Source of the DNA: Limnanthes douglasii subsp. nivea
Lineage: Eukaryota > Streptophyta > Magnoliopsida > Brassicales > Limnanthaceae
Direction: 5' to 3'
Length of the DNA stretch: 64,000 bases
NCBI GenBank assembly: GCA_036936605.1
Contig: JAUPFV010000001.1
Span: 122,954,771 to 123,018,770 of the forward strand
The notes beneath the pieces were generated by a model, which was not told the DNA's origin, searched no databases, and was given only the letters and a program-made list of their open reading frames with translations. Shown here piece after piece: positions 1 to 64,000 of this stretch. How positions within the stretch are numbered: position 1 is the first letter of the stretch; every line of letters begins with the position of its first letter. A program made the position numbers and the translations under genes.

Positions 1-1
1 A

Positions 2-376
2 GATGATGTGTCCAAGGTTACTAAGGAGAAGGAAGATCTAGTGAAAGAGCAGGAGAAGACGATCCAGGCCAAGGTCGATGCGTACACCAATACGGTGATA
101 GATTCCTTAGAAAAGAGGTATGCCGAAGTTAAATCCGACATGGTCTTGCTTTTTCATCAAACATTCCGGAAGAGGACACTCGGTACTCTATGGCAGTATG
201 TTGAATATGAAGATATCCCATTTCACACGATGGTAGATGGTGATAAGAAAAACTATTCCAGTGGTATTGATGATACTACCGATGAGGAAGAAGGGACCAG
301 AGAGAGCTCCAGTGATAAACCCAAAGACCTGAAGAAGAAGAAAAAAGATGATGCAGGAACATTTAAGGGAAACTAG
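2..376 (+). CDS. C-terminal part of the antisense extra ORF (aORF) of element A, partial at the window edge
   Basis: The frame is open from the window start to the TAG at 374-376 (about 124 residues). The first visible in-frame start-like codon is a GTG at position 8, which is internal, not the true start. The segment begins in a lysine/glutamate-rich probable coiled coil. It then carries a block conserved with the aORF of the element at 32540-40980: SDMVLLFH, a KR-rich step, LG.LW.YV and a TMVD motif. An acidic, then lysine-rich tail follows. It lies antisense to gag-pol of element A and converges on it. Function is unknown. No break is visible in this fragment, although the sense genes are heavily damaged. 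Confidence 0.7.
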   Translation, partial: DDVSKVTKEKEDLVKEQEKTIQAKVDAYTNTVIDSLEKRYAEVKSDMVLLFHQTFRKRTLGTLWQYVEYEDIPFHTMVDGDKKNYSSGIDDTTDEEEGTRESSSDKPKDLKKKKKDDAGTFKGN

Positions 377-912
377 CCCTGAAGTTTTAACTATTTTCTG
401 TTTTTTTATCTTTATAAAATACTAAAGTCCTTGGATGGACAAGGAATTTTTGTAACCGTGTCCGGTTCGAGTTCGGTCAAGCTTTTCCTCTTAAACTTAA
501 AGTCCTTGGATGGTCAAATCATTCTTTATGTTTTAATACCATTTTCCAGTTTTAACCGGGTAGCTTTACTTTGATAAATTCTTGTTTTGTTTCATATTCG
601 CCCAATCTTAATGGCTCATGTTTTAAATAACCCCTATTTATTTTACAAGTATTTTAAGATGAGAGTGTTTAAATTCTCTGATGACAAACGTTAAATGGTC
701 ATCATTCCACCAGATCAATCTGATCTGTCAAAGATAATTAGTAGGCTTTAAAGAAACTGTAAATCAAACCACTCCGAATATTTTAAGAAGGCATCAAATT
801 TTATTGAAAACCCCAGACACCTTATTAAAACCTCCCCGTGCCACCAGGTTAGGAAAGAGTATGCCTCCTAATATTTACATGGACTTTAAACAAGTAAATA
901 TTTACATAACTT
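377..912. other. Non-coding interval between the convergent aORF and pol of element A
   Basis: No coding frame is seen. The interval holds two copies of a CCAAGGACTTT-type motif (on the plus strand AAAGTCCTTGGATGG near 424-440 and 499-515). The young sister element has the same motif between its convergent genes, there as a perfect hairpin. A GTCCGG site is also present. The stretch probably carries the 3' ends of both transcripts. Confidence 0.5.
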
Positions 913-2322
913 TTATTCTAGATATAACCGGAGGTGTTCAATGTTCCAAGGGTGGTTTAAGATTCTTCCATCTTTGTCTTCAAGCCTGTATGTCCCAGGC
1001 TTAAGCTTTTCAATGACCATATAGGGCCCTTCCCAATTTGGAGCTAGCTTTCCGAATTGCTTCTCTTTAGTATGTAGGAATACTTTTCTCAATACTTTAT
1101 CCCCTGCTCGAAAATCCCTTCTTCTGATTCTGGAAACAAACCTGCTTCTCATTAAACCTTGACAATAGGTGGCTCTAAGATGAGCCTTAACCCTTTTCTC
1201 TTCTATTAAGTCCAATTGACTTCTGACTGCCACTTCATTAGCTTGTTCGGAAAAATTGTGGAATCTGTATGATGGAAGAGTTTCCTCTATAGGAGCAATT
1301 GCATCCATCCCATATATCAAGGCAAACGGAGATTCATGTGCAGCAGCTCCATGAGTAGTCTGGTAGGCCCGTAGTACTTCTTATAGATAATTTGGCCACT
1401 TTCCAGCAGCCCCTTCCAAATTATTTTTTAGACCGGACAGAATGGTCTTATTCGCCACTTCAACTTGACCATTCGCCTGTGGGTGGAAAGGAGAAGAGAA
1501 GAAATGCTGAATGGCCATAGAGGCACAGAAACTCTCCATATCCTTGTTATCGAATTGTGGCCCATTAGATAGGATAAATTTTATAACATCTTTTGAAGTA
1601 GTTCCTGCTAAAAGGGATGCCTTTTTCTACTTAGAAAAATAATCAATGGCAACAATAATGGTTCTGCACCCTCCGGATGCCATCTGTAGAGGCCCTACTA
1701 GATCCAGTCCCCAACGAGGAAACTGTATTGGCTCAGAATTCGATTCCAGAGGGAAAACTGGGATTTGAATTTCATTACCATACCTTTGGCATGGATCACA
1801 CTTCTTTATTAATTCCTTGGCATCTTCCATTATGGATGGCCAGTAGTATCCGGCCAATAAAATCCTTCGGGTTAAAGCTCTATAGCCACAGTGTGCTGAC
1901 CCCTCACCATCATGTAGTTCGGATAGCACAATTTGAGAATCTTGAACCCCCCCAGACAACGCAAGAGAGGTCTGCTAAATGATTTTTTGTATAAAATATC
2001 TCTTATGACTAAAAAACAACGAGCCTTGTACTTCATTTTCCTGGCCATGGATTTCTCCGAAGGCAAAATGCCATTAGTAAGGTATTGAAGAAGGGGATGT
2101 CTCCAGTCCTCGGGTTGAACCACTTGTATAGTTAAATTTTCCTCTTCTTCCTTACCCCAATTAGGCTGTATGGATGGACATTCTTGTACATGAATCCATG
2201 GGTATGACTTAGTGTATGCTATGGTTTCTAAGGAGTCTGCTAAAGTATTTTCCGATCTGGGTATATGCTCATAGCTGATATCTTTGAAGTTAGCTGCCAC
2301 TTCTTTAACAATGAATAAATAT
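913..2322 (-). pseudogene. pol: Integrase region of element A (pol, broken)
   Basis: Minus-strand frames cover the integrase in pieces. At 1959-1627 there is an HHCC zinc-binding N-terminal segment (LHDG, AHCG, GYYWP, KKCDPCQ) running into the catalytic core (WGLDLVGP, AIDYFSK). At 1626-1321 the core continues with GPQFDN and FHPQANGQVE, which carry the second Asp and the catalytic Glu, but a stop follows at YL. At 1320-913 there is the C-terminal part (YGMDAIAP, KVLRKVF, WEGPY, HPWNIEHLR). Stops and frame changes between the pieces show it cannot be translated as one protein. It stands last in pol, as expected for Ty3/gypsy. Confidence 0.85.
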
Positions 2323-2649
2323 TTAATCAACTTCTCCTTTTTTTGTCTCAGATTGACCTTGGGTATGATGGATAAGAAGCTGAGAATCACTCATTAACCT
2401 AACTCTTTTGGCTCCACATAACAAGGCTAATTTCAAACCACCTATAGCAGCTTCGTATTTGGACTCATTGTTAGAGGCCCTAAAAGCAAAACATATAGTC
2501 TGGTATAGCGTGTTGCAGTGCGGCGAGGTTAAACATATTCCAGCACCACAACCCATAGTACTTGATCCACCATCGGTCCGGACAACCCATACCTTCTTAG
2601 TTTTTTTCATCTGTAATTTGTTTAGTACTCCTGTCTCAATGGAATTCAA
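2323..2649 (-). pseudogene. Second, archaeal-type RNase H domain of element A
   Basis: This 108-residue segment follows the usual RNase H and precedes integrase. It carries RTDGGSS, then GAGICL, then NNESKYEA, then MSDSQLL, which match the acidic active-site motifs of type I RNase H. The canonical RNase H is already present at 2669-3001, so this is a second copy. Dual RNase H with an extra archaeal-like domain is known for the plant Tat lineage and supports that assignment. The frame continues, shifted, into the connection region (2390-1872) before integrase. Confidence 0.75.
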
Positions 2650-2668
2650 CTAGGAAATCAGCAACAGA

Positions 2669-3608
2669 TTAAGCTTTGATTGCAGTTCGAGGGGCAAAAT
2701 CAATGTCATAGTCTCCCAATTCTACTGACCATTTGGTCATCGTGCTTGATATGTCCGCCTTTTGAAGAACATTTTTCAAAGGAAAAGATGTCCGGACGAT
2801 AATAGAATGACACCGAAAATAGGGCCTCATTTTCCTGGCAGCAATTACTAAAGCTGGTGCTAGCTTTACAAGTTTCAAGTACCTTCTTTTAGCATCCATC
2901 AGGCTCTTGTTGATGTAATACACCGGACGAGGATAACTATCCACCTCTCTCACTAGTACTGCACTTATAGCACACTCGGACACTTCTAAATATATATACA
3001 ATGTTTCTTATTGAACGTTTGGTCGTACTGTGGAGACCAGTTAAAGCCCTTGGCACCCTTTAAATTTTGGAAAAACGGGGCACACCTATCTGAAGACCTT
3101 GAGATAAAACGGTTTAGAGCAGCCAACCTTCCTGTCAATCTTTGTACTTCTTTAATATTCTGAGGAGGATTCATCTGTAATAAAGCATTAAGTTGGTCCG
3201 GATCAGGCTGTATCCCTTTCTCACTTATCACATACCCCAAAACATTCCCGGACTGTACTCCAAAGACGCATTTTTCTAGATTCAATTTTAAATTAACTTT
3301 CACCAAGTTGGTAAAAGTCTCTTGGAGATCGGCCAAGTGTAATTCATCCTCCACACGCTTTACCATTATGTCATCAATATAGACTTCCATATTTCTGCCA
3401 ATTTGATCAGCGAATACTTTATTCACCAGCCTCTGATAAGTAGCCCCAACATTCTTTAACCCAAAAGGTATCACCTTGTAACAATGGAGGCCTCTATCAG
3501 TAATAAAATAGTGTGTTCCTGGTCCTTCAGATCTACTTGTATCTGATTATAACCAGAGAAGGAATCCATAAAAGACAATAGCTTGTTTCCAGCGGTGGAG
3601 TCAACCAA
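2669..3608 (-). pseudogene. pol: Reverse transcriptase core and first RNase H of element A (broken)
   Basis: The 3474-2986 frame starts at the PFGLKN motif of RT, contains the YIDD catalytic box (about 3370-3381), and ends in the thumb/connection (LNRFISRSSDRCAPFF). The next frame, 3001-2669, holds RNase H (SAVLVRE, PVYYINKSL, KWSVELGDYDIDF). Bases 3475-3608 carry the RT fingers (SFMDSFSGYNQIQVD) with a stop just after RID and a frameshift. This copy keeps the part that was deleted from the young sister element at 32540-40980 and serves as the reference for that deletion. Confidence 0.85.
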
Positions 3609-4724
3609 CTAGTCTATCCGGGGGACTGGGTACAGATCTTTTGGGCAAGCCTTGTTGAGGTCAGTGAAATCGATACACATATGCCATTTTCCATTCTTCT
3701 TTTTTACTAACACTGGGTTGGTTGTCCACAAAGGGTACTGAGATTCCTTTATGTGCCCCATCTTGGTAACTCGGTCAACCTCTTGAACTATGATATCAGC
3801 TTTTTCTTTAGAGAAAGCTCTTCTTCTCTGCACAACAGGTGTTAAATCTCTCCGGATGGACAGTTGGTGTGATATAACATTTGCAGGCATTCCGGTCACA
3901 TCAACATTACACCAAGAAAAAACGTGTTGGTGGTTTGTTAAAAAGGATAACACTTTGCTTTTTAATTCTGATGTCATCTTAGATCCAATCTTGACACTTC
4001 TTTCTTCAGCCAGAGAGTGAGTTTCAACCTCTTCAATTGGTATTAGAACACCGGGAGTCTCTCCGCAGTCATCAATTTCACCCTCTCCCCAGAGGGCCCC
4101 ACCAATTTTTAATTCATCATTTACTCGAACTGCCCCCAAAGTTCTAGGGGCAAGCGCAGTTGCATAACATTCCCTTGCTATCTTTTGACTACTCCGGACA
4201 ACTCTAATTTGTCCTTGAACAACATATTTTAAACATTGGTGAACTGTTGAAGCCACAGCATGCATCCTAGAGAGCCAGGATCTCCCAAAGATCGCATTGT
4301 AAGACGCGGGGCAATCTACCAACATGAAAAGTACTCTGACCATCTTCTTGAAAGGGCCCTTGCCCAACAATACCTCTTCCTCAAATTCTCCGACCACATC
4401 CACAGAGCTCCCTGTGAAGACCACAATGGATCTATTCGTACGTTGAATCACTGCTGGATTCTTCATTTGTTTATATGAACTCAAAAAGAGGATATTGGGT
4501 GAGCTTCCAGTGTCCACCAAAATTCGTCTAATGTCATTGCCCCCAATCGATGCTCCTATCACCATAGTATCTTCATGAGGACCAGTTATGTCCCTCAAAT
4601 CATCTTCATCAAAAACAATGAAAGGAAAAGGAATTTGGGATTGATAGGAGGACATTCCTCCCTCTAACTGAGTATCCATGGTGTGAACATGCCTCTTCCT
4701 TGAAGAAGGAGTTGGTTTAGTCAT
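3609..4724 (-). pseudogene. pol: Aspartic protease and RT N-terminus of element A
   Basis: The 371-residue frame carries a retropepsin active site (LVDTGSS, about residues 70-76) and the LGRSWL-type motif (here FGRSWL). It runs into the RT start (VLVKKKNGKWHMCIDFTDLN, PKDLYPVPRID) before a stop. Where the young sister element has an in-frame TAG between protease and RT, this copy reads straight through (NDELKIGG). It is separated from gag by a frame break near 4725-4731. The long plus-strand frame at 4923-5723 is only the reverse of gag. Confidence 0.85.
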
Positions 4725-4730
4725 GGTGTC

Positions 4731-6517
4731 TCACCCAAATATGGTAAGTGACTCAAAAAAACTTATGAGCCCGGACACCGTCTTGGTATGTTCTGTTATA
4801 ATGCCCACCTTATTCCGGGATGGATCAGGATCCAAATACTCTGATTCAACATCGAATCTTTCAATAATCACCATGGTCCCATCTGGAGTCGATGTTCCTA
4901 CGTTGTTTAATGGGCCGGTCCGATGAGCATTATCAGGCCTATTCCCACTTCTTCTTTTAACATAAGCACCCAATTTTCCTCTTTCAATCAGATTCTGCAC
5001 CTCTTGTTTCAAAGCGATGCAATCTTCCGTGTTATGGCCAACATCATGATGATATTGACAGAAACAAGCATTACGACTTTCCCTGGGAGATTGAAGTACG
5101 ACCGGCTTCCTAAAATGCACCTCGTCTTTTGTTTTGTCATAGATGGTTACAATATTCTCTTTCAATATGGCAAACCACTCCGGCTGGACCCAAGGTCCTC
5201 GCTTATTTCTGGACTGCTGGCTCTGAGCTGGAGCTGGGTGAGATTGAGCCTTGGTCCTCTTAGGACCCTGTCCGGCTTCCTTAGCCTTGTATCCGGACTG
5301 ATTCTGGTTCTGGTTTGGTGCAGCTGGGCAGATATCACTTGCATGTGCACTCTAGTCTTTTTTGTTTCATCCACATTAATTTGCTTTCCCACCTGGTTCA
5401 GTAAGCCGCCCCACGTCATGGCCTTCTTCTGGGTGACCGAATCGGCCAGATTACGAGGGTTCAAACCCTGTCTCAGAGAAGCTATTGCTACTTGTTCAAA
5501 GCAATCAGCTAATCCATTCTTTGTGTTCACAAACCGACTTATATATTCTTTCAATGATTCATTTGGCTCTTGGGCACAATGGATAATAGTGTCTACATTG
5601 CCCTTCACCTCCTTACTTCCAACAATCTGCCTTCGGAAAGCCACCCAAAACGTATCAAAGTTTCTGATGCACCCTTGTGGTAGGCTATTGTACCATTTCA
5701 GAGCACTACCTGTAAAATATTGAGAGAAATCTCTACAAAACAACTTGTCATCATCGTCAAAGTTCATCATAAAAATTTTAAATTGTTCCAGATGATTATC
5801 TGGATCCTTGCTCCCATCATACTTTTCCATCTTAGTATTGTCAAACGTCTTAGGAAGGTTTCTGGACAGTATTTTGGAAGACAATAGAGGTTGTCTCCAA
5901 TTCCGGCCACGACTAAAGACAGTATCTTCATTATGAGTTACAAAAATACCTGGTTCATCATCGAAAGCGAAATGATCCATCAACGGCTGGTATATATGCC
6001 TCCGGCCATGGCTGTGGCTGTGAAATGACCCTTTACTTAGATATCTTTTTAATCTTCCATGCCTGTCCCTCTTTCTTGAATATTTTTTAACCAACTTTTG
6101 CTTCTTTTTGGACCAGCCTTCATCACTACTGGATAACAGGGACTCCTCAAGTCCATCCTCGTTCGAGGAGCTACTAGAGGATTCTTACTCTGAGCTTTCC
6201 ACCGGCTTAGACCGGTGAGACTTCTTTGAGCTAACATGAGTCATTTTAGTGCTCAAGTGAGTCCTTCCTGATGGATCATGCTCCCTTAGATTTTCAGTGT
6301 GGTGAATGGCTAACACTTTCGGTTTTTCTTTCAACCCTAATTCCATCTTTTTAGCAGCTCTCAAGGCTTCTATTTCAGCTTTCAACCTGTCTCGTTCTTC
6401 GATCGTGTACTCATCGTTTTCTCTCACCACTTCTATCAAAGGTGGTGGCACTGCTTGCTCGTCCGGATTCATCCGAACTGGTTTTTCTTGCTGGTTTTGA
6501 ATGCTGGATTCAGGCAC
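4731..6517 (-). pseudogene. gag: Gag of element A (frameshifted)
   Basis: Three overlapping minus-strand frames (6517-6185, 6237-6049, 6094-5162) and a fourth (5165-4731) together cover gag. They include the charged N-terminus, the Retrotrans_gag core (MEKYDGS.DPDNHLEQF, LKWYNSLPQGCI, LKEYISRFVNTKNGLADCFEQ) and a zinc-knuckle variant CxxHxxxxHxxxxC (FCQYHHDVGHNTEDC). The same core lies in one uninterrupted frame in the sister element at 33126, which shows the breaks here are decay. The first Met is probably the one beginning MNPDE, matching the sister start. Confidence 0.85.
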
Positions 6518-6524
6518 CTTCTCC

Positions 6525-6541
6525 TCCCACTGTGGTCGCCA
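6525..6541 (-). promoter_or_regulatory. Primer binding site of element A
   Basis: The minus strand reads TGGCGACCACAGTGGGA, 3 nt inside the LTR end. The identical site follows the 5' LTR of the sister element at 33056. The sequence looks like the complement of the 3' end of an arginine-type tRNA. I have not matched it to a specific tRNA. Confidence 0.75.
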
Positions 6542-6544
6542 ATT

Positions 6545-6900
6545 TGGTATGGATTATTTTTGACTGAGGGTAATTTTGTCAGATATTTTATGGTATTTCA
6601 AAAGTATTAAATGTTTAAGTTGTCTGGTTGTATTAAATGTTCATTACCCTCATTTATGAAAGTGGTTGGGTATTTATACCCTTAATTATGGGCCCTATGG
6701 GCTTTCGGGTCAAACTATGAAACCAGGTCGAGTTCAAAGACCCATTAGTTTATTAAGCAGATTAGCAATTAGCTTAGTCAAAAGGGGCTTAGTGTTTTAA
6801 TACTTTTGTCATGTCCGGATACTTCAGTGGGTAATTATTGTCCAGATTACCCCTGTCCGGTTTCCACAGTGAGTGGTGGTGAATAATTCCGGACTCATCA
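6545..6900 (-). repeat. 5' LTR of element A (356 bp)
   Basis: On the minus strand it starts TGATGAGTCCGGAATT and ends ATACCA next to the primer binding site. The start matches the sister element LTR (TGATGAGTCCGAATT). Both contain a GACCCGAAAGCCCAT block, but this LTR is about 157 bp shorter. The first five flanking bases on the plus strand are TATGT, which should recur beyond the left edge if the insertion is simple. Confidence 0.85.
6671..6680 (-). promoter_or_regulatory. TATA box in the element A LTR
   Basis: The minus strand reads GGTATAAATA. It sits about 130 bp upstream of gag-side LTR sequence, in the position of the CTATAAATG box of the sister LTR. This is the expected Pol II promoter for the sense gag-pol transcript. 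Confidence 0.55.
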
Positions 6901-8102
6901 TATGTCACAAATAACAAGACCTTCACACACTTAGTAAGATCTTGGTACTGGTCTACAAACAAGCTTGTTCATATCAGGTCTATTCTACCTCACATTATCG
7001 CTTGGGTTTTATGGTTCTCTAGGAACAAAAGAAAGTATATTGATCAGATCATCAACACTAAAGCAATGATTGACCGTGTAATTCACATTCTTACTGGTCT
7101 AGATGGTGCTAACCTTCTCAAGAGAAGTCCTTTGGGTAATGACAGCAATACTGGTCCATCACTAGGCTTCCTAACCCATCTTAAGAAGCCCATAATCTCC
7201 CTATCTCTCACCTGGATCAATCTTAAATCTAACAGGTACAAACTCAATTAAGATGGAGAATGTGATATCTTTGGTGTATCAAGTGGATGTGGATTAGTTC
7301 GAGATTGTAATGGTAACATCTTAGGCTGCGGTCGTTTTTGTGGTAAGAATCTCCTTATTACTGCTGAGTGTATAGCCTTACTTAACGACTTAATTCTCTG
7401 TAATTCTAAAGGGATTTCTCAGGTATACATTGAAACGGATTCAAGCATTCTCATTGAAATGATTCTTCGTGGGAGAACTCCCTGGTTTCTTAAGCCTATT
7501 GTTATCAAAAACTCATATCATCTATTATGTTTTTTATTCAAAAACAATTGGGAGCAAAATGAAGCGGCATACTGAATTGCAAAGAAAACTCTAAAAGTTA
7601 CTCTCAAGACATGGACTTTAATCAATACGAGGTTCCAAATTTTCTCAGAGCCATCACCTTCCTTGAAGGATTGGATATTGGCTACTTAATAATAGATCAC
7701 AATCTCTGAGAATCCTTATAAACTGTCTGTAATCATAAAAAAATTGTACATGTCGATATCTAGCATACGACATTATATGATTATCTGCAGAAATTTTGTA
7801 ATATCGTGTTTTGGTATCTAATCCTCCCTTCTTTTCGTAAACTGATTCAAGCCATCTGTTCTAATCAATTGCGATTTACTCTTTCTTTTATACTTTTTTA
7901 ATTGATAGTTGAAGCTGGAATCGTGACTATTTTTAACAAAGACACTCTAGTTTTTCAACTTAACACTCTTTTTGTGTTATTTTTCTGATTTTCTTTCCAA
8001 ATAGTTGTCTAAGCTTGGGTTTACATTTCCTGGGCGTAGGCTACACCCCTTGTGGCTCCTTTTTATTGAAATAAATCTACTCAAGTTGAATGAAAAAAAA
8101 AA
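6901..8102 (+). pseudogene. LINE (L1-type) 3' fragment with plant RNase H and poly-A tail
   Basis: The frame near 6940-7251 reads a LINE ORF2 C-terminal connector (ILPHIIAWVLWFSRN). In the same frame, after a stop at 7249-7251, comes an RNase H of the plant RVT_3 type: DGECDIFGVSSGCGLVRD, ITAECIALLNDL, IETDSS. Another stop follows EAAY near 7570. The 3' region ends ATTGAAATAAATCTAC... and then ten A residues at 8093-8102, typical of LINE tails. It is truncated at 6900 by the insertion of element A, so the rest of the LINE should lie left of A, outside the window. Confidence 0.75.
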
Positions 8103-8290
8103 CATACGGATTTAATTGTCCACTGAAACTAAATTTAAATTCAATATGGCATCTAGGTAATTAATTTCAGGTTTGTCGACTTATCCGTTTATATAGCGTA
8201 CGCTTTGATACATTCAGGTGCTTAACAAAATTAAATACGATAACTTTAGTGTTGTGAATTTGGTTGGAATATTATTCTTTTACAAAAAGC

Positions 8291-8295
8291 TTTTC
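8291..8295. repeat. Left target-site duplication of element C (TTTTC)
   Basis: TTTTC directly precedes the left LTR and recurs at 11975-11979 directly after the right LTR. This gives a clean 5-bp duplication for element C. Confidence 0.88.
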
Positions 8296-8694
8296 TGACG
8301 CAGTCGGATGCACTAAGACAACAAACGTTGGTCTTAGAATTGAAGGTTCAAGTTTGCGGGTGTCAAACTTGAAGAAAAAACTCTGGAATCCACCAGAAAG
8401 AAACAAATCTCGAAAACTCGAAGACTTTGATTAATAGTAATGATAAAAGTGTTTCCAAAACATAGCACCTAAGGTTCTTTATATAGAGAAAACCCTAAAG
8501 CATAAAATAGGAAGTTCCTAGAAATAAGGAGAATTACTAGAATCTTATCTAGGAAATCTTATCTAGGAAATCTTATCTAGGAAATCTTATCTAAAAAAAA
8601 AGAAATATCTAAAAAAAAGAGATATCTAGAAATATCTAGAAGATATCTAAAAATATCTAGAATAGATTAGGCATTGTAACCGTCTCCTGCATCA
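8296..8694 (-). repeat. 3' LTR of element C (399 bp)
   Basis: It begins TGACGCAGTC and ends CTGCATCA on the plus strand. It holds four copies of a GGAAATCTTATCTA-type 14-bp unit (8548-8594), one more than the other LTR, followed by AT-rich ATATCTAGAA repeats. Confidence 0.92.
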
Positions 8695-9590
8695 GTCTCC
8701 TCCACCTCCAAAGAACTCGTCCCCGAGTTCTTATCTGGATAAAAAACACCATCGGCATGATACTCATAGATGTCCGCTACATTGAACGTATGAGAGATGC
8801 TCATGTCGTCTGGTAGATCCACCACATAAGCATTGTCATTAAGCTTTCGTAAAATCTTGAATGGACCATACTTGCGAGGCTGAAGCTTACGATAAGTACC
8901 GACTGGAAACCTTTCTTTCTTGAGAAACACCATTACTTCATCACCTTCGTTAAAAACCTTGAGCCTCCGTTTTTTATCTGCTGCCCTTTTGTTTTTTTGC
9001 CCAGTTGCTTCCAATCTAGCTCGGACTGCTTCTTTAGTGTCCAAAATGTCTTTAGCCATAGCTTCAGCTGATGCACTAACTCCATGAGCTTTCGGTAGTG
9101 GAACTAAATCAACCACATGCTTCGGGACAGAGGTATATACCAACGCAAATGGTGATTTCCCTGTTGCGGAATGTACGACACTATTGTAAGCAAACTCGAC
9201 CTGCGGTAGAGCTAAATCCCACTGTTTCGGTTTATCACCACAAATACTTCTAATCATGTTACCCAGTGTCCTGTTTGTGACTTCGCTTAGCTTTTCACTA
9301 AAGAAATGCCTGATTCGAATCTGATGGTACCCACTTCGAAGATCTATTTTGGAAAACACCTTTGATCCATTCAACTCATCAAGCATGTCTTCCAACCGAG
9401 GGATAGGAAACCGGTATTTGATTGTGATCTTGTTGATGGCTCTAGAATCAACACACATTCGCCACTGATTACCTTTCTTTGGAACGAGAAGAACTGGTAC
9501 AGCACATGGGCTCATACTCTCGCGGATTAACCCTTTCTTCAGCAAATCTTCAATCTGTTCCCGTACAATTTCATTCTCTTTAGGGCTCAT
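8667..9590 (-). pseudogene. pol: Collapsed pol of element C: RT start fused to an RNase H scrap and integrase C-terminus
   Basis: The 307-residue frame starts with MSPKENEIV and an RT N-terminus ([42 protein letters not shown]). It then jumps to HFFSEKLS, which matches the FFSEKLS motif of RNase H. It jumps again to [10 protein letters not shown], the end of the integrase core, and continues to the integrase C-terminus ([24 protein letters not shown]). Three domains are thus joined in one open frame by two deletions. The RT YxDD box, the RNase H acidic residues and the integrase D,D,E residues are all missing. It overlaps gag-protease by 4 nt in the -1 frame. Confidence 0.85.
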
Positions 9591-11539
9591 TCGATAGTGG
9601 GGAAGATTAGGTAGACTAAACCCGGGATCAAGTCAATGTGATGCTGTATATCACGCATAGGAGGCAGGTTGTCAGGTAGTTCCTCAGCAACTAACTCCTT
9701 GTAATCTTCCAAAAATTCTAACACCTCACGTGGAGTTGTTGTCTCCTCCGTCACGGCACTCACCAATCCCTTGACCACAACCGGATAAAAACACTGTGAT
9801 TCCTTAACAGCCTTGTCAAGTTCTTTATCATCATGCGACATGATGAGGAAGTTTGACTTCTTCTCTGTTGCAATGCTACCAAAATCCTTGACAGGAGCCA
9901 TTGCAATCTTATGATTTCCCCATGTAAACATGACCACATTGTCTCGTCCTCGGTACGTAACGTCGTTATCGTACTGCCATGGTCGCCCAAGGAGAATATG
10001 GCAAACATCCATATCCAAAACGTCACAAATTATCTCCTCTTTGTAATGCTTACCGATTGATAGAGGAATTTTGCAAGTTTCACTAACCCCTACTGTAGAT
10101 CCTTTCTTCACCCATCCGAGACCATACAGTTTCTCATGACGAGTCGTGGGTAGTTTCAAATATGCCACCAATTTTTGAGAAACTAAATTTTCGGAGCTCC
10201 CATTGTCAACAATCACATTGCACACCTTGTTCTGAATAGAACAATGCGTTCTAAACAGATTCTTGCGTTGTCCCTCTTTTTTGGATGATAGCAACAGTCG
10301 TTGTAAAACAATGCTGATTCTGTCCGCAGATTCCTCTTCTGCAAATTCAACTCCCTCATACTCCTCATTCTCCATAAAGTCGTCTTTCTCTTCTTCTAGC
10401 AATGCAACCGTCTTTCTACTGGGACAAACATTCGACCTGTGACCTGTTCCTTGACAACGGAAACACTTGTCGGTGGTTGGTCTAGCATAAGGATTGTTCT
10501 GTTTCGGAGTGGGTGCTTTGTCCTTCTGAATGCCACTAATGGAACTACTTGCTCCTTTGTTGTGAGAGTTGAAATCTCTGTTAACCACGCCTTTGTCCGT
10601 TTCTCTAGCTGGTTCGATGTTGTTTTGGATCGAGGGTCTCCTGAAATTTGTGAAACCCCGAGATGATTTTTCCATCAATTCCGCTTTCAAGGCTAGACTG
10701 GATGCTTCTTGAACTGTCCACACAGTTTGTAACCCTATTTTCTCTTGAAGAGAGCCCTTTAAACCACTGATGTATCTAGCCACCTTCTGATTCTCTGTTT
10801 TGTTTAAGTCACTACGTTCAGAGAAACGTAAAAACTCTGCTGTATAATCAGTCACGGTCCTGCTTCCTTGTACACAATCAATGTACATCTTGTAAAGAAT
10901 CTGCTCGTAGTCCTCCGGTAAGAACCGCTCAGTCATTAGCTGCTTCATTCGGCGCCATGTTCTAACTGGACCCTTCCTCTGTCTTTGCCTTTGAATAGCT
11001 AATTTGTCCCACCAAACAGCTGCAGTCTTCTTTAACCGGATAGCCACCATCTTAACCTGTTTACTCTCCGGGACTTCCATAACATCAAAGAACCGATCGA
11101 CATCAATTTGCCAATCGAGAAAGTCCTCGACACCCATAGTACCATAGAACAATGGAATATCAGCTTTCACTCTGTAATCCTGATTATTTTGATTCCAATG
11201 TTCTACCTCTTCCTCTTCCAATTCCTCCTCCGAGCTAGAATCATCAACAGCGACACGGTTATGCCTGCCTTGTTGTTGATTGTTTCTAACAGGCAGTCGG
11301 TTGTTTCCACCATGTCGGACTCGGGGCGGCTCCTCAACAACTGGTATGTGTCTGCCTTGTCGATTCTGATTTCGTCCCACTCCTTCTCCTCCTCCTTGTC
11401 CTGCGTTAGCAATCTGATTGGTTAATGCTGCAATCTGATTAGTTAACGCTGCCACCAGATTTGCCAGGTTCGTGGTTGATTCGTTCAAACTCGCTGTGAA
11501 ACCCTCCATGTCGGCCCTGGTTACTGGTTGATCACCCAT
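9587..11539 (-). CDS. gag: Gag-protease polyprotein of element C (650 aa)
   Basis: The start is ATG at 11539-11537, 37 nt inside the primer site. The N-terminus is followed by a basic, Asn/Gln-rich region and an acidic stretch ([12 protein letters not shown]). Then come a Retrotrans_gag core ([37 protein letters not shown]), a CCHC zinc knuckle ([14 protein letters not shown], about residues 360-375) and a retropepsin-like region. The protease motif reads VDNGSS, where DSG or DTG is usual, so catalysis is doubtful. The frame ends soon after IPG, where a GGGTTTA heptamer would allow a -1 shift into the pol frame. It is probably translated from the right-hand LTR promoter. Confidence 0.85.
9617..9623 (-). 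promoter_or_regulatory. Slippery heptamer GGGTTTA at the protease/RT junction of element C
   Basis: The minus strand reads CCG GGT TTA in the gag-protease frame, which is exactly the G GGT TTA form of an X XXY YYZ slippery site. A -1 shift here continues as [14 protein letters not shown], the normal start of chromovirus RT. A one-base deletion is the alternative explanation, because most chromoviruses have one continuous frame here. Confidence 0.45.
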
Positions 11540-11575
11540 AGCTGTTCAAGCTTTGAAAAGAGTAGGAGATTGCCT

Positions 11576-11587
11576 GCTCTGATACCA
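11576..11587 (-). promoter_or_regulatory. Primer binding site of element C
   Basis: The minus strand reads TGGTATCAGAGC, the classic site complementary to initiator methionine tRNA, 2 nt inside the right-hand LTR. Confidence 0.9.
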
Positions 11588-11589
11588 CT

Positions 11590-11974
11590 TGACGCAGTCG
11601 GATGCACTAAGACAACAAACGTTGGTCTTAGAATTGAAGGTTCAAGTTTGCGGGTGTCAAACTTGAAGAAAAAACTCTGGAATCCACCAGAAAGAAACAA
11701 ATCTCGAAAACTCGAAGACTTTGATTAATAGTAATGATAAAAGTATTTCCAAAACATAGCACCTAAGGTTCTTTATATAGAGAAAACCCTAAAGCATAAA
11801 ATAGGAAGTTCCTAGAAATAAGGAGAATTACTAGAATCTTATCTAGGAAATCTTATCTAGGAAATCTTATCTAAAAAAAAAGAAATATCTAAAAAAAAGA
11901 GATATCTAGAAATATCTAGAAGATATCTAAAAATATCTAGAATAGATTAGGCATTGTAACTGTCTCCTGCATCA
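11590..11974 (-). repeat. 5' LTR of element C (385 bp)
   Basis: It matches the left LTR end to end except two substitutions (8450/11744 area and 8681/11961) and one fewer 14-bp GGAAATCTTATCTA-type unit. TTTTC follows at 11975-11979. Confidence 0.92.
11771..11779 (-). promoter_or_regulatory. TATA box in the 5' LTR of element C
   Basis: The minus strand reads TATATAAAG, about 180 bp upstream of the LTR end facing gag. It is duplicated in the left LTR at 8477-8485. It is the likely promoter for gag-pol. Confidence 0.6.
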
Positions 11975-11979
11975 TTTTC

Positions 11980-13789
11980 GGTTCACCATTATTTATGACT
12001 TCAGTCGTGCCTTTTCTGTTGAGCTATATGCCACTTTGTACATATCCGTAAATGAGAACCACATATCGAAAAGCCTACTTGAAATAGATCTAGTAAGATA
12101 TACTCTATTATAAAAGAATCTTTTTAATTAAACTTTTAGGGCCCTCTTGCTTTAAAAGCAATTTAATTTAGCTTACATTTTTTAGAAATTAAATAAATAA
12201 AATGGTGCAATAAACTAATACTATACGGTACTGTAATAGTTGCTGGCATACACGTAGACAGTTGCTGGTAATTTAGTCCACACCTGACAATCATCTTAAT
12301 TTGCTAATTTAAAGAGCGATAGGACAAAATAAATTATTTATCCATGTAAGATTATGAAAAAAAGTAAATTTTATTTTAGTTACATAATCTTCTGTGTAAT
12401 TAATAATAAAAGAACAAAAATATAGAAACTAAACCTAACGGCGGTTCACAAATCACGATCCATTTATTAACCCACGTGAGTTATGTTTATTTTGGTAGCT
12501 GAAGATATTTTCTTCTATCACGTAATTAGATACGAGTAGTACATCTGAGTAGGTTGATCGTGTTTTATTTCCTCTTCTATTGAAGAAATAGTAGATTTAG
12601 TATTAAATCGATATTATACTTGGGTGAAGGTTTTTATAGAAATTTGCCTAGTGCAATACAGTTATACTATTTATATACTAAAATTCAGCCTCGGCCAGGT
12701 GAATCAAACTAGTTTTTTATGTTCTAATGTGTGTTTACAAAATTTTTATTATGATTTTAAAAATTTGTATTATTAATTTCTGCATGTATGAATATTAAAA
12801 AAGCTTATACGTGGTAATTCAACGATCAATATTCTGTTTTATTATTTTTTTAAAAAAATAGTTACATAAAAGTACGTGTTTTTCGAATTAGAGTTTTAAA
12901 TTTTTACGGGACCAATAGTGATACAAAATATTGGTGTTTGTACTGCCATGTCCATTTGTTGTATTCACATACAAGGAAAACTAATAACACAATAACTATG
13001 GTAAATTAAATTGTAGCGAAAATATAATATAAAAAAAAAAATTGTTTTTAGCGGGGAAGCTTGACTATCTATTTTTGGGCAATAAATCTTGGAGCCGGTG
13101 TTGTTTGCCGTACAGAATTTATAATTTCTAACCTGAACGATTCTTATATTCGGAGTTTTGAAACAATTTTTGAAGTAAAGAAAGACTAAGAGCATGAAGG
13201 AAGGTTTGATGGAGAGTTTGGTGCAATAATTGCGGATCATGAGACAGTTAAAATGAGCAAGTGCACGTGGTTAAAGGCAACTGCGAAGTTACCAAAGTGA
13301 CGGCCAGGCTTCTTTGCACGTGTGAGGCCACGGCTCCTTTTAACCCGAGACCTCGTAGCTTCTTCGTAACTGATAAATGACCTATCTAATCTAATTTTTT
13401 TTTTTCCAAAATCACCAACCCTATATGAATTAATTAAGTTGATTAGAACGAATAAATGAATAAATAAATAAATAAATAGATAGAGTTCGTTTATAAAGTA
13501 TTATGTTAAGTGGTTTTTAGTTATCGGAAATAATTATGTTGTTAAATTAAAAGGTTCCGAGAGGAAAATATATATAATTTTAATAAAATAAATTTGTTTC
13601 AAAAATTTAATCATCTACAATGGTTTTGAGCCTACATTAAATTTCTGAGGGATGAATTATAATGGTTGTTTTTATTTTTTCAATTTCAAGTTTTGTTTTA
13701 AGATAATGACCCATACTAAGTTTGTCATCTTGTATGGGTATCTAGGGATTTGCAATGTGGAAATACGTAATATTGTAACACATTTTTAA
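11980..13789. other. AT-rich intergenic stretch with three CACGTG boxes
   Basis: No convincing coding frame is seen. Most of it is AT-rich. A less AT-rich patch at about 13190-13380 contains two CACGTG sites (13264-13269 and 13317-13322), and a third lies at 12473-12478. An AAAT microsatellite is at 13451-13480. Confidence 0.5.
13451..13480. repeat. AAAT-type microsatellite
   Basis: Repeated AAAT/AATA units, imperfect at the left edge, seen directly in the sequence. Confidence 0.85.
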
Positions 13790-14302
13790 TATATGTTTTT
13801 TGTGACAATCCAATAGTATCATGGAAGTAATCTGGATGTATCTAGATTTCTAATACAAAACTGACATCACACGGATCCTCCATATCAAATTTGTCTAATA
13901 TAAATATTTTTGTAGTACGTAACAATTCCTTATCGTTCGAAACAAGTAATATGTCATCTACATATAATATAAAAATATGAAATTACTCTCACTTAACTTT
14001 TGATACACACAATTTTCAACTGAATTGATCTTAAAGTCATATCTGACTATCACCTTAAAGAATTTGTGGTACCATTGATGAGAGGCATGTTTGAGCCTAT
14101 ATATGAATTTTCTAAGTTTGCAAACTAGATCATTTGAGTTGTTTTTCTACAAAATGTTATGGTTGCACCATATAGATCGTTTCATCAATATCACCATTGA
14201 TAAAAGTGGTCTTAATATTCATCTTATGGAGCTCAATGCCAAAATGTGCAACTAATGTCATGATTGTTCTAAAGGAATCCTTCGTCGATATTGGAGCAAA
14301 GG
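13790..14302 (-). pseudogene. Ty1/copia RT relic
   Basis: The minus strand translates, with stops, to a copia RT: FAPISTKDSFRTIMTLVAHF, then IKTTFINGDIDETIYMVQ, then LYVDDILLVSND near 13970. It resembles the old copia family of element G (ELHHMDIKITFLNEDIEG, LYVDDILFTTND). It is cut off at 14302 by the left LTR of element D. No matching continuation is seen beyond the right LTR of D. Confidence 0.7.
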
Positions 14303-14573
14303 TGTTAAACAACAAAGAGAGAAGTAGCCGCATGAGGCGGCTAGGGTTTTGTGTTTATTAGAAAATGTTCCTTTTTGTATAGAACTGTTTTTATAATGAT
14401 AAACTCAAGTAAGACTCTCAATATATAGAGAACTTAGAGGCCTATACAAGAAAACTTAATACACTGAATATTCAAACAATATCCAAACATGACAAACCTT
14501 TTTTATACTATGCAGCGTGAAAGTGTTACATGCTAGCGCACTAAAAACATGTTATTACGTGAATATTCTAACA
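14303..14573 (-). repeat. 3' LTR of element D (271 bp, full form)
   Basis: It starts TGTTAAAC and ends TTCTAACA. The 9-mer TGAATATTC occurs at 14465 and 14560, exactly 95 bp apart. The other LTR has only one copy and lacks the 95 bp. Confidence 0.88.
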
Positions 14574-14584
14574 CTCCCCCTCAA
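14574..14584 (-). promoter_or_regulatory. Polypurine tract of element D
   Basis: The minus strand reads TTGAGGGGGAG directly upstream of the 3' LTR, a typical copia plus-strand primer. Confidence 0.75.
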
Positions 14585-14599
14585 GTTGTGTAGTAGGAT

Positions 14600-15364
14600 C
14601 ACCAATACCCAACTTGGATAAAACTGATTCGAATGTTCTTGCAGCAACCGCTTTTGTCAGGATGTCTGCCAGTTGGTCTTCGGATCTAACAAACGGAAGT
14701 TCGACTGTCCCATCTTCAATCTTTTCTTTTATAAAGTGCCTATCTATTTCAACGTGCTTTGTTCTATCTGCTGTACCGAGTTCTCTGAAATCTTAATCGC
14801 AACTTTATTATCGCACATTAACTGAGTTGGATACTTCAGAGGGGATCCGATTTCTTTCATTATCTTCTTTAACCAAAGTATCTAGGTAATCCCCTTAACG
14901 ATTCCTCTAAATTCTGATTCAGCACTTGACAGTGATACTACTTTCTGTTTCTTACTCCTCCAAGTCACCAAGTTACCTCCAAGAAGAGTAAAGTAGCCAG
15001 CAGTTGATCGCTTGTCGTTAGGATTCCCTCCTCAATCAGCATATGTGAATACTTCAACATCAAGGTGTCCATTTTTCTTAAAAATTATTCCTCTTCCTGA
15101 TGTGCCTTTGAGATATCGAATAATCCTCATTACTGCCTCCATATGGTGTTCCTGAGGATGATGTACGAACTGGTTAACTATTCCCACCGCGTATGCAATG
15201 TCGGGTCGAGTGTGAGCCAGGTAAATCATTTTTCCCACCAACCTTTGGCACCTTTCTTTACTCGCTGGTCTGGCCCCTTCAATTATCTTTAATTTGTGAT
15301 TCACACCCATAGGAGTATCATTTGGTATGCAATCCACCATGCCAACTTCAGCTAATAAATCCAA
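14600..15364 (-). pseudogene. pol: RNase H and C-terminal region of element D pol
   Basis: The frame at 15364-15032 carries the copia RT/RNase H connection (ERCQRLVGKMIYLAHTRPD, AVGIVNQFVHHPQ, YLKGTSGRGI, FTYAD) and then meets a stop. The RNase H continues on the minus strand, with breaks, to about 14600: STAGYFTLLGGNLVTW, SSAESEFRGI and a DNKVAIKI motif. This end lies against the polypurine tract. The decayed state rules out function. Confidence 0.8.
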
Positions 15365-16001
15365 TACATATTTCCGTTGGGAGATATAAATCCCTCATCT
15401 TGACCTAAGAACCTCGATTCCTAGGAAATACTTCAATCCCCCAAGGTCTTTCATTTCGAACTCCTTGAAGAGGTTTTTCCTAAAAGAGCTAATTTCTTCT
15501 TTATCATTCTCCGTTATAATCATATCGTCGACATATATTATAAGACAAGTGACTAATTCTCCTCTCGGTATGATCCCTATTACTCTGTTTGTAGCTATAC
15601 TGCTTCATTTTCATTGTAAATCTCCCAAACCAAGCACGAGGAGACTGTTTGAGCCCATATAATACCTTTTTCAGTTTACATACCTCATTTTCTTGAAAAC
15701 CAGCAGAGTACCCTGGTGGGGGTTCTATATATACCTCTTCTTCCAAGTCTTCATGTAAGAAAGCATTCTTTACATCAAATTGATGAAGAGGCCAATCTTT
15801 ATTCGCGGCTATTGAAAGTAAAACTCTGATAGTGTCAATTTTTTCAACCGGAGAGAACGTTTCAAAGTAGTCTATACCATATGTTTGTGTATATCCTTTG
15901 GCAACCAATCTTGCCTTGTGTCGCTCAATAGTGCCATCAGATTTATATTTTATATTAAACACCCATCTACACCCGACTGCTTTCTTCCCTTGTGGTAACA
16001 C
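15365..16001 (-). pseudogene. pol: Reverse transcriptase of element D
   Basis: The 165-residue frame has the copia RT start (GCRWVFNIKYKSDGTIERHKARLVAKGY), FETFSPVEKIDTIRVLLSIA, FDVKNAFLHEDLEEEVYI, and LYGLKQSPRAWFGRF. A frameshift follows, and the YVDDMI box lies in another frame at about 15525-15540. The fragment then reaches the RNase H piece at 15364. Confidence 0.85.
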
Positions 16002-16155
16002 ACAATTCTCTCATGTACCATTCTTTTTTAGAGCTTCCATTTCGGTATTCATTGCCTCATGCCATTCAGTCATCTTCTTAGCTTCTTGAGTTGTTTTAGG
16101 GATTTGTTCAGAGAGAATAGTATCTGAAAACGACTTTGCAATATTCTTCATTCAT

Positions 16156-16533
16156 TTAATGTCCGTTTTTTACCGGATATGTAGAAGCACGAGGAACGTA
16201 TTCCGGTGAATATCGGTCAGGAGGAACCCCTCTATTTTTTCTTGGGGGAAGAACCAGAGTTTGAGTTTCAACAAATGAACTTCCTGAAATGTTATGGTCA
16301 GTAGCATTTTCTGAATTATGACATTGTAAATTGTTTACCTCTTGATGGACATTTTCTTCGGCTGATTCGCTGGTAGTATCCATGGCATTTATTTCTTGTT
16401 GGACATTGTCTTCCGGAGAATCATTGGTGGTAAGAACTGCCTCGTCAGTCTCCTTTATGTTGGAAGAGGCGTGTTCGGTGGCGCCATCTACCGACTCTGT
16501 CGGCACATCCTCAAAGTAACTTTCATATAGCAA
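16156..16533 (-). pseudogene. pol: Integrase-RT linker region of element D
   Basis: The 125-residue frame is rich in Glu, Ser and Asn and ends RKNRGVPPDRYSPEYVP. That is the usual low-complexity linker between copia integrase and RT. It holds an internal duplication of an ENVQQEINAMDTTSES-like block. Confidence 0.65.
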
Positions 16534-16550
16534 CCAGTCGAGTGATTCAC

Positions 16551-17382
16551 TTACTTTCTCCCCCTGAGCACGAGATTGGTGGTAAAAAAAAAATCGGATT
16601 CTAAGAAGTCACAGTCCATGGTGACATGGATTCGACGAGTAACCGGATTGTAACACCGATAAACCATTTGATGGACACCGTACCCAACGAATACACATTT
16701 TTCAGCACACGGATTAAGTTTGTTTCGACTAGTTTTAGGGATATGAACAAACACCAAACAACCAAAGACACGAGGTGGTAAGGTCATAACAGATGGAATT
16801 GTAACTTGGGTGACAAGCACTTGTAATGGATTTTTATTTCCTAGACATCGGGTTGGTAGACGATTTGCAAGATACGTGGCAGTAGCAAGAGCTTTTGGCC
16901 AAAGAGAATGAGGAACTCTAGATTCAATCATAATAGCACGAGTTTTTTCAAGTAAAGTACGATTTTTTCGTTCCGAAGTACCGTTCTGTTGAGGTGTGTT
17001 TGGACAAGTGGTTTGATGGATAAGACCATTTGTTTTGAAAAAAGTATGCATTGTTTGGTTGACAACCTCTGTTCCATTATCAGAACGGAGAATCTGTTTT
17101 TTTTTCAAATTGAGTCAAAATCATTTTGTAAAAACAAACAAATATTTTTGGTACTTCCGATTTATGTTTCATGAAGTATATCCAAGTCATTCTTGAGAAA
17201 TCATCCACAAATAAAACAAAATATCTGATTTGATTATTAGTGGAATTTGGTGCTGGACCCGAAACATCAGAATGGATTAGCGAAAAAGCATAATCAACTC
17301 TAGTATTACTTTGATTAAATGAGACCCTACGATTTTTTGCAAGAATGTAGGTTTCACATTTCTCATGAATGGAATTATTCAA
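16551..17382 (-). pseudogene. pol: Integrase of element D
   Basis: Two overlapping frames give the copia integrase: IHSDVSGPAP and RYFVLFVDDFSRMTWIYFM (first Asp region), then ILRSDNGTEVVN (second Asp), CPNTPQQNGTSERKNRTLLE (catalytic Glu region), and the C-terminal PRVFGCLVFVHIP...CVFVGYG. The frame break lies in a poly-T/A run near 17100. The GAG-pre-integrase part lies just upstream to about 17530. Confidence 0.85.
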
Positions 17383-17532
17383 AAAAAACTAGGAAACAAA
17401 CTTTTAAGATAGCTAAAAGAAGGATGACCAAGTCGTCAGTGCCATAACCAAAGTTGCCTTTCGGTTGTTCCGTGAGCAAGCATGGCATGTCCCTTATGAC
17501 CTACCTCATCAACATAATAGAGACCTCCTTGT

Positions 17533-17847
17533 TCAGTACCACGCCCAATGATCTCCTTCGTACCAATGTCCCGTAAAATGCAAAAAAAATGGATACATAA
17601 GAACCACACAGTTGTGTTGTTTTGTCACTTGACTAACAAATAATAACTTTAAGGATAATGAAGGAATGTAGAGGCAGTTTTTAATTTCCATTTTTTTCGA
17701 AAAAATAATTGAACCTCCCCCTTTGTCTTCACAAATTTCTCCACTACCAGTCTCGATATGGGACGTCTTTGGAGATGACATGTCACCAAAGTCTTTAGGA
17801 TCATAAGACATGGTGTCCGTAGCCCCGCAATCAAAGATCCAATTCAT
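17533..17847 (-). pseudogene. pol: Protease of element D
   Basis: The frame begins WIFDCGATDTMSYDP. Copia proteases usually have DSGA or DTGA; here the motif is DCGA. KGGGSIIF and LYIPSLSLKLLFVSQ follow, both typical of the protease/GAG-pre-integrase junction. It overlaps a shadow frame of no interest. Confidence 0.75.
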
Positions 17848-17868
17848 TGATTTCTCAAACCCTTTACC

Positions 17869-18927
17869 TCAAATTTTTTCATAGGAGTTCGCCATCATTC
17901 CTCCAAAACCAGTGCCACTTCCTTGCTCATTTTTAGTCGGATCTTCACCGCCACTTGTAGACAAAACCCGTTTGACATTAGATCTGAAACACTGGTTATT
18001 TTTCTCCTTATGACCATCCTCCCACCATTCTGGATAGCCAACCAGCTGGAAACATGTCTCTTTAGTGTGTTTCTTCATCCCACAATGAGTGCAATACAAC
18101 TTGGATTTATCTTCTTTCTCTTTGGATCGGAATTTAAACTTCTGTGCAGAATCTTTAGCAGCCAAACCCATTCCAATTTCAATCGAGTCACTATCAGAAG
18201 AACTTGATTTTAGTATATTAAGCATGGCCACTTCCCTTCGTATTCTAGCATATGCTGTTTCCACGGAAGGAAGAGGATCCTTTTTCAGGATATCTCTCTT
18301 GACTGGTTCCAGCTTGTCATTAATCGCCATTAGCAATTGATAGAGTCTTTGTTCTTGAGTCTTCTTATTGTAGATCTGAATATCTTCTGGGTCTTTCATA
18401 GGGTTCGGATCTCGCCTATCTATAGACATCCAGATGTTCTACAGTTTGTTCCACAAGTCTTCTAGTGTATCGGACCCTTGCCTTAATGAATTAGCCCTCT
18501 TATGAAGGTCAAACACCTGTAACGAATCTGTACCAGAACCGTATGTGGTGGCTAACCCATCCCAGAGGGCTTTTGTAGTGCGATATTGCGAGACATATTC
18601 ACCAAGCTGGATTCAAGATTCTAGATAATCCATGTGAAAACACATTGATCATCTTGTTCCCACCTTGTATATGTGTTGTCAGTTTTGGATGAAGGTGTCG
18701 GCTCCCTGTAATGTGAGAACCTCTCCCCCCCCCCCCCCTTCCCCCAATTCCTTTCTTCATCAGGTTTGCCCATAGGGCATAGTTGTCACCACAGAGTTTA
18801 ATCCCTAGGGATAAATCACGGGGTTAGTTGTTTGTTGTTGTGTTTCGAGACCATTTCTCAGAATTGCATCAATCTGCATTGTTAATTCATCAGGGATTTG
18901 ACTGACCACGACTTAATTGCCAGCCAT
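17869..18927 (-). pseudogene. gag: Gag of element D
   Basis: The likely start is ATG at 18927 (MAGN then a stop), followed by an IPDELTMQIDAILRNG stretch. The long frame at 18429-17869 carries QIYNKKTQEQRLYQLLMAIND, PLPSVETAYARIRREVAML and a CCHC zinc knuckle followed by YPEWW (CTHCGMKKHTKETCFQLVGYPEWW region). That is standard copia gag of the UBN2/zf-CCHC type. Stops and a poly-C run at 18725-18738 break the N-terminal half. Confidence 0.8.
18725..18738. repeat. Homopolymer C tract inside element D gag
   Basis: An uninterrupted run of 14 C residues on the plus strand. Its length may vary or be miscalled. Confidence 0.8.
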
Positions 18928-18965
18928 CTTTGTTAAGGATGTTCAGAATTCCCAGAATCACACGT

Positions 18966-18977
18966 GCTCTGATACCA
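18966..18977 (-). promoter_or_regulatory. Primer binding site of element D
   Basis: The minus strand reads TGGTATCAGAGC immediately next to the LTR end AACA, the initiator methionine tRNA site. Confidence 0.88.
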
Positions 18978-19153
18978 TGTTAAATAACAAAGAGAGAAGT
19001 AGCCGCAGGAGGAGACTAGGGTTTTGTGTTTATTAGAAAATGTTCCGTTTTGTATTGAACTGTTTTTTATAATGCAAACCCAAGTAAGGCTCTCAATATA
19101 CAGAGAACTTAGAGGTCTATACAAGGAAACTTAATACACTGAATATTCTAACA
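18978..19153 (-). repeat. 5' LTR of element D (176 bp, shortened)
   Basis: It aligns with the left LTR along its whole length but lacks one copy of TGAATATTC and the 86 bp between the two copies, a precise 95-bp loss. Confidence 0.88.
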
Positions 19154-19923
19154 TAACCAACTTACAAACTTTCCAATAGGAGAAAAACCATTTGTTGAGC
19201 AGAGTCTTGGATCTATTGGTATCATATATCTTTAATCCTTCATTTGATTAATCTATTTAATTTGATTTCAACAAATCAATTTCTTATTCATCTTCTATCG
19301 TCATGATGTTCTTGATGGAGTTTTATCGAAGCACATGTAATCATTAATAAACTGCAAGCAATGAAAATCGAGTATTTTTACCTAATTATTTTTATATAGA
19401 TTAGATTATTTGAGGAAATTAATCTTTAAAATTTTGGGAATGATGAATAATCATAAGTACTGAAAACACTGTTATATAAATAGCTTATATATTCTACTCT
19501 AAGGGACCTTAATTGCTTATTATAAAAAGGAAAAGCTAAAATAACATTTATTTGGTAGTCTTGAAGACGAATGTAACCCACTTCTAAGCTTTCGAGAAAT
19601 CTTATTACTCTTTATTGGTCTGTAATTCGATTAGATTTATAATCATGTCCCATTCTGCATGTGTGGATCCATTACGCCAATTAGACAGCTGTCATATTTT
19701 GTTCTTTGTAAATATGAACTAAACATATTCTTGAAGAAATTAGTTTCATGTAACTATCTAAAATATATGCCAAAATCATAGAGATTTACCTTTCACCAGC
19801 ATTGCAATTAAGATAACTAAAGTACTTTGTTATATTTAGGTTATAGATTTTTATTTTATTATAAAAATGAGACCATCAAAAAATTCCCTCAATTAACTAT
19901 TATAGCAATCTTTTTACCATAAA

Positions 19924-19976
<53 letters not shown>

Positions 19977-21149
19977 TATTTAATATAATTTTTATTGTTG
20001 ATATTTATGTGCAACGTATTAATTGTTTTCACATTAACTTAATTCAAACTTAAAAAAAAACATTAATCTATAAATTCTATATATATATATATAGAATTTA
20101 AAATTTAAAATTAACAAATAATTTAATAATTTTTTTATAATTAAAGTAAAAAGAAAAAAAACAAAAACAAGAATAGTATGTAACTAGATTAAAACATGTC
20201 GAGCTCCTTTTTTTTAGGATTTCTTTAAAAAAAAGCTCTAAAAAATAATCCACCTTCTCTTTTTCAAGGTTTTTATTAGAGTTACTATCTTTTATTTTAT
20301 TTTTAATTAGCGCTTTTAATAGTGTCTCTCTTTAAGAGATGGTCGTCTTCTTACTTTAAAACTTTATTTGTTCTATATTTTTTCTGTGGGTTTGATGTAT
20401 TTGGTTTTTCAATAAATTTTTTGTCTTTCTCTATCCATCGGGAGCTTCTACTTGTGGTTACAAATGAGCAAAACTCTAGAGTTCTTTCCATTGGCGTGTA
20501 GTTGATTTCTTCAATGTACTCTTTTACAATCGCTCGAATTTGATTGATACATCTTGGCTACATTCAGTATCTTGTTATCTATGTATTTGGGTTAGTAATA
20601 TTTCTACTTCGTTCTATTCAAGTCTCTGTTTTTATGTCATTAGCGATAATAAGTTATATATCTACTTCGATGTGAATGAGTTACTATTTTTTTTTTCAAT
20701 CTCATATTTAGAATTATGTTTTAGATTTTGGGTTTTGAGTATATGTCGTGAGTTATTTTATATATTTTAGTTCCCATTTAATCTCCATTGTATCCTTATA
20801 TTCTCTATTCGTATCTTAAATGTTTTTTTATCAATTCCAGCATCCAAAAAATCTTCTATGATACTATGATATTGTGTAGCCAATTATTATTATTTAATGT
20901 TTTTTTAAAAAACTAGACTAGATAAATATATTTATACAAAATATCATATGTATATACAATAATTTAATATATATTTTTAAACTTATATATATAATAGTTT
21001 AATAAATAATATATTAGTTGTTTGTGATATTCTACTAGAGGTCAATGATACTTCATGATGTCGTTGTTATATACATATGTCGCATGCTCATGCACCATTA
21101 GACTGCAGTGTACAACAGTTTTGATTAACTATACTACAAAATAGTCAAA
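19154..21149. other. AT-rich stretch without recognisable genes
   Basis: No supported coding region. An AT microsatellite (44 bp) is at 19929-19972 and a shorter one near 20072-20092. The part 20330-20800 is T-rich on the plus strand and resembles an untranslated leader, but I cannot assign it. Confidence 0.5.
19929..19972. repeat. (AT)n microsatellite, 44 bp
   Basis: Perfect AT dinucleotide run. Confidence 0.95.
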
Positions 21150-21280
21150 TATGTTTAGGATATAAAGTCCAAGGCCGTTAGCTGCAATTAATTTCACCAA
21201 TTAATTCAACTATTGCAATTTTATCAATAATTCAACTATTGCAATTTCGTCAATTTTGTCAATAATTTCACCAAATATGT

Positions 21281-22439
21281 TTGAGAGAGCTCTATGTCCT
21301 GGATAAAGTTAAAGTCGTTAATGTTGCGGCTTCTAGTGTCGATTTATCTTCTTTTTGTTTGAGTCTGTCGTCTGATTTTTATCTTTGGCATTCCTGTCTG
21401 GGCCATGTGTTTGTGTCGTGTCTAAAAATTTTAGTCTCCACAGGTGTTTTAGGCAAGATCAACACTTGTAATATTTCTGATTATAGTGGATGTAAACTGG
21501 CCAAATTTTCGGCTTTACCTTTTAATAAAAGTGTCTCTTCTTCCATTACTCATTTTACTTTAATTCATTCTGATGTCTGGGGTCCATCTCATATCTCCAA
21601 AAGGATGGTTCGTCCTATTATGTATCTTTCATATATGATTATACTCGATATACTTGGGTTTATCTTATGAAACTGAGATCATATTTCCTTGGAGTTTACA
21701 AAGAATTTCGGGCACTTGTTAAGACTCAATATTATGTTGTAATAAAATGATTCATGCGTGACTTAGGGATGAATATACATCCAACGATTTTACTCAATTA
21801 CTTGTATCTGATGGTACCATACATCAGTCTTCTTGCACTGACACCCCTCAACAGAATAGTGTTGCAGAAAGAAAACATCGTCACCTTGTTGAGACTGCTC
21901 GTTCTTTGCTTTTATCTACTAAGGTTCATACTATTTTTTGAGGAGAAGTAATTCATACTACTATATATGTGATTAATCGAATTCCGACTACACATAATTC
22001 AGGTGTGTCTCCCTTTCAAAAGTTATATGGATAAATCCATGATTATTCTTCCTTACGAGTGTTTAGATGTACTTGTTTTGTCGTTCGTCCTCATGTTGAA
22101 CGCAACAAATTGGATCCTAAAACCACAATATGTGTTTTCTCTGGTTATGGTATTAGACAGAAAGGTTATCGTTGTTTTGATCCCACCAGTCAGAAACTTT
22201 ATGTCTCTCGACATGTTACATTTCTTGAGTATATCCTATTTTATTTGATTCCAGCGAAATCACATGATATAACAAGTACCAAACTTCAGACTATTTATCC
22301 TTTTGAAAATAGTTGCAACATACCCATTGTCATTTATATGCCACATACTACTTCTATGATAGATAATACTACTTCTACTTCATCAATACCTGAATCAACT
22401 CATTCTTTTGGTGAACAAACAGCTTCGCCCCTTAGGTGA
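21281..22439 (+). pseudogene. pol: GAG-pre-integrase and integrase of element E
   Basis: The first frame reads FYLWHSCLGHV, NISDYSGCKLAKFSALPF and FTLIHSDVWGPSHIS (zinc and first-Asp regions). The middle is broken. The second frame reads CFVVRPHVERNKLDPK, CVFSGYGIRQKGYRCFDPTSQ and YVSRHVTFLE, the integrase C-terminal tail of copia. Frame changes at about 21670, 21950 and 22060 mark decay. Confidence 0.8.
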
Positions 22440-22559
22440 TCTACTCGTCTAAGTAAGTCTACCAAACTACCAAAGTTTACGTATTCTTCTTACTCAACTC
22501 CTTTTGCCTATTTTATAGCAAACATGCATGATTTATATGAACCTCGGTCATTTAAATAA

Positions 22560-23273
22560 GTTGTTTATGATCCTCGTTGGAAAAATATAATAGTCAAAGA
22601 GCTTATTTCTCTTTACCAAACTCATACATGAGATATAGTTAAGCCTACATCCGGTAAGCATATAATCGGATCTCGATGAGTTTTTTAAATTAAAACAAAA
22701 GATGGGTATGTTAAAAGATATAAGGCTCGTCTTGTAGCAAAAGGGTATTCACAGAAGTACGGTATGGATTGTGATGGACATTTTCCCTAGTGGCAAAAAT
22801 GACGACTGTTTGTACTCTTATTGCGGTTGTATTTGTTCGCGAGTGGAAGACTTTCCAACTATATGTCAAAAATATGTTTTTTAAATGGTGATCTTCATGA
22901 CGAGGTTTATATGACTCCTCCTGCAGGTGTTTCTCACCAACTAGATGAAGTTTTTTGACTTAGAAAAGCTTTATATGGTCTTAAACAAGCTCATCGTGCT
23001 TGGTTTGAAAAATTATCTACGGTTATTACTTCACTTGTTTCCTTGCTAGAAAACATTATTCAACATTGTTTATCAGATGTACAAGTGCAAGGCGTATTAT
23101 TTTATCCCTATATGTAGACGATATGATCATTACAGGTGATGATATTGATGGCATTGAGGCACTAAAACGTGATTTGGCTCAACATTTTGCGATGAAAGAC
23201 TTGGGACTATTATGTTACTTTTTAAGTATGAGGTGGCTCACTCTCCAAAAGATTATATTGTCTCTCAGACAAA

Positions 23274-23275
<2 letters not shown>
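22560..23275 (+). pseudogene. pol: Reverse transcriptase of element E
   Basis: Readable pieces include [48 protein letters not shown] and [33 protein letters not shown] (the YVDD box near 23110). Stops such as the one before RLRKALYGL show it is inactive. The domain runs directly into the AT microsatellite. Confidence 0.8.

Positions 23276-23355
<80 letters not shown>
23276..23355. repeat. (AT)n microsatellite inside the element E coding region, 80 bp
   Basis: Forty AT repeats between SQTKDI and [15 protein letters not shown] of the RT/RNase H region. The run reads as an Ile-Tyr repeat in one frame. Confidence 0.95.
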
Positions 23356-23358
<3 letters not shown>

Positions 23359-24134
23359 TTATTCGAGCGAGCGCGATTTTCTGATAACAAAACGGTAGAT
23401 GCCTCTCTTGAAACCAATGGTCGGTATTCTCTGACTGATGGTGTTCTTTTGTCAAATCCAACTCTATATCGAACTATTGTAGGAAGCTTGGTCTATCTTA
23501 CAGTTACTCGACCAGATATAGTTTATGTTGTTCATGTAGTTAGTCAGTTTGTTACTGCTCCTACATCTGTCCATCGGGGAGTTGTTCTTCGAATATTGAG
23601 ATATCTTCGTGGCACTCAGTTCCAGAGCATTTTATTTCCCTCGATCTCTTCACTTTAACTGCGTGCCTATAACGATTCTGATTGGGATAGTGATCCTTAT
23701 GACCGGAAATCTACTATTGGTTTCTTTATTTTCTTTGGAGATTCATTGATATCATGGAAATGCAAGAAAAAAATGTTGTCTTTAGATCGTCTACAGAAGT
23801 TGAGTATCGTGCTATGGTCGTCACCAGATGTGAGATTGTTCGGGTTCGATGGCTTTTTGCATATATGGGGGTTAATGTTACTAAACCCACTTCCCTACAT
23901 TGTGATAACAAAATTGCCATACAGATAGCAAATAATTCAGTTTTTCGTGAGAGGACGAAGCATATTGAAATAGATTGTCACTTCACTCGACATCATCTTC
24001 AGATAGGCACTGTCTCACTTCCATATGTTCTATCAGTTTTGCAGGTTGCTTATATTTTCACGAAGGCTCAATCAACAATGCAGTTTTGTTTTCTTTGTGA
24101 GAAACTCTCAATGCTTGTTATTGTTGCATTGTAA
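23356..24134 (+). pseudogene. pol: RNase H of element E
   Basis: The frames read TLYRTIVGSLVYLTVTRPDI, VSQFVTAPTSVHRG, ILRYLRGTQFQSILFP, then YNDSDWDSDP-like sequence, SSTEVEYRAMVVTRCE, LHCDNKIAIQIANNSVF, RTKHIEIDCHFTRHHLQ and AYIFTKAQS. That is a nearly complete copia RNase H ending beside the LTR. It is split over three frames. Confidence 0.82.
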
Positions 24135-24147
24135 GCTTAAGGAAGGT

Positions 24148-24293
24148 TGTTAAGGATATAAGACCCAAAAATGTTAGTTTTTTATTATAAATAAGAGCAT
24201 ATGTTGTACGTAATTGATATACTTCTAAATAATACAAAAATCCTAGCTGCCTAGGGGCGTCTCTCTTTTCTTTATTTTGTTCTTTATTTTACA
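24148..24293 (+). repeat. 3' LTR of element E (146 bp)
   Basis: It starts TGTTAAGGATATAAGACC directly after a purine-rich stretch (GCTTAAGGAAGGT) and ends TTTTACA. A TTATAAATA box lies at about 24185. Confidence 0.65.
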
Positions 24294-26454
24294 AAATCGA
24301 CGCAAAAGATTTGATTGTTTCCAAACGTTGACATGACCCAATATGTTTTTCGTAAGAATATTGTTCTTTAAAAGTAATATATAGTGTGTTGGTCCAAATA
24401 TCTCCACCAATAATTACAATGAGCTAGTTCATATGAATGTATGTCTGAACTTAATACTTAAAAATATTAGCCAGTTTATGGTATTTATGTGATAATTAAG
24501 ATGAAGTGTTATATTTAAGTAATATATCACTTTTAATTAAATTTACATTTAAGTTCTAATTTTACCTCTAGGTATGGAAATTTAAAATCATAACAAGATT
24601 ATTTAAGTAGAATCGAAATATGTTAGGCTTGTTTATATGAATGTCGGAAGACCTATAAGAGTATGTAGTTGGACAATTTTTTCCTATTACTCTAAAATTT
24701 AGCATATTATTCGAGTATTATAGTAAACAATATAATATACAACCGTATAAATCTGATGATAGTCTTTAAAGTACTCTTTAAGCATATCTTAACAGATTTT
24801 TTAAGGAGATAACTAATGTTAATTTCACCTCTTAAAATTTAGATATTCATATATTCAAAATTTTCAGTGCTCTAGTTTTTCATACTTTTCCAATTTTGCT
24901 AAATATAAAAAATGTGTAGATTAAAAAGTTAACACTATACTTCATTATAGACAAGGACAATAATGAAATTTATAAAGATTATAAGTCATAAGTCTATTAT
25001 AGGTTCAACTAAAACAATTTAAAGAAAATACAAGTTAGTAAGAAAGATAATTTAGTTACACTAAATTTTAGATCTCACGAAGGTTAAAAAAATTTTAGCA
25101 CAAATGATGAATTTTTTCTAAAAGATCTGAGACAAATTCATACGGGTTGTAAGAAGTTTGAGACTTGGCTCAACCAAGAAATTCACTTTTAAACCTTTTG
25201 TATGGTCTTCATTTTAATTTATTTTTAATTTCTAGAAATGCTTGATGGATTTATATAGCTTTGACCATCATAATTATTTCCAATCAAAATATATAGTAAA
25301 TTAATAAAATTAAATAATGGTAAACATCTTTACAAACAATGGCGATTCATGTATAGATAATTGAAAAAATGAATAAGTTGTATACATTTTATCTAATTAC
25401 CTTTTGTAGTGAAGATACACATATTTATGTATTATACATTATAATAAATTAAAACTTCACAAATAAGTACACATTTTCCATAAACATTCAAGTTATATCT
25501 CTCAAATGAGGTTGGTAAGCTAGTTACATTATGTTGTATAAACCATCTTAAATATTTTATATATTCATACAATTACTATATATATTGAAAGTATCAAATA
25601 AAGACAATTACGTGCATACAAAGCAGTAGAAGTTTTCAAACAAATTCATCAAATTATCTGCAAAAATATTCATATGTAGGGATGACCAAAATATTAAATA
25701 TTTTTAATAAATATATCTTGGTTGTATTACGCACATATCTCACCATAGTTTGAAGTCATAGATATATTCAAGTTTTCAAATCGCGGAGTATGGTAACACT
25801 TCGGTAAAATATTTAAGTGTGTTATATATAACCCTAGTGGTTTGTTAAGAGAGGTATATGGTTCATCAAAAAATGCTATGATATATTTGATTGAAGTATG
25901 CACAAGTTCATTCGTATACCTAATAAAATCAAAATTACTTATTAAGAACGGTACATTAACCTTAAACTTAATAAAAGTTATATTTGAAACACTTGTACAT
26001 TCATGAATCGAGTAGAAGAAAAGTCTTATAGGGTTAGCAAAGGGAAATTAAAGTCCACTATATTAATAACTATTGTACTTTTAGAATTTATACATATATC
26101 TAAATTATATTTAGTTCGAAAATATAATTTAGATTTGAGATTGTACAATAATTTTGAGGATTTTAAGTTTACAAGGAAGTAATCCGTGAACAACTTTAAT
26201 TTTGAGGGAATAAACACAAATTATTTGTTCGAATTTAAATAAATTGGAATTGGATTTTCTATTACCAATCATCTCCAAATCATGGGAATTGTTATTGTTT
26301 TCTTTAAATCAATGTTCAAATCCCCGTTTAAAAATAAGTAGTTATAGTTGTTCATGAAGAACAAAATCAACATCCTCAGGATATTATAAAAATTAAAGTA
26401 AAAATATTCTCTTACATATATCAACAAACAATGAGAAATGTAATATTGTGTATT
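24294..26454. other. AT-rich stretch, nothing recognised
   Basis: No coding frame, repeat array or element end could be supported in this interval. Short frames here are all under about 65 codons and lack known motifs. Confidence 0.45.
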
Positions 26455-26837
26455 CAGTTTATACAAAGTATTTTTTATAAAGGATTCTAAAAGAGTATTA
26501 AAAATATTCATGATGTAACTGAAGAATTTAGTTCAACTTCTATAACGTCATAAAAATGTTCTTAAAAACATTAAGATTATTTATGATGTAACATAAAAAA
26601 TTATCACTCATCTTATGCAGTGTCTTAAATAATTCTACAAAAACATTAAGACTTTTTATGATATAACATAATAATCTAGTTTTAACTTATGTAATATCAT
26701 AAAGAGTTCTACATTAAGATTTTTTTTATATAATATAAAATTTTAGTTTGAGTTTCTATAACGCCATAAAACGTTCTACACGAATATTGAAATTCTTGTA
26801 ATGTAAAGAAATAATACAACATAAGTTTTCATAGCAT

Positions 26838-26840
<3 letters not shown>
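26455..26840. repeat. Degenerate tandem repeat, about 70-bp unit, five copies
   Basis: Successive blocks repeat TTCTA.A..A.TATTAA.A.T.TT.ATGATGTAACATAA and a CTTCTATAACGTCATAAA-like half. Copies begin near 26455, 26525, 26600, 26675 and 26745, each strongly diverged. The array runs into an AT microsatellite. Confidence 0.55.

Positions 26841-26846
<6 letters not shown>

Positions 26847-26904
<58 letters not shown>
26847..26904. repeat. (AT)n microsatellite, 58 bp
   Basis: Perfect AT run directly after a short (AC)n and the degenerate tandem array. Confidence 0.95.
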
Positions 26905-26906
<2 letters not shown>

Positions 26907-27299
26907 AACTCTCAATCATGGATTATTGTAACAAAAATAGAATTGACATAAAATAATTTATTTTAACTTCTTATATGATATGTAAATAAAATAGACTAGT
27001 TGGTCAAAAAATCATATTTGAACCATTCTTAACACGAACGGTAATATAAAAAGATATACATAAGGCCTTTCATCAATAATGTTTCACTTAATATGAAAAT
27101 ATTGACTTTTAAACGAACTTTCATTTTAGTCAAATGAAATATTCATCCAAGACAATCATAGTATTAATTACACAAGTTGAATGTTAAGCTTTATTAAATG
27201 AATATTAAAGTTTACTTTATCTAAATGGTTTGTAAATTTTGAGATATTCAATTACAATATTCAAGTAAGTATTTTACCAATGATATCATAATTTCTCAC

Positions 27300-28140
27300 A
27301 ATTATTGTTTGGAATAGACTTGATATGAACTTAATATAGTATTATGGACTTTACAAGTTTTATTGGTGTGGATTCAGATTTAGTATTGTAAATCGATGAT
27401 ATATTTCTTGCCATAACATTTTGTATGCCACAAAAAAACTTATGTTGAAGCATTTCGATGTGAAAATTATGGGCAATACGTGTTATATATTATAAACCAA
27501 CATTTAACATGATTATTCTATAGGTTTATCAAAAAATATATACATTAAGAGCATGCTACATTAACATTATGGTATGAAAATCAACATGATTATAGATTCC
27601 ACTGAGGTAAAATGAGATAATTTGTCTCAATCAAACTCTTGAAATTTGGAATTTCTAGAGATTTAAAATATTTCATATGTTTTGACAATTGAAAATCTTG
27701 ATATATGCTCACATTTATTCATAATAGAGTTTAATATTCATGACAAGAATAATAAGCAGATAATTAAGTATTATAAGAGTGGACCATTATGCAGTAGGAC
27801 ATGGGTCCTCTTGTGTTAATAAAGACCAAAGTATCACATGGTGACACAAGAAAATTTGCAATTAAAGAAATTATTTACGTGTTATGACTTTATGGATTAA
27901 ATGAATGTTGGATCAATGTGTGTGATTTAGATGTACATATTTTTATGATAATAAAATATATATCACACTCAATAAACATCCAAATAAAGAAAATACAATT
28001 AGTTCTTTATTTTCAAGTAAATCAAAATATAGCAAATAAAAACGTAGTACATGATTCATTTTATTTAATTAAAATTACAAAAAGTATAAATATTAATCTC
28101 TTTAATTTCATCTTTCTCTACTAAGGTTTTAAAGCTCAAA
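27300..28140 (+). pseudogene. Ty1/copia RT-RNase H relic
   Basis: Near 27378 the plus strand reads LVL*IDDIFLA, a damaged copy of LVLYVDDILLA, and about 200 bp on a decayed version of GDKFSLNQCP. The spacing fits the end of RT and the RT/RNase H connection of the same copia family as element G. Stops are numerous. It is followed by an LTR-like fragment of that family. Confidence 0.45.
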
Positions 28141-28650
28141 AGCTATCCTAGAACATAACATGCATGTCTTTAGTTTAGTTTTTTATTTGTACTTCAATAT
28201 ATACTTTTGTTTTGAATTGTATTATGTTTAATTTGAGTTCCTGTATGATTCACAAGAACATGCTATATATATTTTATATATAAAAATGGTTACGCATTAT
28301 GTCGCTTAAATTCTTAGCCTTTTGTATATGGTTAATTAAATCGATAAGACATTTTGGTTTATATGTTAATACAATAAATTCACTTAATGCACGATTTAGA
28401 GGATACATTTCATATATGTGATGATCTAAGTGTGAGATTTTAAAGATATTCTGAATTGGAATGTATTATCTATATATATATATATATATATTTACAGTAT
28501 CCGAGCTATTGTAAAATATGGTTTACTTAATAAAATATAAGCACTAATAAACGATTAGTAACTAGAACTACATATAATAATGTAATAGTATCATTGGTTA
28601 TATTATGTAGATACCAATTAGATCAATAGGTATAATTTATTATCCAACAT
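28141..28650 (+). repeat. LTR-like fragment of the element G copia family
   Basis: TTTAAAGATATTCTGAATTGGAATGT near 28440, followed by an AT run and AGTATCCGAGC, parallels AAGGATATTATGAATTAGAATATC and AGTATCCAAG of the 3' LTR of element G (near 45450). The match is degenerate and the borders are uncertain. Confidence 0.45.
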
Positions 28651-29329
28651 TCAAACCACTATGCTACATGAGCACAATAATAGTTATAGTCATTTAAAGA
28701 CATGAGACCATCTAGTGTTGATGTCATTAAACGCAATAAATTTTAAATATGAAGTTAGAAACTATATATATGGTCTTCAATTATGAGCACTAACAACCTT
28801 ATGTTATCATATCTATAGTCATTAGTCAGATAAAAGAGCCATCTATTCTGTCTCATTCCTATAGGTTTTTTTACTTCACATTCAATAAATTGGATTGGTA
28901 ACTTCATACCAACAACTGTCATGATACTTATTTTTTCCTTCAAGAAGAATACATAGCGTGGCTACTCGTGGATCTTAACAGGAAACTTATGATCATCACA
29001 ATTGAAACCTCAACATATAAATCAAAAGATAACTTTATATAATTCATAAACATCATTTGATTATATTGATTTTTTTCAAGATATGAAGTATTTTATGTAT
29101 GAATTTGAGATTAGAGAATGAAAATCCTAATAGTTTTATAATCAACAAAACATTGTTATTATAAGAAAAAAAACTTATACAGTCATTTAAAAATTTATTT
29201 AAATATTAAAAGTGATTGCATCTATTAGATAATAATATAATGCAACATGCATAACAGTAGGTGTCAATACTTCTTCACTTAATCAAATGTTAATTTAACA
29301 TGTTCTTAAATCAATTTGAGCTTCTCAAA
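28651..29329. other. AT-rich stretch, nothing recognised
   Basis: No supported gene or element. A 62-codon minus-strand frame (28943-28755) has no recognisable motif. Confidence 0.45.
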
Positions 29330-29338
29330 CAATGAACA

Positions 29339-29596
29339 AATGCCAAAAAATATTGATTATCCTGTATTCTAGATATATTAGATCATTTATCATACAAAGG
29401 TAAATCTTGCTTAAAATGCACGTGTAAAACACACAGAGAAAACTTAGTTCGCACATTTTATAGCCAAAATGCACTCAAAATATTAATTATCCTGCATGCT
29501 ACATATATCGGAACATCAGGGAAAAGAGGTAACACTTGCTAAGAACACACATCTAAAACACAAAGAGAAAACTTAGTTCACAAATTTTGTAGCCAA
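29339..29596. repeat. 129-bp tandem duplication
   Basis: 29339-29467 and 29468-29596 are adjacent copies, both starting AATGC and ending TAGCCAA, sharing ATT.ATTATCCTG and CACAGAGAAAACTTAGTTC-type segments. It sits inside the left LTR-like block of the TRIM-like element. Confidence 0.75.
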
Positions 29597-30092
29597 ACTA
29601 ATAAAATGTTAAAAACACTCCAAATTGTATTGAATAAAGATAATTTATCGTAAACAAAAAACTAAAAAACGAAAGTAATTTTGTCATCCACTAATAATGT
29701 TTATCCTAACTTACAATGAAACTTAGTCAAGTGAAATAATCTATAGTTGATTAATTATAGATAATAATAAAATAAATTTATTAAATCCTTCGATCGAATG
29801 TTTTTTAAAAGAACTCGTTTCCAAAATCTAAATAGTCATGGCGTTCATGAGGTTGGACTTCTTTAATCATAATTGATCTATAATGACTATTATTCTCCAA
29901 AAATTCAAAGTAATTGTTATAGACATTTTTAACTTTATGCACCACCATACAATTGGTTAATTATTTATATTTTTATTCTAAATCTTCAATTATCGCATCC
30001 TAAATATCGTAATCATAAAGGTAAACTTTCTCGGTCAAAATTTGCTCATGGTGGCCATTAAAACATGTAAATTTGTCTAATAATGTGTTGAA

Positions 30093-30104
30093 GCTCTAAT
30101 ACCA
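30093..30104 (-). promoter_or_regulatory. Initiator-tRNA-like primer binding site
   Basis: The minus strand reads TGGTATTAGAGC, one mismatch from the iMet site TGGTATCAGAGC, 5 nt from the LTR-like border at 30110. Confidence 0.5.
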
Positions 30105-30689
30105 GCTAATGTAGAATAACATTTATTTTACAGCTTAGATCCAAGGAAAATAGAGAATACCAAATAGAAAAAACTTATGGGTTAAATACAACGAATCATC
30201 TACAGAAAATTAGACAAAACGTTAAAGAGAAAACTTCTTAGAGTTTTTTGAATTTTTTGAAACATTAATCATCTAAAATAATCCAAAATCTGAACATTTA
30301 TAGCTAAAATAACAGTTTCTTAAAATTTATTTCAAATTAAAATATTTATAATCGATGTCAGATTACCATAAATAACTAAACCAGACAGGAAATAACTTTC
30401 TAATTTAAAAAAACAATTATCCATTTGATTAAATAAAACTAATTAAAAGTACTTAAACTAAATATTCTCTTGGTGATTAATCATATATAATGAAAAATAA
30501 CTAAAAATGTTAATTTTATTGAATCCTCTTACATCAGAAATTTGGTACATCGACAAAGAATTAGGTAACACTCTAGCACGATGCACTTTATGGCTAAATA
30601 GATGTAATCATTCTAAATATTTGGCAAAATTCACATAACACCAAAATTAGACGATGTGATTTACTTCACCATTAAATGATTAGTTTTGA

Positions 30690-31238
30690 ACTTTGATTAT
30701 TTTGTGATTGGTATAAGGATATGTTTAATTAAAATGTCCCATCACATGTATATTCATAGTATCCAAACTTATTCTCATATAATTTCAATTATTTAAATGT
30801 ATTCAATTTATAGTTTATTAGTCCATATATAACAAGATATGTAGTGCCATATATATTTATAGTATGGATAGCAGTCAGATTGATATGTATCTAGTGAAAG
30901 GGTCCCTCAGTCTGGCACTTTAGTTACTGAATTTTCAAGGTCTGACTAGGTAATGGTTTATTTAAGAAGAGAAGTTAGCGGGGTTTTAATATAAAATTTA
31001 GTAAATTATAGGGGTTTCTATTTAAGTGTATTAATTTTAAACTTATTCTAATACCAACACTCATTATTTTCTCATACGTTCGTTTACTCTATGTACTAAC
31101 AAATGTAAATAATTTTTCTATAGGTATGTATCTTTTAATATATATTTAGGACGTAAAATAAGAAGATCATAACACTATTATAGACCCTTCATATCATAAG
31201 ATTTTGTATACACGTTTTGAGGGTTTTTAACCCTATAG
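30690..31238 (+). repeat. Probable 5' LTR of element G
   Basis: The stretch from about 30700 to 31080 parallels 45447-45850: AAGGATAT...CCCATCACAT, AGTATCCAAACTT, TTATAGTTTATTAGTCCA, AAGGGTCC.TC.AGTCT and TAAATTATAGGGGTTTCTATTTAA. A site close to the iMet primer site (GGTATCAGATC, 31239-31250) follows. The left border is not clear. Confidence 0.5.
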
Positions 31239-31252
31239 GTATCAGATCAGTG

Positions 31253-32534
31253 ATTCTTGATAATCTAGGGTCTAAATTGACTATATAATGTCTCTCAAAT
31301 CAATTATATTAATTGATTTAAATTTTGAGAACACTCCCAAATTTAGTTGATGTTGAGCCTATTAAGCATGTTTAGGATTTAGAGAATCTATAATGCATGT
31401 TTGTGACTTGTTTGGTATAAATGAGAGCCTAATATATGTTAATTGATATGCATGATTAAAGATTTAAACCTGAGATTTTAAAATTTACGTACAGAAACCT
31501 AATTCTGATCAATTAGGGTTTTTTGGTTTATGGAATTACACAGTTTTTGCGGATACCACCTTCAATCGGTCGCGTTACCGTAGAAAACATATTTGTTACC
31601 GCAAAAATCCGACAGCAATGACGTTTTCACCGTGACATCCCATGATTCTTGTTGCAAAAACTAGCCTCTACCCATTGGTGGGACTTCATTCTTCTTTTCC
31701 TTTGCTTCCACGCGAGTTTGGTGCATCGAACTACCCTTTATACATGCAACAAACCAATTTAGTTTGTTATTCATATAATTTAATTTTTCCTGCATGATTT
31801 TCAGTTTGATTAATTTTGTTTATACTAACATGTTTAGATGTGTTTACATGTATGTTTAAAGTGCTAGCTATTTATGGGTGTATAGTTTTGTACCAAAAAA
31901 TATACGAGCATTAAGAAAGCATGTAATATTGTGAATGTATGGCCTTTGGGACGGGATGTAATTATCTGTTATCGTTGAGCACTTGCATGCCCAAAATTGG
32001 TTTGGAGTTTTTGAATGACATTTATCTCACTTCAGAAACCTGAAATTTTGACGGGTTATTTAATATCCAAGAGATTGCTTCAGATGTTCACGACTTAATA
32101 AAATGCAAAGAAAAACATATCTGTAGTTAGATAGACATTTCAGTTGCCTTTGCATGATTTAAAAATTCAAAATATAATGGGTAGCATGAATTGGTAGATG
32201 TGTGTCATCTGTCTTAGCAAGCCATGCGCAAAGGGGGGTTGGGCGCTCATAACTAAATACCGGATGTTGTAAGGGTAGATCATCCCATATGGAAGACTTC
32301 TTAACATTTTTCCTCATACTGAGAAACCCGTTGCATGATATAGTGCGTTCACGCGTACAGTACTCAGTCACTCTTGGTTTTCAGTGTTAAATGATTTATG
32401 TTATGTGTACCGTGAAATAGTCAAGTAGCCCCCGATAAAAGTTTAAATTATTTTCAGATATGATCACGAACCAACATTGTCTTAATTAAAGAGTTAATCT
32501 TCAAAATTAATGTATAAAGTATTAATGCAAACTG
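31253..32534 (+). other. Probable untranslated leader of element G
   Basis: No coding frame is seen. The interval lies between the primer-like site and the B insertion, and continues at 40986-41160 before gag. Assignment is by position only. Confidence 0.35.
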
Positions 32535-32539
32535 TCTTT
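32535..32539. repeat. Left target-site duplication of element B (TCTTT)
   Basis: TCTTT precedes the 5' LTR and is repeated at 40981-40985 after the 3' LTR. Confidence 0.93.
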
Positions 32540-33052
32540 TGATGAGTCCGAATTCGAAGAGCTCCCCGGAAGGGTAGTCCAAAGTAAATCACCCCGTAAA
32601 ACCGGACAGACTCCATGACTACAATTCGAACAGCACTGGTTGAACCGGACAGATGATTTTGAACATTTTGAACACTGCAAATATAAGTCAGTTCGAACTA
32701 TGACTAAAGTACTAAAATACCTAAACACTATCTGACTAAGCTGTCTATTCACCTACTTAAAAACTTGTGGGTCTTTAAACATGACCCGGGTCCATTAAAC
32801 TTGACCCGAAAGCCCATAAGGGCCCAAATCTTACACTATAAATGCCCAACCACCAGCATTAACTAGGGGTAAGAAAAGTTAACTGCTGCCAGGCTGCTCA
32901 ATTCTCTCACCACCCTTAAAACACCTTGAAATACCCTGAAATATCTTGAAACACCATTAAACACCACCACACCACCGTGAAACACCCTTACGCCGCCTTA
33001 AAACTCCACTTAAAATTACCAGCCTACCCTCAGGCTACTTTTATCCACACCA
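32540..33052 (+). repeat. 5' LTR of element B (513 bp)
   Basis: It starts TGATGAGTCC and ends CCACACCA, and matches the 3' LTR at 512 of 513 positions. The 3' third is rich in short AAACACC-type direct repeats. Confidence 0.96.
32837..32843 (+). promoter_or_regulatory. TATA box in the 5' LTR of element B
   Basis: CTATAAATG context, repeated at 40765-40771 in the 3' LTR. It is the likely promoter for sense gag-pol RNA. Confidence 0.65.
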
Positions 33053-33055
33053 AAT

Positions 33056-33072
33056 TGGCGACCACAGTGGGA
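33056..33072 (+). promoter_or_regulatory. Primer binding site of element B
   Basis: TGGCGACCACAGTGGGA, 3 nt after the LTR end, identical to the site in element A. It looks like the complement of an arginine-type tRNA 3' end (not verified). Confidence 0.8.
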
Positions 33073-33125
33073 GGCGACGGTGCCTGAATCAAACATTCAA
33101 AACCAAGTAAAAGAATTCTGTCCGA

Positions 33126-35468
33126 ATGAATCCGGATAATCCAGAGCTTCCACCAGCTTTGCTCGAAGTGGTGGAAGAGAACGATGAATATACTGTCCAA
33201 GAGCGTGACAGGTTGAGGGTTGAAATAGAAGCTCTGAGGGCTGAGAAGGCCAAGATGGGCATGAAGGAGAAGTCCAAAGCATCAGTTGCTCATCGCTCTG
33301 ATAACCCTCGAGAGCATGAGGCTTCGAAGACTCATGTGAGCACTAAAAAGACACATGCTAGTTCTAAAAAGTCTCACCGGTCCAAGCCTGTGGAGAGTTC
33401 TGACTCAAGTTCAGAATCTTCGGACAGCTCTTCGGACAGTGAGGGGAATGAAAAGTCCTTGTCCTCCAGCAGTGACGAAGGGCGAACCAGGAAAAAACAA
33501 AAGCAAGTTAAAAAGTATTCCAGAAAAAGAGACCACCATGGAAGAATGAAAAGACACATTGGGAAAGGATCATCTCACAGCCGGAGGCATATAGACCGGT
33601 TGCTGATGGATCCATTTGCCTTCCATGATGAGCCAGGTATCTTTGCAACACCTAATGAGGATACCGTGTTCAGTCGTGGAAGGAATTGGAGGCAGTCTCC
33701 ACTGTCTTCTAAAATCCTATCCGGGAACCTCCCCAAGAGGTTTGACAGCACAAAGATGGAGAAGTACGACGGCAGTACTGATCCGGACAATCATCTGGAG
33801 CAATTCAAGAACTTCATGATGAACTTTGATGATGATGATAAACTACTCTGCAGGGCATTCTCCCAATCCTTTACGGGGAGTGCTCTGAAGTGGTACAACA
33901 GCCTTCCTCAGGGTTGTATCAGAGACTTTGACACCTTCTGGGTGGCCTTTCGAAGGCAATTTGTAGGAAGTAAGGAGCTCAAGGGCAATGGAGATACCAT
34001 AATCCATTGTGCCCAAGAGCCAAATGAATCATTGAAAGAATACATAAGTCGTTTTGTGAATACAAAGAACGGGCTGGCTGATTGTTTTGAACAAGTGGCA
34101 ATAGCATCCCTGAGACAGGGTTTGAACCCGGGCAACCTGGCCGATTCAGTAACAAGGAAGAAAGCCATGACCTGGGGTGGATTGCTAAATCAAGTCGGCA
34201 AGCAAATAAATGTTGATGAAACAAAAAAGACCAGGGTGCACAGGCAGGTGAGATCCACCCCGGTAACACCAACTCCCAATCCAAACCAGTCCGGCAACAA
34301 AGCTAGAGAAACCGGACAGGGGCATGGAAGAGGAAAAGCTCAGTCTCAACCAGCTGCTCCTGCACAAAGTCAACAGTCTAGAAACAAAAGGGGGCCGTGG
34401 GTCCAACCGGAGTGGTTTGCAGAGCTCAAAGAGAGTGTGGCAACCATTTTCGAGAAAACTAAAGATGAAGTACACTACCGGAGGCCGGCAACCTTGCAGT
34501 CTCCCAGAGAACATCGAAACAGTTCTTTTTGTCAATATCACAATGATATTGGCCATACTACTGATGATTGTATAGCCTTGAAGCAAGAGGTTCAGAACCT
34601 GATTGAAAGAGGGAAGTTGGGTGCGTATGTCAAAAGAAGAGGAGGCAACAGGCCTGATAACACTCACCGGGCTGGTCCGGTTAATGCTGCCCCAGAAGGG
34701 GCCATGGTAATTGTTGAAAGGTTTGATGTGGAATCAGAATACTTGGATCCTGATCCAACAAGGAACAGAGTGGGTGCAATAGAGGAACGTTCCAGGTCGG
34801 TCTCCGGGCTCATTAAATTCTTTGAGTCCTTGACAATTTTCGGAGGAGACACCGTAACGGCTCCTACCACTTCATCAAGAAAAAGGCATGTTCATAATTT
34901 GGCAACCCAACTAGAAGGGGGCATGACCTCTTATCAATCGTCAAATCTATTTCCATTCATTGTCTTTGATGGGGATGATTTGAGAGACATTGCTGGTCCT
35001 CATGAAGATGCTGTTGTCATAGGAGCATCGATAGGGGGCAATGAGATAAGGCGAATCCTGGTAGATACTGGGAGCTCTGCCAATATCCTTTTCCTAGATA
35101 CTTACAAGAAAATGAAAAATCCAGCTGTGATTCAAAAGTCAGACCGATCGATTGTAGGCTTCACAGGCAGTTCAGCTGATGTAATTGGTGAGTTCGAAGA
35201 AGAAGTATTGTTGGGCAGAGGCCCTTTCAAGAAAACAGTCAGAATACTTTTCATTGTGGTGGACTGTCCCACTTGTTACAATGCTATTCTAGGGAGATCT
35301 TGGCTCTCTAGGATGCATGCAGTGGCTTCAACAGTTCATCAGTGTCTGAAATATGCTGTTCAGGGGCAGGTTGGGGTTGTCCGGAGCAGTCAAAAAGTTG
35401 CAAGAGAATGTTATGCCACTGCCTTGGCTCCACGAACGCTGGGGGCAGTCCGTATGAATGACCAATAG
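33126..35468 (+). CDS. gag: Gag-protease polyprotein of element B (780 aa, intact)
   Basis: The ATG start agrees with the internal MNPDE Met of the sister copy. The order is a charged N-terminus, a Ser/Lys-rich basic region (about residues 65-160), the Retrotrans_gag core (about 163-350: KYDGSTDPDNHLEQF, LKWYNSLPQGCI, EYISRFVNTKNGLAD), then a CxxHxxxxHxxxxC zinc-knuckle variant (FCQYHNDIGHTTDDC, about 465-480). The retropepsin follows, with DTGSS at about 647-651 and LGRSWL downstream. The frame is uninterrupted for 2.3 kb and ends at TAG 35466-35468. The next 390 codons are open in the same frame. The product would form particles and process itself. Long reverse-strand frames here are shadows. 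Confidence 0.92.
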   Translation: MNPDNPELPPALLEVVEENDEYTVQERDRLRVEIEALRAEKAKMGMKEKSKASVAHRSDNPREHEASKTHVSTKKTHASSKKSHRSKPVESSDSSSESSDSSSDSEGNEKSLSSSSDEGRTRKKQKQVKKYSRKRDHHGRMKRHIGKGSSHSRRHIDRLLMDPFAFHDEPGIFATPNEDTVFSRGRNWRQSPLSSKILSGNLPKRFDSTKMEKYDGSTDPDNHLEQFKNFMMNFDDDDKLLCRAFSQSFTGSALKWYNSLPQGCIRDFDTFWVAFRRQFVGSKELKGNGDTIIHCAQEPNESLKEYISRFVNTKNGLADCFEQVAIASLRQGLNPGNLADSVTRKKAMTWGGLLNQVGKQINVDETKKTRVHRQVRSTPVTPTPNPNQSGNKARETGQGHGRGKAQSQPAAPAQSQQSRNKRGPWVQPEWFAELKESVATIFEKTKDEVHYRRPATLQSPREHRNSSFCQYHNDIGHTTDDCIALKQEVQNLIERGKLGAYVKRRGGNRPDNTHRAGPVNAAPEGAMVIVERFDVESEYLDPDPTRNRVGAIEERSRSVSGLIKFFESLTIFGGDTVTAPTTSSRKRHVHNLATQLEGGMTSYQSSNLFPFIVFDGDDLRDIAGPHEDAVVIGASIGGNEIRRILVDTGSSANILFLDTYKKMKNPAVIQKSDRSIVGFTGSSADVIGEFEEEVLLGRGPFKKTVRILFIVVDCPTCYNAILGRSWLSRMHAVASTVHQCLKYAVQGQVGVVRSSQKVARECYATALAPRTLGAVRMNDQ

Positions 35469-35474
35469 CAGTTT
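35463..35474 (+). promoter_or_regulatory. In-frame TAG with readthrough-like context between protease and pol of element B
   Basis: The codons read CAA TAG CAG TTT. The known leaky plant-virus context is CAA TAG CAA TTA (stop followed by CARYYA), so five of the six downstream positions fit. Both sides are open in one frame. The sister element A has no stop at the aligned position, so an ordinary nonsense mutation is also possible. Confidence 0.4.
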
Positions 35475-36638
35475 GAGGGCCTTTCTGGGGGTGAGGGTGA
35501 AATTGATGACCCCAGGGAGACCCCCGGAGTGTTGATCCCAGTTGAGGAAGTTGAGACACACTGCTTAGAAGAAGGGAAATCTGTCAAGATAGGGTCCAAA
35601 ATGCCACAAGTATTGAAAGAAGAAATGTTAAAATTCTTAAAAGACCATCAGCATGTTTTTGCCTGGTGCAATGCTGATGTTACTGGAGTGCCGTCAGAAG
35701 TGATTTCTCATCACTTATCTGTCCGGAGAGACGTAGCACCAGTGGTGCAAAAAAGGAGAGCTTTCTCAAAAGAAAAGGCTGATGTCATTGTACAAGAGGT
35801 TGACAGACTCACAAAGATGGGGCACATTAAAGAAGCTCAGTATCCTTTGTGGACTGCCAATCCAGTCTTGGTAAAAAAGAAAAACGGTAAATGGCGAATG
35901 TGCATAGACTTCACGGATCTCAATCGAGCTTGCCCAAAAGACTTGTATCCGGTCCCCCGGATAGATCAGCTGGTAGATTCTACTTCTGGGAACAAGCTAC
36001 TCTCCTTCATGGATGCTTTCTCCGGATATAATCAGATCCAGGTGGATCCAAGAGATCAAGAGCATACCACTTTTGTTACTGATAGAGGATTACACTGCTA
36101 CAAGGTGATGCCTTTTGGCTTAAAGAAAAATCTGGAAGGGGCTGCTGGGAAGTGGCCTAGTTATTTACAAGAAGTCTTGTGGGCATACCGGACAACGCCT
36201 GGGGCTGCCACACAAGAATCACCTTTTGCCTTGGTCTATGGGATGGATGCAGTAGCTCCCATAGAGAAGACACTCCCCTCTTTTCGTGTTCATAACTTCT
36301 CCGGACAGGCTAATGAAATAGCAATCAGAAATCAGCTTGATTTGATTGAAGAAAGGCGAATAAAAGCTCATCTTAGAATGGCACACTATCAGGGCTTGAT
36401 GAGAAGCAGGTTTGCTTCCAAGGTTAAAAGAAGGGACTTTCAACCAGGAGATAAAGTATTGAGGAAAGTTTTCCTGCACACTAAGGAAAAGCTCTTCGGA
36501 AAGTTGGCCCCAACCTGGGAGGGTCCGTATACTGTGGTTGAAAGAATCAAGCCTGGCACATATTGGCTGGAAGACAAAGATGGCAGGGTTTTAACTCACC
36601 CTTGGAATATTGAACACCTTCGAATGTATTTGGAATAA
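35469..36638 (+). CDS. pol: Shortened pol of element B: RT fingers fused to integrase C-terminus
   Basis: The same frame as gag-protease continues after the TAG. It holds the RT N-terminus (VLVKKKNGKWRMCIDFTDLN, FMDAFSGYNQIQVD, YKVMPFGLK). At 36117-36131 it passes directly into the end of the integrase core (NLEGAAGKWPSYLQEVLWAY) and the integrase C-terminus (YGMDAVAP, KVLRKVF, WEGPY, HPWNIEHLR). The RT YxDD box, both RNase H domains, and the integrase zinc and D,D,E residues are absent. It keeps a 369-codon frame from the first ATG (35529). It ends just before the non-coding interval facing the antisense gene. Confidence 0.88.
   Translation, partial: QFEGLSGGEGEIDDPRETPGVLIPVEEVETHCLEEGKSVKIGSKMPQVLKEEMLKFLKDHQHVFAWCNADVTGVPSEVISHHLSVRRDVAPVVQKRRAFSKEKADVIVQEVDRLTKMGHIKEAQYPLWTANPVLVKKKNGKWRMCIDFTDLNRACPKDLYPVPRIDQLVDSTSGNKLLSFMDAFSGYNQIQVDPRDQEHTTFVTDRGLHCYKVMPFGLKKNLEGAAGKWPSYLQEVLWAYRTTPGAATQESPFALVYGMDAVAPIEKTLPSFRVHNFSGQANEIAIRNQLDLIEERRIKAHLRMAHYQGLMRSRFASKVKRRDFQPGDKVLRKVFLHTKEKLFGKLAPTWEGPYTVVERIKPGTYWLEDKDGRVLTHPWNIEHLRMYLE
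36117..36131 (+). other. Deletion junction in element B pol
   Basis: GGCTTAAAGAA of the RT GLKN codons is joined to AAATCTGGAAGG of the integrase GLKNNLEG codons. In element A both sites encode GLKN and share a TAAARAA-type microhomology. About 2.0 kb is missing relative to A, in frame. Confidence 0.8.
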
Positions 36639-37077
36639 AATTTATGTAAATATTTACTTGTTTAAACATCCATGTAAATATTTGGGGGCATACCACTACC
36701 TCTCTCTGGCGCCACGGAGAGCTTTAAATGAAACTTGGAGCTTTTTTGAATAAATTTTCTAAGTTTTTACAAAATTCTGTTGATTGCCATACTACCCGGA
36801 CTGAAAGATCTAAGGGCTATTTAAATTCTAGCCGGAGAAATTAAACACTCTCACAATGCGAAGTACTTAAACAAACTCTAGAATAAGAGAAAGGTTGTGC
36901 AAGATAAAACATTCATTCAATAAACTTAAAGTTGCCTTGGCCTTCCAAGGACTTTGTGAATAAGTTTAAACACAATACAAAAATCTGTCCGGTCAAAACG
37001 GACAGCATCACAAAAAAGGAGCCTTGGCCTTCCAAGGACTTTGGTTCAAACAAACATTAAACAAAACAAATTACCAT
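36639..37077. other. Non-coding interval between convergent pol and aORF of element B, with three hairpins
   Basis: Two identical CCTTGGCCTTCCAAGG hairpins at 36935-36950 and 37022-37037 flank a third one, CTGTCCG-GTCAAAA-CGGACAG, at 36985-37005. The CCAAGGACTTT part of the repeated motif recurs twice in the same place in element A. The interval is the likely site of both transcript ends. Confidence 0.65.
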
Positions 37078-40036
37078 TTAAGGTGGAGCCTTTGAAGATG
37101 GCTCACCCTCATCTGTTCCCTTGGTCTTAACATCGCTTTTGTCTTCAATGACCTTCTTTCCTTTGGGGTCAGCCTCTTCTTCTCCCGGACTCTCTCCGGT
37201 TTCCTCCTCGTCACCAGATGAGGATATATCAGTATACCCTTCATCAACCATGGTCCAATATGGAAGATCGTCGTCATCCACATAACGCCATAAGTCCCCA
37301 AGTCTTCTCTTCGGGAACTTCTCGTGAAATAAGAGGACCATGTCAGACTTTACCTTTTCGATCAGTAGTTCTTCACTCCGTAGCATCTCCTTGGCATAAG
37401 CATTGACTTTGGCCTTGATCATGGCCTCTTGATCCTTCACCAGGGCAGCTTTCTCACCAATAGCCTGAGTCACTGCATTCTCCAAAGTAAGTTTGTCAGT
37501 AGTCAGATTGGTGACAATCTTTTCTTTTGCTGCAGTCTCATCTTTTGAGGTTTTCAAGTCTTTCTCCAACTCGGACAGCTTAGCCTGGAGATCTTCTAGG
37601 GTTTTCTCCAAAGAGGCAACTTTTGTGTTGCTCTCATCTTTACTCCTCTTCAGCTGCTCGTTCGACTCCTTAAGCAAGTCAACCTGGGTAGTGGCACCTC
37701 GGAGGTTATCGGACAGTTTTTCCTTCTCGGACTTAAGCTCCTTAATGGTTTCTGCCTGACTCCGGACTTGCCTTTCCAAGGTAAGCACAGGTTGCACGTT
37801 GCTAAGGAGAGAGTGAGCTATGATATCCCTTTCACTGGAGACCAAGAAAGTTTTGCCATTAAAATTCACCGTGTTGGAATTACTTGGAGGAACATATGGC
37901 CCTGCAAACTCGTCCCTAGACAAACCAAGGAAGTAGTCACCTAGAGGACCCAGGCCGGTGACATCCACTTCATCCATGTTGATCTCTCCCCGTTCAATGT
38001 CATCAGTGTGAAGCTCCCCTGGAATCCCTTCGTTAAGGTTTTCTGGGATCTCTTCGGCTAATGTAGGATCAACTGGAAAAGTGGGCTCCGGGTCCCGGAG
38101 AGCAAATTCTTCTTCTTGAGAAGTTTTCTTCTTTTTTACTTCTCTCTCAACACCCTCACTTACTTGTTTACGGGTTCGTTTGGAGACCCTCGTAGGTTTT
38201 GAGGGAGTCTCTCCGTGCTCTTTACTTTCCACTTCTACCACCTGTAGAAGGCTTGCATCAACTTGAACTGAAATTGGCGCCTCTGTGTCAGTCAGGGCCT
38301 TTTTCTCTGAATCTCCTGCTGTTTTCTTCCCTTTCTTCTTCTGGCCCTTCATCTTACTTGGGGCTTTGGCCCGAAGAGGGAGGAAAAGGGTCCCATCTAG
38401 CTCGTGAGACCTTCTTAGCACTATGTCATCATCAGGAGGGGTGGAGAGCTCCTCCCATGTTAAATCCCTCCGACCTGTAGTGTTCCACAGGTGAGATCTG
38501 GCTAAGTTTCCCGGAGTGAAAGCCTTGTGGAACCGGTTCTCCCAGTTCTCTGCGGCCCATGTGTTTATTTTGCCACAGGTAACCTGTCCGGCTTTCGTAT
38601 AGTCTCCGAACTCTTTTGGCAGTTCTGGCAAAACAAAAGAGCAACTAGTTAGTGAAAGCTTAAAGAAAAGAAATTCGAACAGAAACTTAAGGAAAGAACT
38701 TACGATCGCTCCTCCATCTACTTCGAAGAAGGCTAGGATTCTCCCCAACCTTGATCTTCTTCCCGTTCTCCCATGAGCCACTTATAAACAAGAACTGGCT
38801 CCTCCACTTATTCTCCGATTCTAGGAGATCATCAACAGCTTTCAGATTGTTCCCCATATTGAAGTGATAAAAGGGGAACTGGTGGTGTTTGCACAGACTG
38901 GCAACAGCAGCGAACTCTTCCATTGGAAGAGGAATTCCGGACAGCCTGGATGCCATAATACATGACATCAGGGTGTACCATCCGTTGGGGCTCAGCTGCG
39001 ATGGACATAGCTTCACTAAGTGGAAATAGCGCACTATCTCCGGATCCAATGGGAACCTGAGTCCCCAATTGAACAGCTCTGTAAAAAATACAATCTCATT
39101 CCTCTTACAATCCATCGGGGTCTCTGGATCGATGGGAATTCGGATCTTTACGTTTTCAGGGATCCCCCACTTAGTGCGAAGCCGTCCTAAGTCTCTAGTG
39201 TGAATAAATGCATACTTGGTTTTTAACAAAGATAAGAGATACTTAAACTCTACCTTGTGAAAGCAGGGCCCAACTTTCCCTTCAAGGCACTCCGGCAGAT
39301 CCGGACGGCTCAAGAACAAGTCCTCTTTGCCTTTCTTGGCAACGACTATGGCAGTATCAGCTTGTCCGGACGACTCGGACTCAAACCTAGCCTCCTCAAT
39401 GGAGTCTTCCATCCTCTCCTCCATAACTGTTGGGGGAGCTTCTGCAGAAACAGCCCGGGGAGGGATGAAGCTTGGTACAGCTGATCCTCCGGACTGGCGA
39501 CTCGTTGTATGTTTTTGAATTTTCACCTCAGCTTGAGTCTCTGAGGTCGAGGTTTCCCTTGGAGGTAGTGGACTGCTGGCCTCCGGACCGACCGGCCTCT
39601 CCCGGAGGGTCCTAGCAGTTGTTCCGGACCCAGACTCACTGGTGTTTTTCGAGGAGAGTCCCTTAACCAGTCGACTTGGTCTTTTCATGATCAGTTTCTC
39701 TGGGGAATGATCAGAGTCGGACCCCATAGCTATAAAGGTAGTTTTCTTCCTAACACTTGTAACAACAACCTCCGGTTCGACGGTGGGAATTGACTCTTGG
39801 ACTGATGAGCCAGAAACTATGGGGGAGAGTGTTGATTGGAAGAGTTTTCTAGGTTTTGTACCTTTTGAAGAAGACGAACCCCTATCAGATTCTTCGATTG
39901 AAGTGGCTGGTCTCTCAACTGGCGATGCTGGAAGCCCTGCTGCAATCCTTTTCTCTTTTTCAACCCTTTGAGCTCTCTCTAGTTCTGAAAGATTGAGCCA
40001 GCCACCCTTGATTAAAGCTGTTCTTGCTGTGAACAT
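37078..40036 (-). CDS. Antisense extra gene (aORF) of element B, two exons, about 959 aa
   Basis: Exon 1 is 40036-38704 and exon 2 is 38624-37078, joined in phase across a 79-nt intron. I chose the ATG at 40036 because a TATA box lies about 100 bp upstream. The ATG at 40225 lies upstream of that TATA. Exon 1 has a Ser/Pro-rich region, then at about residues 274-424 a conserved domain (TKWGIPENV, FFTELFNWGLRFPL, LCPSQLSPNGWYTL, SGIPLPMEEFAAVA) resembling the putative gypsy-type transposon domain (Transposase_28). Exon 2 has a KINTWAAENWENRF block, basic clusters (KRTRKQV, KKKK), a coiled coil (about 726-869) and a conserved C-terminus (SDMVLLFH, TMVDEG) with an acidic tail. The composition suggests a nuclear protein. 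Its role is unknown. Confidence 0.8.
38625..38703 (-). other. Intron of the antisense gene in element B (79 nt)
   Basis: The minus strand reads GATC|GTAAGTTC at the donor and TTTTGCCAG|AACTG at the acceptor, with a T-rich tract before the AG. Exon 1 leaves one base and exon 2 supplies two, so the frames of the two long ORFs join exactly. Both ORFs run on only as short, non-conserved tails into the intron. Confidence 0.78.
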
Positions 40037-40130
40037 AAAACGATTAAGGAGAATTTGAAGATTTAGAGAGATGAAGTTTTGAGTGAAGTAGCAGAGTAAA
40101 AGTGAAAGTGAAACTGTGAAAGACAAATAG

Positions 40131-40140
40131 TATTTATAGT
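40131..40140 (-). promoter_or_regulatory. TATA box of the antisense gene of element B
   Basis: The minus strand reads ACTATAAATA, 95-104 nt upstream of the ATG at 40036. A CT-rich leader typical of plant 5' UTRs lies between them. It sits inside the element, between the gene and the 3' LTR, so the gene has its own promoter. Confidence 0.6.
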
Positions 40141-40453
40141 AAATGTAAAAAAGGGGTTTGATTCCTAGGAGAATCCGAAAAGTTGGGCAATGATTAAAAG
40201 ACGGCGCTGACGTCATCAAAACCATTTAAAGAAGTTATCTATTTAATAAAGTGGTGTAATTTTCGAGGTAGAAAAACGGCTGGGGTGACCAACCAAAGGG
40301 TGACACGTGTCCCACTACTTCTGACAAAGAACCGTTTGGAATTCGTAACGGTTGGGCTGTCCGGGCCTAACTCAACTCTCTTCGAATTGGAAAACCACTT
40401 GTCAAATCGGACTGTTTTTCAGTTCTTTAACAAGGACACTTGTTCAAATACCT

Positions 40454-40463
40454 AAAAAAGGGG
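40454..40463 (+). promoter_or_regulatory. Polypurine tract of element B
   Basis: AAAAAAGGGG, 4 nt before the 3' LTR. Confidence 0.8.
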
Positions 40464-40467
40464 CTCC

Positions 40468-40980
40468 TGATGAGTCCGAATTCGAAGAGCTCCCCGGAAG
40501 GGTAGTCCAAAGTAAATCACCCCGTAAAACCGGACAGACTCCATGACTACAATTCGAACAGCACTGGTTGAACCGGACAGATGATTTTGAACATTTTGAA
40601 TACTGCAAATATAAGTCAGTTCGAACTATGACTAAAGTACTAAAATACCTAAACACTATCTGACTAAGCTGTCTATTCACCTACTTAAAAACTTGTGGGT
40701 CTTTAAACATGACCCGGGTCCATTAAACTTGACCCGAAAGCCCATAAGGGCCCAAATCTTACACTATAAATGCCCAACCACCAGCATTAACTAGGGGTAA
40801 GAAAAGTTAACTGCTGCCAGGCTGCTCAATTCTCTCACCACCCTTAAAACACCTTGAAATACCCTGAAATATCTTGAAACACCATTAAACACCACCACAC
40901 CACCGTGAAACACCCTTACGCCGCCTTAAAACTCCACTTAAAATTACCAGCCTACCCTCAGGCTACTTTTATCCACACCA
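40468..40980 (+). repeat. 3' LTR of element B (513 bp)
   Basis: Identical to the 5' LTR except T at 40601 for C at 32673. TCTTT follows at 40981-40985. Confidence 0.96.
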
Positions 40981-41099
40981 TCTTTGTTAAAGATTACAAC
41001 GAGTAAGTTCGTATGAATTTATTTTGAAACTTAAAGGTTGATAAAATTCAGATTGTATTTCAAACTTTATTTGGAATTTATTTCTTAATTTTTTCAATT

Positions 41100-41840
41100 G
41101 ATTAGAGATTTCTTCTTCTCTTTCAGTAAGTGACACTCAGTTAAAAGTCAACATTCAAGTTCTCCTACTTTTGGACTGGGAGGAATGTAAGATGTGGAAG
41201 CGTGAAATATTTATTATATTATGGCTAAATGACATGGACCGTTGTCTTAGAAAGGAAAAAAATTCCCCTCTTACAGATAAAAGCACTCATGGTGAGAGGA
41301 TACACATTAAGAGGTTGGATCATTCAAATCAACTAAGTCGATATGTACTACAGACGGGAGTCCCTCAGGTCTTCTTGAGTTCTGAGACAACTGATATGGA
41401 AAATGATAAGGACATGTTTCATTAAGTCTTCTTAGGTCAAAATTAAGGGCATGGTCGGTAAACTCTCAATAATAAAATACAGAGGGACTAGCAAAGTCCG
41501 ATAGCATATTTTAGAAAAAACATTATTCATAATAATATGAAGTCACTCAATCCCGAGCTCCTATACATTGTTGTTGTGTAATCCTCCATAATTTAGATTC
41601 TTATAGATAACCTACGGTTTCCTAGATATGAAATCGTACATGACTACTCGCATTGCTAACCGCATGAGGAGGACAAGCCTGCTTCTGGGAGCAAAGAAGC
41701 CAATATGGTGCGTGTAAGCAAAGGTGGTTCTACGAAAAAACACAAAAGGCCTTCACTTTCTGTTGTACATACTTTACTTTTAGGTTTTGGACATAAAGAG
41801 GCTGACCCTAAGAAAACTAAGGACAAGGGAAAATTGTAAT
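41100..41840 (+). pseudogene. gag: Gag of element G
   Basis: The frame at 41171-41425 reads WEECKMWKREIFIILWLNDMD, LTDKSTHGERIHIKRLDHSNQLSRYVLQ and TTDMENDKDMFH, matching the copia gag pattern (Retrotran_gag_2: WKR, DMD, W..SN, a NAKD-like step). A later piece (PHEEDKPASGSKEANMVRVSKGG, KKTKDKGK) fits the basic region before the zinc knuckle. Stops separate the pieces. The 5' part lies just right of the element B insertion. Confidence 0.65.
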
Positions 41841-42447
41841 GTATATTTTCATTGAAAAAGTGAGAAACACATAAAGAGAGATTTTAATAAGTGGAAGGCA
41901 TGGTTGGTCATGAAAGGTAAACATTTTTCAGTTGTAGTTTCAGAATAAAAATTTAATGTTAGTGTTAAATGACACATTATGGGTTAATTCAACAGCCTCA
42001 ACTCATGTTTCTTTCCAGGGTACAATACAAGGCACGACTCTAGGTGAATAGAGATACTTTATATTTATTGCCAAGAGGATTGCATGCACTTTATAGGTAC
42101 TTTGTAATTTCCAATTGGGTTTGAATTTACAACATCTATTATATTTGAATGATATTTTATTTGTGCCTTCATTTATGAGGAACTTATTTTTGTTTTCCAA
42201 TATTAGACAAAGTTGGATATGTTTGTTCTTTTGGTAATATATAACAATATTAGACAAAATATATTGGTTTTAAAGTGCGTGGCAAAGGCATTTAGGTCAT
42301 ATCTCTAAGAATAAAACTTGTTTTTTTGCGGTATTTTAGGACCTCTTGATTACACTAAATGTGAAACATGTGTTGAGTGTGCTAAAGGGAAGCATACCAA
42401 TCATAGAAGATTTCAAGTCTTTGGTGCTAAAGATTTCTTAAAGTTAG

Positions 42448-42450
<3 letters not shown>
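41841..42450 (+). pseudogene. pol: Nucleocapsid/protease/GAG-pre-integrase remnants of element G
   Basis: KHIKRDFNKWKAWLVMKGKH corresponds to the zinc-knuckle end of copia gag with cysteines lost. GPLDYTKCETCVECAKGKHTNHRR near 42350 is the GAG-pre-integrase zinc motif. The protease between them is not readable. Confidence 0.55.

Positions 42451-42508
<58 letters not shown>
42451..42508. repeat. (AT)n microsatellite inside element G integrase, 58 bp
   Basis: Perfect AT run starting where copia integrases read the LELIHTDI step (here LKLVHI). Confidence 0.95.
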
Positions 42509-42510
<2 letters not shown>

Positions 42511-43150
42511 TTCTTTTCATACAACTGCATAAAATTACCAAAGATATTTCATTTTATTCATAGACAACTTCTCACAATATGGCTATCTATTGTTTCTTTA
42601 TGAGAAATCTAAAATATCGATATATTAAAATATTCAAGGTCGATGTTATTTACAACTTGGTAAAAAAATTAAATTTTTCAAATTCCACCATGATGGTGGC
42701 TACTATGGAAGGTATGATGGTGGCTACTATGGAAGGTATGATGGTTCTGAAGAACAAAATCTTGGTACATTTTCTCTCTACACCATGTTCAAATCGTCCA
42801 CTGTGAATAGTGTATTTGAGCGTCAAAACCACACATTACAGGAAATGGTTCGAAGCATGATTACCCAAACATCACTGTCCATTTTACTTTGGTGCGGTGA
42901 AGCTCTTAATGTGAAATTGAAAACCCTAACATGGTAACTACTACAACAAAAACTAAACATCACATGAAATTTTTAAAGAGCGAAAACCCATATTTAGACA
43001 TTTTCGTGTATGAGGATGCCCAACTGAAACAAAGCCTTACAGGTCAAGCGAGTAGAAGTTAGAATCCAAAATAATTATGTGTCAATTTATAGGCTATCCA
43101 AATCACTCATAGGGTTACAAATTTTATTCTCCCACTAAGTATTCTATTTT
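42509..43150 (+). pseudogene. pol: Integrase of element G
   Basis: Frames include TKDISFYS, YYGRYDGSEEQ (from the RGGEYYGRYDG region), TPCSNRPL..., and CPTETKPYR. The segment GYYGRYDG is present twice because of a 24-bp tandem duplication at 42692-42739. Stops and frame changes throughout. Confidence 0.6.
42692..42739 (+). repeat. 24-bp tandem duplication in element G integrase
   Basis: Two identical 24-bp units starting GATGGTGGCTACTATGG, in frame with the integrase YYGRYDG motif. Confidence 0.9.
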
Positions 43151-43549
43151 TATACAGGAATTAGTATGTTTTTTAGGATGTGGATTTAAGGAGAAGAAAC
43201 TCGATAACAATATTAGTTTTTAGAAATAATTGGAACTAATTCATTCAGCCTCTCATATTAATGGTGTGACCTCAATTAATTTAATTTTCATCCATAATAT
43301 ATGAGGGAATTCACTACCTTATAAAAATGTTACGCGTCCACCATAAGTAGAAAATATTGATGTTGTTCTCGACGAAAAAACTCAACAACCTCAAGAAATT
43401 GAGCAATACATTAGACCTACATTACATAGACCACTAGATAGAGAAACATTATCACCTTCAAATTTTGTGGCATTTTTTAATAAACATAAAGAGTTTTCAA
43501 AGAATCTGAAAGATGACATAATCACCTTTCAAGATGTTATAAAAATTTA

Positions 43550-44260
43550 AAACTATGGATTGAAGTTATGAATGAAAAGTAAAAACCCATACAAGATAAT
43601 TAAGTATTGGATATTGCCTCCTTACCTGAATGGAAGAAAGCAATTGGTTGAAAATGGATTTTTAAAATCTAACATGATGCTTTAGGAGAAAAAAAAGATA
43701 TAAAGTGGGTCATATAACAAAGGTTATAATCAATGTGAAGGCATTTTCTCCAGTTTTATCAAAGAACTCTTTTATGATAATCATGACTCTAGTTGCTCAT
43801 TTTGATTTAGAGCTTCATCATATGGATATTAAAATAACTTTTCTCAATGAAGACATTGAGGGAATAAATTATATGAAGCCACCGTAAAAGTTTGTATTTG
43901 GATACATAAAGTTTGATGGCATGTAATTTAAAATCCATCTACACGCTAAAATATGTATCTTACTAATGGTACTATAAATTCCTACAAAACGTCACCTTAT
44001 TTGGTTTTGAGGTGAACTCTATGGAAGATTGTGTGTATCATACATTCATTAAGAGTAAAGTAATATATTTAGTATTGTATGTCGATGATATACTCTTTAC
44101 CACAAATGATCTAGGTATATCACATTCCACTAAGATTTTTTTATCTAAGAAATTTGATATGAAAGATCTCAAGGAAGTATCTTTTGTGTTATGGATCCAA
44201 ATAATAAGAAATTTACCTTGTGCCATTTTAGGTCTATCACAAAAATATAGATATTGAAAA
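43550..44260 (+). pseudogene. pol: Reverse transcriptase of element G
   Basis: PEWKKAIG, VKAFSPVLSKNSFMIIMTLVAHF, LHHMDIKITFLNEDIEGINYMKPP, FGFEVNSMEDCVYHTF and LVLYVDDILFTTNDLG (YVDD near 44080). The pieces are in copia order but in several frames. Confidence 0.75.
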
Positions 44261-45060
44261 TATGTTACTTTAATATGGTATAGAAAACACAAAACTTATA
44301 AATATCCCTACAATCAAAGGTGATAAGTTCTAACTTTATCAATGACCCACGACAGATTCATAAATTTAGATCATGAACACATGTATGTATGTTTCGGTTG
44401 TTGCAAGTCTTATGTATGTTCATTGTGTATCGGACCAGTTATATCATTCATAGTTTGAATGATGGGGAGAAAACTGAGCAATCTTAGAGTTTCATGTTGG
44501 GATGTAGTGAAAGGGGTGCTCTAGTACTTAAATAATACCAAGCATTACAGTTTAATATACATAATATCGAATAACCTAGAGATCATATGGTACTTTGATG
44601 CTAATTTTTTCGAGTGCATGGACACTAAGAGATCTACTATCGGTTATGTATAGATTATGACTGGAGATTTTATATCGTGTAAGAGTGCAAAAAATACTCT
44701 TGTCGAGGCCTCTATATGGAAGTTGACTATGTGACTTATTTTGAGGCTTCAAACTATGCACTTTGGCTCATAAAGTTGCGTAAAGTTGAGGGAATCGAGA
44801 GACCGTTCTTATTTTTTATGAGAATAATGCAACTTTCATGTTCTCAAACAAAAACAGTAGCTTCAGAAATTCTAAGCATATAGACATCACGTTTTAATAT
44901 GTGCAATAACGAATACATAATGATCATATGAGTATTTAGTACATCGACACATAATTCATGGTGACAGATCATTTCACTAAGGCGTTACATCATCATGTTT
45001 TACAAACGCAAAATTCATATGGTTGTCCTTAATTTAAAGGGTATCTAGATTCAGCGGGAG
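44261..45060 (+). pseudogene. pol: RNase H of element G
   Basis: Decayed frames read DTKRSTIGYV, FISCKSAKNTLVEASIW, then an ENNATFMFSKNNS-like stretch and SKHIDITF-like residues near 44880. The region ends with a TCAGCGGGAG purine tract next to the LTR start TGTTGTTG at 45061. Confidence 0.6.
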
Positions 45061-45850
45061 TGTTGTTGTTAGTTCAGTTACCAGATTATATGTATACATT
45101 TATTTGAATAATACGATGGTTAATTTTATTATTATTCTTTATATCAAGCGATCTCAATTTGATACAGTAGGACCAGTTGGAATTTGTTACGTAGTGATTA
45201 CATGGTCGTGTTATTTTTATGTTACGCTATATGAGAACCCCCAAAGTTGATTAGATGGTAGATAACATTTCAGTTATTGTTAAGACAAATATGCATCAAT
45301 AAGTTGTGACATGTCAGCTCTAGTTCATTATTAGCTATCAGATGATATAGTAAGACAAGTTTGGGTTATTTGTAAAATAATATTGTTATATAATGCATAA
45401 TTTGGTGGGAACACTTCAGTATATGGCGATGAGCCAAGTGAGATATTGTAAGGATATTATGAATTAGAATATCTTATCACATATAGATTCAGAGTATCCA
45501 AGTTTGTTGCTATAAAAGTCCAACTATTTAAAAGTAATCAACCTATAGTTTATTGGATCCACCGATAATAAGATAAGTAGTATCATGAATATTTATAGAT
45601 GGATACCATTGAGATTGATGTGGATCTATAGGAAGGGTCCACCAGTCTAACATTTTAGTTATTGGACCTTCAAGGCTAAAAAATGCTATGGTTCCGTACA
45701 TATACAAAAATATACTATAGACTATAGAGCTTAGTTAATGGTTTGTTTACAAAGAGAAACTTAGTATGTTCTTAATAGAAAATTTAGTAAATCATAAAGA
45801 TTTCTATTTAATTAGGTGTCTTTTATTTACTTAATATGCTTCTCAATCCT
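45061..45850 (+). repeat. 3' LTR-like block of element G
   Basis: It starts TGTTGTTGTTAG after a purine tract. Its second half (45447-45850) parallels the 5' block at 30700-31080. The right border is not clear; it may extend past 45850. Confidence 0.5.
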
Positions 45851-46542
45851 CTTAGTATGCTTCTCAATCTTTTTGGTCATCCTCTCATTTTCTCCGAAAC
45901 ATAATTTGTCTGATCAGGATCCAAAGCATTACAGTTTGATATTTAAGATGAACTTATCCCTATATGAAAATAGAAAAGCTTAGTTGCTCTATATCCAAAT
46001 AAACTCACTTTCTTAATTTTAGAGTTTTCAGTTGGTAGAGATAGCTCTGGACCTTTGATACTTTTGGGGTCATTATCTTTACCAATGCTTTGACTTAACC
46101 TCTTATTCTACTCGTTCTAGTAATTATGAAAAAATCTTAAGCATAAACTTCTGAATTCTATTAATGTTTGAAAATCAATGAGTAAATCATATGTTTAACA
46201 TTATATTTTTGAAGTAAATTTCAATTGATAATTATGTATTATAGATAATAATACTACTCTAGAGGTATCAACAAAAAAATCTCATTTTTTGTAAGTATTA
46301 CTTGCCATTTTTCATATAATAGTCAAAGCATCTAAAAATCACATGGAGATTAGAAAGTGGATACACATAACATGGACGATTAGAAAGTGGATAGAAATAA
46401 CATGTGTGAAGACATGAATATATAAAGTCCAAATCAGCTCAAGAACAATGGTTGAAATGAACCGCGAAGTTATTCGAAGAACCGGTTTAACTTAACCATA
46501 CAAAAGGTCAAAAGATGTCACACTTAAGTGAAAAAGCACTAC
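45851..46542. other. AT-rich stretch, nothing recognised
   Basis: No supported coding region. Part may belong to the LTR of element G. Confidence 0.4.
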
Positions 46543-47259
46543 ACTACAAGGTTGTACAGAGTTTAAATTGATTTTGAGCTGCATAGTAAGATGTTAAAAC
46601 TAATTTTGATTTTGTTTTTAAGATCTGCAAACATAGTTTTAAAATTGACACAAAAAAGTAACAAACACAAAATTATGGCCATAAATGGCTCTTGAATCCA
46701 AAAATAAGTGGTTGTTGATTCAAAAAGAGTGAAAAGTATAAACACGCTATATAAAGTTAAACACCACAAAATCCATTAAACATAAATTAATGTCTATGGA
46801 AAAAATGTCTAGAACACGATCCTTCACAACACATACAGTGCTTATAGTATGTTAAACTCATTCTATCGTTGAATACTCATTCTATAAATTAACGTATATG
46901 GCAAGATAGAGGTTGTAGCAACATACCATATTTTTTAAGATGATGGGTTGATAAATTTGGATGTAAACTTGCTAGTGTCATCCTTTTTATTGTACTACGA
47001 CTTCAACTGTTTTGTTATCAAAAATGTTTTACCACTTTTGTCAAACTTCACAACGTGATAAAAATTGATAAAATTTTAAGCAAAAACTTAGCATAAACTA
47101 ACAAAGTCTAAACACTTATAATTGACTAACATATATGGAATGGCTCATTTACTCAGCAACATGAGTCATCATCCCACCATTATGTATTTTTCAAGTTTTA
47201 TAGTCAATATCTAAAAGGTTTAATTGCTTATTATTGCACCAATACTCAACCCCTGGTTT

Positions 47260-48244
47260 TCATAATGTTGGACTATTTGTTAGGAAATTAGGAAAAATAT
47301 TGATTAATTCAGAAGATAGATGTTGGAGATTGGATTTCTTCAAGGCATTCCACTCCATCTTAACAACAAAATTATTATAACAATTATTTAGTTGTTCCAA
47401 TAACACTTTATGAACATGTTGAACGTCTTCTGGTACTATGTAGTAGTGCTTCAAAGAAAACAAAAAATTCAATTACATAATTGTAAAAATAAAATCATAA
47501 AGAATAATTACTATAATGCTACAAATGAATAACTTCAAAGCTTTCCACGTGTCAGGTTTAAACCAATTGGTGGCTTTTTTAAAAATTTCCTATAAATCTG
47601 ACATCTGAAGCTTAATTCGAACAAAAAAACATATAAATACCAATTAATGACTACTTTTGGAAAAATTTAACAATATTAATCAAAATGAATTTCATTTTAC
47701 CGTAATTCTTGAAACTTACATGTTCTCATAGATTGTCACTTTCATACACTTGTCCATATGAATGTTCTATATCGGTAGAGCATACCCACAACATTTATAT
47801 TTTTTGATTCCCTCGAAGTTAGAAACGTCGCCTTCTTGGTCTTGCATATCTATATTTTCTAAGCCCTTATAAGCATATTTCAACTCATCTTCAAAATTCT
47901 GATCAGATTTATCAATTTCCACCTCTTCAATTATTGGAAGATGAGCACTCGATGAACTAGGAACAATGAGTTGGGACTAGTTGGTGAAGTAGCACCCTCA
48001 ACCTCTCAGGAAGAATGTTGACAAGTTTGACGTGGGTAACTATTCATTAATGGATTATAAGTTGGTTTTTAATAAGAATTGCTACAACTTTAAAGAGGAA
48101 AAAAACAAATATGAGCCTTAGGTATCTCTTTATAACTGGCCATTTTGATGGTTGCAACTCCTTGGGCTCGCGTATCACCAACAAACAGTTGGCCGTCATA
48201 GGGATGAGAACAAAAGAGTCTTTATCATTTGGATTATCTACCAT
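47260..48244 (-). pseudogene. Unidentified coding relic inside the possible CACTA element
   Basis: Frames at 48244-48047 (MVDNPNDKDSFVLIPMTANC..., KWPVIKRYLR) and 47472-47260 (LEQLNNCYNNFVVKMEWNALKK) and an acidic stretch between them (IEEVEIDKSDQNFEDELK) read like an exon series on the minus strand. I do not recognise the protein. The position suggests a CACTA accessory protein. Confidence 0.3.
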
Positions 48245-49424
48245 ATGTTCTTTTCTTTTCCGTTAATTTTGTTTTTTTAGCCGTTCATGCTCTGCATTCA
48301 TCAAATAAAAAAAAATTAAGTTAAATAGCACTGCAGATCATCGATTGCTTTTATACAAGATAAAATATTGGAAACCATCATCCACCATTCTTGTTTTTAA
48401 TCAAGAAATCAATTAACCACCTATACACATATTGTCACATCAGGACTTCACAATTTATAAGACATTAAGATATAATATGACAGTTTGTCATAAGTTATAG
48501 TTTTTAATATCCATAAGCCTTTACTTTCATTCCAAACTAATAAATTAAATTCAGACAAAAAATTGATTAATCCCAACATCAAAATAAAAAAAACTTAAGA
48601 TAAAACACTTATCATAGGACTATTACTAGAAAATCGGTTATGAACTTCTAAACAAAAATCGCAAGGATAAAAACGAAACAATTCTTATTTAGAAGTGAAA
48701 TCAATCCTACAAGTTGAATGATTCTTGTTTCTAAACTCATTAATCAACCATTTCAATTGATAAGATTCATCAAATAAAACAGATCTTGAAGATCATTTGT
48801 TCGAAATTGTAGTCGCAAATCTCTAATTTTTCACCAATAAAATTTAATATAGGAAATAATTAATGAATACATGATTTCGCTTAACCTTTGCTGATTAATA
48901 TTTTGGCTTCGATTTTGTGAAAATATTCAATGGTCTTTGTTAATATAAGTGATTAAAAGAGTCACTAGTATTTGTTAATAGAAGTTTAAGTTGATCTACC
49001 TTCTAATTTAGAGTGAGTATGTAAAAGAAGAAAGAAAGAGGGTCTATAAATATTATTTTAGGGTTTCTATTTGGTTTCTCTAAGGAACTAAGCACAAAAA
49101 ATGACTTAGATTCATATTTTGGGTTAGATTATTTAGGGCATGGAAATGCAGTTTAGGTGAAAATGTCGTGCGATGTAAATGAATTAGCGGGCTAATTTTG
49201 CGTTGATGCAAGTCATGGTAATCTTGTAATTAAATTAACGGATGGTTAACTAAAAAAATTCTAATCATTTAGTCATCGTTATTCGGTTGCAAAATTAAAA
49301 TATTTTACAACGACATGTTAGGTTTGTTGCAACTTCTTTACAAATTATTTTCTAATGGTGACCATTTTGCAACATATTTAATGGTGGATTGTAAAAGGTT
49401 ATTTCTCAAGTAGTGCATTTTGAT
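48245..49424. other. Non-coding right part of the possible CACTA element
   Basis: No coding frame. It ends with repeated TTGCAAC-type words at about 49270-49400 and the terminal GTAGTG. Confidence 0.35.
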
Positions 49425-50603
49425 TATCATATGCTACTATATGATGTATATGGTTACTGAAAATTGTATAATTTAATTTTCCATGTATAAAATAAAAAAT
49501 CATGTACATGACTATTAATGATAAAGGTCTGAATGCAAATTCATTGCCTTAACATGCGGAAATGAATGCAATGGCAATCACAACGTCTCCCGTTTTGAAT
49601 TACATGGATCTATTATAGTGTGTGGTAGAATAATATGAAAAATAATCACAAAAATCGATTTCTAACTGGTCTTAACCTAACTTGAGATTTACTTAATGAG
49701 CAAGAGAAATCAATAAAACTTAAATAAGCATACTTGTTATATATGGTTGCAACAAAAAATTAAGTATATACAACCAAATGGTAAACATATCTTGGAATTT
49801 ATTACGAAATCCTTCTCAAATCAATGATCTTCTAAACAAACAACACACGTCATAATTGTGTGTTTATGGAAACTATAGGTACCAATGCTTTTATAAGAGG
49901 ATCTACCACTATAAATTTCGTATTGATATTATCTATGATGATTTGAGGCCTATGTACTATCTCTTTAGCATCCAAGAATTTGATTTCTATATGCTTTGAC
50001 TTAAAAATAGTATACTGTTACTATTTAAATATTGAATTGTATGAAATTTCATATCCTTTCTATAATGCACAGGCCCATGACAAAATTTAGTAACTACGGT
50101 GTTTAGTTGGATGTCTCCAAGCATGCAATAAATTATGCTTCTATAGTGGATTGTACAACTAATGTTTGATTTACACTTACCAATGATATTGCACCTCCAA
50201 CTAATAGAAATAGACCACTAGAGGTGCTTCAACATATGTCCATACAGCCACCAAAATTTGAACAAGAATAACCAATAATCTCCATATTATTTGACTTCCT
50301 ATAAACATGTACCCTTCTGTCCGATAAAAATATTGGATAACCCCCTTTTGACTCATTTTCAGTGGTTTATCTCCAAATTACTTACATAACTTCCCAACAA
50401 TCCGATAACAAAATTAACGTCTGATATTATACACACTTGAGTATACATGAGACTCCTGACTACCAAAGTATATGATATTGTTTTTCATTTACACAAAATA
50501 AAAAAATTTGTCTTTGGACATTGACTTATAGTTAATTTATCTTCTTTTTCAAAATGGGTATTCAATGGAATTATATTTGTCATTCTGTAACGTTTTAACA
50601 TAT

Positions 50604-50610
<7 letters not shown>

Positions 50611-50638
<28 letters not shown>
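50611..50638. repeat. (GT)n microsatellite, 28 bp
   Basis: Perfect GT run inside the copia relic. Confidence 0.95.
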
Positions 50639-51428
50639 CTTTTGTGAGAATCTGAGTGTTTATGTAAACGATCTTGGTTAATCTGGATTCCTAGTACAAA
50701 AGTCGCATCACCAAGATCTTTCGTATCAAATTTCTCTCATATAAATCTCTTTGTAGTATGTAACAATTCTTTATCGATCGTGGCTATTTTTATGTCATCA
50801 ACATAAAACATTAAAATAAATTACTCATAATGAACTTTCGATACACACAATCCTCAACCGAGTTCATCTCAAAACCAAAATAGACTATCAATTCAAGGAA
50901 CTTATAATGCAATTGTCGAGAAGTCTGTTTGAACTCATAAATGAACTTATTAAAGTTATATGCCATTTTATTTAAGTCAACAATAAAAAAATTCAAATTG
51001 TATCATATAGGTTGTATCCTTAATGTCGTTATTTTTAAAATAGTATTGACATATATATGATGCAGCTTTAAGTCAATGTGTGCAACTAGTGGGATAATAC
51101 CATAAAAGATTTGTTCGATGAAACATGAGAGAAAAGTTGTTTAAAGTCAATCCCTTCGTGTTAAGTATATTAATTTACAATAATTAGTGTTTTATATCTC
51201 TCTGTATTACCTTTGAAATCCCGCTTTATTTTGTAAATCTATGTACATATCGCTTAATTCCTTCAATTAATGTGATAAGCTCACAAGTTATATTATCTTA
51301 TATTGACTTATATTCTTCATTTATAGCATTAATCCATGAATGAGAATTAGAAATCTTCATGACTTCAGATAAACACGACGAGATCGTTTACCGTTATCCA
51401 CATGAATCTTAATGTTCTTGAATATATA

Positions 51429-51740
51429 CTATATAATACGAAAATATAATATTTTTCTTTCTTTACTGGAATTTTTTAACGATAATATTTTTACCTTAAA
51501 CTTATTACAAATGTAGAATTTGATATTTATGAACAATATCATTTTGTTCTCTATGTGAAAGGTAAATATCTTTTTGAGTATATTCATGTTATAACATGAG
51601 AGATCATCTGATACATGAGTATCTTCATTACAACCCTCAAACCGAAGATGTGTTTCATTTTGAGTATCTTCAAGTTCTAATCTTACTGAAATGATTAGCA
51701 ATGTAACCCAAGCCCCTCATATCTGAGTATCTTCATTACA
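51429..51740. repeat. Duplicated 'GAGTATCTTCATTACAACC' segment in the copia relic
   Basis: ATGAGTATCTTCATTACAACC occurs at about 51616 and, as CTGAGTATCTTCATTACAACC, at about 51723. Partial copies (TGAGTATCTTCAAG, TGAGTATATTCATG) lie between and before them. This suggests local duplication in the integrase/RT linker, in frame with EDTH/EDTQ. Confidence 0.55.
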
Positions 51741-52559
51741 ACCTTCTAGAATATGTATAGATTCTTCCTCAAAATAAACATTTATTCCAAAAAAATTCTC
51801 CTCAAACTCAATATCCTAAAAAAACCTTATTTTTCCATATCAAATATATTATTAGTGGAAGGATCTCAAAAATTAAAACCCATTGGATGTTTAAAAGATC
51901 CTATGAAATTACACCTAATCACCTTAGTATTCTTTTTTTTTCACTCATTGTATGAGGCTTTACTTCAGAGATATCCCAAACATACATATGCTTTAAGCTA
52001 GGTTTGTACCCATTCCAAAATTCATGTGAACTCTTATTGTTTAATTTTGTGTGAACTACATTGATAATCTATGAAGTACGTTTTATGGACTCACCTCGAG
52101 TGATAATGGTAGAGTTGGATGACTAATCATACTTCTCACAATATCTTTAAACTTACGGTTTCGTTGCTCTGATACATCATTTATGTTGGGCGAACGAATC
52201 ATTATATACTGACGAATTATGCCACATTAATCTAGGTAATTTTAAAATGGTTCATAACGTTGTTCATAAACTGTTATATATAACATATTATTCACCATCA
52301 CTGTTAGATCCGATGCACTTAATGACCTTACCAACTTGTTTTTCAACTTTGGTATTAAAAGCTACAAACTTGTGTAGGCCCTCTAATTTCTCATGAATAT
52401 GGTAGAGATACTCGTACCATGAGAATTCATTTATTAATTTATAAAAATAATTACCATTATGCCTTACTTGTCGCACGGTCCATGCGAATAGGCTGGCAAT
52501 TTTCGTTTCTACTATCCAATTTTTTAGTTATCATATTTCCTTAATATTGTTATTCATTG

Positions 52560-55120
52560 TAGAAGGAACCAGACCAACCGTCATATATGGATGTTGATTA
52601 GGCAAAAAACTTCACAGCGGATATGTTATTTACGAAAGACGAATTGGATGCTTTTGTGTTCGCAGAATCGAAGAAGATTAATTTCTTAGAAATTATAAAG
52701 CTATATGATAGTGAGAAATGGGTAAGAACACCTAGGTTAGATTACGTTTGTGAGAGGTGTTGTATTTTCATATCAAAAGCGAAACTAAAAAAGTTGAGAA
52801 AGCGGAAGTGTACGACGAAGAAATGTAATTGTCCATTTGCGTTAAAAGGCCACCTGATTGTCTAAGTAGCATGCAATAGCGTTTAGAAGTGGTAAATGGT
52901 AAACATAATCACAAATCCTATGTTTTCTTAGATGGCCCTTCACGCGCTTGTAGGCTAAAACCGGATGAAGAGAAAATATTTCGTAGTTTCTCTTACCTTG
53001 GTTTGCATCCTAGGGAGATATATCGTGCTTTGATGAATAGAAACCCGGAGAATTTTTCAAACATGCGTACAATCTACAATTATCGTTAAAATTGTCGGGA
53101 TGTTGAGCACGGGGGTAAATTTAAGTGTAATATTTGTTGACCAAACTAAAGAACAATAGATACTCCACGTAGGAGCGGTTGAAAGATTATTCATTAAGTG
53201 ATCACCGATTTCTTTTTGCACATCGTACGAGTATAAACTTATTGCATACATTCCTTAATGTTCTTTTTCATAGATTGTACGTACAAGAAGACGAGGTATA
53301 AGATACCGTTATTATAGATTGTTTGACTAACTTTGACTTCGATTACATTTGTCGAGGCGTATATGTTTATGAGCGAGGAGAAAATACCGAATTATACATG
53401 GTCTTTGGGTACCTTTTGTGGTTTAATGATAGATAGTGTGTGTGCATTTCTGAGTGTTATTGTTACCGATCGAGAGTTATCTCACATGCGATCTATCGAG
53501 GAAATATTTCCGGGCACACACCACTTGCTACACACGTGGCATATTTGTAAGAACATTTTTGGGAAGGTTCGAAAGTTATTGCAAGATGACGTGATTGCGA
53601 AACAACTTACTGAGTTTTATATCTACGTAGCCGGAGCGAACACGATCGAAAGTTACGAAACATATCTAGCTACATTGGACGAGATGTTCTCCTCTTACCT
53701 CAAGTGTATTGATTACATTATGTGGGCATGGATAACAAAATATGGTGACAAGTTTCTTCAACATCAAATGAATAATATCAAACATTACGGCCAAACAACA
53801 AAAATAGGTATAATTCCTTTAATTTTTTTATTAAATCAATTTAAACATATGTCTTAATTATCTACTTTTTGTATAGGTGCGAGAGTGTTCACTCGGCCCT
53901 AAAAAAATACATTGGGACGAACCAATGTAATTTCAAACTTTTTTGTGAAAAAGTTCACAACCTCCTAACGAAGTAGCATATGGGGGTCATCGAATCGTTC
54001 AAATGAAGTAAGTTTTGTACTCTTACCTGGTTTTGATGGTAATTTGACCAAAGAACTTAAAGGTCATGTATCCCTTACGGGCCTAAATCAATTGATGCAT
54101 GCTATTGTGTGTTCTAAAAATATAGACATAGATCGGGTAGCATGTGGCGGATGTGTCCTTAGATTAACACATGGGTTACCTTGCGCATGTGAAATTGCAG
54201 CAATAACAAGAGAAGGTAGATGCATTTCTAAGGAAGATGTGGATATATTTTAGAGACGACTAGATATTTTTCATAGAGACCCCATTTTGCATGAAGACAA
54301 CTTGAAAAAAAAACTATCCATCATCGATAGTTTTATTCGTAGTTTTTTTCATGACCAACAAGACATATTATCAATAGAGTTATGCAACTCTTAAAGCCTA
54401 AAACTAGTTATTTTCATGAGCCTAAATAGGCGGTTAGAGCTAAAGGTAAGCCAAAAGAATGTGTGGATAAATTGATAAAACGGAACCCAATTTCATGGGG
54501 ATATCCCATTGAACAAACCGCTAGTGCTAGCACTGCCACAAACTTGATAGGTAGTACATCCGTTAACACGTTAGGGAGCACGGATGCCATGAGAGTGCCC
54601 TCATTTGTAGCACCAAAACCACCACTTGTAAAAAAAAATTGGTCAGCCAAGGAAAATTGTTAAGGAGGGAAAGTTAACTTTATACCCGGATTGCAACACG
54701 GCTTTTCTACACCTTTATATCACTACTTTGGTCGATGTTATCTTGGACGGACAATGTGGGTATGCGTTTGTATCGCTTTCGATATACCTTACCGAGGATA
54801 AATAGGAAAATTTTAGACACAAATTGTTAAAGGAATTGAATGATAATCGTGCATCGTAGTTGGAGGTTTATGGTTCGTCTGATGCTTTGGATGATATGGT
54901 ACGTAAGTTGGATTACTTCAAATCCAACACTACTAGTTGTTATTGGATGAAATTTTCAGACATAAAATTAGTTATAGCGACAAGGTACCAGTGTATGGTA
55001 TACCATGTCTCGTAAGCAAGGTATTTAACGTATCTAACCATTCGTAGACATCCACCTGTGAATGCTTCAACAATTATACAGGTCAAAATTGATTTCGTAC
55101 ATGGTTGCCACTTCATTAAT
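52560..55120 (+). pseudogene. MULE transposase relic with FAR1-like, SWIM and OTU-like segments
   Basis: Plus-strand frames in order: a FAR1-like zinc-binding domain (YVCERCCIFI, KKCNCPFALKG, VVNGKHNHKSYV, 52623-53089) and the MULE transposase core (DCTYKKTRYKIPLL near 53275, MSEEKIPNYTWSL, VTDRELSHMRSIEEIFP, HLLHTWHICKNIFGKV, 53333-53857). Then a SWIM zinc finger (RVACGGCVLRLTHGLPCACEI, 54044-54253) and an OTU-like segment (LVDVILDGQCGYAFVSLSIYL near 54730, VHGCHFINV near 55105). Stops lie between and within the pieces. MULE transposases with extra cysteine-protease domains are known in plants. Terminal inverted repeats were not found. Confidence 0.75.
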
Positions 55121-55581
55121 GTAAGTATATCACTTTTATTATATATTGAAGTTTTCATATTTTATTTTATATCTAATGCAGTAATTTGACATTTAATTTT
55201 GGAGATTAGTACTCCTCCTGATGGACCGTTACCGCCATTATACTTGGTGTTGGTGCCTACGCCACCAATGAAGCGCGTCAATGGGCGCATCTGTACTATT
55301 CTAGGTTCAATAAATATATGTAAATTATGTCGGTTAAGAGAGTGAATCTTAACTAGGAAATACATATTACCGACTTGACCAAAGATGGAATTTGATGTTA
55401 TGTTCTTTTTTGTTTTCAAACTTTTTCCTTTTTTGTATGTTTATTAACTTATTAATATTTTGTTTGATAGTTTATGGATTGGATGTTTATTAACTTATGA
55501 ATTTTTTGTTTATTAGTTTATGGATTGGATTTTTATTAACTTGCGAATGTTTATGTTTTTTATTTGATCGGGTCTATAACG
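55121..55581. other. Non-coding end of the MULE transposase relic
   Basis: A few further codons (STPPDGPLPPLYLVLVPTPP) follow the OTU-like part, then AT-rich sequence with a repeated TTATTAACTTATGAAT-type phrase at 55438-55550. Confidence 0.45.
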
Positions 55582-55680
55582 ATTCCTGCCAAACATTTGT
55601 TCCCGGCAAAAAGGTACTCCCGACAAACATTCATTCCCACCAAATGTTTAATCCTGTCAAAAATTAATTGCCGCTAAATT
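55582..55680 (+). repeat. Short tandem array, 17-bp unit, six copies
   Basis: Units follow the pattern NTCCCG.CAAA.ATT.A: TTCCTGCCAAACATT, TTCCCGGCAAAAAGG, TCCCGACAAACATTC, TCCCACCAAATGTTT, TCCTGTCAAAAATTA, TTGCCGCTAAATT. Confidence 0.7.
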
Positions 55681-56879
55681 AGATTTTCCTTTAAAATGAA
55701 CTTAAATCGTAGGCTAATAGTTCATCCGATAAACAATCTTGAACATAAAAAAACATGAGGGTTTTTAGGGATGGAGTTTAATGTAGATGAAGATTATCAC
55801 TTGCTTTAGGTCGTGAAGTTTGTTAGCCTAATAATGTCTGATGATACAACTGATGATTTTTTGATTGAGTACTATGTAGGATATATTTTCATTATGGTCG
55901 TTTCATAGTACTGAATCCTCCCCTCCGTAGTCATGATGATGTCAAAAATAGGTACAATCATGTGAAATCTGAACCACTACAGTGTTTGTTGTATATGTCT
56001 TATAAAATTAAGCAAGAAGCTACAGAAGTGAGGAACATAAAAGTTATAGATTCAATTATTAGGGATATGGTAGCGTATATTGAGGATATGATTGCATAAA
56101 AAATGATGATATTGTGAACTTCTCTTTTGTTAAAAACAACAAGGGATACGACTTCGACTTCTAATTTTTAGTCCCATTATGTTTTGTTGCTTCTAAGTTT
56201 TATTGAACTATGTTTTGTTGTTTTTAATTTTTATTTTACTATGTTTTGTTATTTTGATTCCTGAAATGTAACATTTATATTATTATTGATCAATTGCAGT
56301 CTATTATCTTTTAATTATTTTTTATTCGCATAAATTGTGCAACAGCAGGTTTAAATTTTGGCTCATTAAATTGAACAGATTAGGTGTTGTCACACATAGT
56401 ACACGATGGAATGCATCCCCATCGTGTGCGATGGGTGCACAAAAAATTGGCTTTGATATTTAAACAGAAGTCTGACTTCGCACATAGTATGCGATGCCTA
56501 CGCAACGCTTTAGCATAGGTTATGCGACGAAGTTTACATTAGTAGTTTCTTCGGATTATTATTTTGTATGTTTATTCTTGTGTATTTTAGTTAGTTTACA
56601 TTTATTTTTATTTACCAATATTTTTCATTTTGTTAGTTTACGTTTATGTTAGCTTACGATTATATTATTTGACTACTGCTTAATTTTCATAATACGTAAA
56701 ATAACTTACTAAAAATACATAAACATAAACCTCATAGAATAATAATAATTTACTCAAAATGCATGTAATCATACATCAAAAATCATAAATATCATACAGT
56801 ATACGTACGTAAAACATCACAGAACAAGTCATGAAAACGTAAAGACAAAAAAACAAAATCCATGATACAAACTCACAAG
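55681..56879. other. Non-coding interval with TGCGA-type palindromes
   Basis: No supported gene. At 56395-56530 it holds CACGATG...CATCGTG, the 17-bp palindrome TCGCA-N7-TGCGA at 56478-56494, and a further TATGCGACG. The word set reappears beyond the next gene relic. Confidence 0.5.
56478..56494. repeat. Palindromic motif TCGCA-N7-TGCGA, left copy
   Basis: Five-base arms around CATAGTA. The same arm and spacing format occurs at 58474-58490. Confidence 0.75.
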
Positions 56880-58270
56880 TCACCGACGTCTTCTCTCAGC
56901 AATCATGGCCATGTGACTTGCAGCGTCTAATAACTCCTCATACGGAAATGTGGCCAGTCGTGTCCTAAACTCAACGATCTGATCATATCCCTCGGAATCA
57001 ATACCGTCCTGAGAGTGCTCCTGAGGCAATCCACCAACGTACGTATCATCACCTACCAAAGCATGGTTAGACACTATGAACCACAGATTCTTCCTTATCC
57101 AAATAGGGTACATCGGGTCTGTACTATCATACCCACCCTCGTATGGTGCACCTAAACTAGTGAAAAAATGGTGCTGCCAATTCACCCGCAACAAAGGATC
57201 TTATGCATACATTTGAGTAATTTTTTTACTTGCTATACTGGTAGAATTAAGACGTATCTGGAATGGTATCAGCTGAATATGGCCCATCAAACGAGTGGCG
57301 CGAGCTCAGCCCAATTGATCGTACGGAACAAACACATACCTTGTAGATAAACATATCGGAGAAAAATCACCTGAAATAAAAAAAATAGTTAGCCAACATA
57401 AATAGTACAAGTATTATGTTAACATTAAAAAAAACTTACATCGAGGGCGGTGAACATCGATAGTGTGCCTTAACTCCGAACAAACCACCTACGAAGAACA
57501 TACTTTCTGTGGCGCGTAGCGGCAAATATATGGTAACTTTAAATTATACTCGTTGTCCAAGGGAGCACTGAGTGGCATAAAATGATCAAAGATCCACGTC
57601 TCTATCAGCCCAGTAATCCCGCATATATTGTTGGTACCATGCATAGAACGCTGGCTGAGGGAGTGATATAATTTTTTCAAGACCAACTGACCCCAATTGT
57701 ACCAATTGATAAGCTACTATTGGTTAACGAATTGTAGGTAATCTAAGGAAATATTATGACCATTTTTATTGGCGCAAATAGTGGATCCTAATATGTATAG
57801 TATATATGCTGGGGTGGCATGATCAACCCTTTCATCAGTAGCCCTACTATCACTATTGAAAAGCAACATAAGTTGACTCTCTCCTACAATATGTATCAAA
57901 CACTAAACCTGTAATGTAAAACATGTTTATCAAGATTAAGTTAAAAGTAAATAATAAAGTTGCTAATTCAAAAACCTTGAATCTCTGTGGTATACATTGT
58001 ACGCCTCGTGTAGGGCGTAATCAGGATAAAGACCCGGGACATAGGACAAGACAGCGTCGAACTCTGTATCCACCTCAGGTGTGGTTTGTAATATGAAGCT
58101 ACATCGGTGCTACCAGCCGCAAGTTAACCAGCGTGATAAGTGGTATTGTCTGCTGCACCACCACGACGCACGCTTTGCTTTGTATGCGGTCTCAAGGAGA
58201 GTTCATCGGTAGGTAAAATCTCCTTAAAACCGGTGTATCGGGGGACGTCTAGTGGCGATGGTGCTTCTTA
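56880..58270 (-). pseudogene. Plant-mobile-domain (MAIN/PMD)-like relic
   Basis: Minus-strand pieces from right to left: a start region (near 58240-57980), ATDERVDHATPAYILYILGSTICANKNGHNISLDYLQFV (57850-57717), SLSQRSMHGTNNICGITGLIETWIFDHFMPL and DNEYNLKLPYICRYA (57686-57489), and a C-terminal exon (57194-56880: PYEGGYDSTDPMYPIWIRKNLWFIV). The middle motifs match the transposon-associated plant mobile domain (aminotransferase-like, MAIN family). Gaps may be introns or decay. It converges on the MULE transposase. Confidence 0.65.
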
Positions 58271-58362
58271 ACAATAATGAAACAAATAGAAACAATCAAA
58301 CACGTAAATCAACCAGTTATATATCATTTCGTACAAAATAATAGCTAAATCTGGGCAACTGT

Positions 58363-58399
58363 GTCGCATGAAATTTGGGTAAGTCCAGTTGCATGCGAC
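58363..58399. repeat. Inverted repeat GTCGCATG...CATGCGAC
   Basis: Perfect 8-bp arms at 58363-58370 and 58392-58399 with a 21-nt loop, in the region with repeated TCGCA/TGCGA words. Confidence 0.7.
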
Positions 58400-58473
58400 C
58401 ACTAGTATAAAGTGTCTTGCGCGACACACATTCCATCATGTTTGCACGACATATGAGATAAACATTATACTGG

Positions 58474-58490
58474 TCGCATATGTTGTGCGA
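58474..58490. repeat. Palindromic motif TCGCA-N7-TGCGA, right copy
   Basis: Five-base arms around TATGTTG, mirroring the motif at 56478-56494 across the PMD-like relic. Confidence 0.75.
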
Positions 58491-58499
58491 TGAATACCC

Positions 58500-59162
58500 T
58501 TCATCAACTGAAACCTTATATTTATCAATAATGCACCATTTCTATCAAAATAAAATCCAAAATACAGATTCGTAGATAACAAACAAATCTATACTACCAA
58601 ATTAAGAAGCTAACATCTACAATCATGCCAAAACCTAAGCTTTTAATACATAATACAAAAGCTACTGTTCTACAAGTTATACACAACGAAATCGAGAAAA
58701 ATAGAATTGGAGGATTGTATGACATACCTCTATCTTGTTATGAGTTCAGATTGTTGAAAGAAGGTGCTTTGATTTTCCGATGAATTATGGTTGTTGAGAG
58801 GTTTTGATAGATTGAGAGAAAATGGGGGGGAATGATGAGAGATTTATCAATTACTGTATATACCTTGTATTATGGGAGGAGTAAATTTGTCAAAATTAGG
58901 TAAGAGGTCTATCAATTAGGTGTACGATCTAGTCGTGTAAGATCCAACAAAATATTTATTTATTTACCTTGGCTCTTTTTTGAACTTTTAGATTTATAAT
59001 AGAGTTTATTATATACATGTATGTTCATTGTTTTTTGTGATGTTTAGTAGTATTTAATAAGTACAACTTATCATTCATTGTTAAATATTTAGTGTCCACA
59101 AGATTATTATATAAATATTATAGTCATTTTATTATATTAAAACCATGAATATTCAAGGGTAT
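58500..59162. other. AT-rich stretch, nothing recognised
   Basis: No supported gene. The G run near 58830 and a pyrimidine-poor leader may be the 5' region of the PMD-like relic. Confidence 0.4.
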
Positions 59163-59420
59163 CTAACATAGGAGAATATTGAATTCATTCGAAAATAAGT
59201 TACATATAACACGTCTTTTAAATACAAAAAAAATTCCAATAAAAAAATAATAAAAATCACAAATTTCTTGTAAAATAATAAAAGTTTTCACATACTTTTG
59301 GTGCTTATCGCACTCCATTTTGAGATGCTTCGACTTCTTGTAAAATAAACATTGATCTGCAGCAAGTGATTTATTAAGTATCTTCAATCTGAACTAGAAT
59401 CCTCATCAAATGATCTATTA
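59163..59420 (-). pseudogene. Copia gag zinc-knuckle scrap
   Basis: The 74-residue frame contains CLFYKKSKHLKMECDKHQKYV, a CCHC knuckle in which the second Cys is Tyr, in the wording of the element G copia family (K..H.K.DC.K...W). Nothing else of the element is recognisable nearby. Confidence 0.45.
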
Positions 59421-59786
59421 TACTTTATCTTTTTGTTTTCTCCTAGTCAGAACTCTCCATATGCACCTCATGAACTTTTTGTTAATATTTCCTCCTTTGA
59501 GTAGTATGAGAAATCCGTTTACTAATTGGTCACTTCTCAAGCTAGTAAGTTATAAGAGGTTTGGAATCTCTTAAGCTACTAAAAAAATTAAATGTAAACG
59601 AATATACTTTTAGTATCATATTATGATGTGGTCATAAGAAACAAAGATAAGCATAAGGACATTTAAAATATACATGTTGGTCCAATTACAAGATCTCATA
59701 GTATACAACTTGAATATACCCTAAATGTGTTAATTCTTGAGATTCCAGACAATGAGAATTTTAATAATTCCACTGGACGTGATATT
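59421..59786. other. AT-rich stretch, nothing recognised
   Basis: No supported feature up to the LTR-like start. Confidence 0.4.
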
Positions 59787-60072
59787 TGATAAGGCCGTAA
59801 TTTATTCGATCCTAAAGTAAGTAATATTGAGGGCATATATTGTAATAATGAATGTATGAGTAGATTTAGTATGATATTCTAAAGTGGGTCACCCATGTGG
59901 GTTTAGGCCTACCAAATTTATTATATAAACTAAGATTCCCTTTTGGGGAAGAATAAATAATTAATATATTATAACTATTTTTTAGTATTTTCTCTCTCTA
60001 TTTTTCATGTTTCTCTCTTTAGACTTAGTTATCTAGTAGCGAAATCGGGTCTAGATATTTCTGGAGCGATCA
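59787..60072 (+). repeat. Candidate 5' LTR of element L
   Basis: It starts TGATAAGGCC and ends GCGATCA, with a TATATAAAC box at 59922-59930. The start is inferred from a TG near the expected place and has no second copy to confirm it. Confidence 0.45.
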
Positions 60073-60073
60073 T

Positions 60074-60090
60074 TGGCGACCGCAGTATGA
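60074..60090 (+). promoter_or_regulatory. Primer binding site of element L
   Basis: TGGCGACCGCAGTATGA, one nt after the LTR end. The first 8 bases match the sites of A and B exactly, the rest imperfectly. Confidence 0.55.
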
Positions 60091-60299
60091 GAAGATTAAT
60101 ACCCTAAGCTATTTTCTCATAAATCACTACTCTAAACTACATATTTCTTAAGAGAGATTAACACAATTTATCAAAAGGATCTCGTAGTTGGGTTGGGTCT
60201 TCCTCTAAGGACCATCGATTCAAAGAGCAACAAATTGAAGAACATGACTATGGTGACCAATACGCCGAGGAGAAGTTAGACTGATCTGCTTTGGTAATG

Positions 60300-61740
60300 A
60301 CAAGAAAACAATTTTTGGAAGATATTGTGAAGCTAAATGCTGAAAAAGAGGCAGCGCTACTTAAGAAAATACTCACGTCGTAAATTTGAAGTGCCCGATC
60401 TTCGGAAGATGTCAAAATGGAATACGGGTATCAGATTAGAGATCACGATGATGAAAGGCGTCAGAGTCATTATTCACCAAGGAAAGAGAGAAAATATAGG
60501 AGATGATATGATTTAACATAGTCCAGTCTTGTTTCTGTTTATGACTTAAATGAGTCTTTTTACCCAAACGGGGAAAACTGAAGCGGAAAAAAGAAAAGAA
60601 AAAGAGTTTGAGGAAGCGGGTAGACTAACGTCGAGTCTCTCACTGATCTAGAGATTCAAAGACAAAGAAGAACAATACTGACAAAAAAAAAACCATCTCA
60701 GGATATAGAGACAAAATGATGACCATCGACAGAGAAGAGCAAGCAACTCTTTATGTCCAGTTCCCCTCGGGAAGTTAGATAATCGAATATCAGATAAGAA
60801 ATCAGTTTGTGAATCCATCAGATGAAGGTTTGTACACGTCCCCCATTGAAGGTATTTTGAGAGGTGTGTTTAAAACTTGACATAACTTGAGGTTATCTCT
60901 GTTGTCTGATGAAATATCGTCCGGGCATTTGCCGAAATGATATGAGATTTCCAAATTAAAGAAATTTGATAGCAAAATGGATCCGAACAGCCATTTAGAA
61001 TTGTTCCGAATTTTTTGATAAATTTTGATAATGATGACAAATTGTTATGCCGAACGTTTTCGCAGACGTTCAAGGACGAGACCTCGACATAGTATAACCA
61101 TTTACCATAAGGTTGCATCAAGAGTTTGAAAATGTTTAGGATCGTGTTAAGGAAATAGTTTGTAAGATGCAAAAACTTCTGAGTGAATAAGGATACGATT
61201 AATAATTATCGACAGATGGTTGGGGAAATCCTAAGGGATTATGCCAGGTAGTTTGTTGAAAAGAAAACTGAGCTTGAGACCAGTGAAGATACAGTGGAAT
61301 TAATTGGGTTCAGGATGGGATTGTTGCAAGATATTATGAAGGACAACGTCACAAAGAAACATGTCTTCACATTTAGAGTTCGCAATCCCCGGTTGTGAAT
61401 TACCAACATGCACATGTGCAAACGTTTCAACCACATCCGATAAGGACTTACCATTCGCCTCAGTTCCAACCAAGAGTGTAGAAGCACTTAACACATTGGC
61501 CAATGAACGTCTGACCTTCTCACTTTATTGAGTTGACTGATTGTGTGACAACTATTTTTTACAAGGCAATGTAGCATATACATTTACGGAAGCCCTTCCT
61601 GATCCAGATTCCACGGGAATATCAAAGTAGCAGGCACTGTATGTATCACAAAAATATTAGACATGATATGAAAGACTATATAGCATTAAAAAAGATACAA
61701 CAGCTAATTGAGAATGGATTATTGATGATATTTGTTAAAA
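60300..61740 (+). pseudogene. gag: Gag of element L
   Basis: Readable pieces parallel gag of A and B: LKKFDSKMDPNSHLELFRIF, FDNDDKLLCRTFSQTFKD, YNHLP*GCIKS, RDYARXFVEKKTELE, and a damaged zinc knuckle CMYHKNIRHDMKDYIALKK at about 61635-61690. Numerous stops. No frame exceeds about 80 codons. Confidence 0.6.
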
Positions 61741-62310
61741 AATAGTCCCAACAGAATCTCATGGCGAGAGAATTCATGGTAGCTATAAAGAAAGAGAATA
61801 CTCTGGTTATTTCAAAGCCTATCGATTTGTTTGATATAGCCTCAAAGTATTTGAAACCTAATCAGATCGTATAATAATAATAATAAATATCATAGAGGAG
61901 GCTTCGATCCCAACTAATGGTGACTATTTTCGAACTAGAGTCTTTGGCTGTTAGAAATCAGGAAAATAAAAACAAAATAGTGGTTATAAAACCTAACCTC
62001 GTGTTAGATTATAAGAGACTTAGGCAAAAAATAATCCCAAAGTTGATTCAAAAAGTCTGACGACAAAAGTAGGATTTGAGAGCCTTTTATACAAGTTCTT
62101 GAAATCTTACGCCAAAATTATAGATTGTCCCTCACGAAATAAAGTAAAGCTCAACCCGATTTCAAAGTGAGTAGAGCTGGCTAATTATTTTAATTAAACC
62201 TAACAAATATAGGAAAATGTAGAAAAATAACAAAAACAACAAAAAAGGGGGCCTAAGTGGTGGATTTTTAGGCCTACACTTCATTACTCAATTGTGCCCC
62301 CATTATGCTT
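61741..62310. other. Border region between elements L and M, nothing recognised
   Basis: No protein motif is readable. A palindromic pair of GGGGGCC/GGCCCCC-type words lies near 62248 and 62294 and may mark an element end. Confidence 0.35.
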
Positions 62311-62829
62311 TCAAAATTCGTTGGGCTTCTCAATGCGCACGATTTTAGTAGTCGCAATGCCTAATTCGGATAACCGAGCTCCAAATAAATCATGTTTTTG
62401 TTTGTCAAAAAAGGTCATATAGTCATGGGTTTCTTCAACTATATCATCATCTCCTTCTTCGGAAGAATTTTCCCATGAATTCTTAGCTTCATCATCCTCA
62501 ACGGTATTGCTAAACAGCACCAGCTGCTTCACGTTGAATCCATCATGGGTCTTCATGTGGCTGGGTAGCTTTAACATGTATACATTGTGATTAATCTTCT
62601 TTATGACTTCAAATAGAAATACCTTCCTTGCAGCTAGTTTGTTGTATTCATGTGCATGATAGCAACCTCTGGTCAAAACTACCCATGCAAAATATCTTGT
62701 TGCAAACTGCACCAGGCGGGGCTTCTTATCAAGGTGTTTTTTTGTGTTCTCACAGATCTCTGATAGATCAGTGATGACGGTGTCCACCTTGTTTGGAACC
62801 TTGTCAAGAGTTGGGAAAGCCAAATTCAT
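62311..62829 (-). pseudogene. pol: Integrase C-terminus of element M
   Basis: The 172-residue frame includes NKLAARKVFLFEVIKKINHNVYMLKLPSHMKTHDGFNVKQLV, matching the chromovirus post-core pattern YNKLAARKIGP.EVLEKIN.NAYRLKLPSH...FNVKHL. A long acidic tail follows (EDDEAKNSWENSSEEGDDDIVEE). The N-terminal end is broken into the core. Confidence 0.7.
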
Positions 62830-63505
62830 AGGACCTTATGGGTTATAACCATATACTACGATGAATGGATTATACCGAGTACTTCCCTTGTGGTTCCTGT
62901 TGTAGGCAAAATCAACGTGATAAAGGTAGGAATCACATGCTTTCAAGTTCCTGGAAACCTTTGTAAGCAACATGTTGCTAAAACTCAAGTTCCTGCAACA
63001 TGTTGGTCACCTGCTTGCGGGTGATACGCGCTGCTAAAACTCAGTTTTGTGTTTGTAAGGCGTCACAAAATCCTCCAACACTGCCCAACAAACCGCGTAT
63101 CACGATAAAAAATGATATTCAGGGGTAGACCATGTAAGTGGTAAGCCTCTTAGAAGTATAAATTAGTAACATTCACAACATATGTGGTTTTCTTACAAGT
63201 AATAAAGTGGGTCATCTTAGAATACATGTCAACCATCGCAAAATAGAATTGTTACCTCTTTGCATTCTAGGAAGTCTAGAGACAAAATCCATGTTGACAT
63301 TTCGCTATGGTCCCTCAAGTATTGGGAGTGGTAAGTATAGATTTGTGTTGGAGAACGTGTCTTTTAGCATCTGGAAAACCCGACAGTCAGCCACAAAACG
63401 GATAACATCTCTCCTCAAATGCGGCCAGAAGAACTGACTGGATATAAAGTGAAGTGTTTGGTCTCTACCACCATGCCCCTCGTTGTGTGTCCCATGTATA
63501 ATCAC
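62830..63505 (-). pseudogene. pol: Integrase zinc domain and core remnants of element M
   Basis: 63505-63305 reads HGTHNEGHGGRDQTLHFISSQFFWPHLRRDVIRFVADCRVFQ, an HHCC domain with the last Cys lost (CRVFQ for CxxCQ). The core downstream is not readable in one frame; a YNRNHKGS-like stretch near 62890 is all that remains. Confidence 0.65.
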
Positions 63506-63567
63506 TAACCTTAAACTTCCCTCATGAATACAGAGTAAGTTACGTTTGAATATGTAATCATTGTTTG

Positions 63568-64000
63568 CTAAAAAAATATTTTCTCAAACATGCCCTGACG
63601 TCCTCCAGAAATGACCAAATATGGATCGGTAGCAAATGGATCTTTCATCATCTCAAATCCCACAACCTCTCCTTCCAGACAAATCATCAAACTGCGTCGG
63701 CTCAGTGCATGAGCTACGCAGTTAACTGTCCTTGAAGTGTGTTTGATAGATGGAGACATTAATAAGTAAATGTTGCCCAACATGCATGGCATGAAGAGAG
63801 CTTATCCTAACTCTACAAATGCTTCAAGGTATCATGTTCGGTGTACAGTACAAATTCGTTATAGGCTAAGTAGGAACTCTAGTACTTCAAAGCCCGCACC
63901 ACTGCATAAAACTCTTTTTCATAGGTGACGTAATTGAGTTTTGCTCCACTCAATTTCTCACTTAACTTTTCGCAAAACAACCAATACTTCTCGTAAGTAC
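63568..64000 (-). pseudogene. pol: RNase H and connection remnants of element M
   Basis: The edge region translates in a broken frame to KLSGAKLNYVTYEKEFYAVVRALKY and YNEFVLYTEHDTLKH, RNase H motifs of gypsy elements. 63792-63568 then reads IKHTSRTVNCVAHALSRRSLM, the usual N.VADALSRR end of the connection with D changed to H. Confidence 0.7.

Follow-up and report, generated by a model that had tools for sequence, protein, structure and literature searches.

Can a retrotransposon that is copied through its sense-strand RNA carry, on the opposite strand, a gene interrupted by an intron? The question is raised by element B, which lies in a 64,000-nt stretch of Limnanthes douglasii subsp. nivea DNA (the window; G000:C1:122954771-123018770, in a genome of 1.78 Gb and 633 contigs). 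A first-pass annotation had read the minus strand of this element as an intact two-exon gene. From sequence comparison within this genome, we put a probability of about 0.92 on the following reading: element B would be a member of a Retand-like Ty3/gypsy lineage (Tat clade) whose antisense gene has its own TATA promoter, one spliceosomal intron and a 959-residue product, the intron would have been spliced in vivo in the past, and the inverted blocks described below would have arisen via template switching.

Element B (32540-40980) is bounded by a pair of long terminal repeats (LTRs) and a 5-bp target-site duplication (TSD), TCTTT. The 5′ LTR (32540..33052, plus strand) and the 513-nt 3′ LTR (40468..40980, plus strand) are identical at 512 of 513 positions. 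Differences between LTRs are dated with a rate of 1.3e-8 per site per year, and the single difference translates into an insertion age of roughly 0.08 million years. The gag-protease ORF (33126..35468, plus strand) is open, with a Retrotrans_gag match at E=6.4e-13 and an RVP match under the cut-off. The pol remnant that follows (35529..36638, plus strand) fuses the start of reverse transcriptase (RT) to the C-terminal region of integrase, with the junction near 36117, and most of the RT, RH and INT core is missing. The first-pass description of a young element is thus right as to age, but the element is internally deleted. With a probe over the fusion, element B alone among 40 scored matches covers the junction; the other 39 begin past it, so the deletion is private to element B among the scored copies. 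The region between pol and the 3′ LTR (36639-40467) measures about 3.8 kb and holds the antisense Transposase_28 (TRP28) ORF, which, together with the LTR pair and the 5-bp TSD, is a Retand trait. The antisense gene is intact despite the lost RT-to-integrase core. A second LTR element lies elsewhere in the window (8296-11878, minus strand), with 289-nt repeats that are 99% alike; its gag-protease is followed by an ORF in which the RT start is fused to the integrase C-terminus, and it therefore also lacks a pol core.

On the minus strand of element B, two long frames of 512 codons (38687-40225) and 567 codons (37078-38781) overlap, at the coordinates first reported. The coding part of exon 1 (38704..40036, minus strand) runs in open frame from the ATG at 40036 to 38704, the first base of a split codon, and its conserved start, MFTAR or MFSAR, recurs in two other families (L037 and L036). 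The predicted intron (38625..38703, minus strand) comprises 79 nt, of which 51% are T, lies in phase 1 and runs from GTAAGT to TTTTGCCAG, with GATC before the donor and AACTGCC after the acceptor. The coding part of exon 2 (37078..38624, minus strand), again an open frame, has a conserved beginning, basic clusters, a coiled coil and a conserved C-terminal motif before the stop. Splicing would join RWRSD to QLPKEF and give a product of 444 + 1 + 514 codons, matching the protein of about 959 residues proposed at first pass. Taken from a single sequence, this intron call is weak, because 55 GT-AG pairs in element B (introns of 60-400 nt) would join the frames in phase. Confirmation comes from comparison: in five other families an intron recurs at this site and in this phase, and two genomic sites lack exactly the intron.

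A genome search with the Pfam model PF04195, in which 150 of 20,529 candidates were scored, returned at least 27 loci, all of them scoring above the Pfam threshold. By tblastn, the exon-1 frame of element B was matched by 26 of the 27 loci, and exon 2 was detectable in four (L027, L028, L032 and L035), three of which have a clear intron; L035 is too decayed for placement. The junction sequence of 11 of the 27 loci was inspected, and in seven of these no intron was placed; in two of them, L023 and L033, GTAAGG stands close to the expected position, with exon 2 not found by tblastn. Relative to element B, L028 (extended as L037) is 59% identical in exon 1 and 54% in exon 2, the frame changing between exons. 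The corresponding values for L036 are 51% and 46%, and its exons share one frame because its intron measures 81 nt. This L036 gene overlaps the left edge of the window, where positions 8-307 (plus strand) hold the end of its exon 2 at 48.5% identity; the complete gene, both exons included, carries stops and a frameshift and is located immediately beyond the window (G000:C1:122950771-122955770).

Intron length varies from 79 nt in element B to 80 nt (L028/L037), 81 nt (L036), 82 nt (L027/L038) and 154 nt (L032/L039), and a sixth family, L080, has 81 nt. In all six families, which come from one genome, the intron is GT-AG, in phase 1 and at the same aligned residue. Compared across families, intron identity is close to background but the flanking exons are conserved; in L038/L039, for example, intron identity is 0.21 versus 0.83 and 0.81 in the flanking exons. 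The GT-AG ends, T-richness and conserved site and phase are traits of U2-type introns, and a branch-point-like word occurs in three of the six introns. Within the B family, GT, AG and intron length are kept in all 40 aligned rows (element B itself, which is row L001, and 39 copies), a set that favours intron-bearing copies because it was picked with an intron-spanning probe.

These lengths also bear on whether splicing is needed at all. The two frames overlap by 95 nt in element B (38687-38781), so that programmed ribosomal frameshifting could in principle join them. However, intron length modulo 3 is 1, 2, 0, 1 and 1 between families; the frame offset thus varies while the joined frame stays constant, which excludes frameshifting, and frameshifting would leave no DNA copies without the 79-83 nt. 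We rejected it on the constancy of the joined frame and consider it the least credible of the alternatives. Hardly more credible is a pair of separate antisense proteins made from the two ORFs without splicing. The Retand survey reports 104 antisense ORFs in 63 clusters using ORF Finder (PMC11963269), as two-ORF elements would produce, but a two-exon gene would likewise appear there as two ORFs because ORFs were called singly. Moreover, the frame tails that fall inside the intron lack conservation between families, as first noted for element B, exon 2 lacks a separate conserved start, and the spliced junction is present in the genome.

Both exons are under purifying selection. Between L038 and L039, Ka/Ks is 0.13 in each exon (440 and 114 codons). 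Between element B and L037, pN is 0.225 in exon 1 and 0.263 in exon 2, against pS values of 0.80 and 0.71; several between-family Ks values are saturated. Among distinct variants in the 40 B-family rows, exon 1 has 59 synonymous, 57 non-synonymous and 3 stop changes, and exon 2 has 54, 72 and 4, respectively. The synonymous share is therefore 50% and 42%, where shares of about 27, 69 and 3% (synonymous, non-synonymous, stop) are expected. For LTR elements in general, antisense transcripts have been proposed as possibly acting as RNA (PMC7264820), and the transcript of element B might pair with genomic RNA or feed siRNA production with its reading frame incidental. We regard this as improbable in view of pN well below pS in both exons, the excess of synonymous variants, and the 33 of 40 B-family rows in which both exons are free of stops and gaps. 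In a related element (L078/L079), the gag protein is 89.5% identical to that of element B, against 50-77% for parts of the antisense gene; the antisense gene therefore diverges faster.

Genomic sites at which the exons are already joined speak to splicing itself; all match counts given here are lower bounds. A 30-nt joined-exon probe of element B, allowing up to three mismatches, has one genome match listed (L045/L078), and the reversed control has none. This element has LTRs that are 94.6% alike over 408 nt and the TSD ATAAT. Compared with L080, a closely related copy that has the intron, it reads in order as direct sequence (93.5%), inverted exon 2 (95.8%), inverted exon 1 (96.7%) and direct sequence (90.1%), and the L080-type 81-nt intron is missing to the base at the exon 2/exon 1 junction. 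A probe built on this block matches unbroken only at L045 itself, and 34 measured copies break exactly at the junction by 79-83 nt. These are 34 of the 39 other copies, from 71 of 79 match rows; the rows left out are the self match, five with a piece ending off the junction and two partner rows. A spliced probe of the L037 family led to a second site, L081 (control 0). Here exon 1 in direct orientation is followed by an inverted block, in which exon 2 is joined to roughly the final 25 nt of exon 1, and then by exon 2 in direct orientation. Its breakpoints differ from those of L078, and an LTR-like stretch lies beyond its promoter side. A degenerate spliced probe over the B/L037-type families, at up to two mismatches, matches only these two sites among the matches listed, both with 0 mismatches (control 0), while the boundary between exon 1 and the donor has at least 7,332 genomic matches at up to one mismatch (control 1). 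A spliced probe of the L038 branch gave no genome match. The two junctions thus belong to two different families, and each sits in an inverted block inside an otherwise normally oriented antisense gene. Spliced antisense RNA copied back to DNA would leave just such inverted intron-free blocks. What the genomic junctions demonstrate is that, at two sites, sequence joined by splicing at the predicted positions was converted to DNA; the splice was hence used in vivo, which is indirect evidence that the intron is removed from RNA.

The first-pass annotation had further argued that the intron must be preserved through sense-strand cycles. Splicing on the antisense strand is supported, but no special means of preservation is called for: in the sense genomic RNA the intron is present as its reverse complement, and this cannot serve as a substrate for splicing. 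Because splicing at this site is possible in the antisense transcript alone, sense genomic RNA would always carry the intron through reverse transcription. The inverted blocks would form if reverse transcriptase left the sense genomic RNA that it was copying, switched onto spliced antisense mRNA and later returned. At the L081 switch points, judged on L037 (88% alike), the shared words are 7 and 7 nt; at those of L078 they are 3 and about 0-2 nt.

The blocks might instead have arisen by DNA events in a gene that is truly spliced, either through intron loss via cDNA followed by inversion and deletion or as filler in break repair. Direct sequence resumes 2 and 31 nt from the distal end of the respective inverted segment, as an inversion would give, and short shared words occur in break repair too. 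Yet both spliced junctions lie in inverted orientation and the probes revealed none in direct orientation, inversion being what an antisense RNA template predicts, and intron loss plus inversion demands two events per case. We therefore give the DNA events an appreciable but clearly lesser chance, and template switching onto spliced antisense mRNA is the likely origin of the inverted blocks. A broader version, for which we would offer slightly less than even odds, is that spliced antisense mRNA regularly accompanies sense genomic RNA, perhaps paired with it in a duplex, that reverse transcriptase switches onto it and leaves inverted intron-free blocks, and that the pairing may regulate the cycle. 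The blocks suggest that antisense mRNA can enter reverse transcription; if the broader version holds, each of them records such an entry and the intron is a natural strand marker.

The antisense gene has a candidate TATA box, TATAAATA (40131..40138, minus strand), which lies outside the LTR and 102 nt upstream of the ATG. TATAAA is found upstream in all six families examined: at 108, 103 and 104 nt from the ATG in L037, L036 and L078, respectively, and, in L038 and L039, 83 nt upstream of a conserved N-terminal motif. Antisense transcription would start some 30 nt below this box. Further upstream, TGGGACACGTGTC (40302..40314, minus strand), the core of which we take to be a G-box, is identical in element B, L037, L036 and L078; L038 and L039 lack it. 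Element B and L037 share GATGACGTCAG at the same place, and L039 has the word TGACGTCA at another place. In 11 of the 40 B-family rows (L059, L061, L065, L067, L068 and L072-L077), the upstream region differs at 23-26 positions and has 6 gaps over 294 nt, whereas neither exon differs by more than 20 bases; an exchange of the antisense promoter region is therefore likely in these copies. Below the antisense stop codon, CCTTGGAAGGCCAAGG occurs twice (36940-37050 of the window, minus strand) and could form a 6-bp hairpin; similar words occur at the same place in L037, and the folding z-score of the two hairpins is -1.6.

The spliced mRNA would be translated into the 959-residue TRP28/coiled-coil protein. 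The domain was at first called Transposase_28-like. All 27 listed relatives pass the PF04195 cut-off, and five of these align with element B at 33-74%. Element B itself, with its TRP28-like region in exon 1 (about 38705-39259), scores 17.5 bits and so falls below the Pfam gathering cut-off of 26.2. Protein database searches with both antisense frames gave no match at E<=0.001. A structure model predicted for the TRP28 region from the single sequence was too poor to use (pLDDT 37), and a profile search for a solved relative of this region gave none that was convincing (one row, E=0.17). By analogy, the protein would most likely act in the nucleus, binding nucleic acid and regulating the cycle of the element that encodes it, a proposal that we hold at about even strength.

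Extra antisense ORFs were already known in Retand elements, as the first-pass annotation noted. According to the published survey, an antisense TRP28 (PF04195) ORF lies between pol and the 3′ LTR in 97% of recent clusters, the pol-3′ LTR region measures 2.9-6.6 kb, and defective clusters lacking gag-pol parts occur (Vicient, 2025; PMC11963269). Element B resembles these elements in its antisense TRP28 ORF, its long pol-3′ LTR region and its partial loss of gag-pol. The word "intron" has 0 occurrences in the main text of that survey. Grande of maize offers another parallel: its gene23, as summarized in PMC7264820, is antisense, downstream of pol, served by its own promoter and translated into a nuclear protein, and the gene of element B is likewise antisense, downstream of pol and equipped with its own candidate promoter. 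In our literature search no plant antisense ORF of this kind turned out to be described as having an intron, the original description of gene23 (Gomez-Orte, 2013) lying outside its reach. Antisense TRP28 genes in Retand and spliced HTLV antisense transcripts are thus known, and an intron in such a plant antisense gene is apparently new. Readable on the antisense strand only, the conserved intron is a strand marker that can be tested in existing RNA-seq data, and pairs of antisense ORFs in Retand-type elements may be one split gene.

Among retroviruses, the HBZ and APH genes of HTLV-1 to -4 are described as lying antisense near the 3′ end, producing spliced transcripts and encoding nuclear regulators (PMC3185765). 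The antisense gene of element B, near the 3′ end and with an intron, is like them in organization; transcription of HBZ and APH starts in the 3′ LTR, whereas the conserved TATA box of element B lies outside the LTR. Ogre is a Tat-clade LTR element whose sense transcript reportedly contains an intron that is removed from a subset (PMC6317226). Ogre and element B thus both have introns in Tat-clade LTR elements, the predicted intron of element B lying on the opposite strand.
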